Part shown: positions 1 through 64,000 of the stretch, piece after piece
How positions within the stretch are numbered: position 1 is the first letter of the stretch
Layout of the letters: every line of letters begins with the position of its first letter
Source of the DNA: Pempheris klunzingeri
Lineage: Eukaryota > Chordata > Actinopteri > Acropomatiformes > Pempheridae
Direction of reading: 5' to 3'
Assembly (NCBI RefSeq): GCF_042242105.1
Contig: NC_092022.1
Coordinates: forward strand, 11,776,001 to 11,840,000
Length of the DNA stretch: 64,000 nt
Notes under the pieces: model-generated
Told to the model about the DNA's origin: nothing
The model's database searches: none
What the model saw: the letters and a program-made list of their open reading frames with translations, nothing else
Made by a program: the position numbers and the translations under genes

Positions 1-7889
<7,889 letters not shown>

Positions 7890-8358
7890 ATCTGTGCTCA
7901 CGCAGAATGGACACCAACATACACATATTCACACGTACACATACATGCCCGTATGCAAATTAATTCACATACACAGAAATTCACACGCACGATGCCTGCT
8001 TGTGCAAAAATATACACACAGAAATGCACTCGAACACACAGACACACATCCTGAGATTACAGCAGACTACAGAAGTGGATTAAGTGAAAAATCACAGATA
8101 GATGGAATTAAATTGAGTTGTGTGATTTTGAGCCAGTCATCACGAGAAACTGCATTTATTGGTGCCCTTTGTGTGCAAATATGAATTTCAGATAATGTAC
8201 AGTATATGTGCACAGAACAATTGCACGTTGTGGCTCTGAAATATCTAAAATACCTTAATGTGTTCCATATTATCTGACATTGTGAGGACTAGAATATAAC
8301 AAAGACCATCAGTCTAATTGTTTTTTTTATTGCAATAATGGTGTTGAGGGTGCCATTA

Positions 8359-8364
8359 AATAAA
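8359..8364 (+). terminator. c1ql4 polyadenylation signal
   Basis: A canonical AATAAA lies 470 bp after the c1ql4 stop codon. The intervening 3'UTR contains a degenerate CA-rich run (about 7918-8050). Confidence 0.6.
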
Positions 8365-8379
8365 GACTATAGCTGAGGC

Positions 8380-11140
8380 AAATGCACACATCTTGTATTC
8401 CAGTCTTTACCTATACCGTATTTACCATATACGTTTCTGCTCTCCATTCCAGTGCTCTCAGATCAAATGGCCTGTCAATATTTTTCCCTACAGTTAGATG
8501 AAATGAAATAAATCCCTGCTGTGATTCACTCCGCACTGGGGCTGTACTGATTAAAACGAGGCCATAAACATAAACGTTTGAGTTTCTTTCCAAATTTTCA
8601 ACATGAAACAGAATATCGCACAGCAAGATTAAACAAAACGTGTCAATATTGCAATGCAACACATTTTATGGGTGGCACTTGTGTGTGATTAAGTTTTAAT
8701 TGCCAAGTGCATTATTGACAATATTGTGAATGTGTGTGTGCGCGTTGGGGGGGGTGGGAGTGTCAGTGTGTATGAGTGGATATAAAGAGACTGTAAGATA
8801 GTGAGGCAGTGAAGTAACAGCTGCAGTGTTTTATTTACATTAAATGTTGTACAATACATTACAGACACGTTACTGTAATTAACACTGCCATACCTCCTTA
8901 ATACTTATTTTTTTGAGAGACCCTGTCAAAGTATCATCATGTATAAACTCAGTAATCCTGACGGGCTATCTGGTATGTTGAATAGGTTGAGTAGACAATT
9001 GCTATTAAAATATCTATACTTATCTTGTGTGTGTTCTTGCATGTTGTTTTGGTGTGGTGAAGGTCAGGGCTGAATAAAGGCATGAGCGCTCAACAGTCAT
9101 AAACACACACAGACCTTGTTCAGTTTTAATTTGGAGTGGCCGCTTGGACTGACTGTGGAGAATTGGATGTATGACATGGCTGCGTGGACTTAAAGCCGAG
9201 ATCGAAGCAACAGTGGCTGACGACAGCCACCGCTTGCAACAACATGGATTTCCAATATGTCTTAAGACACTGTCTAAGACACAAACATTAATACTGCTCT
9301 ATTGATCCCAGCTTATAATACACCCAGGATCTACAAAATCCAGCGTATGTGTACATTTTAAATGTAACAATATAGTGATCAATTGGTCAAACAAACCAAA
9401 TTGGTTTAGTGTTCGATAATGCTTGACATTGTTTTGAACCAAGGTAATTCGTTGGAAAGCTCACAGGAGCAATAAATACAACCGAGAAATCTTCCATAAA
9501 TAATATTAATGCATTTCTCTGAATTTATTGATAATCCCACAATGATTTTAGGGAAGTCATGCTTTGCTCTATATTACTGAATATCATGTGTACTTACAGC
9601 ACTATGTATACTAAGTTTAATTAATCAACCTAGGGATGCCACTGATGAGTATTCTTATGATAATTTTCTCGATTTTAGCCTGTAAAATGTAAAAAACGTC
9701 AATGATAATTAACAGAGTGCAAGATGACTTCTTGAGATACCTTGTTTTAAGACATTGAGTTTAACATCATATTATGACAATGTGAAGATGCAAATACTCA
9801 CATTTCAGAGGCCGGATTTTTGGCATTTTTGTATGAAAATTTGATATTTTGATAAATCCTTTATTGCTTATGAAAATAAGCTTGTTTGTTGATGTGCTTT
9901 TAAAAAAAAAAACATATTGAAGAGGAATTCAAGAGTTTGCTATTTAACTAGCTCTTTGTCCAAAGGAAATGTTGTCTGATACATTTAGTCTTAAGGTTTA
10001 TGAATGCACTTTTCAAACACAATCGTTCCCAACAATACTTAGAGATCACCATAATGTGTGATATTAGTCAGTTGGCGAATATTTTCGCGCTGCGTATCGT
10101 TTTCTACATGGCTAATGAGACCGAATTATTCTGCATTTTCAAAATAGCCACTTTAACAGTTCCATGACCACGAACAGAGACATCATCCACGTTAAAGAGA
10201 ATGAATGTTAGATTACTGGCAAAATTGAAAGTGTGTCTAATTCGAGTAGAGAGCTGATGGCATTCTAGAGTTAAAGGATTTGGTGAATCTGTTGCTCCTG
10301 AGCGGAGAAAGAGGGATGTAGTCGCACCATGCCTGGGCTCAGCCCCCGGCTCTCTCTCCTGGCAGATTCCAGTTGAAAGTTAATTGGACGGGGAGAGGTC
10401 TGAGACAGACTGCGCTGAGGCCCATTAGTGATTCCCCTGTCGAATGCAGAGCCACGAGGATCACAGACTCACAAATAGAAGGATTAAAATAATCAATAGC
10501 CTTGACTTCCATCGACCACACACATACACACACACACACCAAGTAATTAGTAGACAACCTATTCAGCAGTGGACTATGACACCCTCCTGAACCTTACCCC
10601 GCACACATAAGCTCCACACTCCACTAAGCTGTGGTGCCTAATGAGCGGAAATAGTTGTGGCTGCTTGTGAAGAAAATGAAGGAAAGGTCAGGAAGCCACC
10701 AAACAGCCTTATACTGCTTATGTCCAAGTGTTTGGTCACCAAATAATTTCTCTGAAAATGTACAGAATGGCCACAAAAATTAATTGTAAAGTCAAATTTG
10801 TTTTGGCTGAAATTTGAGTTTGCAATGTTCCTGAACAACTGCAACAAACAGGAAAAAGCCCAAATTGTCTCACGCAGCCAATTATGGTTTAAATTGTCTC
10901 GAACACCGAAGCCTACACTCATGAGTAAATTTTTCATTTGGCTCAGAAAAACATAAGGATCAGTTCTAGATATTCCCCTTGTATTATACACTATATTTCA
11001 ACAATGAAGTGGCCCTTTTAAAATTGCAGCAGCAACACTGCCCTCTTGTGTTGAAGGAAAAACAACACATTGAGCAAAACCTAATAACAAATATTTCATC
11101 TTATTCTATTAAATCGAACAACAACCAGGTTAAGTTTTCA
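8380..11140. other. intergenic spacer between convergent c1ql4 and myl6
   Basis: AT-rich sequence between two convergent genes. It contains a G-run (8747-8756), a short CA microsatellite (10519-10539) and scattered short ORFs without recognisable similarity. I see no gene. Confidence 0.6.
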
Positions 11141-11143
11141 GGA

Positions 11144-11325
11144 TTTATTTAAACGTAGCAACAAAAATGGGGTGAATTAAAAACATGGGAACCCATTTGA
11201 AATGTTTCTTTGTAGTTCATGATAGTATGGCTTTGAATATACCGGATAACTGCTGAATCAGAGGAACATTTACCTCAGCCAAAGCAAGTCTTAGCCAATG
11301 ATACAGTAGGTTGCTGATATTTATT
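11144..11325 (-). terminator. candidate myl6 polyadenylation signals
   Basis: Minus-strand AATAAA hexamers occur at 11320-11325 and 11144-11149, 343 and 519 nt beyond the last stop codon. Which one is used cannot be told. Confidence 0.45.
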
Positions 11326-11667
11326 TTGTGCATATATATAAATCAATGTCCCATCCAACATGACACACTAGTATCAATAGTTACAGTATTTCATTATCAA
11401 TTTAAGTCATCTCAAGTGCTGCATCTTGGAATGTTATTGCAAACAATGCAAGCACAAAGACTGCTGAATGCATACAAGTTGGTCACAAATGTGAATGGAC
11501 CTGGCAGCAGTAGCCAGGGTCATCTGTGGTCTTTTGTGGGGAATGTAAAGGCACTTTATAAATTAAATGTGGAAAACTAATCGATGGAAAAGACTGGGGG
11601 GCTGTAGAAGCTAACTGCAAACAGAGGTTACATATGACGGGGTAAAAAAGTGGGATGTTCTTCGTCT

Positions 11668-11696
11668 TCACCCGTTCATGACCATCCTGACCAGCT
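11668..11696 (-). CDS. myl6: myl6 alternative terminal exon, smooth-muscle type (ELVRMVMNG)
   Basis: The acceptor cttttgcag precedes 29 coding nt reading ELVRMVMNG and TGA. This corresponds to the smooth-muscle MYL6 tail, used when the cassette exon at 12768-12796 is skipped. Confidence 0.85.
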
Positions 11697-14600
11697 CTGC
11701 AAAAGATAGATGAGAAAGAGACAAATGTGAGATTCGTGGTCTAGACTTCGGCAGAGACCCCCTCCAACTACAGCATGTGGCACTAAGGCCCTGTCCTCAT
11801 CCAGCTTTGGTGGGCCTGGGTGGGAGATGCTGCATTTGGAGGCAGATCCCCCATATTCTGCTCACCCAGAGGAAACAAGGGTTAAAGGGGGTATGGAGAG
11901 AAAGAGGTGAGGTGATCATCTCTATCTCCTATTGAGCCAAAGCATTTGGCCATGTCTATAATCCAAGAAGAGCTGGTTAGAGAAGCCATCCTCGCGGTTT
12001 GCTTTCCTCTAGTTGAGAAGCAGAGAAAAGGGGAGAAGGTCGAGGGAGCTACAGTCCAGTCAAAGAGCGGCCAGCTAAAAATTCAGCTTCCATCAGTACA
12101 AAGGAGAAAATAAATCAGCACAAGAGCAAATCATTGCAACTTTGAGGTTAGTAGAAAAAGGGACTGGTCCACTCGCCCAAAGCTGGTGGCTATGCATGAA
12201 TGTAAAACAAATCTACACTGTAATGAACAAACTATATATCTATCTGTGAAAAGAGCAGCACCTCTAACCCCAACAGTGGGAAAAGCCCATTTTACTAGCA
12301 CCAATGACATGCAAATGAGATCAAAAGAGCTTCCTTGTGATCTCCACACCCATCAGCTCAAATGACTCTGCAGTGGCCACCAGGCTTTCCCTGAATGAGA
12401 CCAGTCACTTCCCCGTGTGTCCACCATATCCCCTTATAAACTTAGGGGAGTCCCAGACACATGCAGAGGGACATGCTGCAGCCAGGGGCCAAGACAGGGG
12501 GCTGCAGGAGAAAGACAGAACAGCAGGAGGCTACACATGGGTCAAAGCCTCAGGACTTCAGATGAGAGGGACCACCAGGCTTTCCCACAGGCACCTACGG
12601 GTCAAGTCTACTTTGCCACAGCACATTACTCCCGTTTGTCAATATGAAGGACGCAACTACAGTTGATTAGTGTTAGGATGGCCTAATGGGAGGGGATTAT
12701 TTAATAACTAAAATGCAGAAAAGCCTGGAGGTGCCATCTCATGGTATACCAAATGCCGTACCGGCCCTCAGCCTGACAGGATGTGGCGGACAAATGCTGT
12801 GGAGGAAGAACAGTTAACACACGGTCAGCAGTTGACATGAATACGTAATCTCTTAAAACAGTCCATTAACCACACATCTAAAGAAAACACGAAAGACAGT
12901 AAAAGGTAACAGGACACCCACCTCATCATATGACTAAATCAAGCAGTACTACAGTGACTGTCAGTAAACAGCATCAATTATTGCCTTTAAATACGGTTTA
13001 CAGCAAACTGAACATTTGCAACATTTAAAAAAAAAAGTGAAATTCATACACAAACACAATTCATGACCAAAGTTTTGTTATCACATTGCCATATATTACA
13101 CACACATATTACCTGCATAGTTTGCAGGTTTATGGCAACAGAATGGTCACACTCCATCGGCCTAATTAGAGAAAGTATTCCATCTTGGTCTCGTTTATTT
13201 CTTTCACTCTCACCTTCGTAATTGATGCAGCCATTTGCATCTTCGTGCCCCGCCAAAAGCGTCTCCACTTCCTCCTCTGTCATTTTCTCACCTGAAAATG
13301 GATCATAATAAACGTTTATTCATATTATGTGGGTGACATTACTGGGATTTTTTTGTTAATGCGATAACACAGATAAGAAAAAGAAAAATCTGGATTTTAG
13401 GAGAAAAATTTACAATGTAAGAAATAAAACAATGACAATATTACTGATAAATACATTTGCACACCAGATTATGCAAAGTTAACATGGAATACTTTGGATG
13501 AGATGTTTATTCAGTTTTCAGTTAATTAATCTTATTACTGGTACTATCCATTGTTGGGATCACAGTATTTAGCTGGAAGTAAAAACTGAAAATAAGAAGT
13601 CTATCCATCCAGATATCTATTTAAGGATGATACAAAGGTAACTTGCCTAACGTGGTGAGGACGTGACGAAGCTCTGCTCCCATTACTGTGCCGTTGCCCT
13701 CCTTGTCAAAGACACGCAGTCCCTCCACAAAATCCTCCATGGAGCCCTGATCTTTATTCTTAGCGATGGCCTGGAACATGGGCAGGAACTGCTCAAAGTC
13801 TAGCGTCTTGGTGTTCATCTCTGTAAAAAGACAAGCAAACAGAATACATGGGACATGTCTCTGAGCCTCCAGCGGCAACATTCAGTAAAACACTGCAACT
13901 GTAACATTCGAATTATTAGATAAAAGGGTTGTCTGTGTGTTTTTTTTTTACACAGCGACAGTATCGGGACTTGTGCACATGAGGCACAAATCCCACTAAG
14001 TTTAATTCTTTCCTCTCACCCTCAGCCTTGGGGTTGCCCAGGACCTTCAGCACCTCAGCGTTGACAGGGTTCTGTCCCAGGGCCCGCATAACATCCCCAC
14101 ACTGGCTGTAGCTGATCTTTCCATCCCCTGCCTTGTCAAACAGCAGGAATGCCTCCTTAAACTCTGCAGAATACACACGCACATTATGAATTAGAACAGG
14201 GATATGACTTGTTGTGGAAATTAAGAAAGAAGCAAACATGTATGGGGGAATGATATGGAGAAAGGAAGTGAGCTGGAAATAGATGAAAAAAGAAAAGGCA
14301 GACAGATTGTGAAGAAAATGAGAACAAGCAGACTAGAGAGCACAGATAATAACATGTATTTACGCTTTTACGTAGATCTGGTTTTCTGATGTTAAGGCCT
14401 AAATTTAAAGTGAGCAGGCAGAGCACACAACACCACACTGTTATACCTGCATAGTTCTCAAATGCCACTCTAGGCAAGATACCCCTAGCTGGTCTATCCA
14501 GCATAATAAAAGTATTGATAACTTGTACACCTCTATGGACAACTCTAGACCGATGTTGCACTGACAAGTTTTGTTCTAACACTTAAAACTTACACGTAAA

Positions 14601-17600
14601 CTGCAGCATACATTGTATACAGTAGTCCCTCGCTATAACGCGGTTCACCTTTCGCGGCCTCGCTGTTTCGCGGATTTTTTTAGTGCAATTTTGCATGCTT
14701 TTTTTACAGTGTATGAACGCGCATTGTGTTCTGCGTCCTGATTGGCTAAGGGACTGTAGACCAATGTCAATCAATCTCCTCCGTGCCGTGTCTCTGTACA
14801 GTACAGAATGTGTTCGGCTTGCCAAATTTACATAAATGTTCAACCGCTAGCAGTGTGACTTTTAAGTGCTGCCTGTTTGCAAGACAAACAAACAAGTCAA
14901 ACAAGAGATAAATGTGAGAAAATGTTAATGCCTGTCTGAGAAAATTGTATAAACTGTATGGTGAGGGGTTTTACAGCCTTAAAATATATATAGTAATTGT
15001 AAAAAATAAAGCTGACTACTTCGCAGATTTCGCCTATTGCGGGTTATTTTTAGAACGTAACCCCCGCAGTAAACGAGGGACCACTGTATTGTTGTTAGTC
15101 ATCTGGTCAGTGTTTTTCACCACACATCAACTGAAACAAGGTGAAACAACTTCACCAATATAACACTACATGGTTTGTCATGTTTGCTGTCGTTTGAACA
15201 TACAAACACTTATGGACTAAATTCCCAAAGTTGCCTGATTTACAGGGAAATGGGTTGCAGTGTTAAATATGTAATAGCCTACATAACACACCAGAACAGG
15301 CACATATGGATTTTACTATGTATAGTATGAATTTTTTTTTCATAAAACTGAAATTGTCCTTGGGACTCAAAGCAACATAAAAGTGGACAAAATACCAGCC
15401 AACACTTGCACCATAAACTCTTAGATTACAGTAAGTGGTCTAAATGTGACACTCATGTTGAAGTATTCTAAAAGTTGCTTTTCATCTTAACACTTACTTT
15501 GTGTTGTTATCAACAAAAAGCAATTTCACTTGATAAACAACACAAAACTAATTGTTTCAGGTATGTTACTTGAGAGGAGGCTTTAAAAACGTATTTCATA
15601 AGATTAAATAATGTGAAAGTTATCGGTTTCAGTTAAAAAGTCAATGTCAGTCGAGTGTCACCTCTAATTACTTGTCACTCGTTTGTGGTAGCAAGCAAAA
15701 GATTAATGTGTCAGTAGTTCAGTGTTTTAGTTTAACCAGCTATCTCGTCTGACAGAATGATTTCGTAGGTGACATGGAACATATTCTTTCCAAAACTTTA
15801 AAAAGCTTCATCTGACACACCTCCTCTTTGCCACCTCCACTTTAACAACAATATTTTACTGTGCTGTTGAAATGTCAATAAGGCTGTGACCTACCGGAGC
15901 CTTCTAAATCATTCACATCACCACGTATTGAGTATTTGGTTGTTGATTAAGTGGAATTACCTGGCTTTATCAAATATCAGCAGTGATGCAATCTTGTAAT
16001 TGATCTCAATGTTGATTAACGTAGCTTTGATCTATCAGGAGGCATTCTAGTTAGGCTCAACAGCAAAACAAAGAACTAGCAATTAGGGGAACATAGAGTT
16101 GGATTACACAACATCCGGGCAGTAGTCTGCTCCTAATGTTATGGGACAAGCTATTTCCCTCAAAAAGCTCAGGCACTGTTGTGGAGTTTTTCCTGTTCTG
16201 AGGAATGTGCCCCATCCCTTCTGGCCTGTGAACACTTTTCCCAACACCATATTTGGTATTAGAGGAGTGGAGGAAAGTAGGAGGAGAGTGAGAGTAGCTA
16301 CAGCCTATTATGTCAACGGTGATTAAACAAACCAGCCCCAGGACAAAAAACATCCACCACTGTATCCAGCACCAAAAAAGGGCACACTCATGAAGATGAG
16401 CCGCTTGGAAGATAACAGGCAAAGCTTATGGTAAACTGACAAAACCAGGAATGACTACAGTCTAACAGAACAAGACTTAGAAGCACAGATATCAGCCTTG
16501 CTTGGGCTAAGTTGGCTTTATAAGTACCACTAATGCATGACTGACTGACGAACATACAAAAACACTGCAACAGAAGGTCAAAGCTGGTAAGTATTATAAC
16601 GTTATATGCAAAGTATTACTGATTTTGACGTACCAAACAACAGTGCAAGGCGACTCTCATTCACATTAAAAACAAATTTGGTTTGTCCAAAACCAACATG
16701 CAGATCACACCCTAAACACTCCGAGATAGCCATCAGTTTTTGAGCTAAGGCGGTCCCCTTTCACTGACTTACCATGAATTTGATCCAGGTTAAATTCAAT
16801 CTGAAAAGAACAAGCAGTTGCAAGTGGAGAGTGATGAAACTGTACGGAAATAGAGAAGGAAAGCCTAGCCGAATACCACGACTACTATGACAGGCGGGCA
16901 TAGAGCAGGGTGATAGGAGAGATACAGGGCAAAGTGTCATCTCAACCAAGAAAGAATGAAAGCATGCAAACCAAGCGAGATCTGGAAAATGTCACAATAC
17001 AAAATCAAAACTCACCAAGGATTTGATCTTCCGAGAAGTCAGACTGTTTAGAGAGAAATTAGGCTACATGAAAATTGTTCCCTTTGCAGCGCAGTGCAAA
17101 GCTAGCTTGGGTTAACTTCAAAAGGCTTTTTAACATATAATTCAGACAGTTAGGTATACTACAACCGCATGTCCCCTAACTGTAGCACATTAAGGAATGA
17201 TTAATATACACGCACGTACTTTAGTGACATTAATTAGTGTATTGTGAGATTGTTAATTTCATCGACCGTGCAAGCTAACGTTAGCTTCTTAAAAGTTGCA
17301 CTTCCGCTAGCGGCCAGCGAGCCAATTCAGACATTCAAACTCAACTTAACGTCTCTGCAAGGCTGAACCATTTCCTTTAAACAAGAAGCTAGTCACATAA
17401 AACGCAATGATTATGCTAGTAGAGTCGAGTGGAACAATAAAAAAACCCACCATGGCTGTGTTGGCTGAGGTGTGTCCGAGACGTCGGAAAACCAAAGAAT
17501 GTGTGACGGCTCGCGGAGAAGGGCAGGGTGAGAAAACCCTAGCAGCGGTGCGTCATGACGTAAGCACGCACGCTAACACGCAGGACGTGCTGGCAGCAGG

Positions 17601-20241
17601 GTGAGCTGCACAGCCACACTCCATATATAGAAATACAGACCAGGCATGGTTTGTGATTTACAATACACGGAATATATGCCTTTAAAGTCCTTACACTATT
17701 AATTTTATAACTGAAGTGACAGGTACATTGAATAAATAACTTATTTAGAGCTGAATTTAATCCTCTACACACCAAAGGTAAGAAGGCCTAGGTCACCTAT
17801 TCTGATCAGCCTTGTTGAAAAACCTTATTTTGTGTCTTAGAACATGTTTGGAGGGGCTCTTTGATAAAAAGTTAGATTAGTCAGTCTGCCCTTAACCTTG
17901 CAAAGTAAGTAATCAGCAAGTCAATGGGCCCAGCAGCTGTCAGACTCCACAACCAGCACTGCTCCCAGTAATATTTTTATTCAGAACATCACTCTATGCA
18001 ATGTATTTATTTAGATCAACCTCACTCTATGTGCAATAGTTTTTATATTCCCCTCTGTGTACAGTGTCCCAATTTTATACTTAATTTTGTACATACTTAC
18101 ATATACATACTGTATATATTATGTGTATATCTCTGCCCATTCGTTTATTATTACTTATTGCTTTATTGAATGTCCTACTTTTGCTGTACTTTTACTTTTG
18201 CTTTTCACTTGCTGCTGTAACACTGTGAATTTCCCCGCCGTTGGACCAATAAAGGAATATCTTATCTTATCTTTGTCAAATGTGTGTTCTTATTAAGATA
18301 TGATTTTTAAGTTGTTTCAAAGGATGTTTGTCCCATTTTGGCACGTGTTTGACTTTGCTGATCTTGACCTCACTTGGGTAAATTAATGCATGGTTGCAGT
18401 GAATGAGTTTGCCAGGCTTTGCATTAAGGATGTGAGTGTCTGGCCGGGCAGGAATGATGGATTACTTTAGGCCTGTGAGATCATGGACCGATGCCACATC
18501 TCTTAACAGCCTGGCTAAAACTCTGTCTTCGCCCAGCAGGAGCTCTGACCTCCTGTCATGTCTGTGGTTCCACTGTGAGCAGAAGCGTGTGTCTTAACAT
18601 GGCCCACATATCATCTCAGGCTAAATGGGACAGTCTCACTCCATAAAATCATGCAGTATACATAGTGTAACACTTAAAGCGCATGAGGATGGCAGCAAAG
18701 CTAAAGCATAAACAAAGCAAAAGTGAATTGAAACAAAGTCTAATGTAGGCATTAGTATAGTTTTAGTTAATACTGACTTTCTTCATCTTCAGATTAAAAT
18801 GTTTCATCTGATCGACATAGGCTCGCCTTTGATCTGAGAATAGTACAATGGTCTGGACATATGTAATGTTAACATGTTTTCACTGCACAAGGTAGCTACT
18901 TAGTTAACTATTGTCTACATTTACTGATATTTAATTCACTAATTAAATAGATGAACTGATTTATACTTCCAGGTTGAAGAAATTGGACTGAAAATGTAAA
19001 TGGCCATAATCATTTATTCCAAAATCCAGCAGCATTATTGATTCTTTTTAACATACATATGAAGAAAGGGTCCCTCAAATTTTTATATCTAAGAGTTGTA
19101 ACAAATACATTTATTGAACACAAGCACAAATCTGAATGGACTGCACCAAAATCTACTTAGCTGCTCCACTTTGACGTTGATGCAGAGCTTCGTTAACAAG
19201 GGAGTACAGAATTAGCCGCTGGACAAACTATGAAATAATTACGCAGTATCTAAATAACCTCCTGCTGTTTGCTCACCGTCTTTTTTCCTTACACATTATA
19301 TTCAGTATGAGGTAAGCAGCCAATATTTGCCACTACAGAGACATAGGCTACTGTAATATATTATATACCAGTGATGACCAATAAACAGCTTGCCTCAAGC
19401 TGGTCAGGGTCTATATGTGACTTTTTCTCACAAGCTGCCATCTAAGTAACAGCACAGAAGTATGGGGAGGCCTGTTCTCTTTGCAGCCAGTTTTGAAAAA
19501 TGGGTCACGTAAAACCTCTTTTTGAATTTTTAATGTAGTTAAAAATAACAATTTCCTCACTTTGAATTTTGAATTAGAGTTGGAGCCTTGTTGTTTTTTG
19601 GAATAATCATGGTTGTATAGGTCTAAAAGAGGAGGCTATACATTCGTGTGACCTTCCTGATGAAAAAAAAATAGAACATACTGTGGCAGGAAACAGCCTT
19701 TTTCTCCCTAAGGAGGGCACTGACTGACTGACGGCCTCACTTTCAGTGTCCCACTTCTTCACTTAGCTTAGCTTCACTTCACTTGACTCCAGTGTAATCC
19801 CAGTTTGATTCTGGCAGCTCTGACTTTCTTTTTTTAGCATCAGAATCATAGAAATAATAAGCATGTGATGGTTTTACAGAACTAATTGACTTCTGACAAA
19901 TATTTACTATTGTATTATATTTACTATATCTCCAGCTGAGATTTACTGTCCTGGCTAAGATTACTAAACACTATACGTGACGTGAGATTTCTAAATATAG
20001 TCCTGATTTATGAATGCCCCACATTAACTTTGTCATGAAAGCATATTGTAGTTTCTCCACTTACCTCCAAAGTACTGGGGTCGAACGGTGAATCTGATGG
20101 ACGTAGCATCCTTGGTTTCTGCTCGGGAGCTGGCTTTGGAGCTGCAGGAGCTGCAGGGAGGCAGGGGTAAGGAGGACCCAGTCTGGGTTGGGTCACTGGT
20201 GAAGGAGACTTCTTAATGGAGGGTTCTCTTTTCGGAGCCAT
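11668..20241 (-). CDS. myl6: myosin essential light chain gene, MYL6 plus MYL6B-like products
   Basis: On the minus strand nine coding segments can be joined in phase. The short form is ATG at 17453-17451, 17043-17016, 14163-14020, 13820-13647, 13291-13214 and one 29-nt terminal exon. It gives 151 aa starting [16 protein letters not shown], the MYL6 length. The long form is 20241-20065 (59 aa, Lys/Pro/Ala-rich), then 16800-16773 in place of the 17 kb exon, then the same common exons. It gives 209 aa, close to human MYL6B (208). EF-hand family motifs include [40 protein letters not shown] and [12 protein letters not shown]. Essential light chains bind the myosin heavy-chain lever arm and do not bind calcium strongly. 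The C-terminus is AFVRHILSG (non-muscle) or ELVRMVMNG (smooth muscle). The exon order equals that of MYL1 (LC1f/LC3f). Exon lengths of 28, 144, 174, 78 and 29 nt fit the family. Isoform pairing is inferred from phase and homology. Confidence 0.92.
12768..12796 (-). CDS. myl6: myl6 alternative terminal exon, non-muscle type (AFVRHILSG)
   Basis: The acceptor tccacag precedes 29 coding nt reading AFVRHILSG and TGA, identical to the non-muscle MYL6 C-terminus. Possible downstream donors (gtacgg, gtatac) lie within 20 nt of the stop, so it can act as a cassette exon spliced to the 11.7 kb exon. Confidence 0.85.
13214..13291 (-). CDS. myl6: myl6 common exon (last EF-hand)
   Basis: This exon is 78 nt, encoding [20 protein letters not shown] and then CINYE, with the donor gtgagag after one base. 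It joins in phase to either terminal exon. Confidence 0.92.
13647..13820 (-). CDS. myl6: myl6 common exon (central EF-hands)
   Basis: This exon is 174 nt. The acceptor ctttttacag precedes [20 protein letters not shown] and the exon ends RHVLTTLG. The donor is gcaagt (a GC-AG intron) rather than GT; the next exon resumes with the second and third bases of Gly. Confidence 0.92.
14020..14163 (-). CDS. myl6: myl6 common exon (first EF-hand)
   Basis: This exon is 144 nt. The acceptor gtattctgcag precedes [18 protein letters not shown] and the exon runs to GNPKAE, with the donor gtgagagg after one base of the next codon. [17 protein letters not shown] is a strongly conserved essential light-chain block. 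Confidence 0.93.
14620..15086. mobile_element. pogo/Tigger-like MITE (467 bp) inside a myl6 intron
   Basis: The left end is CAGTAGTCCCTCGC at 14620 and the right end is the inverse of CAGTGGTCCCTCG ending at 15086. Both sides carry TA (14618-14619 and 15087-15088), consistent with a TA target duplication. Terminal Tc/mariner-pogo style repeats and an internal CGCGG-rich segment match the widespread 'CAGTGGTCCCTCG' family. No transposase is encoded. Confidence 0.75.
15090..16770 (-). other. myl6 intron, remainder
   Basis: AT-rich intronic sequence between the MITE and the 28-nt exon. The overlapping short ORFs on both strands (16.05-16.57 kb) show no family features. Confidence 0.6.
16773..16800 (-). 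CDS. myl6: myl6 28-nt exon for long form (IEFNLDQIH)
   Basis: The acceptor cttttcag precedes 28 nt encoding IEFNLDQIH plus one base, then the donor gtaag. It corresponds to the I-E-F-x-x-D-Q segment of MYL6B. It is the same size and phase as the exon at 17016-17043, so including both would shift the frame (56 nt), implying mutually exclusive use. Confidence 0.82.
17016..17043 (-). CDS. myl6: myl6 28-nt exon for short form (SDFSEDQIL)
   Basis: The acceptor ctctctaaacag precedes 28 nt encoding SDFSEDQIL plus one base of the next codon, then the donor gtgag. It joins in frame to EFKEAF of the first common exon. It is one of two equal-sized alternative exons. Confidence 0.85.
17451..17453 (-). 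CDS. myl6: myl6 short-form first exon (initiator Met only)
   Basis: The minus strand reads ACAGCC ATG immediately followed by the donor gtgggt. As in mammalian MYL6, the first exon contributes only the initiator Met, and the next exon (17016-17043) begins S-D-F. The 5'UTR extends upstream towards about 17600; its start is not visible. Confidence 0.8.
17540..17625 (-). promoter_or_regulatory. candidate internal promoter for short myl6 form
   Basis: About 160 nt upstream of the short-form ATG, the minus strand reads CTATATATGG (17612-17621), which can be read as a TATA box or a one-mismatch CArG box (SRF site), typical of smooth-muscle genes. A CRE-like TGACGTAA (17556-17563, plus strand) lies closer to the start. 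No transcription start is seen directly. Confidence 0.4.
17950..18274 (+). repeat. non-LTR retrotransposon 3' tail
   Basis: The segment ends ...CACTGTGAATTTCCCC, CCAATAAAGGAATATC, then TCTTATCTTATC. This is the common teleost LINE 3' end with short tandem tail repeats. It lies in the first intron of the long myl6 form. The family (L2/Rex-like) is not certain. Confidence 0.6.
18275..20064 (-). other. myl6 long-form intron, remainder
   Basis: AT-rich intronic sequence with no further exon or clear repeat that I can support. Confidence 0.6.
20065..20241 (-). CDS. myl6: myl6 long-form first exon (MYL6B-like N-terminal extension)
   Basis: This exon has 59 codons beginning [11 protein letters not shown] and ending DPSTLE, followed by the donor gtaagt. 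The Lys-rich start and Pro/Ala-rich body ([18 protein letters not shown]) resemble the actin-contacting extension of long (A1-type) essential light chains and MYL6B. Splicing in phase 0 to the 16773-16800 exon gives ...[14 protein letters not shown]. Confidence 0.85.
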
Positions 20242-20244
20242 TCC

Positions 20245-20950
20245 TAACGCCCTGGAGAGCCAAAAGTTAGCGTCAAAATTTTTTCACCAGCTGCTGCTAA
20301 GGCTGCTGAGAGGAGGTATCGAGCTATGAAGTAAAGTGTGTCAGTTGTGTGTATCCTGTGCAAGGGGTGGAGGGGATGGGGGTGGGGGCAGGTGATGATG
20401 GCAATGATGATGCTCAGGGAATGGCAGAAGGATGAAGCAGAGGTGGATGTATTCAAAAGCATGTGAGTGGATTTGTGAAGCAAAGTGTAGGAGGTGTAGA
20501 GATGAAAGCTTGAGTTTAATATAAAGAGGGGGACAGATATAGAAAACACCAGGTTCTGCTGTATGACTCCAAGCACATGCTTTTATTTAGGTCAGAAATG
20601 TGTGCGGGTGAGCGAAGCAGGAATGTGAAGGGTTTCTGTGTCAAGCTCAATACACAGACATCATCTTACGTTTGTGAAGAGGCGTTATAAAGGGTATCAT
20701 GAATACTGTGTCTCATTGATAACTTATCATGCAGCTAATAATAGATTGTTCTAGAATAAATATGTTCTCGGTGTCTCTGATCCCAAAATGCTCGCTCCCT
20801 CCTGTTTCCTGCAGAGTTGCTGACACTGATGCTACATGCCCAGAAATAGAGAGATAGGACACGAGGTATGAAAACAAATTTAGACTCCAGAACATGTTTT
20901 CTTCTGTGAAGGTTAAAGATGGATTCATACAAAATATATTGCCTAAACAG
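20245..20950. other. upstream region of myl6 long form
   Basis: This region should hold the long-form 5'UTR and promoter, but I see no decisive TATA or CpG block. A G-rich run (20369-20390) and short ORFs are present. Confidence 0.4.
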
Positions 20951-20959
20951 TGTCATATA

Positions 20960-22300
20960 TACTGTATATACTGCTACTTCTCGTTCTCTATGAAGGATCG
21001 CATATGGAATTATATAGTAAACAAAAAACAGAACATGTTTTGTTTCAGATTCTTCAAAGTAGCCACCTTTTTCTTTGCTGACAGCTTTGGACGCTCTTCG
21101 CTTTCTCTCAATCAGCTTCACAAGGTCGTTGCCTGGAATGGTTTTCCAAATGTCTTGAAGGAGTTCCCAGAGGTGCTGAGCACTTGTTGGCTGCTTTTCC
21201 TTCACTCTGCGGTCCAGCTCATCCCAAACCATCTCAGTTGGATTTAGGTCGGGTGATTGTGGAGGCAAGGTCATGTGATGCAGCACTCCATCACGCTCAT
21301 TCTTGCGCAAATAGCCCCTACACAGCCTGGAGGTGTGTTTGGGGTCATTGTCCTGTTGAAAAACAAATGATGGTCACACTAAGTTCAAACCAGATGAGAT
21401 GGCATGTTTGCTGCAGGACGCTGTGGCAGTCATGCTGGTTTAGTGTGCCTTGAAATTTCACGGTGGGACCCACACATGTGGAAACCATCCGCTTACCTTT
21501 TCTCTGTCTCGCAAAGACATGCCAGGTGAAACCAAAAATCTCAAATTTGGACCTATCAGGCCAAAGTACAGATTTCCACTGGTCTAACGTCCATCCCTTG
21601 TGTTTCTTGGCCCAAACAGTTCTCTTCCTCTTGTTCTTCCTCAGTGCTTCTTTGCAGCAATTTGACCATGAAGGCCTGATTCACGCAGTCTCCTCTGAAC
21701 AGTTGATGTTAAGATGTGTCTGCTGCTTGAACTCTGTGACGCATGTATGTGGCTCTAATATGAGGTTGTTAATTTGTGGATTCTGAGGCTGGTGACTCTA
21801 ATCAACTTCTCCTCTGCAGCAGAAGGAACTCTTGGTCTTCCTTTCCTGGGGTAATCCTCATGAGATCTAGTTTCATCATAGCATTTGATGGTTTTCGTCA
21901 CTGCACTTGAGGATACATTCAAAGTTCTTCAAATTATCCGGATTGACTGACCTCCATGTCTTAAAGTAATGATGTTGTTTCTCTTCACATAGTTGAGTAG
22001 TTCTTGCTGTAATATGGATTAGAACAGTAGTTGACAAGCGCTATTCACTGTATAGAATTGTGTACCAACCCTACCTTTGCACAACACAAATTATATTTTC
22101 AAATGCATTCAGAACGCAAGAAATGACACAAAGTAACTTTTAACAAGGCACACACCCATTCAGGTGACTACCTCCTGAATGTGACTGAGAGAATACCAAG
22201 AGCGTGCAAAGCTGGCATCGAAGCAAAAGGCGGCTACTTTGATGAATCTAAAATATAAAACGTATTCTGGTTTGCCAACACTTTTTCAAGAGATTCTTGT
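20960..22300 (-). mobile_element. decayed Tc1-like transposon with long inverted repeats
   Basis: The minus strand carries transposase remains. The best block (about 21030-21310) reads LPPQSPDLNPTEMVWDELDR and ends KGGYFEESE, the DPDLNP-type C-terminal catalytic and tail segment of Tc1 transposases. Upstream (about 21300-22030) further Tc1-like segments (AKKHKGW, QWKSVLWPD) occur in shifted frames with stops. Sequence at 21045-21160 is repeated inverted at about 22145-22250 (shared AGATTC-TCAAAGTAGCC and AGCTTTG-ACGCTCTT), marking long terminal inverted repeats. Element ends are approximate. Confidence 0.75.
20985..22030 (-). pseudogene. Tc1-like transposase pseudogene
   Basis: From about 22020 down to 21030 the minus strand encodes recognisable Tc1 transposase pieces, but frame changes and stop codons break the protein. 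Only the last third is open. It is inactive as it stands. Confidence 0.7.
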
Positions 22301-22570
22301 ATTTTTACGTTCTAGTACTTTAGTTCTTCTTCTTCCACCACATAATGTACAATATGACAGCTTGTATTGAACATTTCAACCACAGAGAGACTGTAGTTCA
22401 AAACATCGCCACTAGATGCCACTATTACACAACAGGAGGAAACTACCCCGCTTTAAATCAATCAATGAAAAAAAAAAAAAATCTGTCAGTTAATTGATCT
22501 GCGTGTCTGTTATGTTTGATACATCACAGAGACTCTGTTATTAAAAACGTTATAATAAAGACGATGGCCC

Positions 22571-22572
<2 letters not shown>

Positions 22573-22612
<40 letters not shown>
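22573..22612 (+). repeat. (TATC)10 microsatellite
   Basis: Ten perfect tandem TATC units. Confidence 0.95.
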
Positions 22613-22619
22613 GTTTGGA

Positions 22620-25270
22620 TTTAACGTCACTGTGCAGATCGGAAATCAGGGTTACATCTTGTGGCGTCAGTCTGGCCGCTTCTCCAATAATCGATGCTCT
22701 CTTGGGCCACAATCCATCGCGCGCTCAATGGGCCTTGAAATCACCGTTTATGTGGCTCGCGCGTCAAAACAATAGCGACATAAGTCCCGTGCTGCGAGAC
22801 CAACGGCACTTCTGGCACTTTTAAAGGGGACTGAACGTGCAAAAACACCCCCTAACAAAGTCATGCTGACTAATCTCATCGTCAAGATAAGGAGAAATAA
22901 AACACATATAAAGGTGCGATGTAGAATAGTATTTTATCTGTTGACAGACTGTCAGCCTGCAGCCTATTCACTTGCCAGCTGATTGCTGATGAGTCTGCCG
23001 AGCAGACAGCTCAGTATCAAGCAGTTTAAGGAGATTAGCAGTGCCTCACGTTTTCCTCATCATTTGCAATAATCCACCACAAGAGGCTAATAATAACAAC
23101 AACAGGAATATCCCCCATGTCTGCTTTAAAGCAGATTACCTACAATATAATAATAATAATTAGGAAATTATAATATCATCCTTTTATGATATTCAGGTGT
23201 CTGTATACATCATGCTCATGTCTGAAATTATATTTCAAAATTATTAGACACTTAATTGGAAAAATTACCATCATCATTTTCCCTTTCTTTCATTTTGTGT
23301 GCAGTGTTGTGAAAGCAAATTCAATTACTCCAACTTAAAGGAAATGTTTCAACAGATCCTCTGAGGTGCCCCAACTGACTAATGAAATTATGGCAGTTCT
23401 CCCACCTAATGTCATTCAAAGTCCCCCCCCCCCCCTGCTACAGCAAATCTCCAAACCACCTGATTTATTTTTAATGATATTACACCCCTCAGTCGGCTGT
23501 GTCATGGTAATAATCGGTGCTGCTCCAGCTGCCTCTAGATCACATTAGCCAGGCTTAATATTGACAGTGCCGGGCCCACTAAACAATGAGGCTATGGGGA
23601 TAGAGAGCTTAGAGGCTGCCTAGCCAATGGGCATACTGCAGGAGGTAGAGGAGATGCAGGCCAGGATGCTCCAGTTCCCTATGCCCTGGAGGACTGGCAC
23701 CATCATTAGGCAGTTTCTTCTATAGTCCTGTGGAGCTTTAAACCCACCACTGCCAGATCCAGACCCCACCCAGACCCCAGACATCAAAACCATACTGACA
23801 AGGGACCATGAAACTAGTGGCAACTTGATTCCCTTCTATTATTTCACCGGATGGAGGGACTTTTGAGGACAGCAGCTCAGCAGCTGCACCTTGTGTAGGT
23901 TCCTGCTGTGACAAAGTCTTTGGAAGGCTCAGGGAAAACTAGTCAGGACTCACCTTGTGACAGAATGAAATCAGATATTAGATGTTCATTTTCAAGACAA
24001 AGCACAAATAAAAGCAATTGCTGGTACCTTTCTACGGAAATGAAAAAAGTCTATTCATGAAAAACTTAATCATTATTTTTACATTCAAAATTTGAAATTT
24101 TGGGTTGTATACACCAAACTACATGAAAAACCTTTTGCTATCTGATTTGATTAGAGAAGTGCTTTTATCCGTACTAATTTATGTTGCAGGCTTGTCTAGT
24201 TGCTGTATTTGCATAATGGTCACACTGGGAATCAGAGTAGGCCACTTGTGGGACACTTGCACCTGATCACAGGCACACCATGGCTTTTTGCCAGTCACAC
24301 CTCCACAGTTGATTCTCCCAATTAAAAATCACCTGTATTTGTCCTTGGATTTGTCAGGTTGTTCAACATCAGTTAGATGTCCCTGTACATGGAGGTTTTA
24401 TCTTCTGTCTCAAATTGTTGTTTGGAGCGGAGGGGATTTTGTATAGGGGCCCACAGATTACCGTCGTTGATTAGTGGTTGGGTGTAATCCTTTCAGCCCC
24501 TCTCACTCCAAAACACCCCTGAGATATGCCCGTCTCCCTGAGGACCGGCAGCATGGCAGATGGATCCTCCTCCCCCTCTTCTGCCCCTTCTAACAGCACA
24601 CCCAAAAACACTGTTGATGTCCTGGGACGGAGGTTGTAAAGTATCCTGAATATGAAACCACAGGCACCTTTGTTTAATGGCTCTCTCCCCACTTAGTGAG
24701 AATTGCCCTCAGGCCTGATTCCCATTCTGTAGCTACATTTCTGCCTGATCGGAATGTCTTCCAAATCCATTAGCCTAAAGGAAGAGGAATAAGCTGCAAA
24801 CAATCTGCTCATATTGCCTGGATGAGATGCAGCGAGATCTTATCAAAAGACTCTAAGTTGTTGCCATCATAGTTTTATGAATATGGCAAACTGGTTGCAA
24901 GAAAATGTATAAACCGGTGTGAAGTCAAACATGAGATTCTATTCCTACACAAAGATAATGGTCCACTTGTCTGTGGGGCATCAGTTCACACACGTGAACT
25001 TTTTGAGCCATCCTGTAGGTATGTAGATAGAAATGATGTACTTTGGCTGCAGGTGTGACAATGACATTCCATTTATGTAATAATGTCCATAATTGATTTG
25101 CAGAAGTTTGATTTACACATAGAGAAAAACAACAATGAAGAACATTTTGGCTTAAGGTTCAACTCTGATATGATTCAGCGTAGACTTATCTGAAGTGTCT
25201 TCTTTAAACATGTTTTACAGTAAAAAATGAAACAGCAGTGTAAGGATTGATTATCATCACGAGATTTAGC
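22620..25270. other. intergenic region upstream of neurod4 (distal)
   Basis: No gene is seen. A CpG-richer patch lies at 22640-22810, a C-run at 23424-23436, and a block with an E-box CAGCTG (23526-23531) surrounded by AT-rich homeodomain-like sites, which could be regulatory. Confidence 0.45.
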
Positions 25271-25274
25271 TGAA

Positions 25275-25282
25275 TGTGTGTG

Positions 25283-25317
<35 letters not shown>
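25275..25317 (+). repeat. (TG)n microsatellite
   Basis: Near-perfect TG repeat with one CA interruption. Confidence 0.9.
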
Positions 25318-25319
<2 letters not shown>

Positions 25320-26664
25320 GACCACTGATGTTCCCCTGTGTGCAGCAGAGTCAGTCTCTGTCAGTATCTCCCTCAGGAAAGTCTGCTGTGTAACCATATT
25401 CAGCTTCAGTGAGCAGCAAATGGATAGAACTGAGCCCTGGGACTTCTTAACATAAACACACACAATTACTGTAAAACACAACAATAAAATGGAAATCATT
25501 TGAAAACAGTCAGATAAAGTGCATTTGTACAAAAAGTGCATTTGCTCAAACTTTCTGAACCCTTAAAAGTGCTGCAGATAAGTGCAGATAAGTGTACAAG
25601 TGAACACAAAAGGATGACTTTGCCAAACTTTTAATTTTAGCTTGACCACAATACGATTTTAATCTCTCTAGTCTCACCACCCTGTGCCACATCACCCCCA
25701 CCCCTTACCACGCCAGCCCCCCTTGCAAATCCACGCTCCCTCCATCTTTTATAATCACTACAAGGGGCTCAGCTTTCAGAAGCGGTCCAGGGAGCATGTG
25801 TGTAGAGCTTTAATTCCTATTGTATTCGTGCAGTCTTGGTGTGTGTGAGTGTGTCTGTGTTTTAGCGAAAGAGGGAGAGGGAGATAGAGATGAAGAAAAA
25901 GACAGGAACAAGGACCCATCTGTCAGCATAGCGCACGAATCCCTCCCATTCCGCTCTGAGTCCCAAGGGACAGGCGCGAGAGACAACTCACTTGTGGCAG
26001 TAAAGAAGGGGGTTACCCCCATTAATAGCAACAACAGCACTTAAATAGCTGATGCAAGACTGGTACGCTTTTGGTCAAATCTTTAAACAAAAACTTGTTT
26101 TGGACATCTCATGTCTACACTGAACACGAATCATAGCCAGTGTTAACCACAAAACTAAGAACAAAACATCCAGAAGATTCTCTTCTGAACTCCCCTGGTT
26201 ACACTTTCAATATCTTACATGTTATGTCAGCATTATGCAGTAATCTACAGCATAACTTTGTTAAAAAGTATATTTGTTAGATAGATACTCTGGATAACTG
26301 AGGATAAAATCATGCAAACTCATCAAAAGTTAGTTCAGATCAGATGTGTCCACCGTGACCTCTTCCAGGAGGATGGCTATCTATGTTACTGCTTAAATGG
26401 GAGCAGGACACAATTCCCTCTCCGTTAGTCAGTCAGTCAGTCATTTGGGAAACCGATGGGGATTGTGGGAGACTGCCAACCTCCAATTCCCCATGCAGGC
26501 TGCAGGTGTGGTGGAGGCCATGCACACACTCATGGGACAGAGGGGTAGTGTGTGTTTAGGGGGTAGGGGTGCATGTACCTGGGGAGTTTTGGGCATGTCA
26601 CATTAGACTAGAATTGTTGCTGTACACATCCAATGTGTGGTTCACATGGGGCAACAAGCACACA

Positions 26665-26668
<4 letters not shown>

Positions 26669-26738
<70 letters not shown>
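26669..26738 (+). repeat. (CA)n microsatellite, 70 bp
   Basis: Uninterrupted CA dinucleotides except one TA near the middle (26709-26710). It explains the overlapping Thr-His and Cys-Val ORFs here, which are not genes. Confidence 0.95.
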
Positions 26739-26741
<3 letters not shown>

Positions 26742-26859
26742 GAAAGGGCCCCTCTGTGTCTCTGCAGACATGCATTTCTGGCCAGTGCACTGACCAGCAC
26801 TGATCAGGGCCGTTGGCGAGGTGAATAAATGCTGTTTCAGCACGAGACATCATCTTAGG

Positions 26860-27250
26860 CGAGCGGTGACGCGTGAGCGCCCAAGCAACAGATGCCCCCA
26901 CCCCCAACGCTTCCTATATCCAGCCATCTGTTAGGGTCTGTTCAATAAATCGTTGGATAAGTGCCTGTTTTTACGCGATGTTGCCGATAAGCCACGTGAC
27001 CATATCTTATTTCTAAGACACGGAAATATTTGGCACACTCAGAAACACGGAGAGCCCACAGCGCAGTTGGCAAAGACGGGTCTCTCCCAGTCTCGTGCAC
27101 AGCTGTGCGCAATCGCGCGCACAATGGGATCAATGCGGGGGCACGTGCGACTCGCGAGACCCCGGCTGTCAATGGCCAGTGATGACAAAAGACCCCCACT
27201 GCGCTGCGGCTCGCCACGCACGAGGACATGCGGGCGTGTATTATGCCGTG
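26860..27250. promoter_or_regulatory. CpG-rich block upstream of neurod4
   Basis: About 390 bp unusually rich in CpG compared with the AT-rich surroundings (for example GCGCAATCGCGCGC, CACGTGCGACTCGCGAG). It is open in several frames at once, as GC-rich DNA tends to be. It lies about 1.3 kb upstream of the neurod4 first exon. It may be a CpG island or regulatory block; no protein family is recognised. Confidence 0.45.
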
Positions 27251-27259
27251 GCATTTGTA

Positions 27260-28290
27260 GTCCAAACAGGGGAAAATACTCAATATTGAGAGACGTTTAG
27301 TGAATAAACAATAATAATCAATCATTAGTGTCATTGCTAATGTGAACGAACAAGCAAAAAAAGCACTGTAGCGTACAGTGGTCTACTAATCTTGCCTTGT
27401 AATATATCATCAATTGGCAAGTAGTTTTATAGATATGCTATATGGTTCACAATTTGCCCTTAAGCGTACCATAAAGTACCTGTCTGTTCATCACTGCACC
27501 AATCGATTCAATAATCAGATTGCCCTTGGGGGCACAATATGACGCTAAAAATGGAAGAAAACAATTGAATGAATGAGTGAACAACGCACACACCTGCTCT
27601 CCGCACACTAAACTGTCAAAATCACTTACATGCGCACACATGGAAGAGCGTCCCTTCACTCAGCGACGACCGGGCCTACACTGTGTGTAATTAAGTGGAA
27701 AATTCCTAATCCAACCGACTAATGAAGAGATGGACAATCGATTAAGTTAACCAAGACATTAAAACTGAACAGGGGAATTGGTTGGTTTGTCCCACATTTC
27801 CAAGTGTGACGATGTAGACATACAATGGCGCTTTCAGGGGGAACATAAAGATATGACACATGCAGGACTTTTTCTGTCGGATCTGTACCAGATTGGCGAA
27901 GGCTTTACGCAAAAAAAAAAAAAGATTCGGTGACAGAGCAGAAATACTGGCCTTCATTTCTGGTTAAACTGTGGCCAAAAACGTGTGTAGTGATTAGACA
28001 ATGGTGGGGAATATGTGTCTGTCCAGTCTTAATACTTTTGGGAGATCATTAATGTGAGGTGTAGCTACACTAATTGGCCTTTGTGCGGCGGGGAAAATAA
28101 TGAGGTGAAGAGTGATGAACATTTGTAGGTAGATTTGCACCTCTGTACTAAAATAGCATCAGATACGCGCCTTGTACATCTGGTGTATTTAGGATAAAAG
28201 TTTTCCAGTGTGCGCAAATTTTCCGCACTCACCCTTCACCTTGTCACTGTTTCAGAGCCTCCTGATTTACAAATAAAACTCTGTGTACAC
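27260..28290. other. neurod4 proximal upstream region
   Basis: AT-rich sequence leading to the neurod4 promoter. A proneural-type E-box (CATCTG, inverse CAGATG) at 28178-28183 is the only specific site I would point to. Confidence 0.4.
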
Positions 28291-28294
28291 GAGC

Positions 28295-28296
28295 AC

Positions 28297-28331
<35 letters not shown>

Positions 28332-28336
28332 CTCTG
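28295..28336 (+). repeat. (CT)n microsatellite
   Basis: Imperfect CT repeat just upstream of the neurod4 5' exon. Confidence 0.9.
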
Positions 28337-28469
28337 CCCCTAACTCATTTGCTGGGTGAAAACTCTGGCCACGAGCCCGCCACGCGCGTTTGTGTGAGTT
28401 GATGGTGGGTGGGGCGCACGAGGGAGGGGCTTACCCAGCTAAAGGCTAAGAAATCAGCCAGTTCGTGCC

Positions 28470-28654
28470 AGTTGGAGATGAGAGTTCCACGCGCACTGAT
28501 GGCTATCTGAGGAAAGTATTTGAGGAGTTTGGGACACTGGTGGAAGCGCGCAGAGAGAAACGCAGCGACCCCGGATTAATCACTGGAGTTTTTTTAAATC
28601 AGACTTTTTCTTTTTATTATAATTTGAAGTAGTGTGAGCTGTAAATCCAAACAG
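28470..28654 (+). other. neurod4: neurod4 non-coding first exon (5' end approximate)
   Basis: GC-richer sequence ends CCAAACAG at 28654 followed by the strong donor gtgagt. Neurod genes have a non-coding exon 1 and a single coding exon, and the acceptor tttctccag at 29592 fits this. The 5' limit is a guess. Confidence 0.55.
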
Positions 28655-29598
28655 GTGAGTCCACAAATCTGTTCGTTATTAGTCCAACATAAAGAAAAAT
28701 ATCCTAAATAGTTCTTTTTAGTGAATTAAATTTGAACTAAATTCAGAAAATGCACACATAGGAGCACTTGTGTTTAACTTCTAAACTTTTACTTTATAAA
28801 ATTACAGTCAGTCAATCTCAATGAAAATCTTATATCTATAGAGTTCTTGTAATTATGTTATATTATATAATCCAGACATAATTGCGTGGCTAAAGTTTGA
28901 ATTAATAAATTATAGTAACCTGTCCCACTTTTACGCATTAGTGCACAATAATTAACTGGGACAGTTTACAAAAACAATAGCAACATTCTTTGCCCGAGGA
29001 CTGCCCTTCAGTTTTCTAACTAATAATAATTATAACAGTAAAAGTAATAATATTTATAATAAGGCTTTAATTTATTTTAAAGTTCGGGCTATCTATTCGG
29101 TGAGGTGTACAGATTTATTTTTAGAGAAATAACGTCATAAGCAGTTTGTGGACGGCTTGTCCACATGTGTGCTGAGTTGTATGTTGCCTATTTAATCTTT
29201 GAGCTTTATATGCTGAGTAAATCCTGTTCTGTCCCAGATTGACAGCATCTCTGTAGCGACCACAGCATAACAGCAGGGGATTTTTCAGCTACCAAACTCT
29301 AAAAAACAGCCATCTATTCCTAATATCAGAATATCACAGTAAGACGTTTTAAATAGTCAGTTGTTGGACACTGAGTGAGCTGTCCACACTGCAGTGCTGA
29401 AATGAGAGCACTCACTCTGTATTTCATGAGATATGAGTAGCCCATCACTATATCTCGGGAATTACTTTAGTCCCCATTCCTAATCAATCACAATACAACA
29501 TTCTATACACTTTAGGGAGTAACATCATGCATTTACAGATAAGTTAAGGTTGTATCTGTTGATTGACAGTTTTTCCTGCTGTGTTTCTCCAGATCAAA

Positions 29599-30678
29599 AT
29601 GATGCCTAAACCTTTTGGAAAGAGTGGGGATGTGAGCGAGCTGGTGAGCTCCCTCGGCTGGCTTGAGGAAGACGGCAGCTCTCAGGATGGCGATGCAAGC
29701 CCAGAGATGAGGGGTCGCCATGGCCTGACTGCAGGGGGCCGAATCCAGTCCTGCACAGAACTGGGCAGTGAGGATATTGAGGAGGAAGAGGAGGAGGAGG
29801 ATGAGGATGAGATGGGACCAAATGGAGAAAACGCTCCCAAGAGAAGAGGCCCTAAGAAGAAGAAGATGACCAAAGCTAGACAGGAGAGGTTTCGTGCCCG
29901 GCGAGTCAAGGCCAACGCCAGAGAACGTTCACGAATGCACGGGCTGAACGATGCCCTGGAAAATCTGCGCAGAGTGATGCCCTGCTACTCCAAGACACAG
30001 AAGCTGTCAAAGATTGAGACTCTACGGCTGGCCCACAACTACATCTGGGCTCTGTCAGAGGTGCTCGAGAGTGGCCAGTCACCAGAAAGCCATGGCTTTA
30101 TGGAGATGCTGTGTAAAGGCCTGTCTCAGCCCACCAGCAACCTTGTGGCCGGCTGCTTGCAGCTGGGCACCAGTTCGATGATGCTCAACAAGCTGGATGA
30201 CAAGTGTGGAGGCCCAGGAGTGGGTGGTGTGGGGGGTCAGGTTGGCCATCCCCTCAGCTACCCATCTCCAGGTCTTCCCAGCCCCCCGTATGGCTCCCTG
30301 GAGGCGTCTCACCTCCTCCACATGAAGGGATTCAAGGGGCCTGTATACGACAACCCCTCCCCTAACGAGTGCAGCAGCGGCACCCCACCATACGATGGGC
30401 CCCTCACTCCTCCCCTGAGCATCAGTGGCAACTTTGCCCTGAAGCAGGAGCCTTCTCCCCATGAGGCAGAGAGGAACTACACACCCCAGCCTGGCCACCA
30501 TGGCCACTACCTCTCGTCACACCATTACGCCGCTTCCACGACTGGCAGCCTACCAGTGGGGCCTCAGGGCCACCCACTTTTTCAGGCTTCACGCTATGAT
30601 CTGCCCCTGGATGTGGCCTTCGACTCCTTCACTCCCTCTCACCTCGTCACCCCTCACTCTCAGATGAGTGGCATCTGA
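29599..30678 (+). CDS. neurod4: neurogenic differentiation factor 4 (bHLH, 359 aa)
   Basis: A single coding exon with two successive ATG codons (29599, 29602) seven bases after the acceptor tttctccag; the in-frame upstream ATG at 29563 is intronic. An acidic stretch (residues 61-71, Glu/Asp-rich) is followed by the nuclear basic run [20 protein letters not shown]. The bHLH domain (about 102-156) contains the basic region [15 protein letters not shown] and helix 2 [20 protein letters not shown]. The Neuro_bHLH part follows with [20 protein letters not shown]. Later blocks PGLPSPPYG and [13 protein letters not shown] are NEUROD4/NeuroM signatures. It heterodimerises with E proteins, binds CANNTG sites and drives neuronal differentiation. 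It is slightly longer than human NEUROD4, mainly through extra residues in the N-terminal acidic and C-terminal parts. Confidence 0.96.
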
Positions 30679-31490
30679 AATGTGACCATGAACAGTTGAG
30701 AGAACCAGTGATAACTCTTCTATGAAACTGGCCACAAGAGAAACATTGCTCTTGAATAAACTTCTGTATAAAAAAACAATGGCCGTGGCACTGACTGTAT
30801 AGAGAAAATGGTTTGCATTTATGTTGTCTAGTACTCTGGGAGAGCACCGAATGCTCAGAGAGAGACTCACCACCTCAACTCAATCTACCTGATACAAACA
30901 CGCACCCATAACTTTTAATATTTTATTTATTCTGTTCTATTAAGATTATACAATGTTGGTATTTGGGTTATACTTATTTCTGAAGACGTTGCCCCCTTAG
31001 TTGTTACAGAGTGACTGAAAAATTTTCAGCCAAATCAGATATCCACGGTTCAGCATTTCACAGATGTTTCTGTGCAAGTTTAGGGACTGAACAAAAACAT
31101 GTGAATTTTGTAAAAAGATCTGCATGTCTGCACATCCAAATAAATTGATCATGATCCATTGATGAAGTCATTAAAACCTAAGCCTAAATTGTGCACTGAG
31201 GCCTACAGATAACGTCCCCCTCGCCATAACAAAAAGCAATGCATTTATTTATGTCTGTATTTAATATTTATTTTGATAATGTCTCGTCCTTTTTTATATT
31301 TTTCTGAGCACAATTTTTGTTTCACTGTCTTCTTGGTTTGTCAGCCACTGGCAGCTGTACTGTATTTAAATTATTTATTTGAGATCTTTCAGGTTCTTGT
31401 TCATTTGGTGTCGCAATTTTTGTCATACTGTACTGTTGTAAATATTTTGCTGTTTCGCACTTAATTGAATAAATATTCTTATATTATATA
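30679..31490 (+). other. neurod4: neurod4 3'UTR with polyadenylation signals
   Basis: AATAAA at 30755-30760, AAATAAA near 31138 and AATAAA near 31467 are candidate poly(A) signals. Several ATTTA/TTATTTATT elements (30915-30930, 31240-31275, 31370-31380) suggest an AU-rich, unstable mRNA, as is common for proneural factors. Confidence 0.55.
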
Positions 31491-33056
31491 CTATTTCCAT
31501 AGTAACAATACTTGCCATGTGTTTTCTTCTGTTATGCTGTCATCCTGGTCTTAAATTTCAACAGAAATTTTGAGTCTCCCTATATAGTTGATGGTAGCTA
31601 TATGCAGGTTCAATACATCTGTTCATGGGGATATGAGATGAATATTAAAAATACAGCAAGGTTTAAATTAAAATGATTTTTTTCACATTGCACTTTCCAT
31701 GAGGTCATCATGGTGAAATTGAAGTATTCCAACAGTCCTCAAATCCTACTTAAGGAATCACAACTCAGAAAAGTAATTTTGATTATTTTCTATTTCACAA
31801 CAAAATCCAAATCAAATAAACTAAGATCCAATAACTGGAATAATATTTAACAGGGTCAGGGTCAGCTCACATAATACACTCAATCTATGAAAGTTCCCTT
31901 TGGACACATACAGGGTTGGGTGTTTTACTACATTTATATAATATGGTAGTGATAACACTGGTTTCTACATCTACATCTCTCAGAAGTTTGATGAGGAAAA
32001 ATCATTATATGGAAAAAACTGCATTACACAAACAATAACAAACTGAGCCTGACATCTTAGACAGTGAAAATGTTCAAGACCAACTTGAATAAAGGAAATC
32101 TGTTGCAGGATGTGTGTGTGAGTGTGTGTGTGTGTGTGTATGTGTCTGTGTGTGTGAGAGTGTGCGTGCTTGCTCCGGGGTGTCTGTCAGGTCAGGCAGG
32201 AGGCTGTTGTGGGCCATGGGAAAACAGCTCCGGGGAACAGGTGAATGTGTCACAGAGGCTTTTCTGATTCTCTGACGTTCGCTTGCTCTCCCACATGTCC
32301 CATTTTCCCATCCAGCTCATGCCAAAACACTGTGGGGCAAAAGCTGATTTAAAAGAATTCATCCACAATAACGTAAAGAGAGGAAAGCACCAGATTTCTG
32401 TCCAGAGACACAATATATGTATATAGATGTTTTAAATCAAATGGTCTGATACTTTTATCATGATATCAATTTGAGAATATTTCCATGTCGAAACACAGTA
32501 CTCATCATAAAAGTTTTTTAGGGTAAAATTTCAGCATATAAAAGTAAAACAACATAGACTATTCTGAAGCCTATTTCCAGATCGGTTCAAACTGACTAGG
32601 TTTATATCACTCAACTAATGACAAAAGTCTCAGTTTTGACATTAATGATCATGTTGAGGGACATGATGGCTCTTGAAAAAAATGAAAAGAACGGGGTGGC
32701 AGAGTGTAAAGATGGAGAGGTGAGAGCAAGAGCTGGTGTGTTCAAGTGTGTTTATCATTGTGGTCCTTTAGGTAATGGTAAGAAGGGGAATGTGCCTCAG
32801 AGGCTGTTCTCCAAGTGGACTCCCCCCCCTCTTCAGCTACCACTCCAAAGGTTTGTCTTTTCCAGTCCTGGCAACAGTGCAGAAAGGGCGGAAGAGAAAA
32901 AGGGAACGATTGTTTTACTGGGCGCCACTGGTCCATTGTGAACGCAGCCTGTTCTTTCTCTTGACCTGTGACCTGTATTGTTGTGGGGCTTCTCGTTTGG
33001 GGAGGGCAGACAGCTGGGGGAACTGCGGGGGGGCTGATGGACAGCTGGGCCAATTT

Positions 33057-33200
33057 GGGAGGGGAGAGAGAGAGAGAGAAAGAGGGAGAGAGAGGAGACC
33101 GAGCGCATGAGAGAGAAGGATGAGAGAGGGAGCGGGGAATTAGTGTGTTGGGGGGAAAAAGGAGAAGAGGAGTGAGAAGGAGAGGGCAGGAGAGGTGACT
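33057..33200 (+). repeat. purine-rich (GA) tract
   Basis: Mostly G and A on the plus strand, with GAGAGAGAGAGAGA core at about 33063-33080. Confidence 0.85.
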
Positions 33201-34054
33201 GAGGTCCTTGCTCCTCATTCATGTTTGTCCCCGCTGCTCCTGTGTGTCAGCCTTGGCACAGGAATGACACATTGCTCTACACACAAGCAGACATTTGGCC
33301 TGTGAGAAAGTACTGGCAGAGTTAGCTGGTGCACACCCTCTTTGTGCCTTTGCTGTTTTGTTACGGCAAAAACGGTGGGGGGCAGGGTATGTGGATTATC
33401 CTCCTGAGTCCAAATACATGAGTGGGTGGATATGGAAATAATCCACGTAAATTAACTTTGGATACAAGATTACAAAACACGGAGATGCAGGACAGTCTCA
33501 GGAGATTGGGGCGTAGTGGTGGTAGTTGTAGTTGGCGGTGGTAGTTTAAAATATCTATACTAGCTTGAAATACTTTTTAGGTTTCATATTTTGTATTCAA
33601 CCTGTAAATTATTAAGATATATGTTAAAATGATTAAAAAAAAAAAACAATCTATAAAATACTTGGGAAAAGTGCTACAAAAATCCTGACTTTGCAGTACA
33701 GGTGGCAAACAGATTGAGTGTATCAAGTGGCGGTTATCTATGATAAGGACATGTGGCTCTCTTTATGGGAAGTGAGCACATGCTCTGTAATGCCATCTTG
33801 GCCGAAACGCCAGGCAGCGGAGCGCGACCTGTAGCTCAATCCCCTGGGAGAGAGAGGTCATGTCAGATATCAGCCCACAGAGAATTGATGGTGCTGCACT
33901 CTTATTCTTGATTCATAAACTTTTGTTATCTTTCTGCTTTTTATTCTCATATATATTATAGAGAGGATGCTAACAGCACGAGCCCTAATTGCAACATAAA
34001 ATGATAAACATGAAGTTAATTCATCTTGGCAGAGGAAGCTGGCATCAGTGACAT

Positions 34055-34115
34055 AAAAATAAAATAAATAATAATACAAATAATAATAGTAATAATAATT
34101 AAAAATAAATAAATT
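34055..34115 (+). repeat. AT-rich ATAA/AATAAT simple repeat
   Basis: Run of ATAAATAATAAT-like units; it produces the Tyr-rich minus-strand ORF here, which is not a gene. Confidence 0.85.
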
Positions 34116-37100
34116 TGAGTTTGCAGCATTTGCTTGGTCTCTTTCCCTCTCACTGTCTTGAACATATATTCTAGTTTCTGTGTGCAGCACATTTAATCCA
34201 CTGGCCAAACAAGAGTGGCTCCCACTAAAATGAAAAGGTCCTGATCCATAGGAGCTAGATAGAGGGATAAAGCATTGTGATTAAGATTGTATTAATGGGG
34301 CCATAGGAGGCTGGAAGGCTTTAATCAGTGTCTGTGTGCCGGTAATCCCTCTGCCTTTAAGCTGGGGTGAACACAGTGATCCCCCCTCCTCTTAGGCAAC
34401 AGGGCGCATACACACACATGCACACACACGCCTGTGTGGGGAGCACAGGGATATGAGTCCCCAGGTTGAGAGGTGGAGCACCCCGAAACAGAGACGCCCT
34501 AGACTAAGAGCTGCTAGAGCAGCAGCTGGTAGAAGAAAGACGGAGGAGATGGATGGAGAAAGAGATGTGGGAAAACACAGAAGAAAACAATGAAAGATGG
34601 CAAAGCTGGCGTTATGACAAGATGTGGGGATTGGAGGAGGGGGGGGATTAAAATGATGACGATTTGGTTGGTCATGGTCAACATGGTGGAAGCGGCATGA
34701 ATGAATAAAACTTTAACTTCTCCTGACTCTGCTTATATCCATTACTATGCCACATGAGACTATTATTTATAAACTGAACTTTACTGAGACAAATAAAATT
34801 CATTCCAACTTTAACAGATGGTTCTCTACAGCAACTCTTAATCTCGTCCCCCCGAAAAAAATTTAACGAAAGTTCAAACAATTGTTAATATGAGACATAA
34901 TGCTAAAGAATATTATATAACAGCTTGTTTTACAGTGCAAGAGAAAAAGGGAAAAAAGATGTGCATACATAGGGGAGGAAAGAGGGCAGCTCACAGACTC
35001 ATTACCTATGGAAGTGGATGCAAAAGGTGACATTGTGTGCATCAGGATGAGGGGTGGGCCTTCTCCTCCCAGACTTCTCTGAGAGTATTAGGGTATAGAA
35101 GTTAAAGAGCTTCTAATGGGATCTGGATGCTGTCGTGTTTACCCTGCCCCCCCGCTACCGCACGCCCCCTGCATTGTAGAAGTTGCTGGGCTTTGGGACA
35201 TCACAATGGGCTGAGTGTAGGGACAGATGGAGGTCCCTTTCGAAGAGGGCACAAAAAACAGCCAAGGTAGGAGGGCCGTGGTGTCTGAGAGAGCAAGGCA
35301 GCCAGCACGCCCTACTGCCAGAGACGTGGGAGAAAATTAGAGTGGAGGAGGGAGAGGAAAAACTCAAAAGAAATTTTAGATTCTTGCCAATTATTGTGCA
35401 AGGAATACTGAAACTTGGAGTGTCCCTTTGCTCTGATAATCTGTCTGTAAAATCAGTGTGATCTAGATACATTCACAGGGCTTAAGTTCAGGATCACTAT
35501 GCATCTTGGCCTCTCTGTCAGCTCAGCTGTATACATGCCAGCCTTTATATTAATTTTCTGCTTTGTACTCTCTCAGAAGTAATTTTCAGAGTGGAACAAG
35601 CCAGCTAAGCCAAGAAGAATTAAAACAAGAAATATGCAAGATGTTTAAATCCTCACGGCTCAGATGTGATATGTTGTTCATTTATCCTTTGTTTATTAAG
35701 GGTTAAACCAGGTCAAGGAAGAGGGTAAATGCTAATGACATTCATTTAAGGCAGCGCAGTGTACGGAGCATCAGGGGAAAGGCTTCGGAGATAGATGCTG
35801 AGGAGGAGAGAAACGAAGCATTGGAGGAGGGTAGAGGGAGGTACCGTGCGCAGGAGCAACAGATGGGGCCTGATGGAAAGCTCAGGTTGTAAACTTTCTG
35901 TTGGTAACATCTGTCCGTTTGTCCATCTGCTACACTCACAGTTTACAGCTTGTTTAGCAGAAACTCATTAATTAGAAAACTGCAGTAGAGGCCATTGGTG
36001 CGCCCTGTGTTGCAGTGCATTAATTAGATCAGGAAAGAACCAAATCTATGCAGTGCTGCCATGCTGATTCCTATTAGCTAAATGACTCACTCTGAATACA
36101 TTTTGCTGGGTTTATACTTAAAACTGCTATAAAGGGTGATGGGAAAACATATGAGGGCAAACCTCCACCTCAGTTATGATCCAATCAAATTAACAGTTTT
36201 GCACCATTCCCACAGATAAGCCCATCTATCACATCTGTGCCACTCAGGGACAGAAGTCACGCCATGCCATTCTCTTTGTTCATTTTCTGGAGCACACATA
36301 TGTAAGTGGATTGACACAGAATGTGGGCATAAGCCGTGATTAGGGTTACATTAGCAATTACTGTACACATGCTCCTTATAATCTGTGTGCGTTTGCAATA
36401 CCACACCACGTACCTAACTAATTGTCAAAAACATCAGTTAACTGCTTTTATTGCATTTTTATCTGGTAGGGTACATTTAGTGGATGTTCCTCTCCAAACA
36501 AGACGACTACATGCGATGAAAATGAATACTTTTGGCCATGACAGCAAAATATGAAGGACTGAAAATATTTCATGACAGCGTCCACTTACGAGCACAAAAA
36601 ATGCCCTGGAAAACTGGAAGCATAACAGTTTTATTTGAAATGTTACATCACCTTTGGGTATTTTACTTTTTGGCTAAAAATATTCTCTCTTCAATTTGCT
36701 CTGCTGCGAGCGGATAAAGGAGAATTAAGCAGCTGATCTAGGCTCAGTGGCCAGAGTGTTACATTAGACATTAATCCAGAACAGTGGAAGGTTGGGGAAG
36801 AGATAGCATCTTTTAATCCTGTCGTCCATCCAGCCAGCCCTCCCATCAGACACGGGGAGAGATTCACACAGACTGAGCCCGCCCTTGTCCATTCATTACA
36901 TTAATATCAAAGACTTTCCACCAACTTTGCCAAATAATATTAGTGTTAAACCTTTGCTCTTGAAATGCTAAATATAAGCAGTGAAGCATTACAGTGTGAC
37001 AGAGCTTTCATGTTAACTGCATGAGCACTTTTTTCTACAATTTCCATCGTCAGCTGCAGCATCCTTCAGTGTTTCTTAAATCTCAGTCCTCCTCACAGGG

Positions 37101-37494
37101 TTATGCAAGTGTCCTGGTGAGCCCTCTTGGTGCACACTGTCCCCCTATATGTAACAGATGTTACTGGGGCAACAGTTGGTATTGAAAGGGAGGGGCTTCA
37201 AGCCATCTGTCCAGGGTCAAGGTTTGAAAAGGGCTGGTAGAGATGGTGGCACGTTCAGAAAAATGGTTAAGTATTTGGTTGAAAAGAGGGAATATAGCCC
37301 ACATTGTAATCCTGCTCAATGTGTGCTTTCATTTCAGATTGCCTTTGTGAGGGTTTTGAGTGTGAGATTGGAAACTCCAGAAAGTGTGACCAACAAGGGA
37401 AAACTGTAGCTTTGGTGCAAAAGCTCCATCTTGTGGAGAAAGACAATACTGCAAACAAAGTGTACTGCGAACAAAGTGTAATATTCTTCAGAAC

Positions 37495-37500
37495 TTTATT
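37495..37500 (-). terminator. birc5 polyadenylation signal
   Basis: Minus-strand AATAAA, 76 nt beyond the birc5 stop codon. Confidence 0.6.
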
Positions 37501-37575
37501 GATATTTTAAACTGTCATAACATTAACGATCACAATAAGACAACAGGTGCTTGATACACCCTATATAGATTTCAC

Positions 37576-37665
37576 TCATATAGAGTCCAACTGAGATTTG
37601 AGGGTCTCAAGCATACGATCTATGTCATCCCGCAAATATGCCATCTTCTTATGGCAATCCTTTCT
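37576..37665 (-). CDS. birc5: birc5 exon 4
   Basis: The acceptor tttctctttag precedes [18 protein letters not shown]; the exon ends LDSI and TGA. Confidence 0.9.
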   Translation of the reverse strand, partial: RKDCHKKMAYLRDDIDRMLETLKSQLDSI

Positions 37666-39096
37666 CTAAAGAGAAAAAAAAGCATATCGTGAAAGCACCC
37701 CCTGCTTCAGTATTCAACTATCACTTCATTGCACACAATCTATACAATTAGTAGGGACACTTACAAGGTAGACCTTTAGCCTCTCCTTTTCCATATGATA
37801 GAATTCAGCCACAGTTAGCTCGGTGAAGTCTTTTTTCATGGTTAAGAATCCACAGTTAGGGGAGCGTTTTATGTGTTCAGACCTGGGCAGAGAAAACGTG
37901 ACAGAAGACATTTGTGAAAGACATTCGTGAAAGTGGTGCAGAGGAATGCTTTGTTATCCTCAAGGAAATCCAACTAAATCAAGATACAATTCCCTGTAAA
38001 ACTGTACCCCCTTACACTTTACGTATGATATTCAAAAGCTTATTTGAAGGTGATGCTTTGAGGCCTTTCCTACCAGGGATCATCATCTGGCTCCCAGCCC
38101 TCAAGCTCAATCAAACAGAAGAAACAGCAGGCAACATCAGGCTCATTCTCACTGGGGCAGTGGACAAAGCCAGCCATGGCCATCTGCAGAGATGAACAGA
38201 GAACAGATGCATGTAACATTCATTTTCCCACCTACTGTCAAATAAAAACAAAGAACTAAACTAAGGAATATTATGAGCTAATAAGTAAGTAACATAGCTG
38301 ACAAGTGCAATTCAAGAACATAAAGACCATAGCTGCATCAGAATTGGTGTCAGTGAGATTAAAGCCAAAGGAGGATCTCCTTTTTGCTCTTGGTTGGTAA
38401 AGAGCTGGTAACATGACATAGGGTGTTACTCATCAAGTGAGGTGTCAGCAGCCCATCCATCATGTCAGTATTAGGGTGGCCAAACAGTCTTATGCACCGG
38501 ACACCTGATGCAATGTAACTGATCTGGCACCTGCTTAACAGTAAATCACATGCTGTCACAGCCTCAGACAAAAGGCTGGGGTTTGAATTTTCTATAAACA
38601 AGGTTAAGGGATAACTCATAGTTATTGTCATAGTCTATATTGCTGTATTGTGAAGGTTGATGTTAATTAGACCGCATTTCTAGGGGTGTAAGAACTTTCT
38701 TCAGGTTGGAGCAACAGCCCTTCACTTCATCTGTGCATGTTGTTGCTGGTAAGAGCTGCGTGACACTTCCTCAGTGAAATTAGAGGAAACATTCCCACCA
38801 TGTGCCCGGTCTGACCTCCTGCTGGCCCCGTCTTACCTATAAGGCAGTGAGAGCCTTTGTTGCAGACATATTCCCCTCTTGAAAATAATTTTCATTGAAG
38901 GCATCTTATAATTCAACAAATGCTCTGAAGCCTCCACGGGCTCTCTGTTGCAGCTCTGCAGGCATCTTACCTTTTCAGGTGTGCAGTTACATTCTTCTCT
39001 AAACGGCCAGTCTGCAAAGCTTTGTTCGCGTAAATCCAGACTGTACATTTTGTCATATGAGTAAAACCTGGCTGTCATTACACCTATGCTGGCCAT
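37576..39096 (-). CDS. birc5: survivin / BIR-repeat protein 5 (four exons, 147 aa)
   Basis: Joining 39096-38971, 38183-38074, 37882-37765 and 37665-37576 on the minus strand gives 147 aa (human survivin 142). Internal exon sizes of 110 and 118 nt match human survivin. The single BIR domain keeps all zinc ligands with family spacing: Cys62, Cys65, His82 and Cys89, within [19 protein letters not shown] and [12 protein letters not shown]. Thr39 in CNCTPEK corresponds to the Cdk1 site Thr34. The C-terminal 29 residues ([14 protein letters not shown]...) form a helix rich in charged residues, as in the dimer/borealin-binding helix. Survivin acts in the chromosomal passenger complex with Aurora B, INCENP and borealin, and inhibits apoptosis. 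Start choice among Met1, Met7 and Met17 is uncertain. Teleosts have two birc5 copies; which one this is cannot be told. Confidence 0.92.
37765..37882 (-). CDS. birc5: birc5 exon 3
   Basis: The acceptor ctgcccag precedes [19 protein letters not shown] and the exon runs to ERLKVYL, with the donor gtaagtgt. The length is 118 nt. Confidence 0.92.
38074..38183 (-). CDS. birc5: birc5 exon 2
   Basis: The acceptor catctctgcag precedes [20 protein letters not shown] and the exon runs to WEPDDDP plus two bases, with the donor gtagga. The length is 110 nt. Confidence 0.92.
38971..39096 (-). CDS. birc5: birc5 exon 1
   Basis: This exon has 42 codons ending [16 protein letters not shown], followed by the donor gtaagatg. 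It covers the N-terminus and first part of the BIR domain. Confidence 0.88.
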
Positions 39097-39222
39097 ATCG
39101 TAAGCAGAAATAAGATCGACCCACTTCAGTTCATGGTGTGGTTGGTGATGTGGACATGTGCTCGTGGCCCTTGCACACTTCAGCAGGTGTTTTCAGATTT
39201 GGCTGATCATTCTCTGGTCAGG

Positions 39223-39240
39223 TTCAAGGGGGGCGGGGCT
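39223..39240 (-). promoter_or_regulatory. candidate birc5 promoter: CHR-like element and GC box
   Basis: About 130-145 nt upstream of the birc5 ATG, the minus strand has a GC box (CCCCGCCC, 39231-39239) directly followed by CTTGAA (39223-39228), which resembles the cell-cycle homology region used with CDE sites in G2/M genes such as survivin. The function is inferred. Confidence 0.4.
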
Positions 39241-39615
39241 CTGATCAGGAAAAGTACGGCAGGGTCGAGCTCTGACTGTTTTTTACTTCTCTTAGTCTGT
39301 ATCATGTTTCAGTAACTTTATATTTCAAATGTGTTCCTTAGTTGGTTTGTTGTTTGGCAAATTGTACACGTATAACAACTACTGTCTCAATGCTGCACTA
39401 GATTTGCAAAGTTTTCATATACCAAAAATTAGGTTAGGTGTGTTTAAGAACTGCATGCTGATTAGACCAGGATGTATGTAGAGCATCTAATGAGATGAAA
39501 ATTACACATTATGATTTTATTCATGTGATCCAACAACGTGTATCATACATGTCAACATTCAATGCAAACTGATCAGCTGAATCTCCTAGCCTTCCTCTCT
39601 AGAGGACCTAATATA

Positions 39616-40287
39616 CACTACTCACAAAAAGTTAGGGATATTCGGCTTTCAGGTGAAATTTCAGGATGAACCTAAAATGCATTCTAACCTTTCCAGGTGA
39701 ACTTAATGTGACCTTCTCTAAACCTTTGAATGCACATGTCCAACTGTTCAGTGTTTCAGTACTTTTTGCACAAGTTGCTGTTCTCTAACAAGAAGCAAAA
39801 TTCACAGCAGGTTTGATCCATGAATCGACCAATACATTTCCTGCTTCAGTTAGAATTGGTATTTAAACAGTCCTCCTCATCATGCTGTTCACATTCTGAC
39901 ATCATGAGACCAAGACGACACCTAACAATTGATCAGCAGCACCTCGGCATTGCGAGGCTTCAAACAGGAAGTCCTCAGACGGAGGTGTTCACTGAGCTTA
40001 GAGGGTCACAGAGTGTCATCAGGAGGTTGTAACAGTGATACAGAGACTGGAAGAGTCACAGAAAGGAGAGGAGTGGACGTCCTTTGGCCACATCCCAAAT
40101 TTTTTTGTTGTGGTATACCCACCACTGTTGTTAGCTTTTCTTTCAATAAATTGTTTAAGATGAATAAAATTACCATTGCATGCTTCTACTTAAATGTCAT
40201 GATATAATATCACTGTAGCATTCACTTTTTACATTTTCCATATATTTCACCTGAAAGTCGAATATCCCTAACTTTTTGTGAGTAGTG
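39616..40287 (+). mobile_element. Tc1-like deletion derivative with 44-bp TIRs (672 bp)
   Basis: The left end CACTACTCACAAAAAGTTAG (39616) and the inverse right end (to 40287) match over about 44 bp with one mismatch, flanked by TA on both sides. Inside, at about 39904-40030, the plus strand reads MRPRRHLTIDQQHLGIARLQ and then ELRGSQSVIRRL, the N-terminal helix-turn-helix of a Tc1 transposase. It is followed by stops and a degenerate GRP-like segment. The catalytic domain is absent, so the element is non-autonomous. Confidence 0.85.
39904..40090 (+). pseudogene. truncated Tc1 transposase N-terminal fragment
   Basis: The DNA-binding helix-turn-helix is partly readable, then in-frame stops and a frame change appear. 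No DDE residues are present. Confidence 0.7.
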
Positions 40288-43200
40288 TATGAGTTATATT
40301 TCTACTTAGATCTTAACTCACTTCAAATTTTCACTAGCTTTTTCCAAACCTTTTAATTGCATCTCAAGATCTTCATTAGATGTAAATTCAGTTTGATAGT
40401 ATTAGTCAACACAGACATTAAACATACTGAATGTTGTGGACGTGTAAATGTCTATAACAATACTTTAGAGACCTGTCAATATCAGGGACAGTAGTTATCT
40501 TGACCCCTAATTACAAACTAATAGTCCTAATAGCAGCTAAAAATATGTAGCCATTTGCAGTAAAAGAGGGGGCTCTAGTGTATCTTTATGAAAAAAACAT
40601 TTTTTTTTTATAAATGCTGGGGAAGGTTTGTAACCTTTTTATAAAATGGAGTTTCTCTTCATTGTGATGTCCACGATCAGACTTGAAGCCACACTGCGGT
40701 GCTCTGTGGGGGTCTTGGGCGTGTTCAGGGACTGTTGGCTGTGCTTTGGGAGGCTGAGGTTTGTGGAGGTGGCTGTGCTCTGGGACCATCTCTGGTTTTT
40801 GTGGCATCTGTGGGGATGGGACTGGGATCGTCCCCGTGGGTGTCTCTGGGGTTGAGGTTTGGAGGATGGCCGCATTTTCTGCCTCTTTCAGTCTGGGTGG
40901 TCCTGGGCAATCGCTGTCCCTGGTGGCTATGGTTTGTGTTTGGTTCTATAATCCACTTAAAGTCTGGATACCCCACAAAAAAGGCTGAGAGCATTGTGAC
41001 ATTATGTAAGAGAATCATTCACTGCATGCATTATCCTGTTCATACATTTATCTATTGTACTTGAATTTTTTTGTCTTGAATATTCTTTTATAAACATTGT
41101 TATAATTATGAAGGCGATTTTGGTCATTTTCTACTCCTAGTTTCACCTAGATGTTTTTTCCATTAAAAAGTTTGCAATATCCAATTAAACCTAATTAAAG
41201 TTAAGTGTACATTAAATTTAACCTCAGTTTCCCTCTCCATGGAATATTATAAGAGATCCCCACATCAAAAAACACTGCAGAGATTTTAGTCCTATGTCCT
41301 CTGTGTATCCTATAACATTTATCCTAAATCAGATTTTTACTCTTATTCTAATTATTTTTTATTGCACACTACCCTTTTTAAGCACAACCTAAATAATGCA
41401 ACCCACAATGCATTTCATGGCACATATGAGCATGTGACAAATGACGCCTGCATTTCTTAGTAAGATCTAAAAATGAATGTTCAGTTGTAAATGGTCATGC
41501 AAGTAATGTGGTAAGACAGAGTTGAAACTAGGGGCCATCTTGAGATGGGATCACACCAACTGCGATGTTAAATCAGCGTGTATGGTGCAAAGGAACAAAT
41601 GACATAAGAGAAGGGAGTTTGAAAAACAGGTGAACTGTTTTTTTAGACTTCCAAAAATCATGGTCTTTAATTTTGGCACCTTTCCTCAGATCACACCTAT
41701 TTCTGAGCTCAGCCTTGACCTCTTTGAGCCACTGTACACCACAGCTATTATAAGACAATTTATCAATCTGACGTGATCCTCTGAAGCACTGTGGTTACAT
41801 TGACTTTTATTATATTCATAATAAACTGTGCTTTTATATGTTTCAGTCAGTGATGATTTTCTGTTACTCAGAAGAAGATATAACTTATATTAAGGGTTGT
41901 TTTACACTAAGTGAAAGTGACTAAGTCATGCACGACTACAAGGCAATAAAAAATATCAGGCATTTTTATTGAAACAAATTTTTAAGTGTTGAATTACAAT
42001 TTCCAGCTGAGTATTTTTAGGACTTAGGCAAAGTAAACATGAGCCACAACGTTAACTGTCTAATTCAATAAATTGTGGTGTAAACTTTACTAGGTTGTTT
42101 TTACTGTGAGAAACAGGGACAGTTGTGGTGCGCGGTGAGTGTAACACTACCCCTCAGGCTTCTGGGTGCTGAAATGTGCTTACAACTGTAAACTGCTGTC
42201 CTTTTCCCTTTATAACCTTATCTTCCTGCAGAGTGCCTGGGGGGTGCTCAGACGCAGTGTGCGTTCTTATACAGCTGAGAGTGTGTGATTTTTATACTGT
42301 GTGTATCTCACTGTAATAGCTGGCAGCCCTTTGAGAAGTGATGCTGTGTAAGAGCGTATTGAGCAGAAGGTCTGGAGTGAATTGGACATCTACTGTACAT
42401 TTAATGTCATGTTACTGCAGCCTCAAGTGAACCGTATAGTGGGTGGCTGCCTACTGCAGACAGTGCAGAATAGCATCTACCTCTGAATTTACACATGTGT
42501 GTGTTACTGTTGTCACCCAGAATTTTTCCATAGGGCCAACTTTCACTGTTACTCTCAACCTTGCTGCACCATATTTTTCAGTTTGCCCTCCTTCACTCTT
42601 AACTTTTGTGCTGAAAGTGGTCATCTGGTATGTTGCACCAGTAAAATGCTTGTTTGGTTGAGAGCTTCAACAATAAAGAGTCATAATGTTTATTTACAGA
42701 GGTTCAACATTTTTCTTTGGTCCTTTATGAGACAGTTTTGCAACTGTTTTGACTGTCAGGGAATTAACACCATGTGTTATATCATAAATTCATAGGTTGA
42801 CATTGCTCCTCCCTCTGTGTACTGTATCTCACTTTTACTTCTCATGCCTTCGTTGACATTTGACTCTTCCTCCCCTTGTAGCCTCCCTGCCATTACCTTC
42901 AACTCTCCACTCTCTCCTTCTACTGATACAACTGTGTTCACTTTTTAAGGTCTGCCACTATTAGCTGCTGGAATCTCCTGCTCTAGCTTTGTTTTCAGAC
43001 AGAAAAAAGAGTGAGAGAGAGGGAGGGAGGATGTAGAGAGGTAGGAGGGGAGGTGACAGAGGCAATGTGCGTGTGGTTTTCCACATGAATCTTTACCTTG
43101 CCATAGTGGGTATAAGGTTATGTTGTTTGTGTATGCAGCTCTTGTAATCAAATTAATGACAAAATCTGAGGATCTTCCTGATTGTTTGTCTTTCACCTTA

Positions 43201-46200
43201 AGAGTCTTCTCTAGTTTCATGCTGGGAGCGATTTCACAGAGGACATAGTTATTTCCAAGTGTGCCTGTGTAAGGTTGGAGATTGTACTCCATTCAGTAAG
43301 AACAGCAGGAGGACCAGAAGTGCAATCAATGTGGAGCACAGGTAAGAAATGAGCCTATTATCATCTACTGCTATTGTATCTATCTGCTTCCATTTAAAAG
43401 GATGCAGTATTGTGTCTCCGAAGACGTGCATCTTTTTTTGCATCCATCTGGTGTATATCTATGATCAGCTGATCACCCTGTGTGTTATAATCAGCTGACC
43501 ACACATATACATTAAATGGGACAAACACACACATTTGTCCAATTATTCAAGTTATTATTTAAGTATTCATTGAAAGAAATGTAATTTTGTGTGCTGCATC
43601 AAAGTGTAATTGGACAAATGTGAGTATTTATAAGCGTCTGGTCTTCAGACGGAGTCTTCATTCTTGGCTCAAAAATATACATGTTCCCTTGGAGCTGACA
43701 AGTGTCCCGACAGCTCCACCTGTCCTCTGCTGCATTCACCCTCAGATTGAACGGTGCATATTTAGGGTGAAGCTGATCTTATCTTGCTTGTATACAGTAT
43801 GTGTGAGTTTGTGTTTGTGTTTCTAAGCAGGGCTAAGGCATAGTTGTTTGTGTGAGGCTCGTTCATGTTTCGCATCTTAAGTTTGTTGCAACGAAAATGA
43901 GATCTGTGTCTGATGAGAGTGTGGAGACAATTTTGTTGCATCGGATGTATTTGAAGCTCGACTTCCCTGGAGACTTTTTCTCCTCTGCCACATCACTCTC
44001 CACTGAGGAATGTCTGAGCTTTAGAAACAGACTGTGATCTGTGGAGAAGATAATTACTTCAAATTGCTGTTTTCTAAAATACACACAGCATTACATAATA
44101 ATGACTTGGAATGTGTCAGCCTAAAGTGTTTTGTCTAGTAAGAGCAGCATAACTGAGATTATTGTTGTGAAGTTTCAACATGAACTACAGGCAGTTGTGG
44201 CGCAAATGTGTAATGTAAACGAGGCTGGAAAGAAAGACGTCCTGTCTTCTGCTCCCGGTGTAAAAGTGTCACACACGTGTGAGAGTGTGACAGTCAACAT
44301 CAACATTCTCCATCTCTGTAGGAAGGTGTGGATTCACAGGACAGGCACACCCACCTGTGTACACACATTCCTCAAAAACCTACAGTCTCTCTCTTTCTCT
44401 TTCTCTCTGTGCAGCTCTATTGACACGATCAAAAATCATACTGCAAAAGGACGAACATAGACATAAACATTAAGTAATGTTAAACATACACACAGTAGAC
44501 GGAAGCAACTAATTCTAGTCATTATTGATTAAGCTGTTGATTATTTTCTTGACTGTTTATTTTGCAAAATGTGACAATAAATGATAAAACAATAAAGAAA
44601 AATGCTGATTATAGAATCCTAGAGCACAGGGTGTTCAATTTCTTGGGTTTTTTTTTTTTAAAAAAAAAGATCTTCATATTACTCTAATGAAGGCCAAGAA
44701 AAGCAGAAAATTCTTATGTTTGTCATGTTTGCTTGAAATATAACTCAAAATAGTTGCTGATAACGATGTTTTTGAATTACTAATCAATTAATCATTGCAG
44801 TCTCGAATACAGTAAATACATAAAATAACAGTGATACACAGTAAATGAAATGAAATAACTGTCACAATTTGAAGGAAGAGAGAAATACTCAGAATCACGA
44901 AGGAGGGAGAGAAAATTTTTGTTGTAATATGAAGAAAGTCCTACATAAAGGCATGGACAGGCAGCCATAGATTTCCCTGTAAATTTGGGGAAAGTTTTAT
45001 TTTTATTTATACGATAATGGCTCTCTATTCTCTCTCTGTTTTACATTGGCCACAGCATTGGTTTTTCTTTAACCGTTGTTTTCTGTGCCTTATATATAAT
45101 AACCTTAGTTTTATGGATAAATTGTCTCTGAAGTAACTGATAACATTCAAGTTTTTAAACTGAGTCTCCCACACACACACTCACACGCACACAAGTCAGT
45201 GTGAGGGCTACAATACCTGAAGAATTTGAATTTCATCAATGTTGACTTACACCAACACAAATCCTACCGAATTTGAAACAATAAAAATGTGTACTTTGAT
45301 TTATTAGTCTTTCCTGGGGGAAAAAATGAATGCACAGGAAACATACTGTACAGCTGGCCACATTTCCTGCACATATCCACACCTGATCAATAGTCTATAT
45401 TTAGTGAGATGATTATCCCTCACAGCAGCAAACTGATATGCTTAACTGTCAGACTTGCAGGCTCAGGCCAGTTCAAGGGGAATGCAGAGGTCCTTTCGTT
45501 CATAGTGAGCTGGCCTACTTGTTGTGTGCGGTCATTGCTCTTAATGGAGCCTTTAGATAGTGTGTGTGGCACGAGGGGCTCAATTTCTGGTATATAGAGC
45601 GAAATGATTGCTTTCCTTTTGAGTTACCTAAGATTTCATAGTCTAATAAGCTGTGATTTATTGCCTGGTAGCTTCAGTATATGCTTTGCCACATAATCAA
45701 GGGAAGTGCAAGTATGCTGATGCCTGGTGCTCGCCTGGCCGCCTCACCTTTGACCTTCATAGGCAGTCTCTAAATTCACCACCACAGTGCCAGGAGCCAC
45801 CCAGAGCATGATATATGACCTAGGTGTGGACTCTATATCAACAGAACTGCTTTTCATTACACCATGCAAGCAAACTAGAAGTAGAAAAAGGGCAACATAA
45901 CATTTCTGGAGAGTCATATAGTGCCTGCAGGGCCAGGTATATGAAATACAACCTGAATTTATGATCAGTTTTTGACACTGCATTTAAGCTGTTATAAGGA
46001 GGTGAGTTACAGTCTGCCTGGTAAAATCTCACTGAGTATAGATTTACTGTGGGGGGTTTTTCTGCAGGAAAGAATGAGGAAGACAGATCATAGCATCATA
46101 GAAATTGAGAAGTTTGATGCTCTCTCCCTCCATTATGAGATATATCTCACAGGCTGTTGTAGCACATCAGCTGGCCACGTCCTAATAAGTCCTTCATAGT

Positions 46201-46627
46201 CAGTAGTCATCCCTGTCATATTTCACCTGCAGCACTCGGGCTTTGTGCACTTTACCTAATTCACCATTCTGCAGTTAAAACAGTTCTGGGAAGGACTCTG
46301 GCCTCTGTTAAGTCTGTTGTATAGATAGTTTTTTACTTGAGTAAGCTATTCCTGACTCCGTCTGACAAGCCATCAATACTATACCAGCTGTGCCTCATGT
46401 CTGTTTGGTTCCCTTATTTACCCCTGTCTGTGTTGACAAGGCTTGGGGAACATATCAGTGTCTCAGTTTACATGAGATCGTTTTCCATTATGGAACGTTT
46501 CCAGACTGCATTTGAGTACCAGGGATACTTTGATAGATTCCCTGAGTCTGTTTACAGGGAATTAATCATGTGCTGACAGGCTTAGACCAGTAGAGAGCAG
46601 CATAGATTAACCACTAAGCACTTTCAC

Positions 46628-46696
46628 TGTGTGTGTGCGTGTGCGTGTGTGCGTGTGCGTGTGCGTGCGTGCGTGCGTGTGTGTGTGTGTGCACAC
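46628..46696 (+). repeat. alternating purine-pyrimidine (TG/CG)n tract
   Basis: 69 bp of strict purine-pyrimidine alternation with many GTGCGT units, ending GTGCACAC. Confidence 0.9.
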
Positions 46697-47025
46697 TTGG
46701 ACCTTTTGACCCATGGACAAAAGCTGGTGCTCACAAGGTTTATCATTTATTTAAGGTCTTTAATGTGGTTTCAGTTTGTGTCCTGTTGAAGTTATGGTAA
46801 GGATTGGGGTTGGGTTAATGTCATTTTAACATTGCAGAAAACACAATATTTCACAAAGCCAAACAACAGGAAGTACAACTAAAAGTCTTCCCATAGAAAA
46901 CAGTTCTACAGCTTTTCTGGTTGTATTATCATTCCGTTGTCTTTTGTTATTGTGGTTTGTCCAGAGTTGTTGTGTTTGACACCTCAGAGCCACTGTACAA
47001 TTTATTACCATGTAGATATGCAAAC

Positions 47026-47027
<2 letters not shown>

Positions 47028-47056
<29 letters not shown>
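47028..47056 (+). repeat. (CA)n microsatellite
   Basis: Perfect CA repeat. Confidence 0.9.
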
Positions 47057-47058
<2 letters not shown>

Positions 47059-47447
47059 CGCCGGTAGGAGACATGTTAACATAATGAAAAGCACCCTCTT
47101 TCTCTTTTGCCTCACTGGAATCTTTTTTTTTTATTAAAACGTAACGTAATTCCTCTTAGTTTAGTTAGTTTATTTAGCATTGACTTCATGTTGATCAACA
47201 GAAAAAAACTGTATGAGCCAAAGTTAGCTTAGACGGTTCAGTTTAATGAATGAATTTATTTGTCACATGTTGTCATTTAATGTGCAATCACAGTCAACTG
47301 TAATCCCACCTTTTCCTTCAATTTGTGCATTAAAAAGACTTTAACAATTAACTAGGATTAACAATCATACACATATCTTTAATATGTGTATGATTGGGGG
47401 GACAAACTTAGGCATGTAAAATCATGTAAGATCTTAGTGATGTATCT

Positions 47448-47900
47448 AGTTCCGTCTTCCTGACCACAGCATGGAGAACAGGCCATTATCTGGGTGGTTG
47501 GGATCCCCAGTGATTCTCCTAGTCTTATTCTCATGGTGTATATGCTTTAGGCAGTGTGGAGCACCACCTATTGTATTTTGAGCCAAACCAACCACTCTTT
47601 GCAGGGCCTTGCAGTTGAGTTCAATTCTGTCTCCATACCAGGCAGTGATGTTCCCTGTCAGGACGCTCTCAATGGTGCAGCAGTAGAAATTCCTCAGTAT
47701 TTGAGTGGATACTTGGAATTTCCTCTTGTGTTTGAAGTGAAACAGCTGCCTTGCCTTTATCACCACTGAGTCAGCATGCAGCGCCCAGGTCAGGCCCCCG
47801 GTGATCTGGACAACAGTACATCAAATCCACTAGCTCCTTACTCTTTCTGATGTTCAGGAATAGGTTGTTGTCCTGACACCAGGTCCTCTTCTTCCTACAG
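47448..47900 (-). mobile_element. LINE ORF2 C-terminal fragment
   Basis: The minus strand reads QDNNLFLNIRKSKEL, then after a frame change LRNFYCCTIESVLTGNITAW, then ALQRVVGLAQNTIGGAP and HPDNGLFSMLWSGRRN. This order is the C-terminal part of a non-LTR retrotransposon reverse transcriptase common in fish. It is 5'-truncated and frameshifted. Confidence 0.7.
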
Positions 47901-47962
47901 GTAGTCCTTTTCTTTATTATGTTATTACCAGCTGCAACAGCATGTTGCTGCTATTGTTTACC

Positions 47963-47990
47963 CTGTCTGTCTGTCTGTCTGTCTGTCTGT
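47963..47990 (+). repeat. (CTGT)7 microsatellite
   Basis: Seven perfect CTGT units. Confidence 0.95.
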
Positions 47991-47999
47991 GTATGTGTA

Positions 48000-50600
48000 T
48001 CATTATGGCAAAATGTGGTCTTGGAGACAGCTTTTGTTGCAGGGACTAACGCAAATGCTGGTTTAAGTATTTTGCCAGTATACGCCTGTCTGTCTATGAA
48101 CACATTTAGTCACCGCACAAGTGTCACCACCAGGCAAGATGCAGTCACAACCCTTCACGGGTGTGTAGTTGAGATCACAATGAAGGCCGAGTTCAGAGAT
48201 GGATGGTAGGGGGTAAGGAAGGAGACACTGGTCTATCCACTATATGCCCCTGGCCCACACACTGTACGTATTTTACATGGTCTACATACACTAACTTAGT
48301 ATTTTGCTCAAGCATTTTTAACAATGACCATTACATATTCAATAAATAAAGAATATTACTTAACGAGAAGGCACATTTACTTTACTTATTCATCTTGATC
48401 TGTTTTGCCAAACCCACTTCTCTCAAGTCATAAGTTGCATCGCACCATACATGCAAATTTGGTGTTTTGTAATATGGCCTCTAGTGGTATCCTGTCAGCC
48501 TAACAATTTTCTTTTATACGGAAAATATAAACTGTGGTCAAATGGTACACTTCCAATGAATCAGTTCCAATTGAGACATATAACATATAATTTAATATTT
48601 TAGAGATTGTCTTGTTCTTTTACTGTTTTATTGTTGTTTTTTTTCTTTTTATCCAGTCCCCCTGACTGCAAGCCGATCTTCCCATCTAGAATAATAGAAT
48701 ATCTGAAATGAATGTGTCCCATGATGACCGTCCATCCTAAGGTGATAGAGGTCAGCACATCATCTCCAGAGTGATTGATTTGTAGCCAGTGGCAACAAAG
48801 GGACCTAATAGCCTAAATTTCCTCCCCTGTTTCCTCTCTCTTTTTCCTTTCCCTTCCTTTTACCAGCCCAATAACGCCATCTGTCCTCCCCCCAGTGGTC
48901 CACACCCCATCCATGTCTCCTAACTCCTCTCATGTGCCCCGTCCTCCCTCCTTTTTCTTACCTATGGATGATACAGGATCTCCATGCTCCGATTTCACCC
49001 TCTCATCATGACATCCATTAAAGTGGCGCTGGGCCCTGGGCCCTGGGCCCCCGTTGGCCCGACAGCACATTAGCACTCGGCCCATTGAACGCCAACAAGG
49101 ACCAGCTCTGAATTATTGATACCAACACAACTAATGAGGAAACCCTATCTCAGCTCTTTTGCTGACACACAAACACGCACAGAGATGCTCACAGAAGGAC
49201 TTGCATGCGTTGCTCTACTGATTATAACCATTGTTCCAGCTGCTGGTGTCCCATTTTCAAAAACTAATATTCTCAGTGCTCAGACCATTTCCTACAGACA
49301 CAGTTTGCTCCAAGGACCCACGGGATAAAATTCCTTTTGTAATTGGTCTGTTTGTTCTTTTGCACTAAAAACGCTAGTTTCACATCTGTACACTCATTAT
49401 TCTGTGTGTGTAACTGCTTATTTTATTGCTGTTAGAATTTGGTGGCAATTGAGAAAGTTGGATTTTTGTGCACCTTTGTTAAGAGCTACCATATGCTCCG
49501 TAATACCGGCAGCTTTTAGTCAGTGGATTTTACCCGAACTTACAATCTGCTTGTGTAGGTGTGTGTGGCTCCTCAGTCTGCCAATGTTTACATACAATAG
49601 CTTGAATGTGTGCAGTGGAGCTGCTGTGCAGAGAGGTATTGGAGGTGTCAGCCACCCTCCTTAGTATTCACTCCAACACCCCGTGACTCACAGCCTCAGC
49701 CTGAGAGCGTGAGAGGGGTGGGGGTGTGGAGGGAATAGAAAAGAGAAAGAGAAGCAGAGAGCAGGACAAGAGGAGGCACCACGAACATCAGGCAGCATTT
49801 TCTGTAGCCCCAGGCTCACGTGTTTGTATCTGTGTGTTTGCAAGCATGCCCGCCCAAGGGGATTAATTTTTTGACAGCTTTGTTAAGCCTTCTCATAAGC
49901 GCTGAGCTTCTCAATAACATCGTGGCTGTGTGATTTTCAAAAGTGTCTCTCTAGCTACCCTGGAAGAGAGAAAGAGACAGAGTAGTGCTCGGACATGACA
50001 CCAAACATTGTATGAGTGGCTTCTTGGTGTGGAGGAAGTGGACCATATGAAGCTGGCTGTGAAGCTCCTCTTCAATTAGTGACTACGTTGCTCTGGTCCA
50101 CAGTTTAATTCTCTGCAGCCCTTCTCCTGTGTCCGACTCTGTCTGTCTTTGTCTTTGTATTTCATCCTCCCGGTCGTCTCTTCTTGTCACTCCACATCTC
50201 TTCATCCCTCTGTCAGTTTGTATTTAGTTTAATCTGTGCCCCTCCTTCTGCTTCCTCCGCTCTGTCGCTTTCTATTTCATCTCTCCTTTTTTGCTTGCCA
50301 CCCCCCCATTCCACTCCCAGTCTAAATTCCATCCCTTTGACGAAAACACAGAGGTTGATAAAATGCGTAACCTTGCCTGGGCAGGTTAAGAGATGGAGGG
50401 AGAAAACGGGAGGACAGAGCCTCTCAGATGAAAGGTTAATCCTTTAACAAGTCCACATGCACGTGGAGTCAAAGGACAGATGAGGGGAAATAGTAAACAA
50501 CAAATGCTATAAACAGTTGTGACAATCAGGCTCTCTGTAGGGGGCAGATGGGTGAGAAGAAATATGGGAAATGAAAGGGAGAAACAGTGGTTGGGGGAGA
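48000..50600. other. intergenic region upstream of the 51 kb candidate promoter
   Basis: No gene is seen. It includes three tandem CTGGGCC units (49029-49049) next to a less AT-rich block (49020-49120) and pyrimidine-rich runs (50100-50330). Confidence 0.5.
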
Positions 50601-50671
50601 CGGCATTTTCAGTCAAGCTCTGTCTCTCCTTCATGACTTCCACTCTGCATGATGACAGGCGTCTGCCGCTG

Positions 50672-50990
50672 TTCCCATTGGTTGACTTTGCCACCAATCA
50701 GAGCAGAGGCATGTAAGGTGCCTTTAGGTTATACCCAACCCCAAAAAACAAGAAGCAGAGAGAGGAAGAGAAAGCCAGAGTGGGAGAGGGAGTGTGTGTG
50801 CTTTTCAGAGAGAGACCAAAGCAGCCAGCGATTTTACAGTACATTGATGACCTCACCTCTGATGCTACCTGTCTAATGGCACAGTTTGGAAGAAATTGCT
50901 TGTCAGCTGTTTGTTGGAGACCACTGCAATTCCTCCTGGCTGCTGTGGAGAAGAAGATCTTGGCTTTGTAGCCTCCCCCTCTGATTGGCT
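50672..50990 (+). promoter_or_regulatory. CCAAT-box cluster, candidate promoter
   Basis: ATTGG at about 50678, CCAATCA at about 50694 and ATTGGC at about 50983 form a cluster of CCAAT motifs in both orientations, 430-760 bp upstream of the candidate first coding exon. No TATA box is evident. Confidence 0.4.
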
Positions 50991-51025
50991 GTCACACTTT
51001 AGGCTCCCCCTCCTCTCTCTGACTC

Positions 51026-51030
<5 letters not shown>

Positions 51031-51056
<26 letters not shown>

Positions 51057-51200
51057 GCTACAAACCCCCTCCATACTGTCCTCAGGCTTACCTGAGCCAC
51101 AACTGCAGAAACGCTGGACCCCCTCCTCCCCACACACACACACACACACACGCTCTCTCTGTCTCACTCACACCACACACACACACACACACACACACTG
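51031..51200 (+). repeat. (CT)n and (CA)n microsatellites
   Basis: A CT run at about 51031-51056 and two CA runs at about 51130-51150 and 51175-51199. Confidence 0.85.
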
Positions 51201-51239
51201 TAGGCTTTTCACCTGGAGAGGGCAGGCGCAAGGGGCGGC

Positions 51240-51437
51240 ATGAGCAGCAGCAGTAGCAGCAGCAGTCTCTCCTCACATCCAACGCTGCCTGTCTGAGTTG
51301 CCTCTTTCTGGAGAGTGGAGAGGAACTCTGAAAACAGATTTTGGAGCCATTGTCCCTTGGCGAAAGCAGGAGAGACGGGGGCAGTGAGGGAGCACTTGTC
51401 AACCCAGGGACACCAAAGGCACACAACATGATTTTGG
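51240..51437 (+). CDS. znf385a: candidate first coding exon of znf385a (start codon exon only)
   Basis: A GC-richer, ATG-led exon ends at the donor gtgagt (51438). The coding part is ATG ATT TTG G (51428-51437), encoding Met-Ile-Leu and the first base of the next codon. ZNF385A isoforms, as I recall them, begin Met-Ile-Leu-Gly before an intron, and human ZNF385A lies in the same 12q13 neighbourhood as NEUROD4, MYL6 and C1QL4. The upstream (AGC)n run and the CCAAT cluster fit a 5'UTR and promoter. The remaining exons (C2H2-type zinc fingers) are not in the window, so the first intron would exceed 12.5 kb. Three residues are weak evidence, so another gene is possible. The 5' limit of the exon is a guess. 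Confidence 0.38.
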
Positions 51438-54400
51438 GTGAGTTGTTGCTTTTTTGGTGCATGGGATTTCGGAGAGGTCAGGCATGTTGCTGGATCACTA
51501 ATCCCTACTTAAACTTGGCCACCAGCAGCTCTTTATTAATAGTGTGTTCTGCTTAGTCTCCATTCCACACAGACATCTGTCAGTACAGAGTGCCGGGATG
51601 AACCTTTAAATCATGGTTAGTGCTTTTAATTACGATAATAGTGTGCCATTAATATGGCAGGTGTGAGTGATGACATGGAAGGTCAAAGTGTTTGGAGCTG
51701 GACTGTATCATTATTGGCTGTTTGGTCACATGACCAGGCTCCACCATTCTCATGTCCTGCCAGAAGAGGTGAAGTGACAAAGGTGGTTTCATACCAGCCT
51801 ACTAATAACTGATGTAATGCAAATTTATACAAATTATCAGTAAAAAATAATTCATGTATATATGCACGTATTTAGGGATTTGTTATACTACCACCTTGTT
51901 TCTAACTAATTTTTCCATTATAGCCCTGCTAACCAATGATGGGCAAACAGGTCATCACACAAACGGCATCTTTTAAAGAAAAACATAAAAGATTCAGTCT
52001 TTGGTTTGCAGCACGGTATAGCTTTTGCAGGGTTGTTCTATTCTGACTCAGCCAGTGCTTTCTTCTTTAGTATTCTGGTCTCGTAGTGGCCATGTCTGAG
52101 AGAGGGGGTTCTGTGTGGTCTCTGTGCTCTACATAGTTAGCTTGTACATTCATACAGAGGATGGGAACTTGCCGCTGTAAGTCCAGAAATATGACTGATC
52201 CTGGACGTGTTGCTGTGTGGATAGAATAGGAGGAATGTGCGTATGTGTATGTGTGTGTGTGTGTGTGTGTGTTTAAAAAGCAATGCAGTGCATGTCAGCT
52301 TGTGAAAGTGTTCGAGAGTCTTCTAATTTGTATATGGTTGTGTCTGTGAGACTGGGTGAGCTCACTGTGCGTGCATTTCTTTCAAGCGTGTCTGTGTGTG
52401 TTGCTATGTTCTCTGTCGGAGAGGCCACTTTGTTTTAACGCATGCCTGGGCTGATTCAGGCGCAGCTCTGCTCCTCTGCTCTCCCGGCAGGCATGTTTTT
52501 CAAGCAGACATCTCTAATGATTATAGGGAGTCATGTAGTCTGAGGTGTGTGAGTTTGAAGTGTGCACATTGGAGAGTATGTATTCCTGTGAGCTTAAGTC
52601 TATAAAGCTCATGTCTATGAGACTGGTTGTTAAACGGGTAAAGTTTTTTTGTATCTTACATGGAGATCTGTGTCACTTTGTGTCTGTATTTTTGCCTGGT
52701 CTACATTTTCACTTTCTGCCACTGGTCAAAAGTGAACAATTACCTGCCTTGAACCTCATTTAACAGTTAGACAAGTCCCGTCTTGATCAGGTTGCAGGTG
52801 GTAGCAGCTCCCGTAAATGATATTTGGCCAGGACCTGTTAACAGCAGCATTAACCCCTCAAACACAGCTGTATCACTGTAACAAACAGTAGCTAAACACA
52901 CTTATCAGAGCAATGATTTGAGTTAAGGGAAGTTATTACAGCGCATACTTTAACTGTTAAGTATTAGTGTTGTGGTAGGAGTAATAAAACATGGAATGTG
53001 ACTTCTGTTGTGCAGTACCATGATTGTAACCTTTGCAGGAACACTGAATGCTGTCAGTAACATCTCACTGCATGTACGCCACATTGTACAGCAGAATGAA
53101 TTGTGCTTAAACAATGATAATGTAGCTCAGAGAAACCAAATCTGGGTGTTTGTCATCACACCTAATGGTCATTATTAAACTGTCACTCAGATAGGTATCT
53201 TCCATTATTTCTGCCTGAACATTGAAATTTTCCAGTGCCTAACATTTGTGTGATGATGTGGCTGCTGAGCAATTTGACATTTCTGGGTTTCCTCCTCTGA
53301 AAAGGGTAATGTCATTGTAATGACCTTTACAATTCTGATGCTTGCTGATCTGGACCTCAAATCAGCAAATTTCATGATTCAGCTCACTGATATAAATCTG
53401 CAAGGTTCCGATAACATATCTCTGACAAATAGCGATATATATTTAATTTTTTTGATTTGATTTAAAAAATGTGTGTCGTGTGTGTTTTGTGTGAGCGAGC
53501 CTGTAAACCACAAGCATCACCAGCTGTGCCTGTGTGGCTAATAATCTGTGCCTATCCTTTGCTTTGTATGACCTTGAACAAACAACCTTTCCCTGTGCTT
53601 CTCTGTCCTTGACGTTATATTCACAAGTCCATGATAACTATCGTCTGAGGCAATCTGGGACCCTGGCAGAGGTCTTTGGCCACTGTGATGTCGATGACAG
53701 TCCTGATACTGATAATGGCAATGAATCTGTGTTTGTGCTGTACAGTGTGCTCTATACAAAGCCGCGGGCAGGCAGCTTAGCTCTCTGCCTGACATGGGCT
53801 CTGCACCAAGTTAGGGGCATGGGGCTGCTGCTGGTGCTGTGTGTATTTGTGTTTTTAAAGTGTGTGTATTATCTTGGCAGAGACTAGGGTGAAGCAGCAA
53901 GAGAACAATGGCAAACTAATAGTGAACATGATCACCGTGCTCCTGTTGACGTAGAGCCTCTCAATTGACTGTGGTGTCATTGTGATCAGCCGCCATGTTG
54001 TCTAAAAGAAAACCTCCTTTGCTTTCAGCTCGCTGATGCCTGGAGGGAGCTCTTGGTATGGAAATCGCTTTTAGATAAGAAACGTCTATCACGTCCTCTT
54101 ATTGTCACCCAAAGTTCTGCTTGATGACTGCATGCCAAGCATTCCTGGGACACTCCACTTTGTTAGCTTCATCTCAAAGTTTTTTTGGAATGTGTGGATG
54201 TTGCTTTATGTCTCATCTGTCTTGTCTGTTTGAGTCAGAGTTGACCTCCTGAGCTCACGGCCATGCAGTCTATCTGTCTCTTTGTCTTTGTGTTTGTGTG
54301 CCCACTCCGGCCTCATCTGTCTTGATAAAAATCTGTCTCTCAGTTGACCTGTCTGCATAGCTATTGCTCATTCCATTCACCCAACTCTCCACCTCCCCCT

Positions 54401-57400
54401 TCTCTTAAGAGCATGCTCACACTCACCTGGCTCCAGGGGTCAACTCAAAGAGACACTGGAGAATATGTTTGTGAGCAGATCAGCAGTTTTTTCCCCTATT
54501 TTCTAAGTGACTGCTCTGCTATCTTAGTTTGTGCCAAAATGACACAGTAATTATTACTCCTTAATGAGCCAGATATTTGGTATGCATGGCACAGTTTGTC
54601 CCTTTAGGCTTCCATGCATATCCAAGATATAACAGGAACACTTTAGTGCAGCTGAAACTTGAGAATTCTGCAGTGAAACATGCTGAACAAACTATGCATG
54701 GCTATTTCTTAATGCTTTGGCAGCACTGAGTTATTTCATAACTGATTAGCACCTGTGAATACTAAATCTCACTAAATCACTCTGCAAAATCACACTGGCA
54801 CATTTAATTTAAACTTTATCTGCACTCTTTACATTTTTCTAGCAAGTGGGCCACTGTCTTCAAATTTCACCATGCTGTTCGCCATCTCATTTGTTTTCAG
54901 TGGGAATATTTTTCCTGGCAAAAGGGGGATGTCTGTGACATAGTGCTTTGTGATGAGATAGTCCACTGAGCTTGACCCAGTTCACCTTTTAACAGCATGG
55001 GGCAAGGCGCTCATTGAAAACACGTAATTGTAATTAGAACAGGCCACATATCTCAGTAGTGACCTAGGATGCAAGATTAATGTGTCTCTCATCTGGAGGG
55101 AGGCTGTATCATGTGTACGAGATAATGTGGGCCTAAGTATGAGGATGGGTAGCAACGGTAGTATCGGCAGCGCTCTTTCTTTTCTCTCTCCCCTCTCTAA
55201 CTTTGGTGCGCCCCTGGTTTGCGGAGAGGTCTCCTCAGTCAAAAAGCCGCTATTACAGGTTTCTTCCCTTTTTCCCCTCCCTTGGTCTTCTCTTATTGCT
55301 CCATTTGTTTATGCTGGAGTGACTGTGTGTCAGCAGGTTGTCAATACTGTCTGTAAGAGACTCTAATGAATAGGCCTGTTATTGGACTGGTGGGAAGGCA
55401 ACCTATTGTGTCCGTGAGTGCATCTGTGTGTGTGTGTGCGCGTGTGTGTGTGTGTGCGTGTGGCCCATCGGTGTGTGTAGCACTGCGGAGTAAAGGGAGG
55501 TGGAGGTGTCTGTTCCTCTGACTCCCACTGCTTCACTGGCCTCACTGCAGTGCTCTCTGTCAAAGACCATTCACTAAAAGTAAAGGCCAGAACGGCACTA
55601 GAGTATGCATTGTTTCATTTTGTGAATTAGAATGATGAGGTATTTCTTACTCAAAACACACACTGATGTAAACATGATGCACTTTTCCAGCACTTGAATA
55701 AAATCTACAGTTTACAGCGACACACACCAATGCCGACACCTGCCACCACTAACAGCCCGGTGCTGTTGTTCTGCGAAGCACAAAAATGCACCTGTGCGTG
55801 ATTATGGTGTCACATTAGTGCATTCACCAAGGCAGCCTGGCTGACTACTTACTGGGAATCCTGGGGCTACAAGACACCTGGGAGTTGAAGCCTGGAAAAT
55901 GTTCTGTATGCTTCAACAGTCACTCTGATCACAAAGTGGAAAGACGCACATTCTTCACACTGCACCTCTGTAGTGTTTACAAAGAGGCACTGTTGCCTTT
56001 GTCATGTTGAGCATGCATTATCATCTACTGTCCGGATGTCTTCGCAATACTCTATATCTTATTAATATCTTAACTGTCTTCATTGTTTTGATTAATATTC
56101 ATGCACTGTGACATACTGTTCCTTAGGACTTCCTATGTGTCTGGAAATTGGTAACTGTCAGTGAGTTTAACTATATTTCCCATGCGTACTTGCATGACAT
56201 AGCACAGGTGCATTCTTTTGCCCACACGGGTGTTGGATTACCTTGTGTCAAATTTGCCCATATGAGACCAGAAGTCAGGATTTATTATTGAATGCTCGTA
56301 TTGCACCTGAGTCTGCACAATTTCCTTTCCTTTCTCTCACCATAAAAGCGTTTTAGATAGTTTGAAAGTTGAGACATAACTGTGTTATGAGGATGATTTT
56401 ATACTCTCTGCAGGTTGCTATTGACTCCATCATGCATCACTGATTTTTTTGTGCGCACACTAGTATTTGCACTGAAATATCTACGACTTGTTGGCTCAAA
56501 TATAGACCAGACACCAACAATGTACATTGACATAATCAGGTTTTGTATTATCGTGGTGCAGGTGTATGAATAAACATATAATCTACCTTCAAAGCACCCT
56601 TTAAAGGTTTCACAATGTATTTTTTTCCAATAGCATTTTCTTTTGCTGCAGTGCTTGAAATAGACGAATGTTGTACAATGGTACATGTCAGATTTATGAA
56701 AACATAAGAGAAGCATGCTCAATTACTGTCTAATCCGCACCTTTGCGCACCTTTCTTTTTATCAACCCCTCACATCAAATGTAAGAACTCAGACTGTTTA
56801 ATTGATCATGTGACAATTCTGTAACAGTATTGGAAGGTGCATGAATAACAATTTCGCAAACAGCAGCCAAGCATAAAAAGGTTGAGCAAAGCTAACATTT
56901 GGTGGTAATAGATGTTGCATTAATCATGCCTGCTCTATTTCTGTGTGCTCAGAAGAGGAGAGGGGTAGAAGAGGAGGGGGAAGAGAGAGAGAGAGAGAGA
57001 GAGAGAAAGGCAGACAGATAAAATGGAGTGAAAAGTGTCCTCATGAAAGAGAATTAGCTCCATCCAGCTCTGGGGGGAAGAGGAAATTCCTCTGAGTGCT
57101 GTTGAGATAGGGTTTCACACAAAGACCAAAAGAGAAATCAATTCTCCTTGAGATGCAGCAAGGTCAATTCATTGGGACATGGCTAGAGAGGAGGAAGCTA
57201 AAGGGGAGGAGGAGGAAGTTGATGAACCAACCAAAGACTGGGAGAGTGGGATTGAGCGAATAGTGTAGGAGGAGAGAGACTTAAGGGAACATCGGAGGGA
57301 TAAAGGCAGAGAGGAAATGAGAGCAAACAGCTAGATGAGAGACTGGATATGGGGTGGGGGACAATTTTAAAGCTGGCCTACGGGGAGATATAGATGCTTC

Positions 57401-60400
57401 CTTCCAACAGCATGCATTGAGCTGTTGTCTGTCTGTATCACATGACTCATCCAAAGAGGAAATGTGAGCAGTATATCTGACACACGGTTGGGAATGTCAT
57501 CCTACAGCCCTGTATGAACTTTACTTATCACCAAGGACATCTCCTCAGTCTGTGACCTTATCCATCTAAACAGCTCTCAGTTTACTACCACAGGGTTAGC
57601 CAGGCACACAGACTGAATGAATAGTACTAGCTTTCGCTTCCAAGAAGCCTTGAGCTAGCTTTTAATCCTTAATGTTACACGAATAGCTCAAAATAGTCTA
57701 AATCTCCACCCCTAACGCCTTTCCCCTGCCAACTAAATCTGTTCCAATGTGTTTTAATGGTTTGTATAATGGCTGATAGGGTACAGAAAGGTCTGGTGAT
57801 AAAAAGGTGGCAGCAGGTTGAGCTCGGGCCTGCCCAATGTGGCGTCTTGCCCATTGATAGCTACTGTAGCAACAGCTAGCAGAAGTGCTCTTTGGAAAAG
57901 GTTTAGTTCAGCATTGGATGAGAGCCGGGGGAAGCCACGCTAGCAGGCAGTTATGGGATCCGCGTGGCGCAGGGCTTAGTGCTGGTGTCTGGTATGCACA
58001 CCTGTCTCCACACAAGTACTCCCCTGAGCAAGCGGTCCTACCTCTCACAGAGAGAGAGAGAGACAGAGAGACAGAGAGAGACAGAGAGAGGGAAGAGAAG
58101 GAGATCTGTCAGGACCTGCACCACAGCACCCTGCCCTTGCCTGGGGGAGTGGGGGAAGGAGAAAGGGAGGATCAGGAGGGTGAGGTGCCAGAGGTGTGGA
58201 TTAGAAGGCTGTAAGGGACACAGGGGTAATGTGGTATCTTCTGAGGTCATCTATTTACAGTATGCTATTGTTGCTCGTGTTCGTCACATTCAGCATTCTA
58301 GGCTTTTAGTTTCCTTCCTTCTTACATACGTTTAGCAGAAAGATTATTGTGATTGTGCTATGTGAAGATCCATGTGCAGATCTTTGCAGTAAGTGTGGAG
58401 ATTGTGGCCTGGACTCTTGTCAGTTTCTCTGAATGCAGTAGCAGTCTCTATTATGGGATACACGGATGGATGAACTCCTGCTTGTATGTTGAACACAGCT
58501 CTCAGCTAACACTGAAACTCAGACAGTGGCTGTTTGTGGTTCAAAAGAGCTCTGATGAAATGCAACAAATGGGAGACAGAGGGGAAGGCTGGAAACAAGC
58601 ATTTACATAAAATTAGCATAGTGGGGATTGGTGCAATTGGCCCAATGAGACAGGAATAACAGCATAAACATAAGTGACTTCACATTGCATTCTTCACATC
58701 TGAATAATGTTGGTTAATGTTTGGGCTTGTAACGGGATTGCTTATTAATTTAGCATCAGGGGTTTGACAGGGTGTCAGAGCACAACAGTAGCCAGCCTAT
58801 ATATTGTAACAGTAGTGCTTCTGCTCCATCTGCTTCTCATTTATGCCTGTGATGCTTGTGTAAATGTGAGAGATTATATTTACAGTAAAACCGAAGATGG
58901 TTTTTGTCTCTGTGCTGGGCCAATAATCACCAGCTAGCCACTGCCACAAATCTTCATTACAGGATTAGCCGGCAGGGAGACACCTTGTGTTCTTTTGCTT
59001 TTATTGGTGGCCCTGCGTCCAATGCTTTCAAAGTCTCCTCTACTTAAACCCGTGAACACGGCCGTAGCTCACCTGAAAATCACACACTCGCAGACACATG
59101 TGCACCTACGCATACACTCTTTCTTCATGCTTTCTTGTTTATCTCAGTCTATCTCTGCCTTTCTCCCACATATGCTCAAACCCACACGTACATAATGCTC
59201 ACACATCCTGTCAGTTTGTTCCCTTGAGGTGCATCAGCTGCCCAGTAGGCACTCATACTCAAGACAGAACAAATTAAGGTCACAGTAGGGAGAGCCGAGC
59301 AAGCATAGGACAACACTATCTGCCAAGTGTATCTGTGTGTATGTGCATGGGTATATTTTTTGTCGCTTACGAACTCTAAACAGTGGCATGACTCCAGGGA
59401 GAGCCATTGTCAAATGGCTCCTGTCCCACTCAAAGGAAAACTGACCCTCATTGCACCATTTTTGGAGGATAAAAGGTGCCATCCCCTTCCTTTGAATTCA
59501 GACTAGAAAACAGAGTGATGAATGCTCTTTTGATGGCTCTTTGATATCACCTGATGAAGACCACAGGATTCGATTCCCTCTTGTGCCTGCCGGGAGTGTT
59601 GTGACTCATATAGGGCTGTTGTCGGTCCATCAATGATGTTCTGATACCTGAGGGTTCCTTTTCACACACTTTGGTAGTGAGCATAGCCAGCAGCCATGTA
59701 CATTTAGTTGGAGCACACTAATGTTTTCTTTCTACCTGGTGCACAGCTTACGTTCACACTTCACAAGAGCTAGCTCAAAGTTCAGTTTATACAGATTTAA
59801 ACGAACTAGTTCATGTTCATAATTCACAATTTTGAAATTTGTTTCCCAAAACATTTTTTTGTTTTTGTTTTTTTTATGAGGTAACCAGTCCCATACAAAA
59901 TGCTACAAGTTTGATGTCCTACTATTTTGTAGCTGTTGTCATCATACCCTTTGTTAATGATTTCTTTGATCATCATTCACCACTAGATATATCCGAAGAC
60001 TGGTAAGGTGCTTCATCTTGATCTGTCGTTTCAAATTCATTGTTGATGTGTCCATTGTTATGACTTCTTTTTCAGACAATTTGCATAAAATCATGATACT
60101 TTTCCCATTGGAATCTGCACTGATTTGGTCATAAAATCTCCTTCCAAAGTCAATGTAAACTGGCTTCAGCAGTACCAGCATCTACCCCTGAATGGCCAGT
60201 TGCACTAGACATGCCAGTATACAATGTGTGAGTTGACACTGAAGTTCATGTTCATTAGCCACAACTGAACGGATATGTTCACCCTCCCTCACCACTTACA
60301 AGCGACACAGTATAGATAAGTCAGAATCCTAATCTTTGATACAATGAGATTTGCATTCCTTGTCCTGTTGCTGTGCCTACTTTGCTCCTTTCTAGCATAT

Positions 60401-63400
60401 CTTTATCATAGTGGCTAGTCCCGGTGGGGTCCAGAAGTTCCAGAGGGTTCGTCTCTGCCAGCCCGAGCCTGAGACCTCCCCTCAAGGGCAATATCGTATT
60501 CTGCCTGACTGTGCGTGCCTGTGTAATCCATAGCTGCAGGGAGGGTGACCTTCACAGCAGGCAGCCTCACAGCAGGCTGCGACATGGGCAGAGGACAGGC
60601 TGGGCAAAAAGGGTGCTGGGGGCAGGACACGGCAGTTCTTAGATAATTACCCTTTCATATTACACTCTCTACATGCGGTTGCTCCCTCTCTCATGCAACA
60701 ACCATGATGAATATTACAGTGTACTTTTTCCCAAAAGGCTAAGTTTAGCAGCGGTTTCAGTTTATATGTGCATTCTTATTTTGAAAAGCATGTATTTTAC
60801 TTGTATTATTTCCTTTGAAAAGTCCTCTATGTCAATGATTTTGTTATCTTAATTTGGAGCTGGTCCCGTTGGAAAGAAATCTGTCACCAACCACTCAGTG
60901 CTAAAGCAGCTTCCTATAGTTATCTTTGTCTAATATACTATTTATCATTTAACATTTGCTGTGCATCCAGCTGACTGATTAAAGGTGAAGCAAGAGCCAG
61001 AAAAAGTTATTGACAGTTATGTGAGGAGATGACGCAGCCAAATAAGTCCCTGCTCATGAATGATGCATGTCCCCACTGGCCCTGATGGAGAATGAGAGCG
61101 AAGCTGGATGACAGCTGGGGTGCTGTGTGTGCATGGTGCAGAACAAGGTGAGACTCTTTGTGGTACAGCCCAGCTCTCTCTCTCTCCCTCTCTCTCTCTC
61201 TGCCCCTTTTTCCATTTCACTCCTTTCCTTTCCTTACCCACTCACTCACAAAAATACACAAAATCAGGAGTTCTCAGTGGAGCTGTTACTCTTACAAGTC
61301 TCCCCTGAGCCTGTATAGCCACACAGTGACCTTAAAAATGGTCTGCCCTGATGCTCTGTCTCTCTCTCCACCTTTCCTGTATTCTCTGTGCCATCCTTTG
61401 ACTCCCTCTCTCTTTCTCCTGCTCTGCTTTAGTGTCTCCCTCTGACTGAGCCCCTCTATTTTCATCAGAAACAATCACTGTATTTTCCGTCTCACTGCCC
61501 TGCACTGCCGCAGTCTGAGACTCTGATAGCAGGACGAGGGGAGATGAGAGTAAAGGGGGTGGGCGTGGGATGTGTGCAGCACGCAGGGCAGAAACAGGAA
61601 AGGCTACATAATGGTTTGTTGTCGTCGTCACTATAGCATCACATCTGTCTGTCCTTTTAGCAGCAGTGGAGTAGCAGCTCGCACACAAACGAACACTGTC
61701 TGCATCACCAAGGCTTTTCACCACAGCATCACATGTACAGGGACATGTTGAAGCTTGCAACTGCATATGCATACTGCATCATTACTGCTGAGTGGGGACA
61801 CTTAGACTTGCTGCCACAGTGGCTTTGGTTAATTTGACTACACGTGCCACACATACCCAGAGTAAGAACATGAAGACTAAGCCCAAAGATATATATTTCA
61901 TCCAAGACATGAGGATATCTTTAACTCTGATGCCATATAAAACTGTGGTAAAATCTAGAATTCCCAGAAGAACTATAATTGCAGTCTTTGATATGCGCAT
62001 GACATTTTAGCACAGTACACATTTTCAAAATAGCAGCAACTGGGAAAAAACTGGGGAGTGAAATTCAAATAATGACAGTATTTTGCTTGTTTCCTGTGGC
62101 TGTTTTGTATTGTTGAAGATATGAGCGAGTCTACCAGCTGATCCTCCTGGTCCTCTTCCTCGGACGCATTCACAAACATGCACACACAAATATATATACA
62201 TATGTCAGCAATGGCCTGAGGGGCTGCATCAATAATCATTGAATCTGAAACTCTGACGTTTCCCATTTGCTTTGTCTGAGACGGGCAAGAGGAGGTATTA
62301 CTTGGAGAATAATTGCCGGTGATAAACTACCTCTTCAGACACGGCTACATTGATTTGGACAGAGCGTTTGTGTAAGGGAAAGTAACAGTGATAGATCTCA
62401 ACACTTTACAAACTGACCCTGCATGCATTTGAATAAAACATTTTGCATGGGAACAACATTGTTGGGGAAAGCCATTAAGTCTCAGATTAGTAGCAAGTGC
62501 CTAATGTAGTCAGTCAGTGTGTAAAGCTGTGTATCCCTGCACCACTCAAACAAACACATCAATCTGACTAACAGTGTGTGTCAACATGCTCCATGATTAC
62601 CATGCTAATCCCAAAGCAACACAGGAGACCACAGGAGATCATTACAATCAGGCAAGCAGACTCAACTCAAATGTAACCATTTTCAAACACATTCTCTCAC
62701 ACAATCACTAATATTGTCCATTTTACAGGCTGTCGGTAAAATGATTATTTTTTCAATCAGCACAAGGTAAATGGGTGCTGAAACTCCTGTTGTGCTTTGC
62801 TAGCGCATATACACACACACATACAAACAATGCATCTCTGCAGTTGCTATTCAGGCACCAATTTTATAGCACTTCAGCAGTAATGTCATGTAAATGTGTT
62901 GTGAGTGTTGGAGATTTCATGGTGTGTTAGTGGAGGAGGGAGTGCCTGCAGGGTAGAGAGAAGGACTATGGCGGGTGTGCATGCGTGCATGGATGTGGTT
63001 TTGCATGTGTGCTAGGTACATAGTGTTTTTATAACGGATGACACTTATAATGGATGCATGACAAGAATGGTGGAAAAAGAGAGAGGAGAGATGTACAATG
63101 GCGAGGTGGGGGTCATCCTGAAGATATTTACACACATTTAATAACATAAAGTAGTGTTTATTATGAAATGGCAGGACGCCCCTGAAATAATGTACTGCTA
63201 CCTGGTTTTCACACCTAATGTGACAGGTCATTGTGAAGGGATTCAAGCCAACATTAAACATGTTACGAAACGCTAAATTAAACAAAATAAAACAAACTAT
63301 AAACAGCATATTGAACAGTATGTTGTGCATAAAGTGGAAGCATGACACAGGATAAAAATAATAAATGTCAACATAACTTATCACAGTGGTTTTCAATTAG

Positions 63401-63830
63401 TCATAGCCATGTTTTTGTCATGATTGCCACTATGAAAAGTGTATGGGGTCAAACTGTTGTCATTTTAAATCATGAAAACGTCATAGCATAGCATATTTTC
63501 TCCTTGCTATGTGCTAAGAGTATCTGAACAATTTTGCCCTGTTGGTGACCATTTTTACGAGTATTATAAGGTCACTTCTTTAAACTAAATTATATTTAGA
63601 AATCCATCTTGACTTTTACGAAGCATGTCCGATGGCACCGAAAGTAAGCATTTAAAATTTTTAACTCCAAGAAAGAAAGAAACTCAGACATTTTTAGTTG
63701 GTCTGAGCTGTGTGTCAGAGAACCTAAAATTACATATTTCTACATAGTCATACCAGGACATGGCAAAAAAAAAAAACAACAGAAAATCTGAATTCTAGCA
63801 GAAAAAATATTATAATATAAGGAACCCATG
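51438..63830 (+). other. gene-poor sequence, probably a large first intron
   Basis: Contains microsatellites at 52242-52272 (TG), 55425-55461 (TG/CG), 56982-57006 (GA), 58048-58092 (GA/CA) and 61170-61203 (CT). ORFs up to 159 codons occur on both strands but none shows a recognised domain or consistent splice flanks. If the 51.4 kb exon is real, this is its first intron. Confidence 0.5.
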
Positions 63831-63835
63831 TGCAC

Positions 63836-64000
63836 GACTCAAAAAGTGACAAAAAAAACAAACACTTTATTTAGCAAAGGCAGGAAAAAAACAGGGACAA
63901 TGGCAAAACACTAAGGCTAAGCTAACAAAAGGCAACTCCGTGAAAAAACAGGAGCGAACAGACAAAACAAAATCAAAACGCTAAGGACAGAAATACTCAG
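63836..64000. repeat. possible A-rich dispersed repeat at the window edge
   Basis: The last 165 bp are strongly A-rich, with runs such as GACAAAAAAAACAAACACTT and CTAAGGCTAAGCTAAC. The composition and style resemble fish dispersed repeats, but the element is cut by the window end and the family is not identified. Confidence 0.25.

Follow-up and report, generated by a model that had tools for sequence, protein, structure and literature searches.

Introduction

The MYL1 gene carries its exons in the order 1, 2, 3, 4 and joins them as 1+4 and 2+3, a pairing reportedly given by splice preference. Human MYL6B and MYL6 are adjacent at 12q13.2, in the same orientation and with MYL6B upstream, and human MYL6 lies tail-to-tail with SMARCC2. 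An alternative last exon of human MYL6 yields smooth and non-muscle C-termini. Hailstones and Gunning reportedly described human 1sa/3nm in 1990.

One of the closest described likenesses to the gene reported here is MYL1 (MLC1f/MLC3f) of birds and mammals, in which two promoters at one locus give two alternatively spliced alkali light chains (PMC2841079). The A1 extension binds actin (PMC10777021). The splitting of teleost LC1 and LC3, genes of the same family, has already been published, with the two forms on different loci (PMC10039937), the reverse of the present gene. No dual-promoter myl6 was found described in the open-access literature searched, mostly by title and the start of the abstract.

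Results

A light-chain gene with nested alternative exons

In the window, the whole 64,000-nt stretch of Pempheris klunzingeri DNA that was analysed, one essential-light-chain gene spans 20241-11668 (minus strand), and its first exon exists in two alternative versions. The earlier note had observed such a dual first-exon gene, and all of its exons and junctions were recovered by coordinates, borders and phases. Exon 1a (20065..20241, minus strand, like all exons below) encodes in an open frame the 59-codon N-terminal extension of the long form, ending in FDPSTLE; an in-frame stop lies 45 nt upstream of its ATG, and it closes in phase 0 on a consensus donor (GAG|gtaagt). The pattern of its tail, FDPxx(I/L)x|(I/L)E, also occurs in two other light chains of the same genome (C17 and C19). 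The coding part of exon 1b (17451..17453) is the Met codon alone (ATG|gtgggt), joined in phase 0 to exon 2b (17016..17043) in the short form. Exons 2b and 2a (16773..16800, long form) are each 28 nt long with AG/GT borders and encode SDFSEDQIL and IEFNLDQIH, respectively, plus 1 nt. Common exons 3 (14020..14163, 144 nt), 4 (13647..13820, 174 nt) and 5 (13214..13291, 78 nt) follow, the intron after exon 4 having a GC donor (gcaagt).

The gene closes with two alternative last coding exons, which were not in the text of the earlier note. Exon 6 (12768..12796) ends in ...AFVRHILSG, the same C-terminus as in the PDB MYL6 chain 9z3w; exon 7 (11668..11696), which would be used when exon 6 is skipped, ends in ...ELVRMVMNG and resembles ELVRMVLSG of the smooth-muscle chain 6xe9. 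Both are intact and in phase, as expected of a MYL6-type gene with an alternative last exon.

The order 1a-1b-2b-2a, followed by the common exons, is nested: long-1, short-1 (Met only), short-2, long-2, as in the MYL1 plan. The short-form exons 1b and 2b are intact, so the gene is not a long-only MYL6B ortholog. The exon order also bears on whether fish merged two genes, an alternative that the earlier note had raised. Since human MYL6B precedes MYL6 and points the same way, a middle deletion in an ancestral tandem of this kind could in principle have fused the pair; however, it would leave 1a-2a-1b-2b, and an extra rearrangement would be needed to reach the observed order, which is that of the paralogue MYL1. 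Fusion by simple deletion was therefore rejected, and we regard such a merger as very improbable.

Products, frames and chance control

Joining 1a to 2a gives 209 aa and joining 1b to 2b gives 151 aa, with either C-terminus possible for each. The earlier note had given these lengths as those of human MYL6B and MYL6; both lengths were confirmed, but 209 aa is one residue longer than human MYL6B (208 aa). In kind, the predicted pair of chains corresponds to the long MYL6B and the short MYL6 of human, which come from two genes there and would come from one here. Taking both 28-nt exons or neither shifts the frame (truncation at 69/11 or 97/39 aa), and exactly one is therefore required. The cross joins 1a+2b and 1b+2a remain in frame and open; correct pairing must therefore come from splice preference.

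Segments of 28 nt with YAG...GYRAG borders occurred 17 times on both strands of the window, and only two of them, 2a and 2b, coded for the light-chain motif. A first exon that matches M.PK[KR] and stays open up to a phase-0 donor occurred once. Neither motif, both having been defined after the exons had been seen, appeared in 60 mononucleotide shuffles of the window. The nine-residue exon-2 peptides discriminated poorly: 2a matched MYL6B and the C17 chain equally, at 6/9, and for 2b the score was 5/9 with each of MYL6, C10, C24 and C17. Peptide similarity as proof of long or short homology was dropped, the scores being too weak.

A second myl6-type copy without detected long exons

One search of the whole assembly returned 30 rows, 19 of them within eight light-chain loci, among which only the window gene (C11) and one further copy (C2) were myl6-type. 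No separate long-type myl6b, for which the earlier note had proposed looking elsewhere in the genome, was found in this search. Relatives outside the genome were sought among viral_contigs and genome_contigs, where 25 and 67 pattern matches, respectively, gave no confirmed case.

The C2 copy carries 1b, again with Met only, and 2b (SDFTEDQIM). Exon 2a was absent from about 20 kb scanned there by the same scan that recovers the 2a of the window, and exon 1a was absent from 50 kb of C2 scanned under a loose donor rule that recovered 1a in 4/4 genes known to have it (the window gene, C10, C17 and C15). The C2 copy appears to be short-only, with its long exons lost.

This copy raises the question of whether 1a and 2a of the window gene are silent relics at a locus that makes the short MYL6-type chain only. 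The C2 copy appears to do without long exons, which would fit, but the window gene has kept together an intact reading frame, start, phase and FDPSTLE|IEF joint, with both splice borders also intact, and both exons survive even though the sister copy suggests that their complete loss is tolerated. We consider relics improbable.

The C2 copy lies tail-to-tail with a smarcc2-type gene, as human MYL6 does with SMARCC2, and the end of tsfm lies about 1 kb before exon 1b of this copy. At the window locus, smarcc2 was found neither in the ORF lists nor when the window plus the 20 kb below it was compared by blastn with the C2 stretch that carries smarcc2. Placement of the window locus rests on sequence, a nearby neurod-type gene and one non-coding block (10352..10507) shared with the neighbourhood of the C2 copy, collinear and in the same orientation (126/159 aligned positions).

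Relationship to MYL6 and MYL6B

Among solved light chains the window gene product is closest to MYL6: the short form had the PDB MYL6 chain 9z3w as its best match (E 5.5e-84), and EF-hand Pfam families scored above cut-off. In the tree, the window gene and the C2 copy were paired (support 88/86) outside the MYL1 and cardiac groups, and MYL6, MYL6B and 6xe9 were grouped apart from the fish copies with modest support (85/83). The fork joining the fish pair, tetrapod MYL6/MYL6B and the MYL1 group fell below 80 and was drawn open; the tree thus does not unite fish and tetrapod MYL6 to the exclusion of MYL1. With this modest support, the tree favours a separate human MYL6/MYL6B pair, although gene conversion between these two neighbouring genes could produce the same topology.

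MYL6B and MYL6 may instead have been separate before fish and tetrapods parted, fish then losing MYL6B and keeping a myl6 with both promoters. The topology joining fish with MYL6 and leaving MYL6B outside was not rejected (p-AU 0.10). A review lists orthologs of MYL6B in corals (PMC11203038), possibly a matter of naming only; if more than a name, they would conflict with a late origin of MYL6B. Against early separation, MYL6B and tetrapod MYL6 fall together in the best tree, and we judge this history unlikely, though less so than relics or fusion.

Split myl1 genes and the two start regions

The same genome holds myl1 as two separate genes, the long-only C10 and the short-only C24, corresponding to teleost LC1 and LC3. 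As predicted from gene structure, the fish arrangement is the reverse of that in mammals, where MYL1 is dual and MYL6B/MYL6 are split. The window gene further differs from MYL1 in being closest in sequence to MYL6, in having an alternative last exon as well, and in showing one CpG-enriched start region.

That region (17000..17599) lies at exon 1b and is a putative broadly used promoter. CpG observed/expected was 0.78 in the 400-nt bin that begins at 17000 and 1.11 in the one that begins at 17200, compared with 0.33 and 0.23 in the bins at exon 1a and 0.34 over the whole window. The region falls short of a classical CpG island, because its G+C is only 0.39-0.47 and the bin directly upstream (17600-17999) has a CpG observed/expected of 0.07. 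Matches to E-boxes, a CArG-like site (17621-17630) and a MEF2-like site (20735-20744) were also seen; they are given no weight.

Discussion

We propose, with a probability of roughly three in four, that the window gene is the one of the two myl6-type copies found that keeps an ancestral two-promoter plan. The earlier note had suggested such retention; at the sequence level it gains from the nested order, the grouping of MYL6B with tetrapod MYL6 and the lack of a separate myl6b in the search made, and it is weakened by the surviving fish-with-MYL6 topology. Only one fish genome stands behind these comparisons.

From this reading we infer promoter use, splice pairing, protein function and the timing of duplication as follows. 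A CpG-poor upstream promoter would give RNA from exon 1a; exon 1b would be skipped because it is a first exon without an acceptor, and 1a would join 2a to yield the 209-aa MYL6B-type chain, whose N-terminal extension is predicted to contact actin. A second promoter, internal and CpG-enriched, would start at 1b, which would join 2b and give the 151-aa MYL6-type chain. Inclusion or skipping of exon 6 would set the two C-termini. The C2 copy would have become short-only by losing its long exons, and in tetrapods a gene of the same kind, duplicated in tandem, probably divided its two forms between MYL6B (long) and MYL6 (short).

We also lean, less firmly, towards a wider history in which the ancestral essential-light-chain gene already carried two nested promoters ahead of the early vertebrate duplications, each lineage later splitting a different descendant. 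Mammals would have divided MYL6 by tandem duplication and kept MYL1 dual; this fish would have divided myl1 into LC1 and LC3, with myl6 left dual on one copy and short-only on the other. If true, this gene family would repeatedly have seen its copies lose one promoter each.

The window gene suggests that the human MYL6B/MYL6 pair arose by the splitting of an older two-in-one gene. If confirmed, it would be a direct sequence case for the origin of both from one two-promoter gene, and MYL1 and MYL6 in fish and mammals would offer a natural replicate of duplicates dividing alternative promoters between copies. Fish annotations with myl6 but without myl6b may then be missing a long isoform, not a function.

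Gene structure and predicted products

The sequence was read, its exons were located and their joins translated, and the light-chain gene was found to span 20241 to 11668 on the minus strand. The earlier note had described one gene coding both MYL6 and MYL6B-type chains on a MYL1-like plan; all exons it named are present with usable splice borders and matching phases, and at the level of sequence the gene model is sound. The long-form first exon, 1a, codes 59 residues from 20241 up to a consensus donor in phase 0, and the short-form first exon, 1b, codes Met alone. The second exons of the short and long forms, 2b and 2a, are 28 nt each and identical at 16 of 28 positions. They are followed by common exons 3, 4, and 5 (144, 174, and 78 nt) and two alternative last exons, giving four possible proteins, of 209 or 151 aa with either of two C-termini. 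Remains of a Tc1/mariner-like transposase, identified by eye, lie just upstream of exon 1a (20735–21680) and in flanking stretch L044 (1514–2497).

Counted over the two strands, the 64-kb window has seventeen 28-nt segments with YAG...GYRAG borders, and the light-chain motif is found in 2b and 2a only. Position 20241 marks the sole M.PK[KR] first exon in the window whose frame stays open up to a phase-0 donor. In sixty mononucleotide-shuffled versions of the window there was neither a motif-coding 28-nt segment nor an M.PK[KR] first exon; both motifs were drawn up after the exons had been seen, and the shuffles preserve base content but not dinucleotides.

Among solved structures, the best relative of the short form was MYL6 chain 9z3w (E 5.5e-84). 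The long form aligned with MYL6B chain 1oe9 from exon 2a onward (IEFN.DQ); 1oe9 carries no extension, and exon 1a itself is thus unaligned to MYL6B. The 1a extension resembles other light chains of the genome, with MAPKK starts on contigs C10, C17, C15, C19, and C7 and FDPxx joints, as at the end of 1a, on C17 and C19.

Splicing and promoters

Translation of the joins showed that 1a+2a and 1b+2b are open, and likewise 1a+2b (209 aa) and 1b+2a (151 aa). With both 28-nt exons included, the protein is cut short at 69 or 11 aa, and with neither at 97 or 39 aa; therefore, exactly one of 2b and 2a is required. Since the cross joins stay open, frame does not dictate the partner, and the 1a-2a and 1b-2b pairing would have to stem from splice-site preference, by analogy with MYL1, where splice preference is reported to set the pairing. 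MYL1 is described as a single locus that has two promoters and makes two isoforms by alternative splicing (PMC2841079). By the same analogy, the N-terminal extension of the long form may touch actin, as described for the A1 chain of MYL1 (PMC10777021).

The CpG observed/expected ratio was 0.92 within 300 nt of the 1b ATG, 0.34 around 1a, and 0.34 over the whole window. The 1b region is not a classical CpG island, because its G+C is only 0.43 and the bin just upstream (17600–17999) is CpG-poor (0.07). The contrast is read as a putative broad internal promoter at 1b and a putative restricted upstream one at 1a.

Light-chain loci in the genome

The genome (646 Mb, 439 contigs) was searched with the 141 common residues, and 30 of 57 candidates were listed; counts may be lower bounds. 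The genes of the window and the overall content of the genome suggest a teleost. Nineteen of the 30 represent at least eight light-chain loci, on C11 (the window gene), C2, C10, C24, C15, C17, C19, and C7; the other 11, at 57% identity or less, were taken for other EF-hand genes. The earlier note had proposed looking for a separate myl6b elsewhere in the genome, and none of long type was among the 30 matches listed from this one assembly. Two cardiac-type essential light chains of 202 and 197 aa (L035:5116–5721 on C19, minus strand; L036:5303–5893 on C7, plus strand) have intact MAPKK extensions and are each coded in a single uninterrupted frame; judged by this structure, they are probably old retrogenes kept in use. 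A myl4/myl3-like gene on C17 (L041, about 5140–5457, minus strand) has an apparent extra intron inside what is elsewhere exon 4.

The second myl6-type gene, on C2, contains exons 1b (Met only), 2b (SDFTEDQIM), 3, 4, and 5 and an intact exon 7 (ELVRMVMSG). Its exon 6 (C2:10248984–10249006) is shortened to AFVRCIM and a stop two codons early, and is perhaps a decaying alternative last exon. A scan for 28-nt exons over about 20 kb upstream of exon 3 recovered 2b and no 2a. A looser scan for exon 1a recovered it in all four genes known to have it (window, C10, C17, and C15) and found none in 50 kb of C2. In the C2 sister copy the long half has apparently been lost. GC-AG introns differ in position between the copies (intron 4 at window 13646 versus intron 3 at about C2:10250222).

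In their common exons the C11 and C2 copies have diverged to a dN of about 0.046 and a dS of about 0.96–1.01, values that indicate an old duplication. The pair may derive from the teleost whole-genome duplication, as suggested by a single collinear non-coding block (window 10352–10507 and C2:10232215–10232373, or L034:2215–2373) with 126 of 159 aligned positions identical and 49 of 52 at its end. The block lies 1.2 kb 3′ of the window gene and, on C2, about 2.5 kb 5′ of the start of a SMARCC2-type gene; it may be an enhancer that was kept, or a repeat. Mitochondrial EF-Ts has its last coding exon about 1 kb upstream of C2 exon 1b, and the SMARCC2-type gene stands on the other side, tail to tail. 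One stretch of it matches SMARCC2 (E 8e-50) and another exceeds the Pfam cut-off for SWIRM-assoc_2, two other SWIRM-associated matches being under their cut-offs. SMARCC2 is also the neighbour of human MYL6. No smarcc2 match was found at C11 by blastn of the window plus 20 kb below against 40 kb of C2. A neuronal bHLH gene on C11 (29563–30678, plus strand) is coded by a single open frame; it has HLH and Neuro_bHLH domains and NeuroD1 as the nearest solved chain, and is probably neurod4.

Origin of the proposed two-promoter plan

The window exons are nested in the order 1a-1b-2b-2a, and the MYL1 exon order is likewise nested. Fusion by excision of the middle of a MYL6B-MYL6 tandem predicts 1a-2a-1b-2b. 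Of the two origins raised in the earlier note, the exon order thus speaks against a merger in fish and for the ancestral two-promoter form, which is the best reading on the sequence of this one fish genome. Because the window order is nested as in MYL1, the simplest account is a plan older than the MYL1/MYL6 split.

In a tree of 13 proteins and 134 columns, the window and C2 proteins grouped at 88/86 and MYL6, 6xe9, and MYL6B at 85/83, neither being strong. The fork uniting the fish pair, the MYL6/MYL6B group, and the MYL1 group fell below 80 and was drawn open; therefore, the tree by itself does not unite the MYL6 of fish with that of tetrapods. A constraint joining the window protein to MYL6B alone was rejected (p-AU 0.019), and so was one joining C2 to the pair of tetrapod MYL6 chains (p-AU 0.018); uniting MYL6 with the two fish copies to the exclusion of MYL6B was not (p-AU 0.10). 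These supports and p-AU values favour, but do not prove, a tandem split of MYL6B and MYL6 inside the tetrapod lineage, and its signal could be obscured by gene conversion. A phylogeny of HOX-linked gene families in human, from 2007, places MYL1, MYL4, and MYL6 in one vertebrate group, MYL6B going unmentioned in that passage (PMC2235844). In a lizard study, myl6b is among the muscle genes listed (PMC4139331), so a gene of this name exists in reptiles. MYL6B orthologs in corals, cited in a review (PMC11203038), would count against a late origin; we suspect name-based annotation there.

Reciprocal arrangement of myl1

Of the two myl1-type genes, the one on C10 yielded the long first exon (MAPKKDPKAPAKK...VDLSAVK) together with a single 28-nt exon. 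The one on C24 yielded a first exon coding Met alone, again with a single 28-nt exon, and no long first exon was found there in 30 kb scanned, about 15.8 kb of it upstream. The two paired at 100/99 and joined MYL1 chains 6ysy and 7qio at 83/88. Teleost LC1 and LC3 are described as separate loci and the mammalian forms as one gene (PMC10039937). The same source gives shark A1 and A2 near-identical coding regions and identical 3′ untranslated regions, so that these too likely come from one gene. The window gene appears to follow the known two-promoter light-chain plan, and both of its isoforms may already stand in public annotations. Whereas the long and short forms of teleost LC1/LC3 lie at different loci, those of the window myl6 are coded by one gene; myl1 in this genome presents the reverse situation, a reciprocal pattern of interest that, like the C2 sister copy, the earlier note did not contain.
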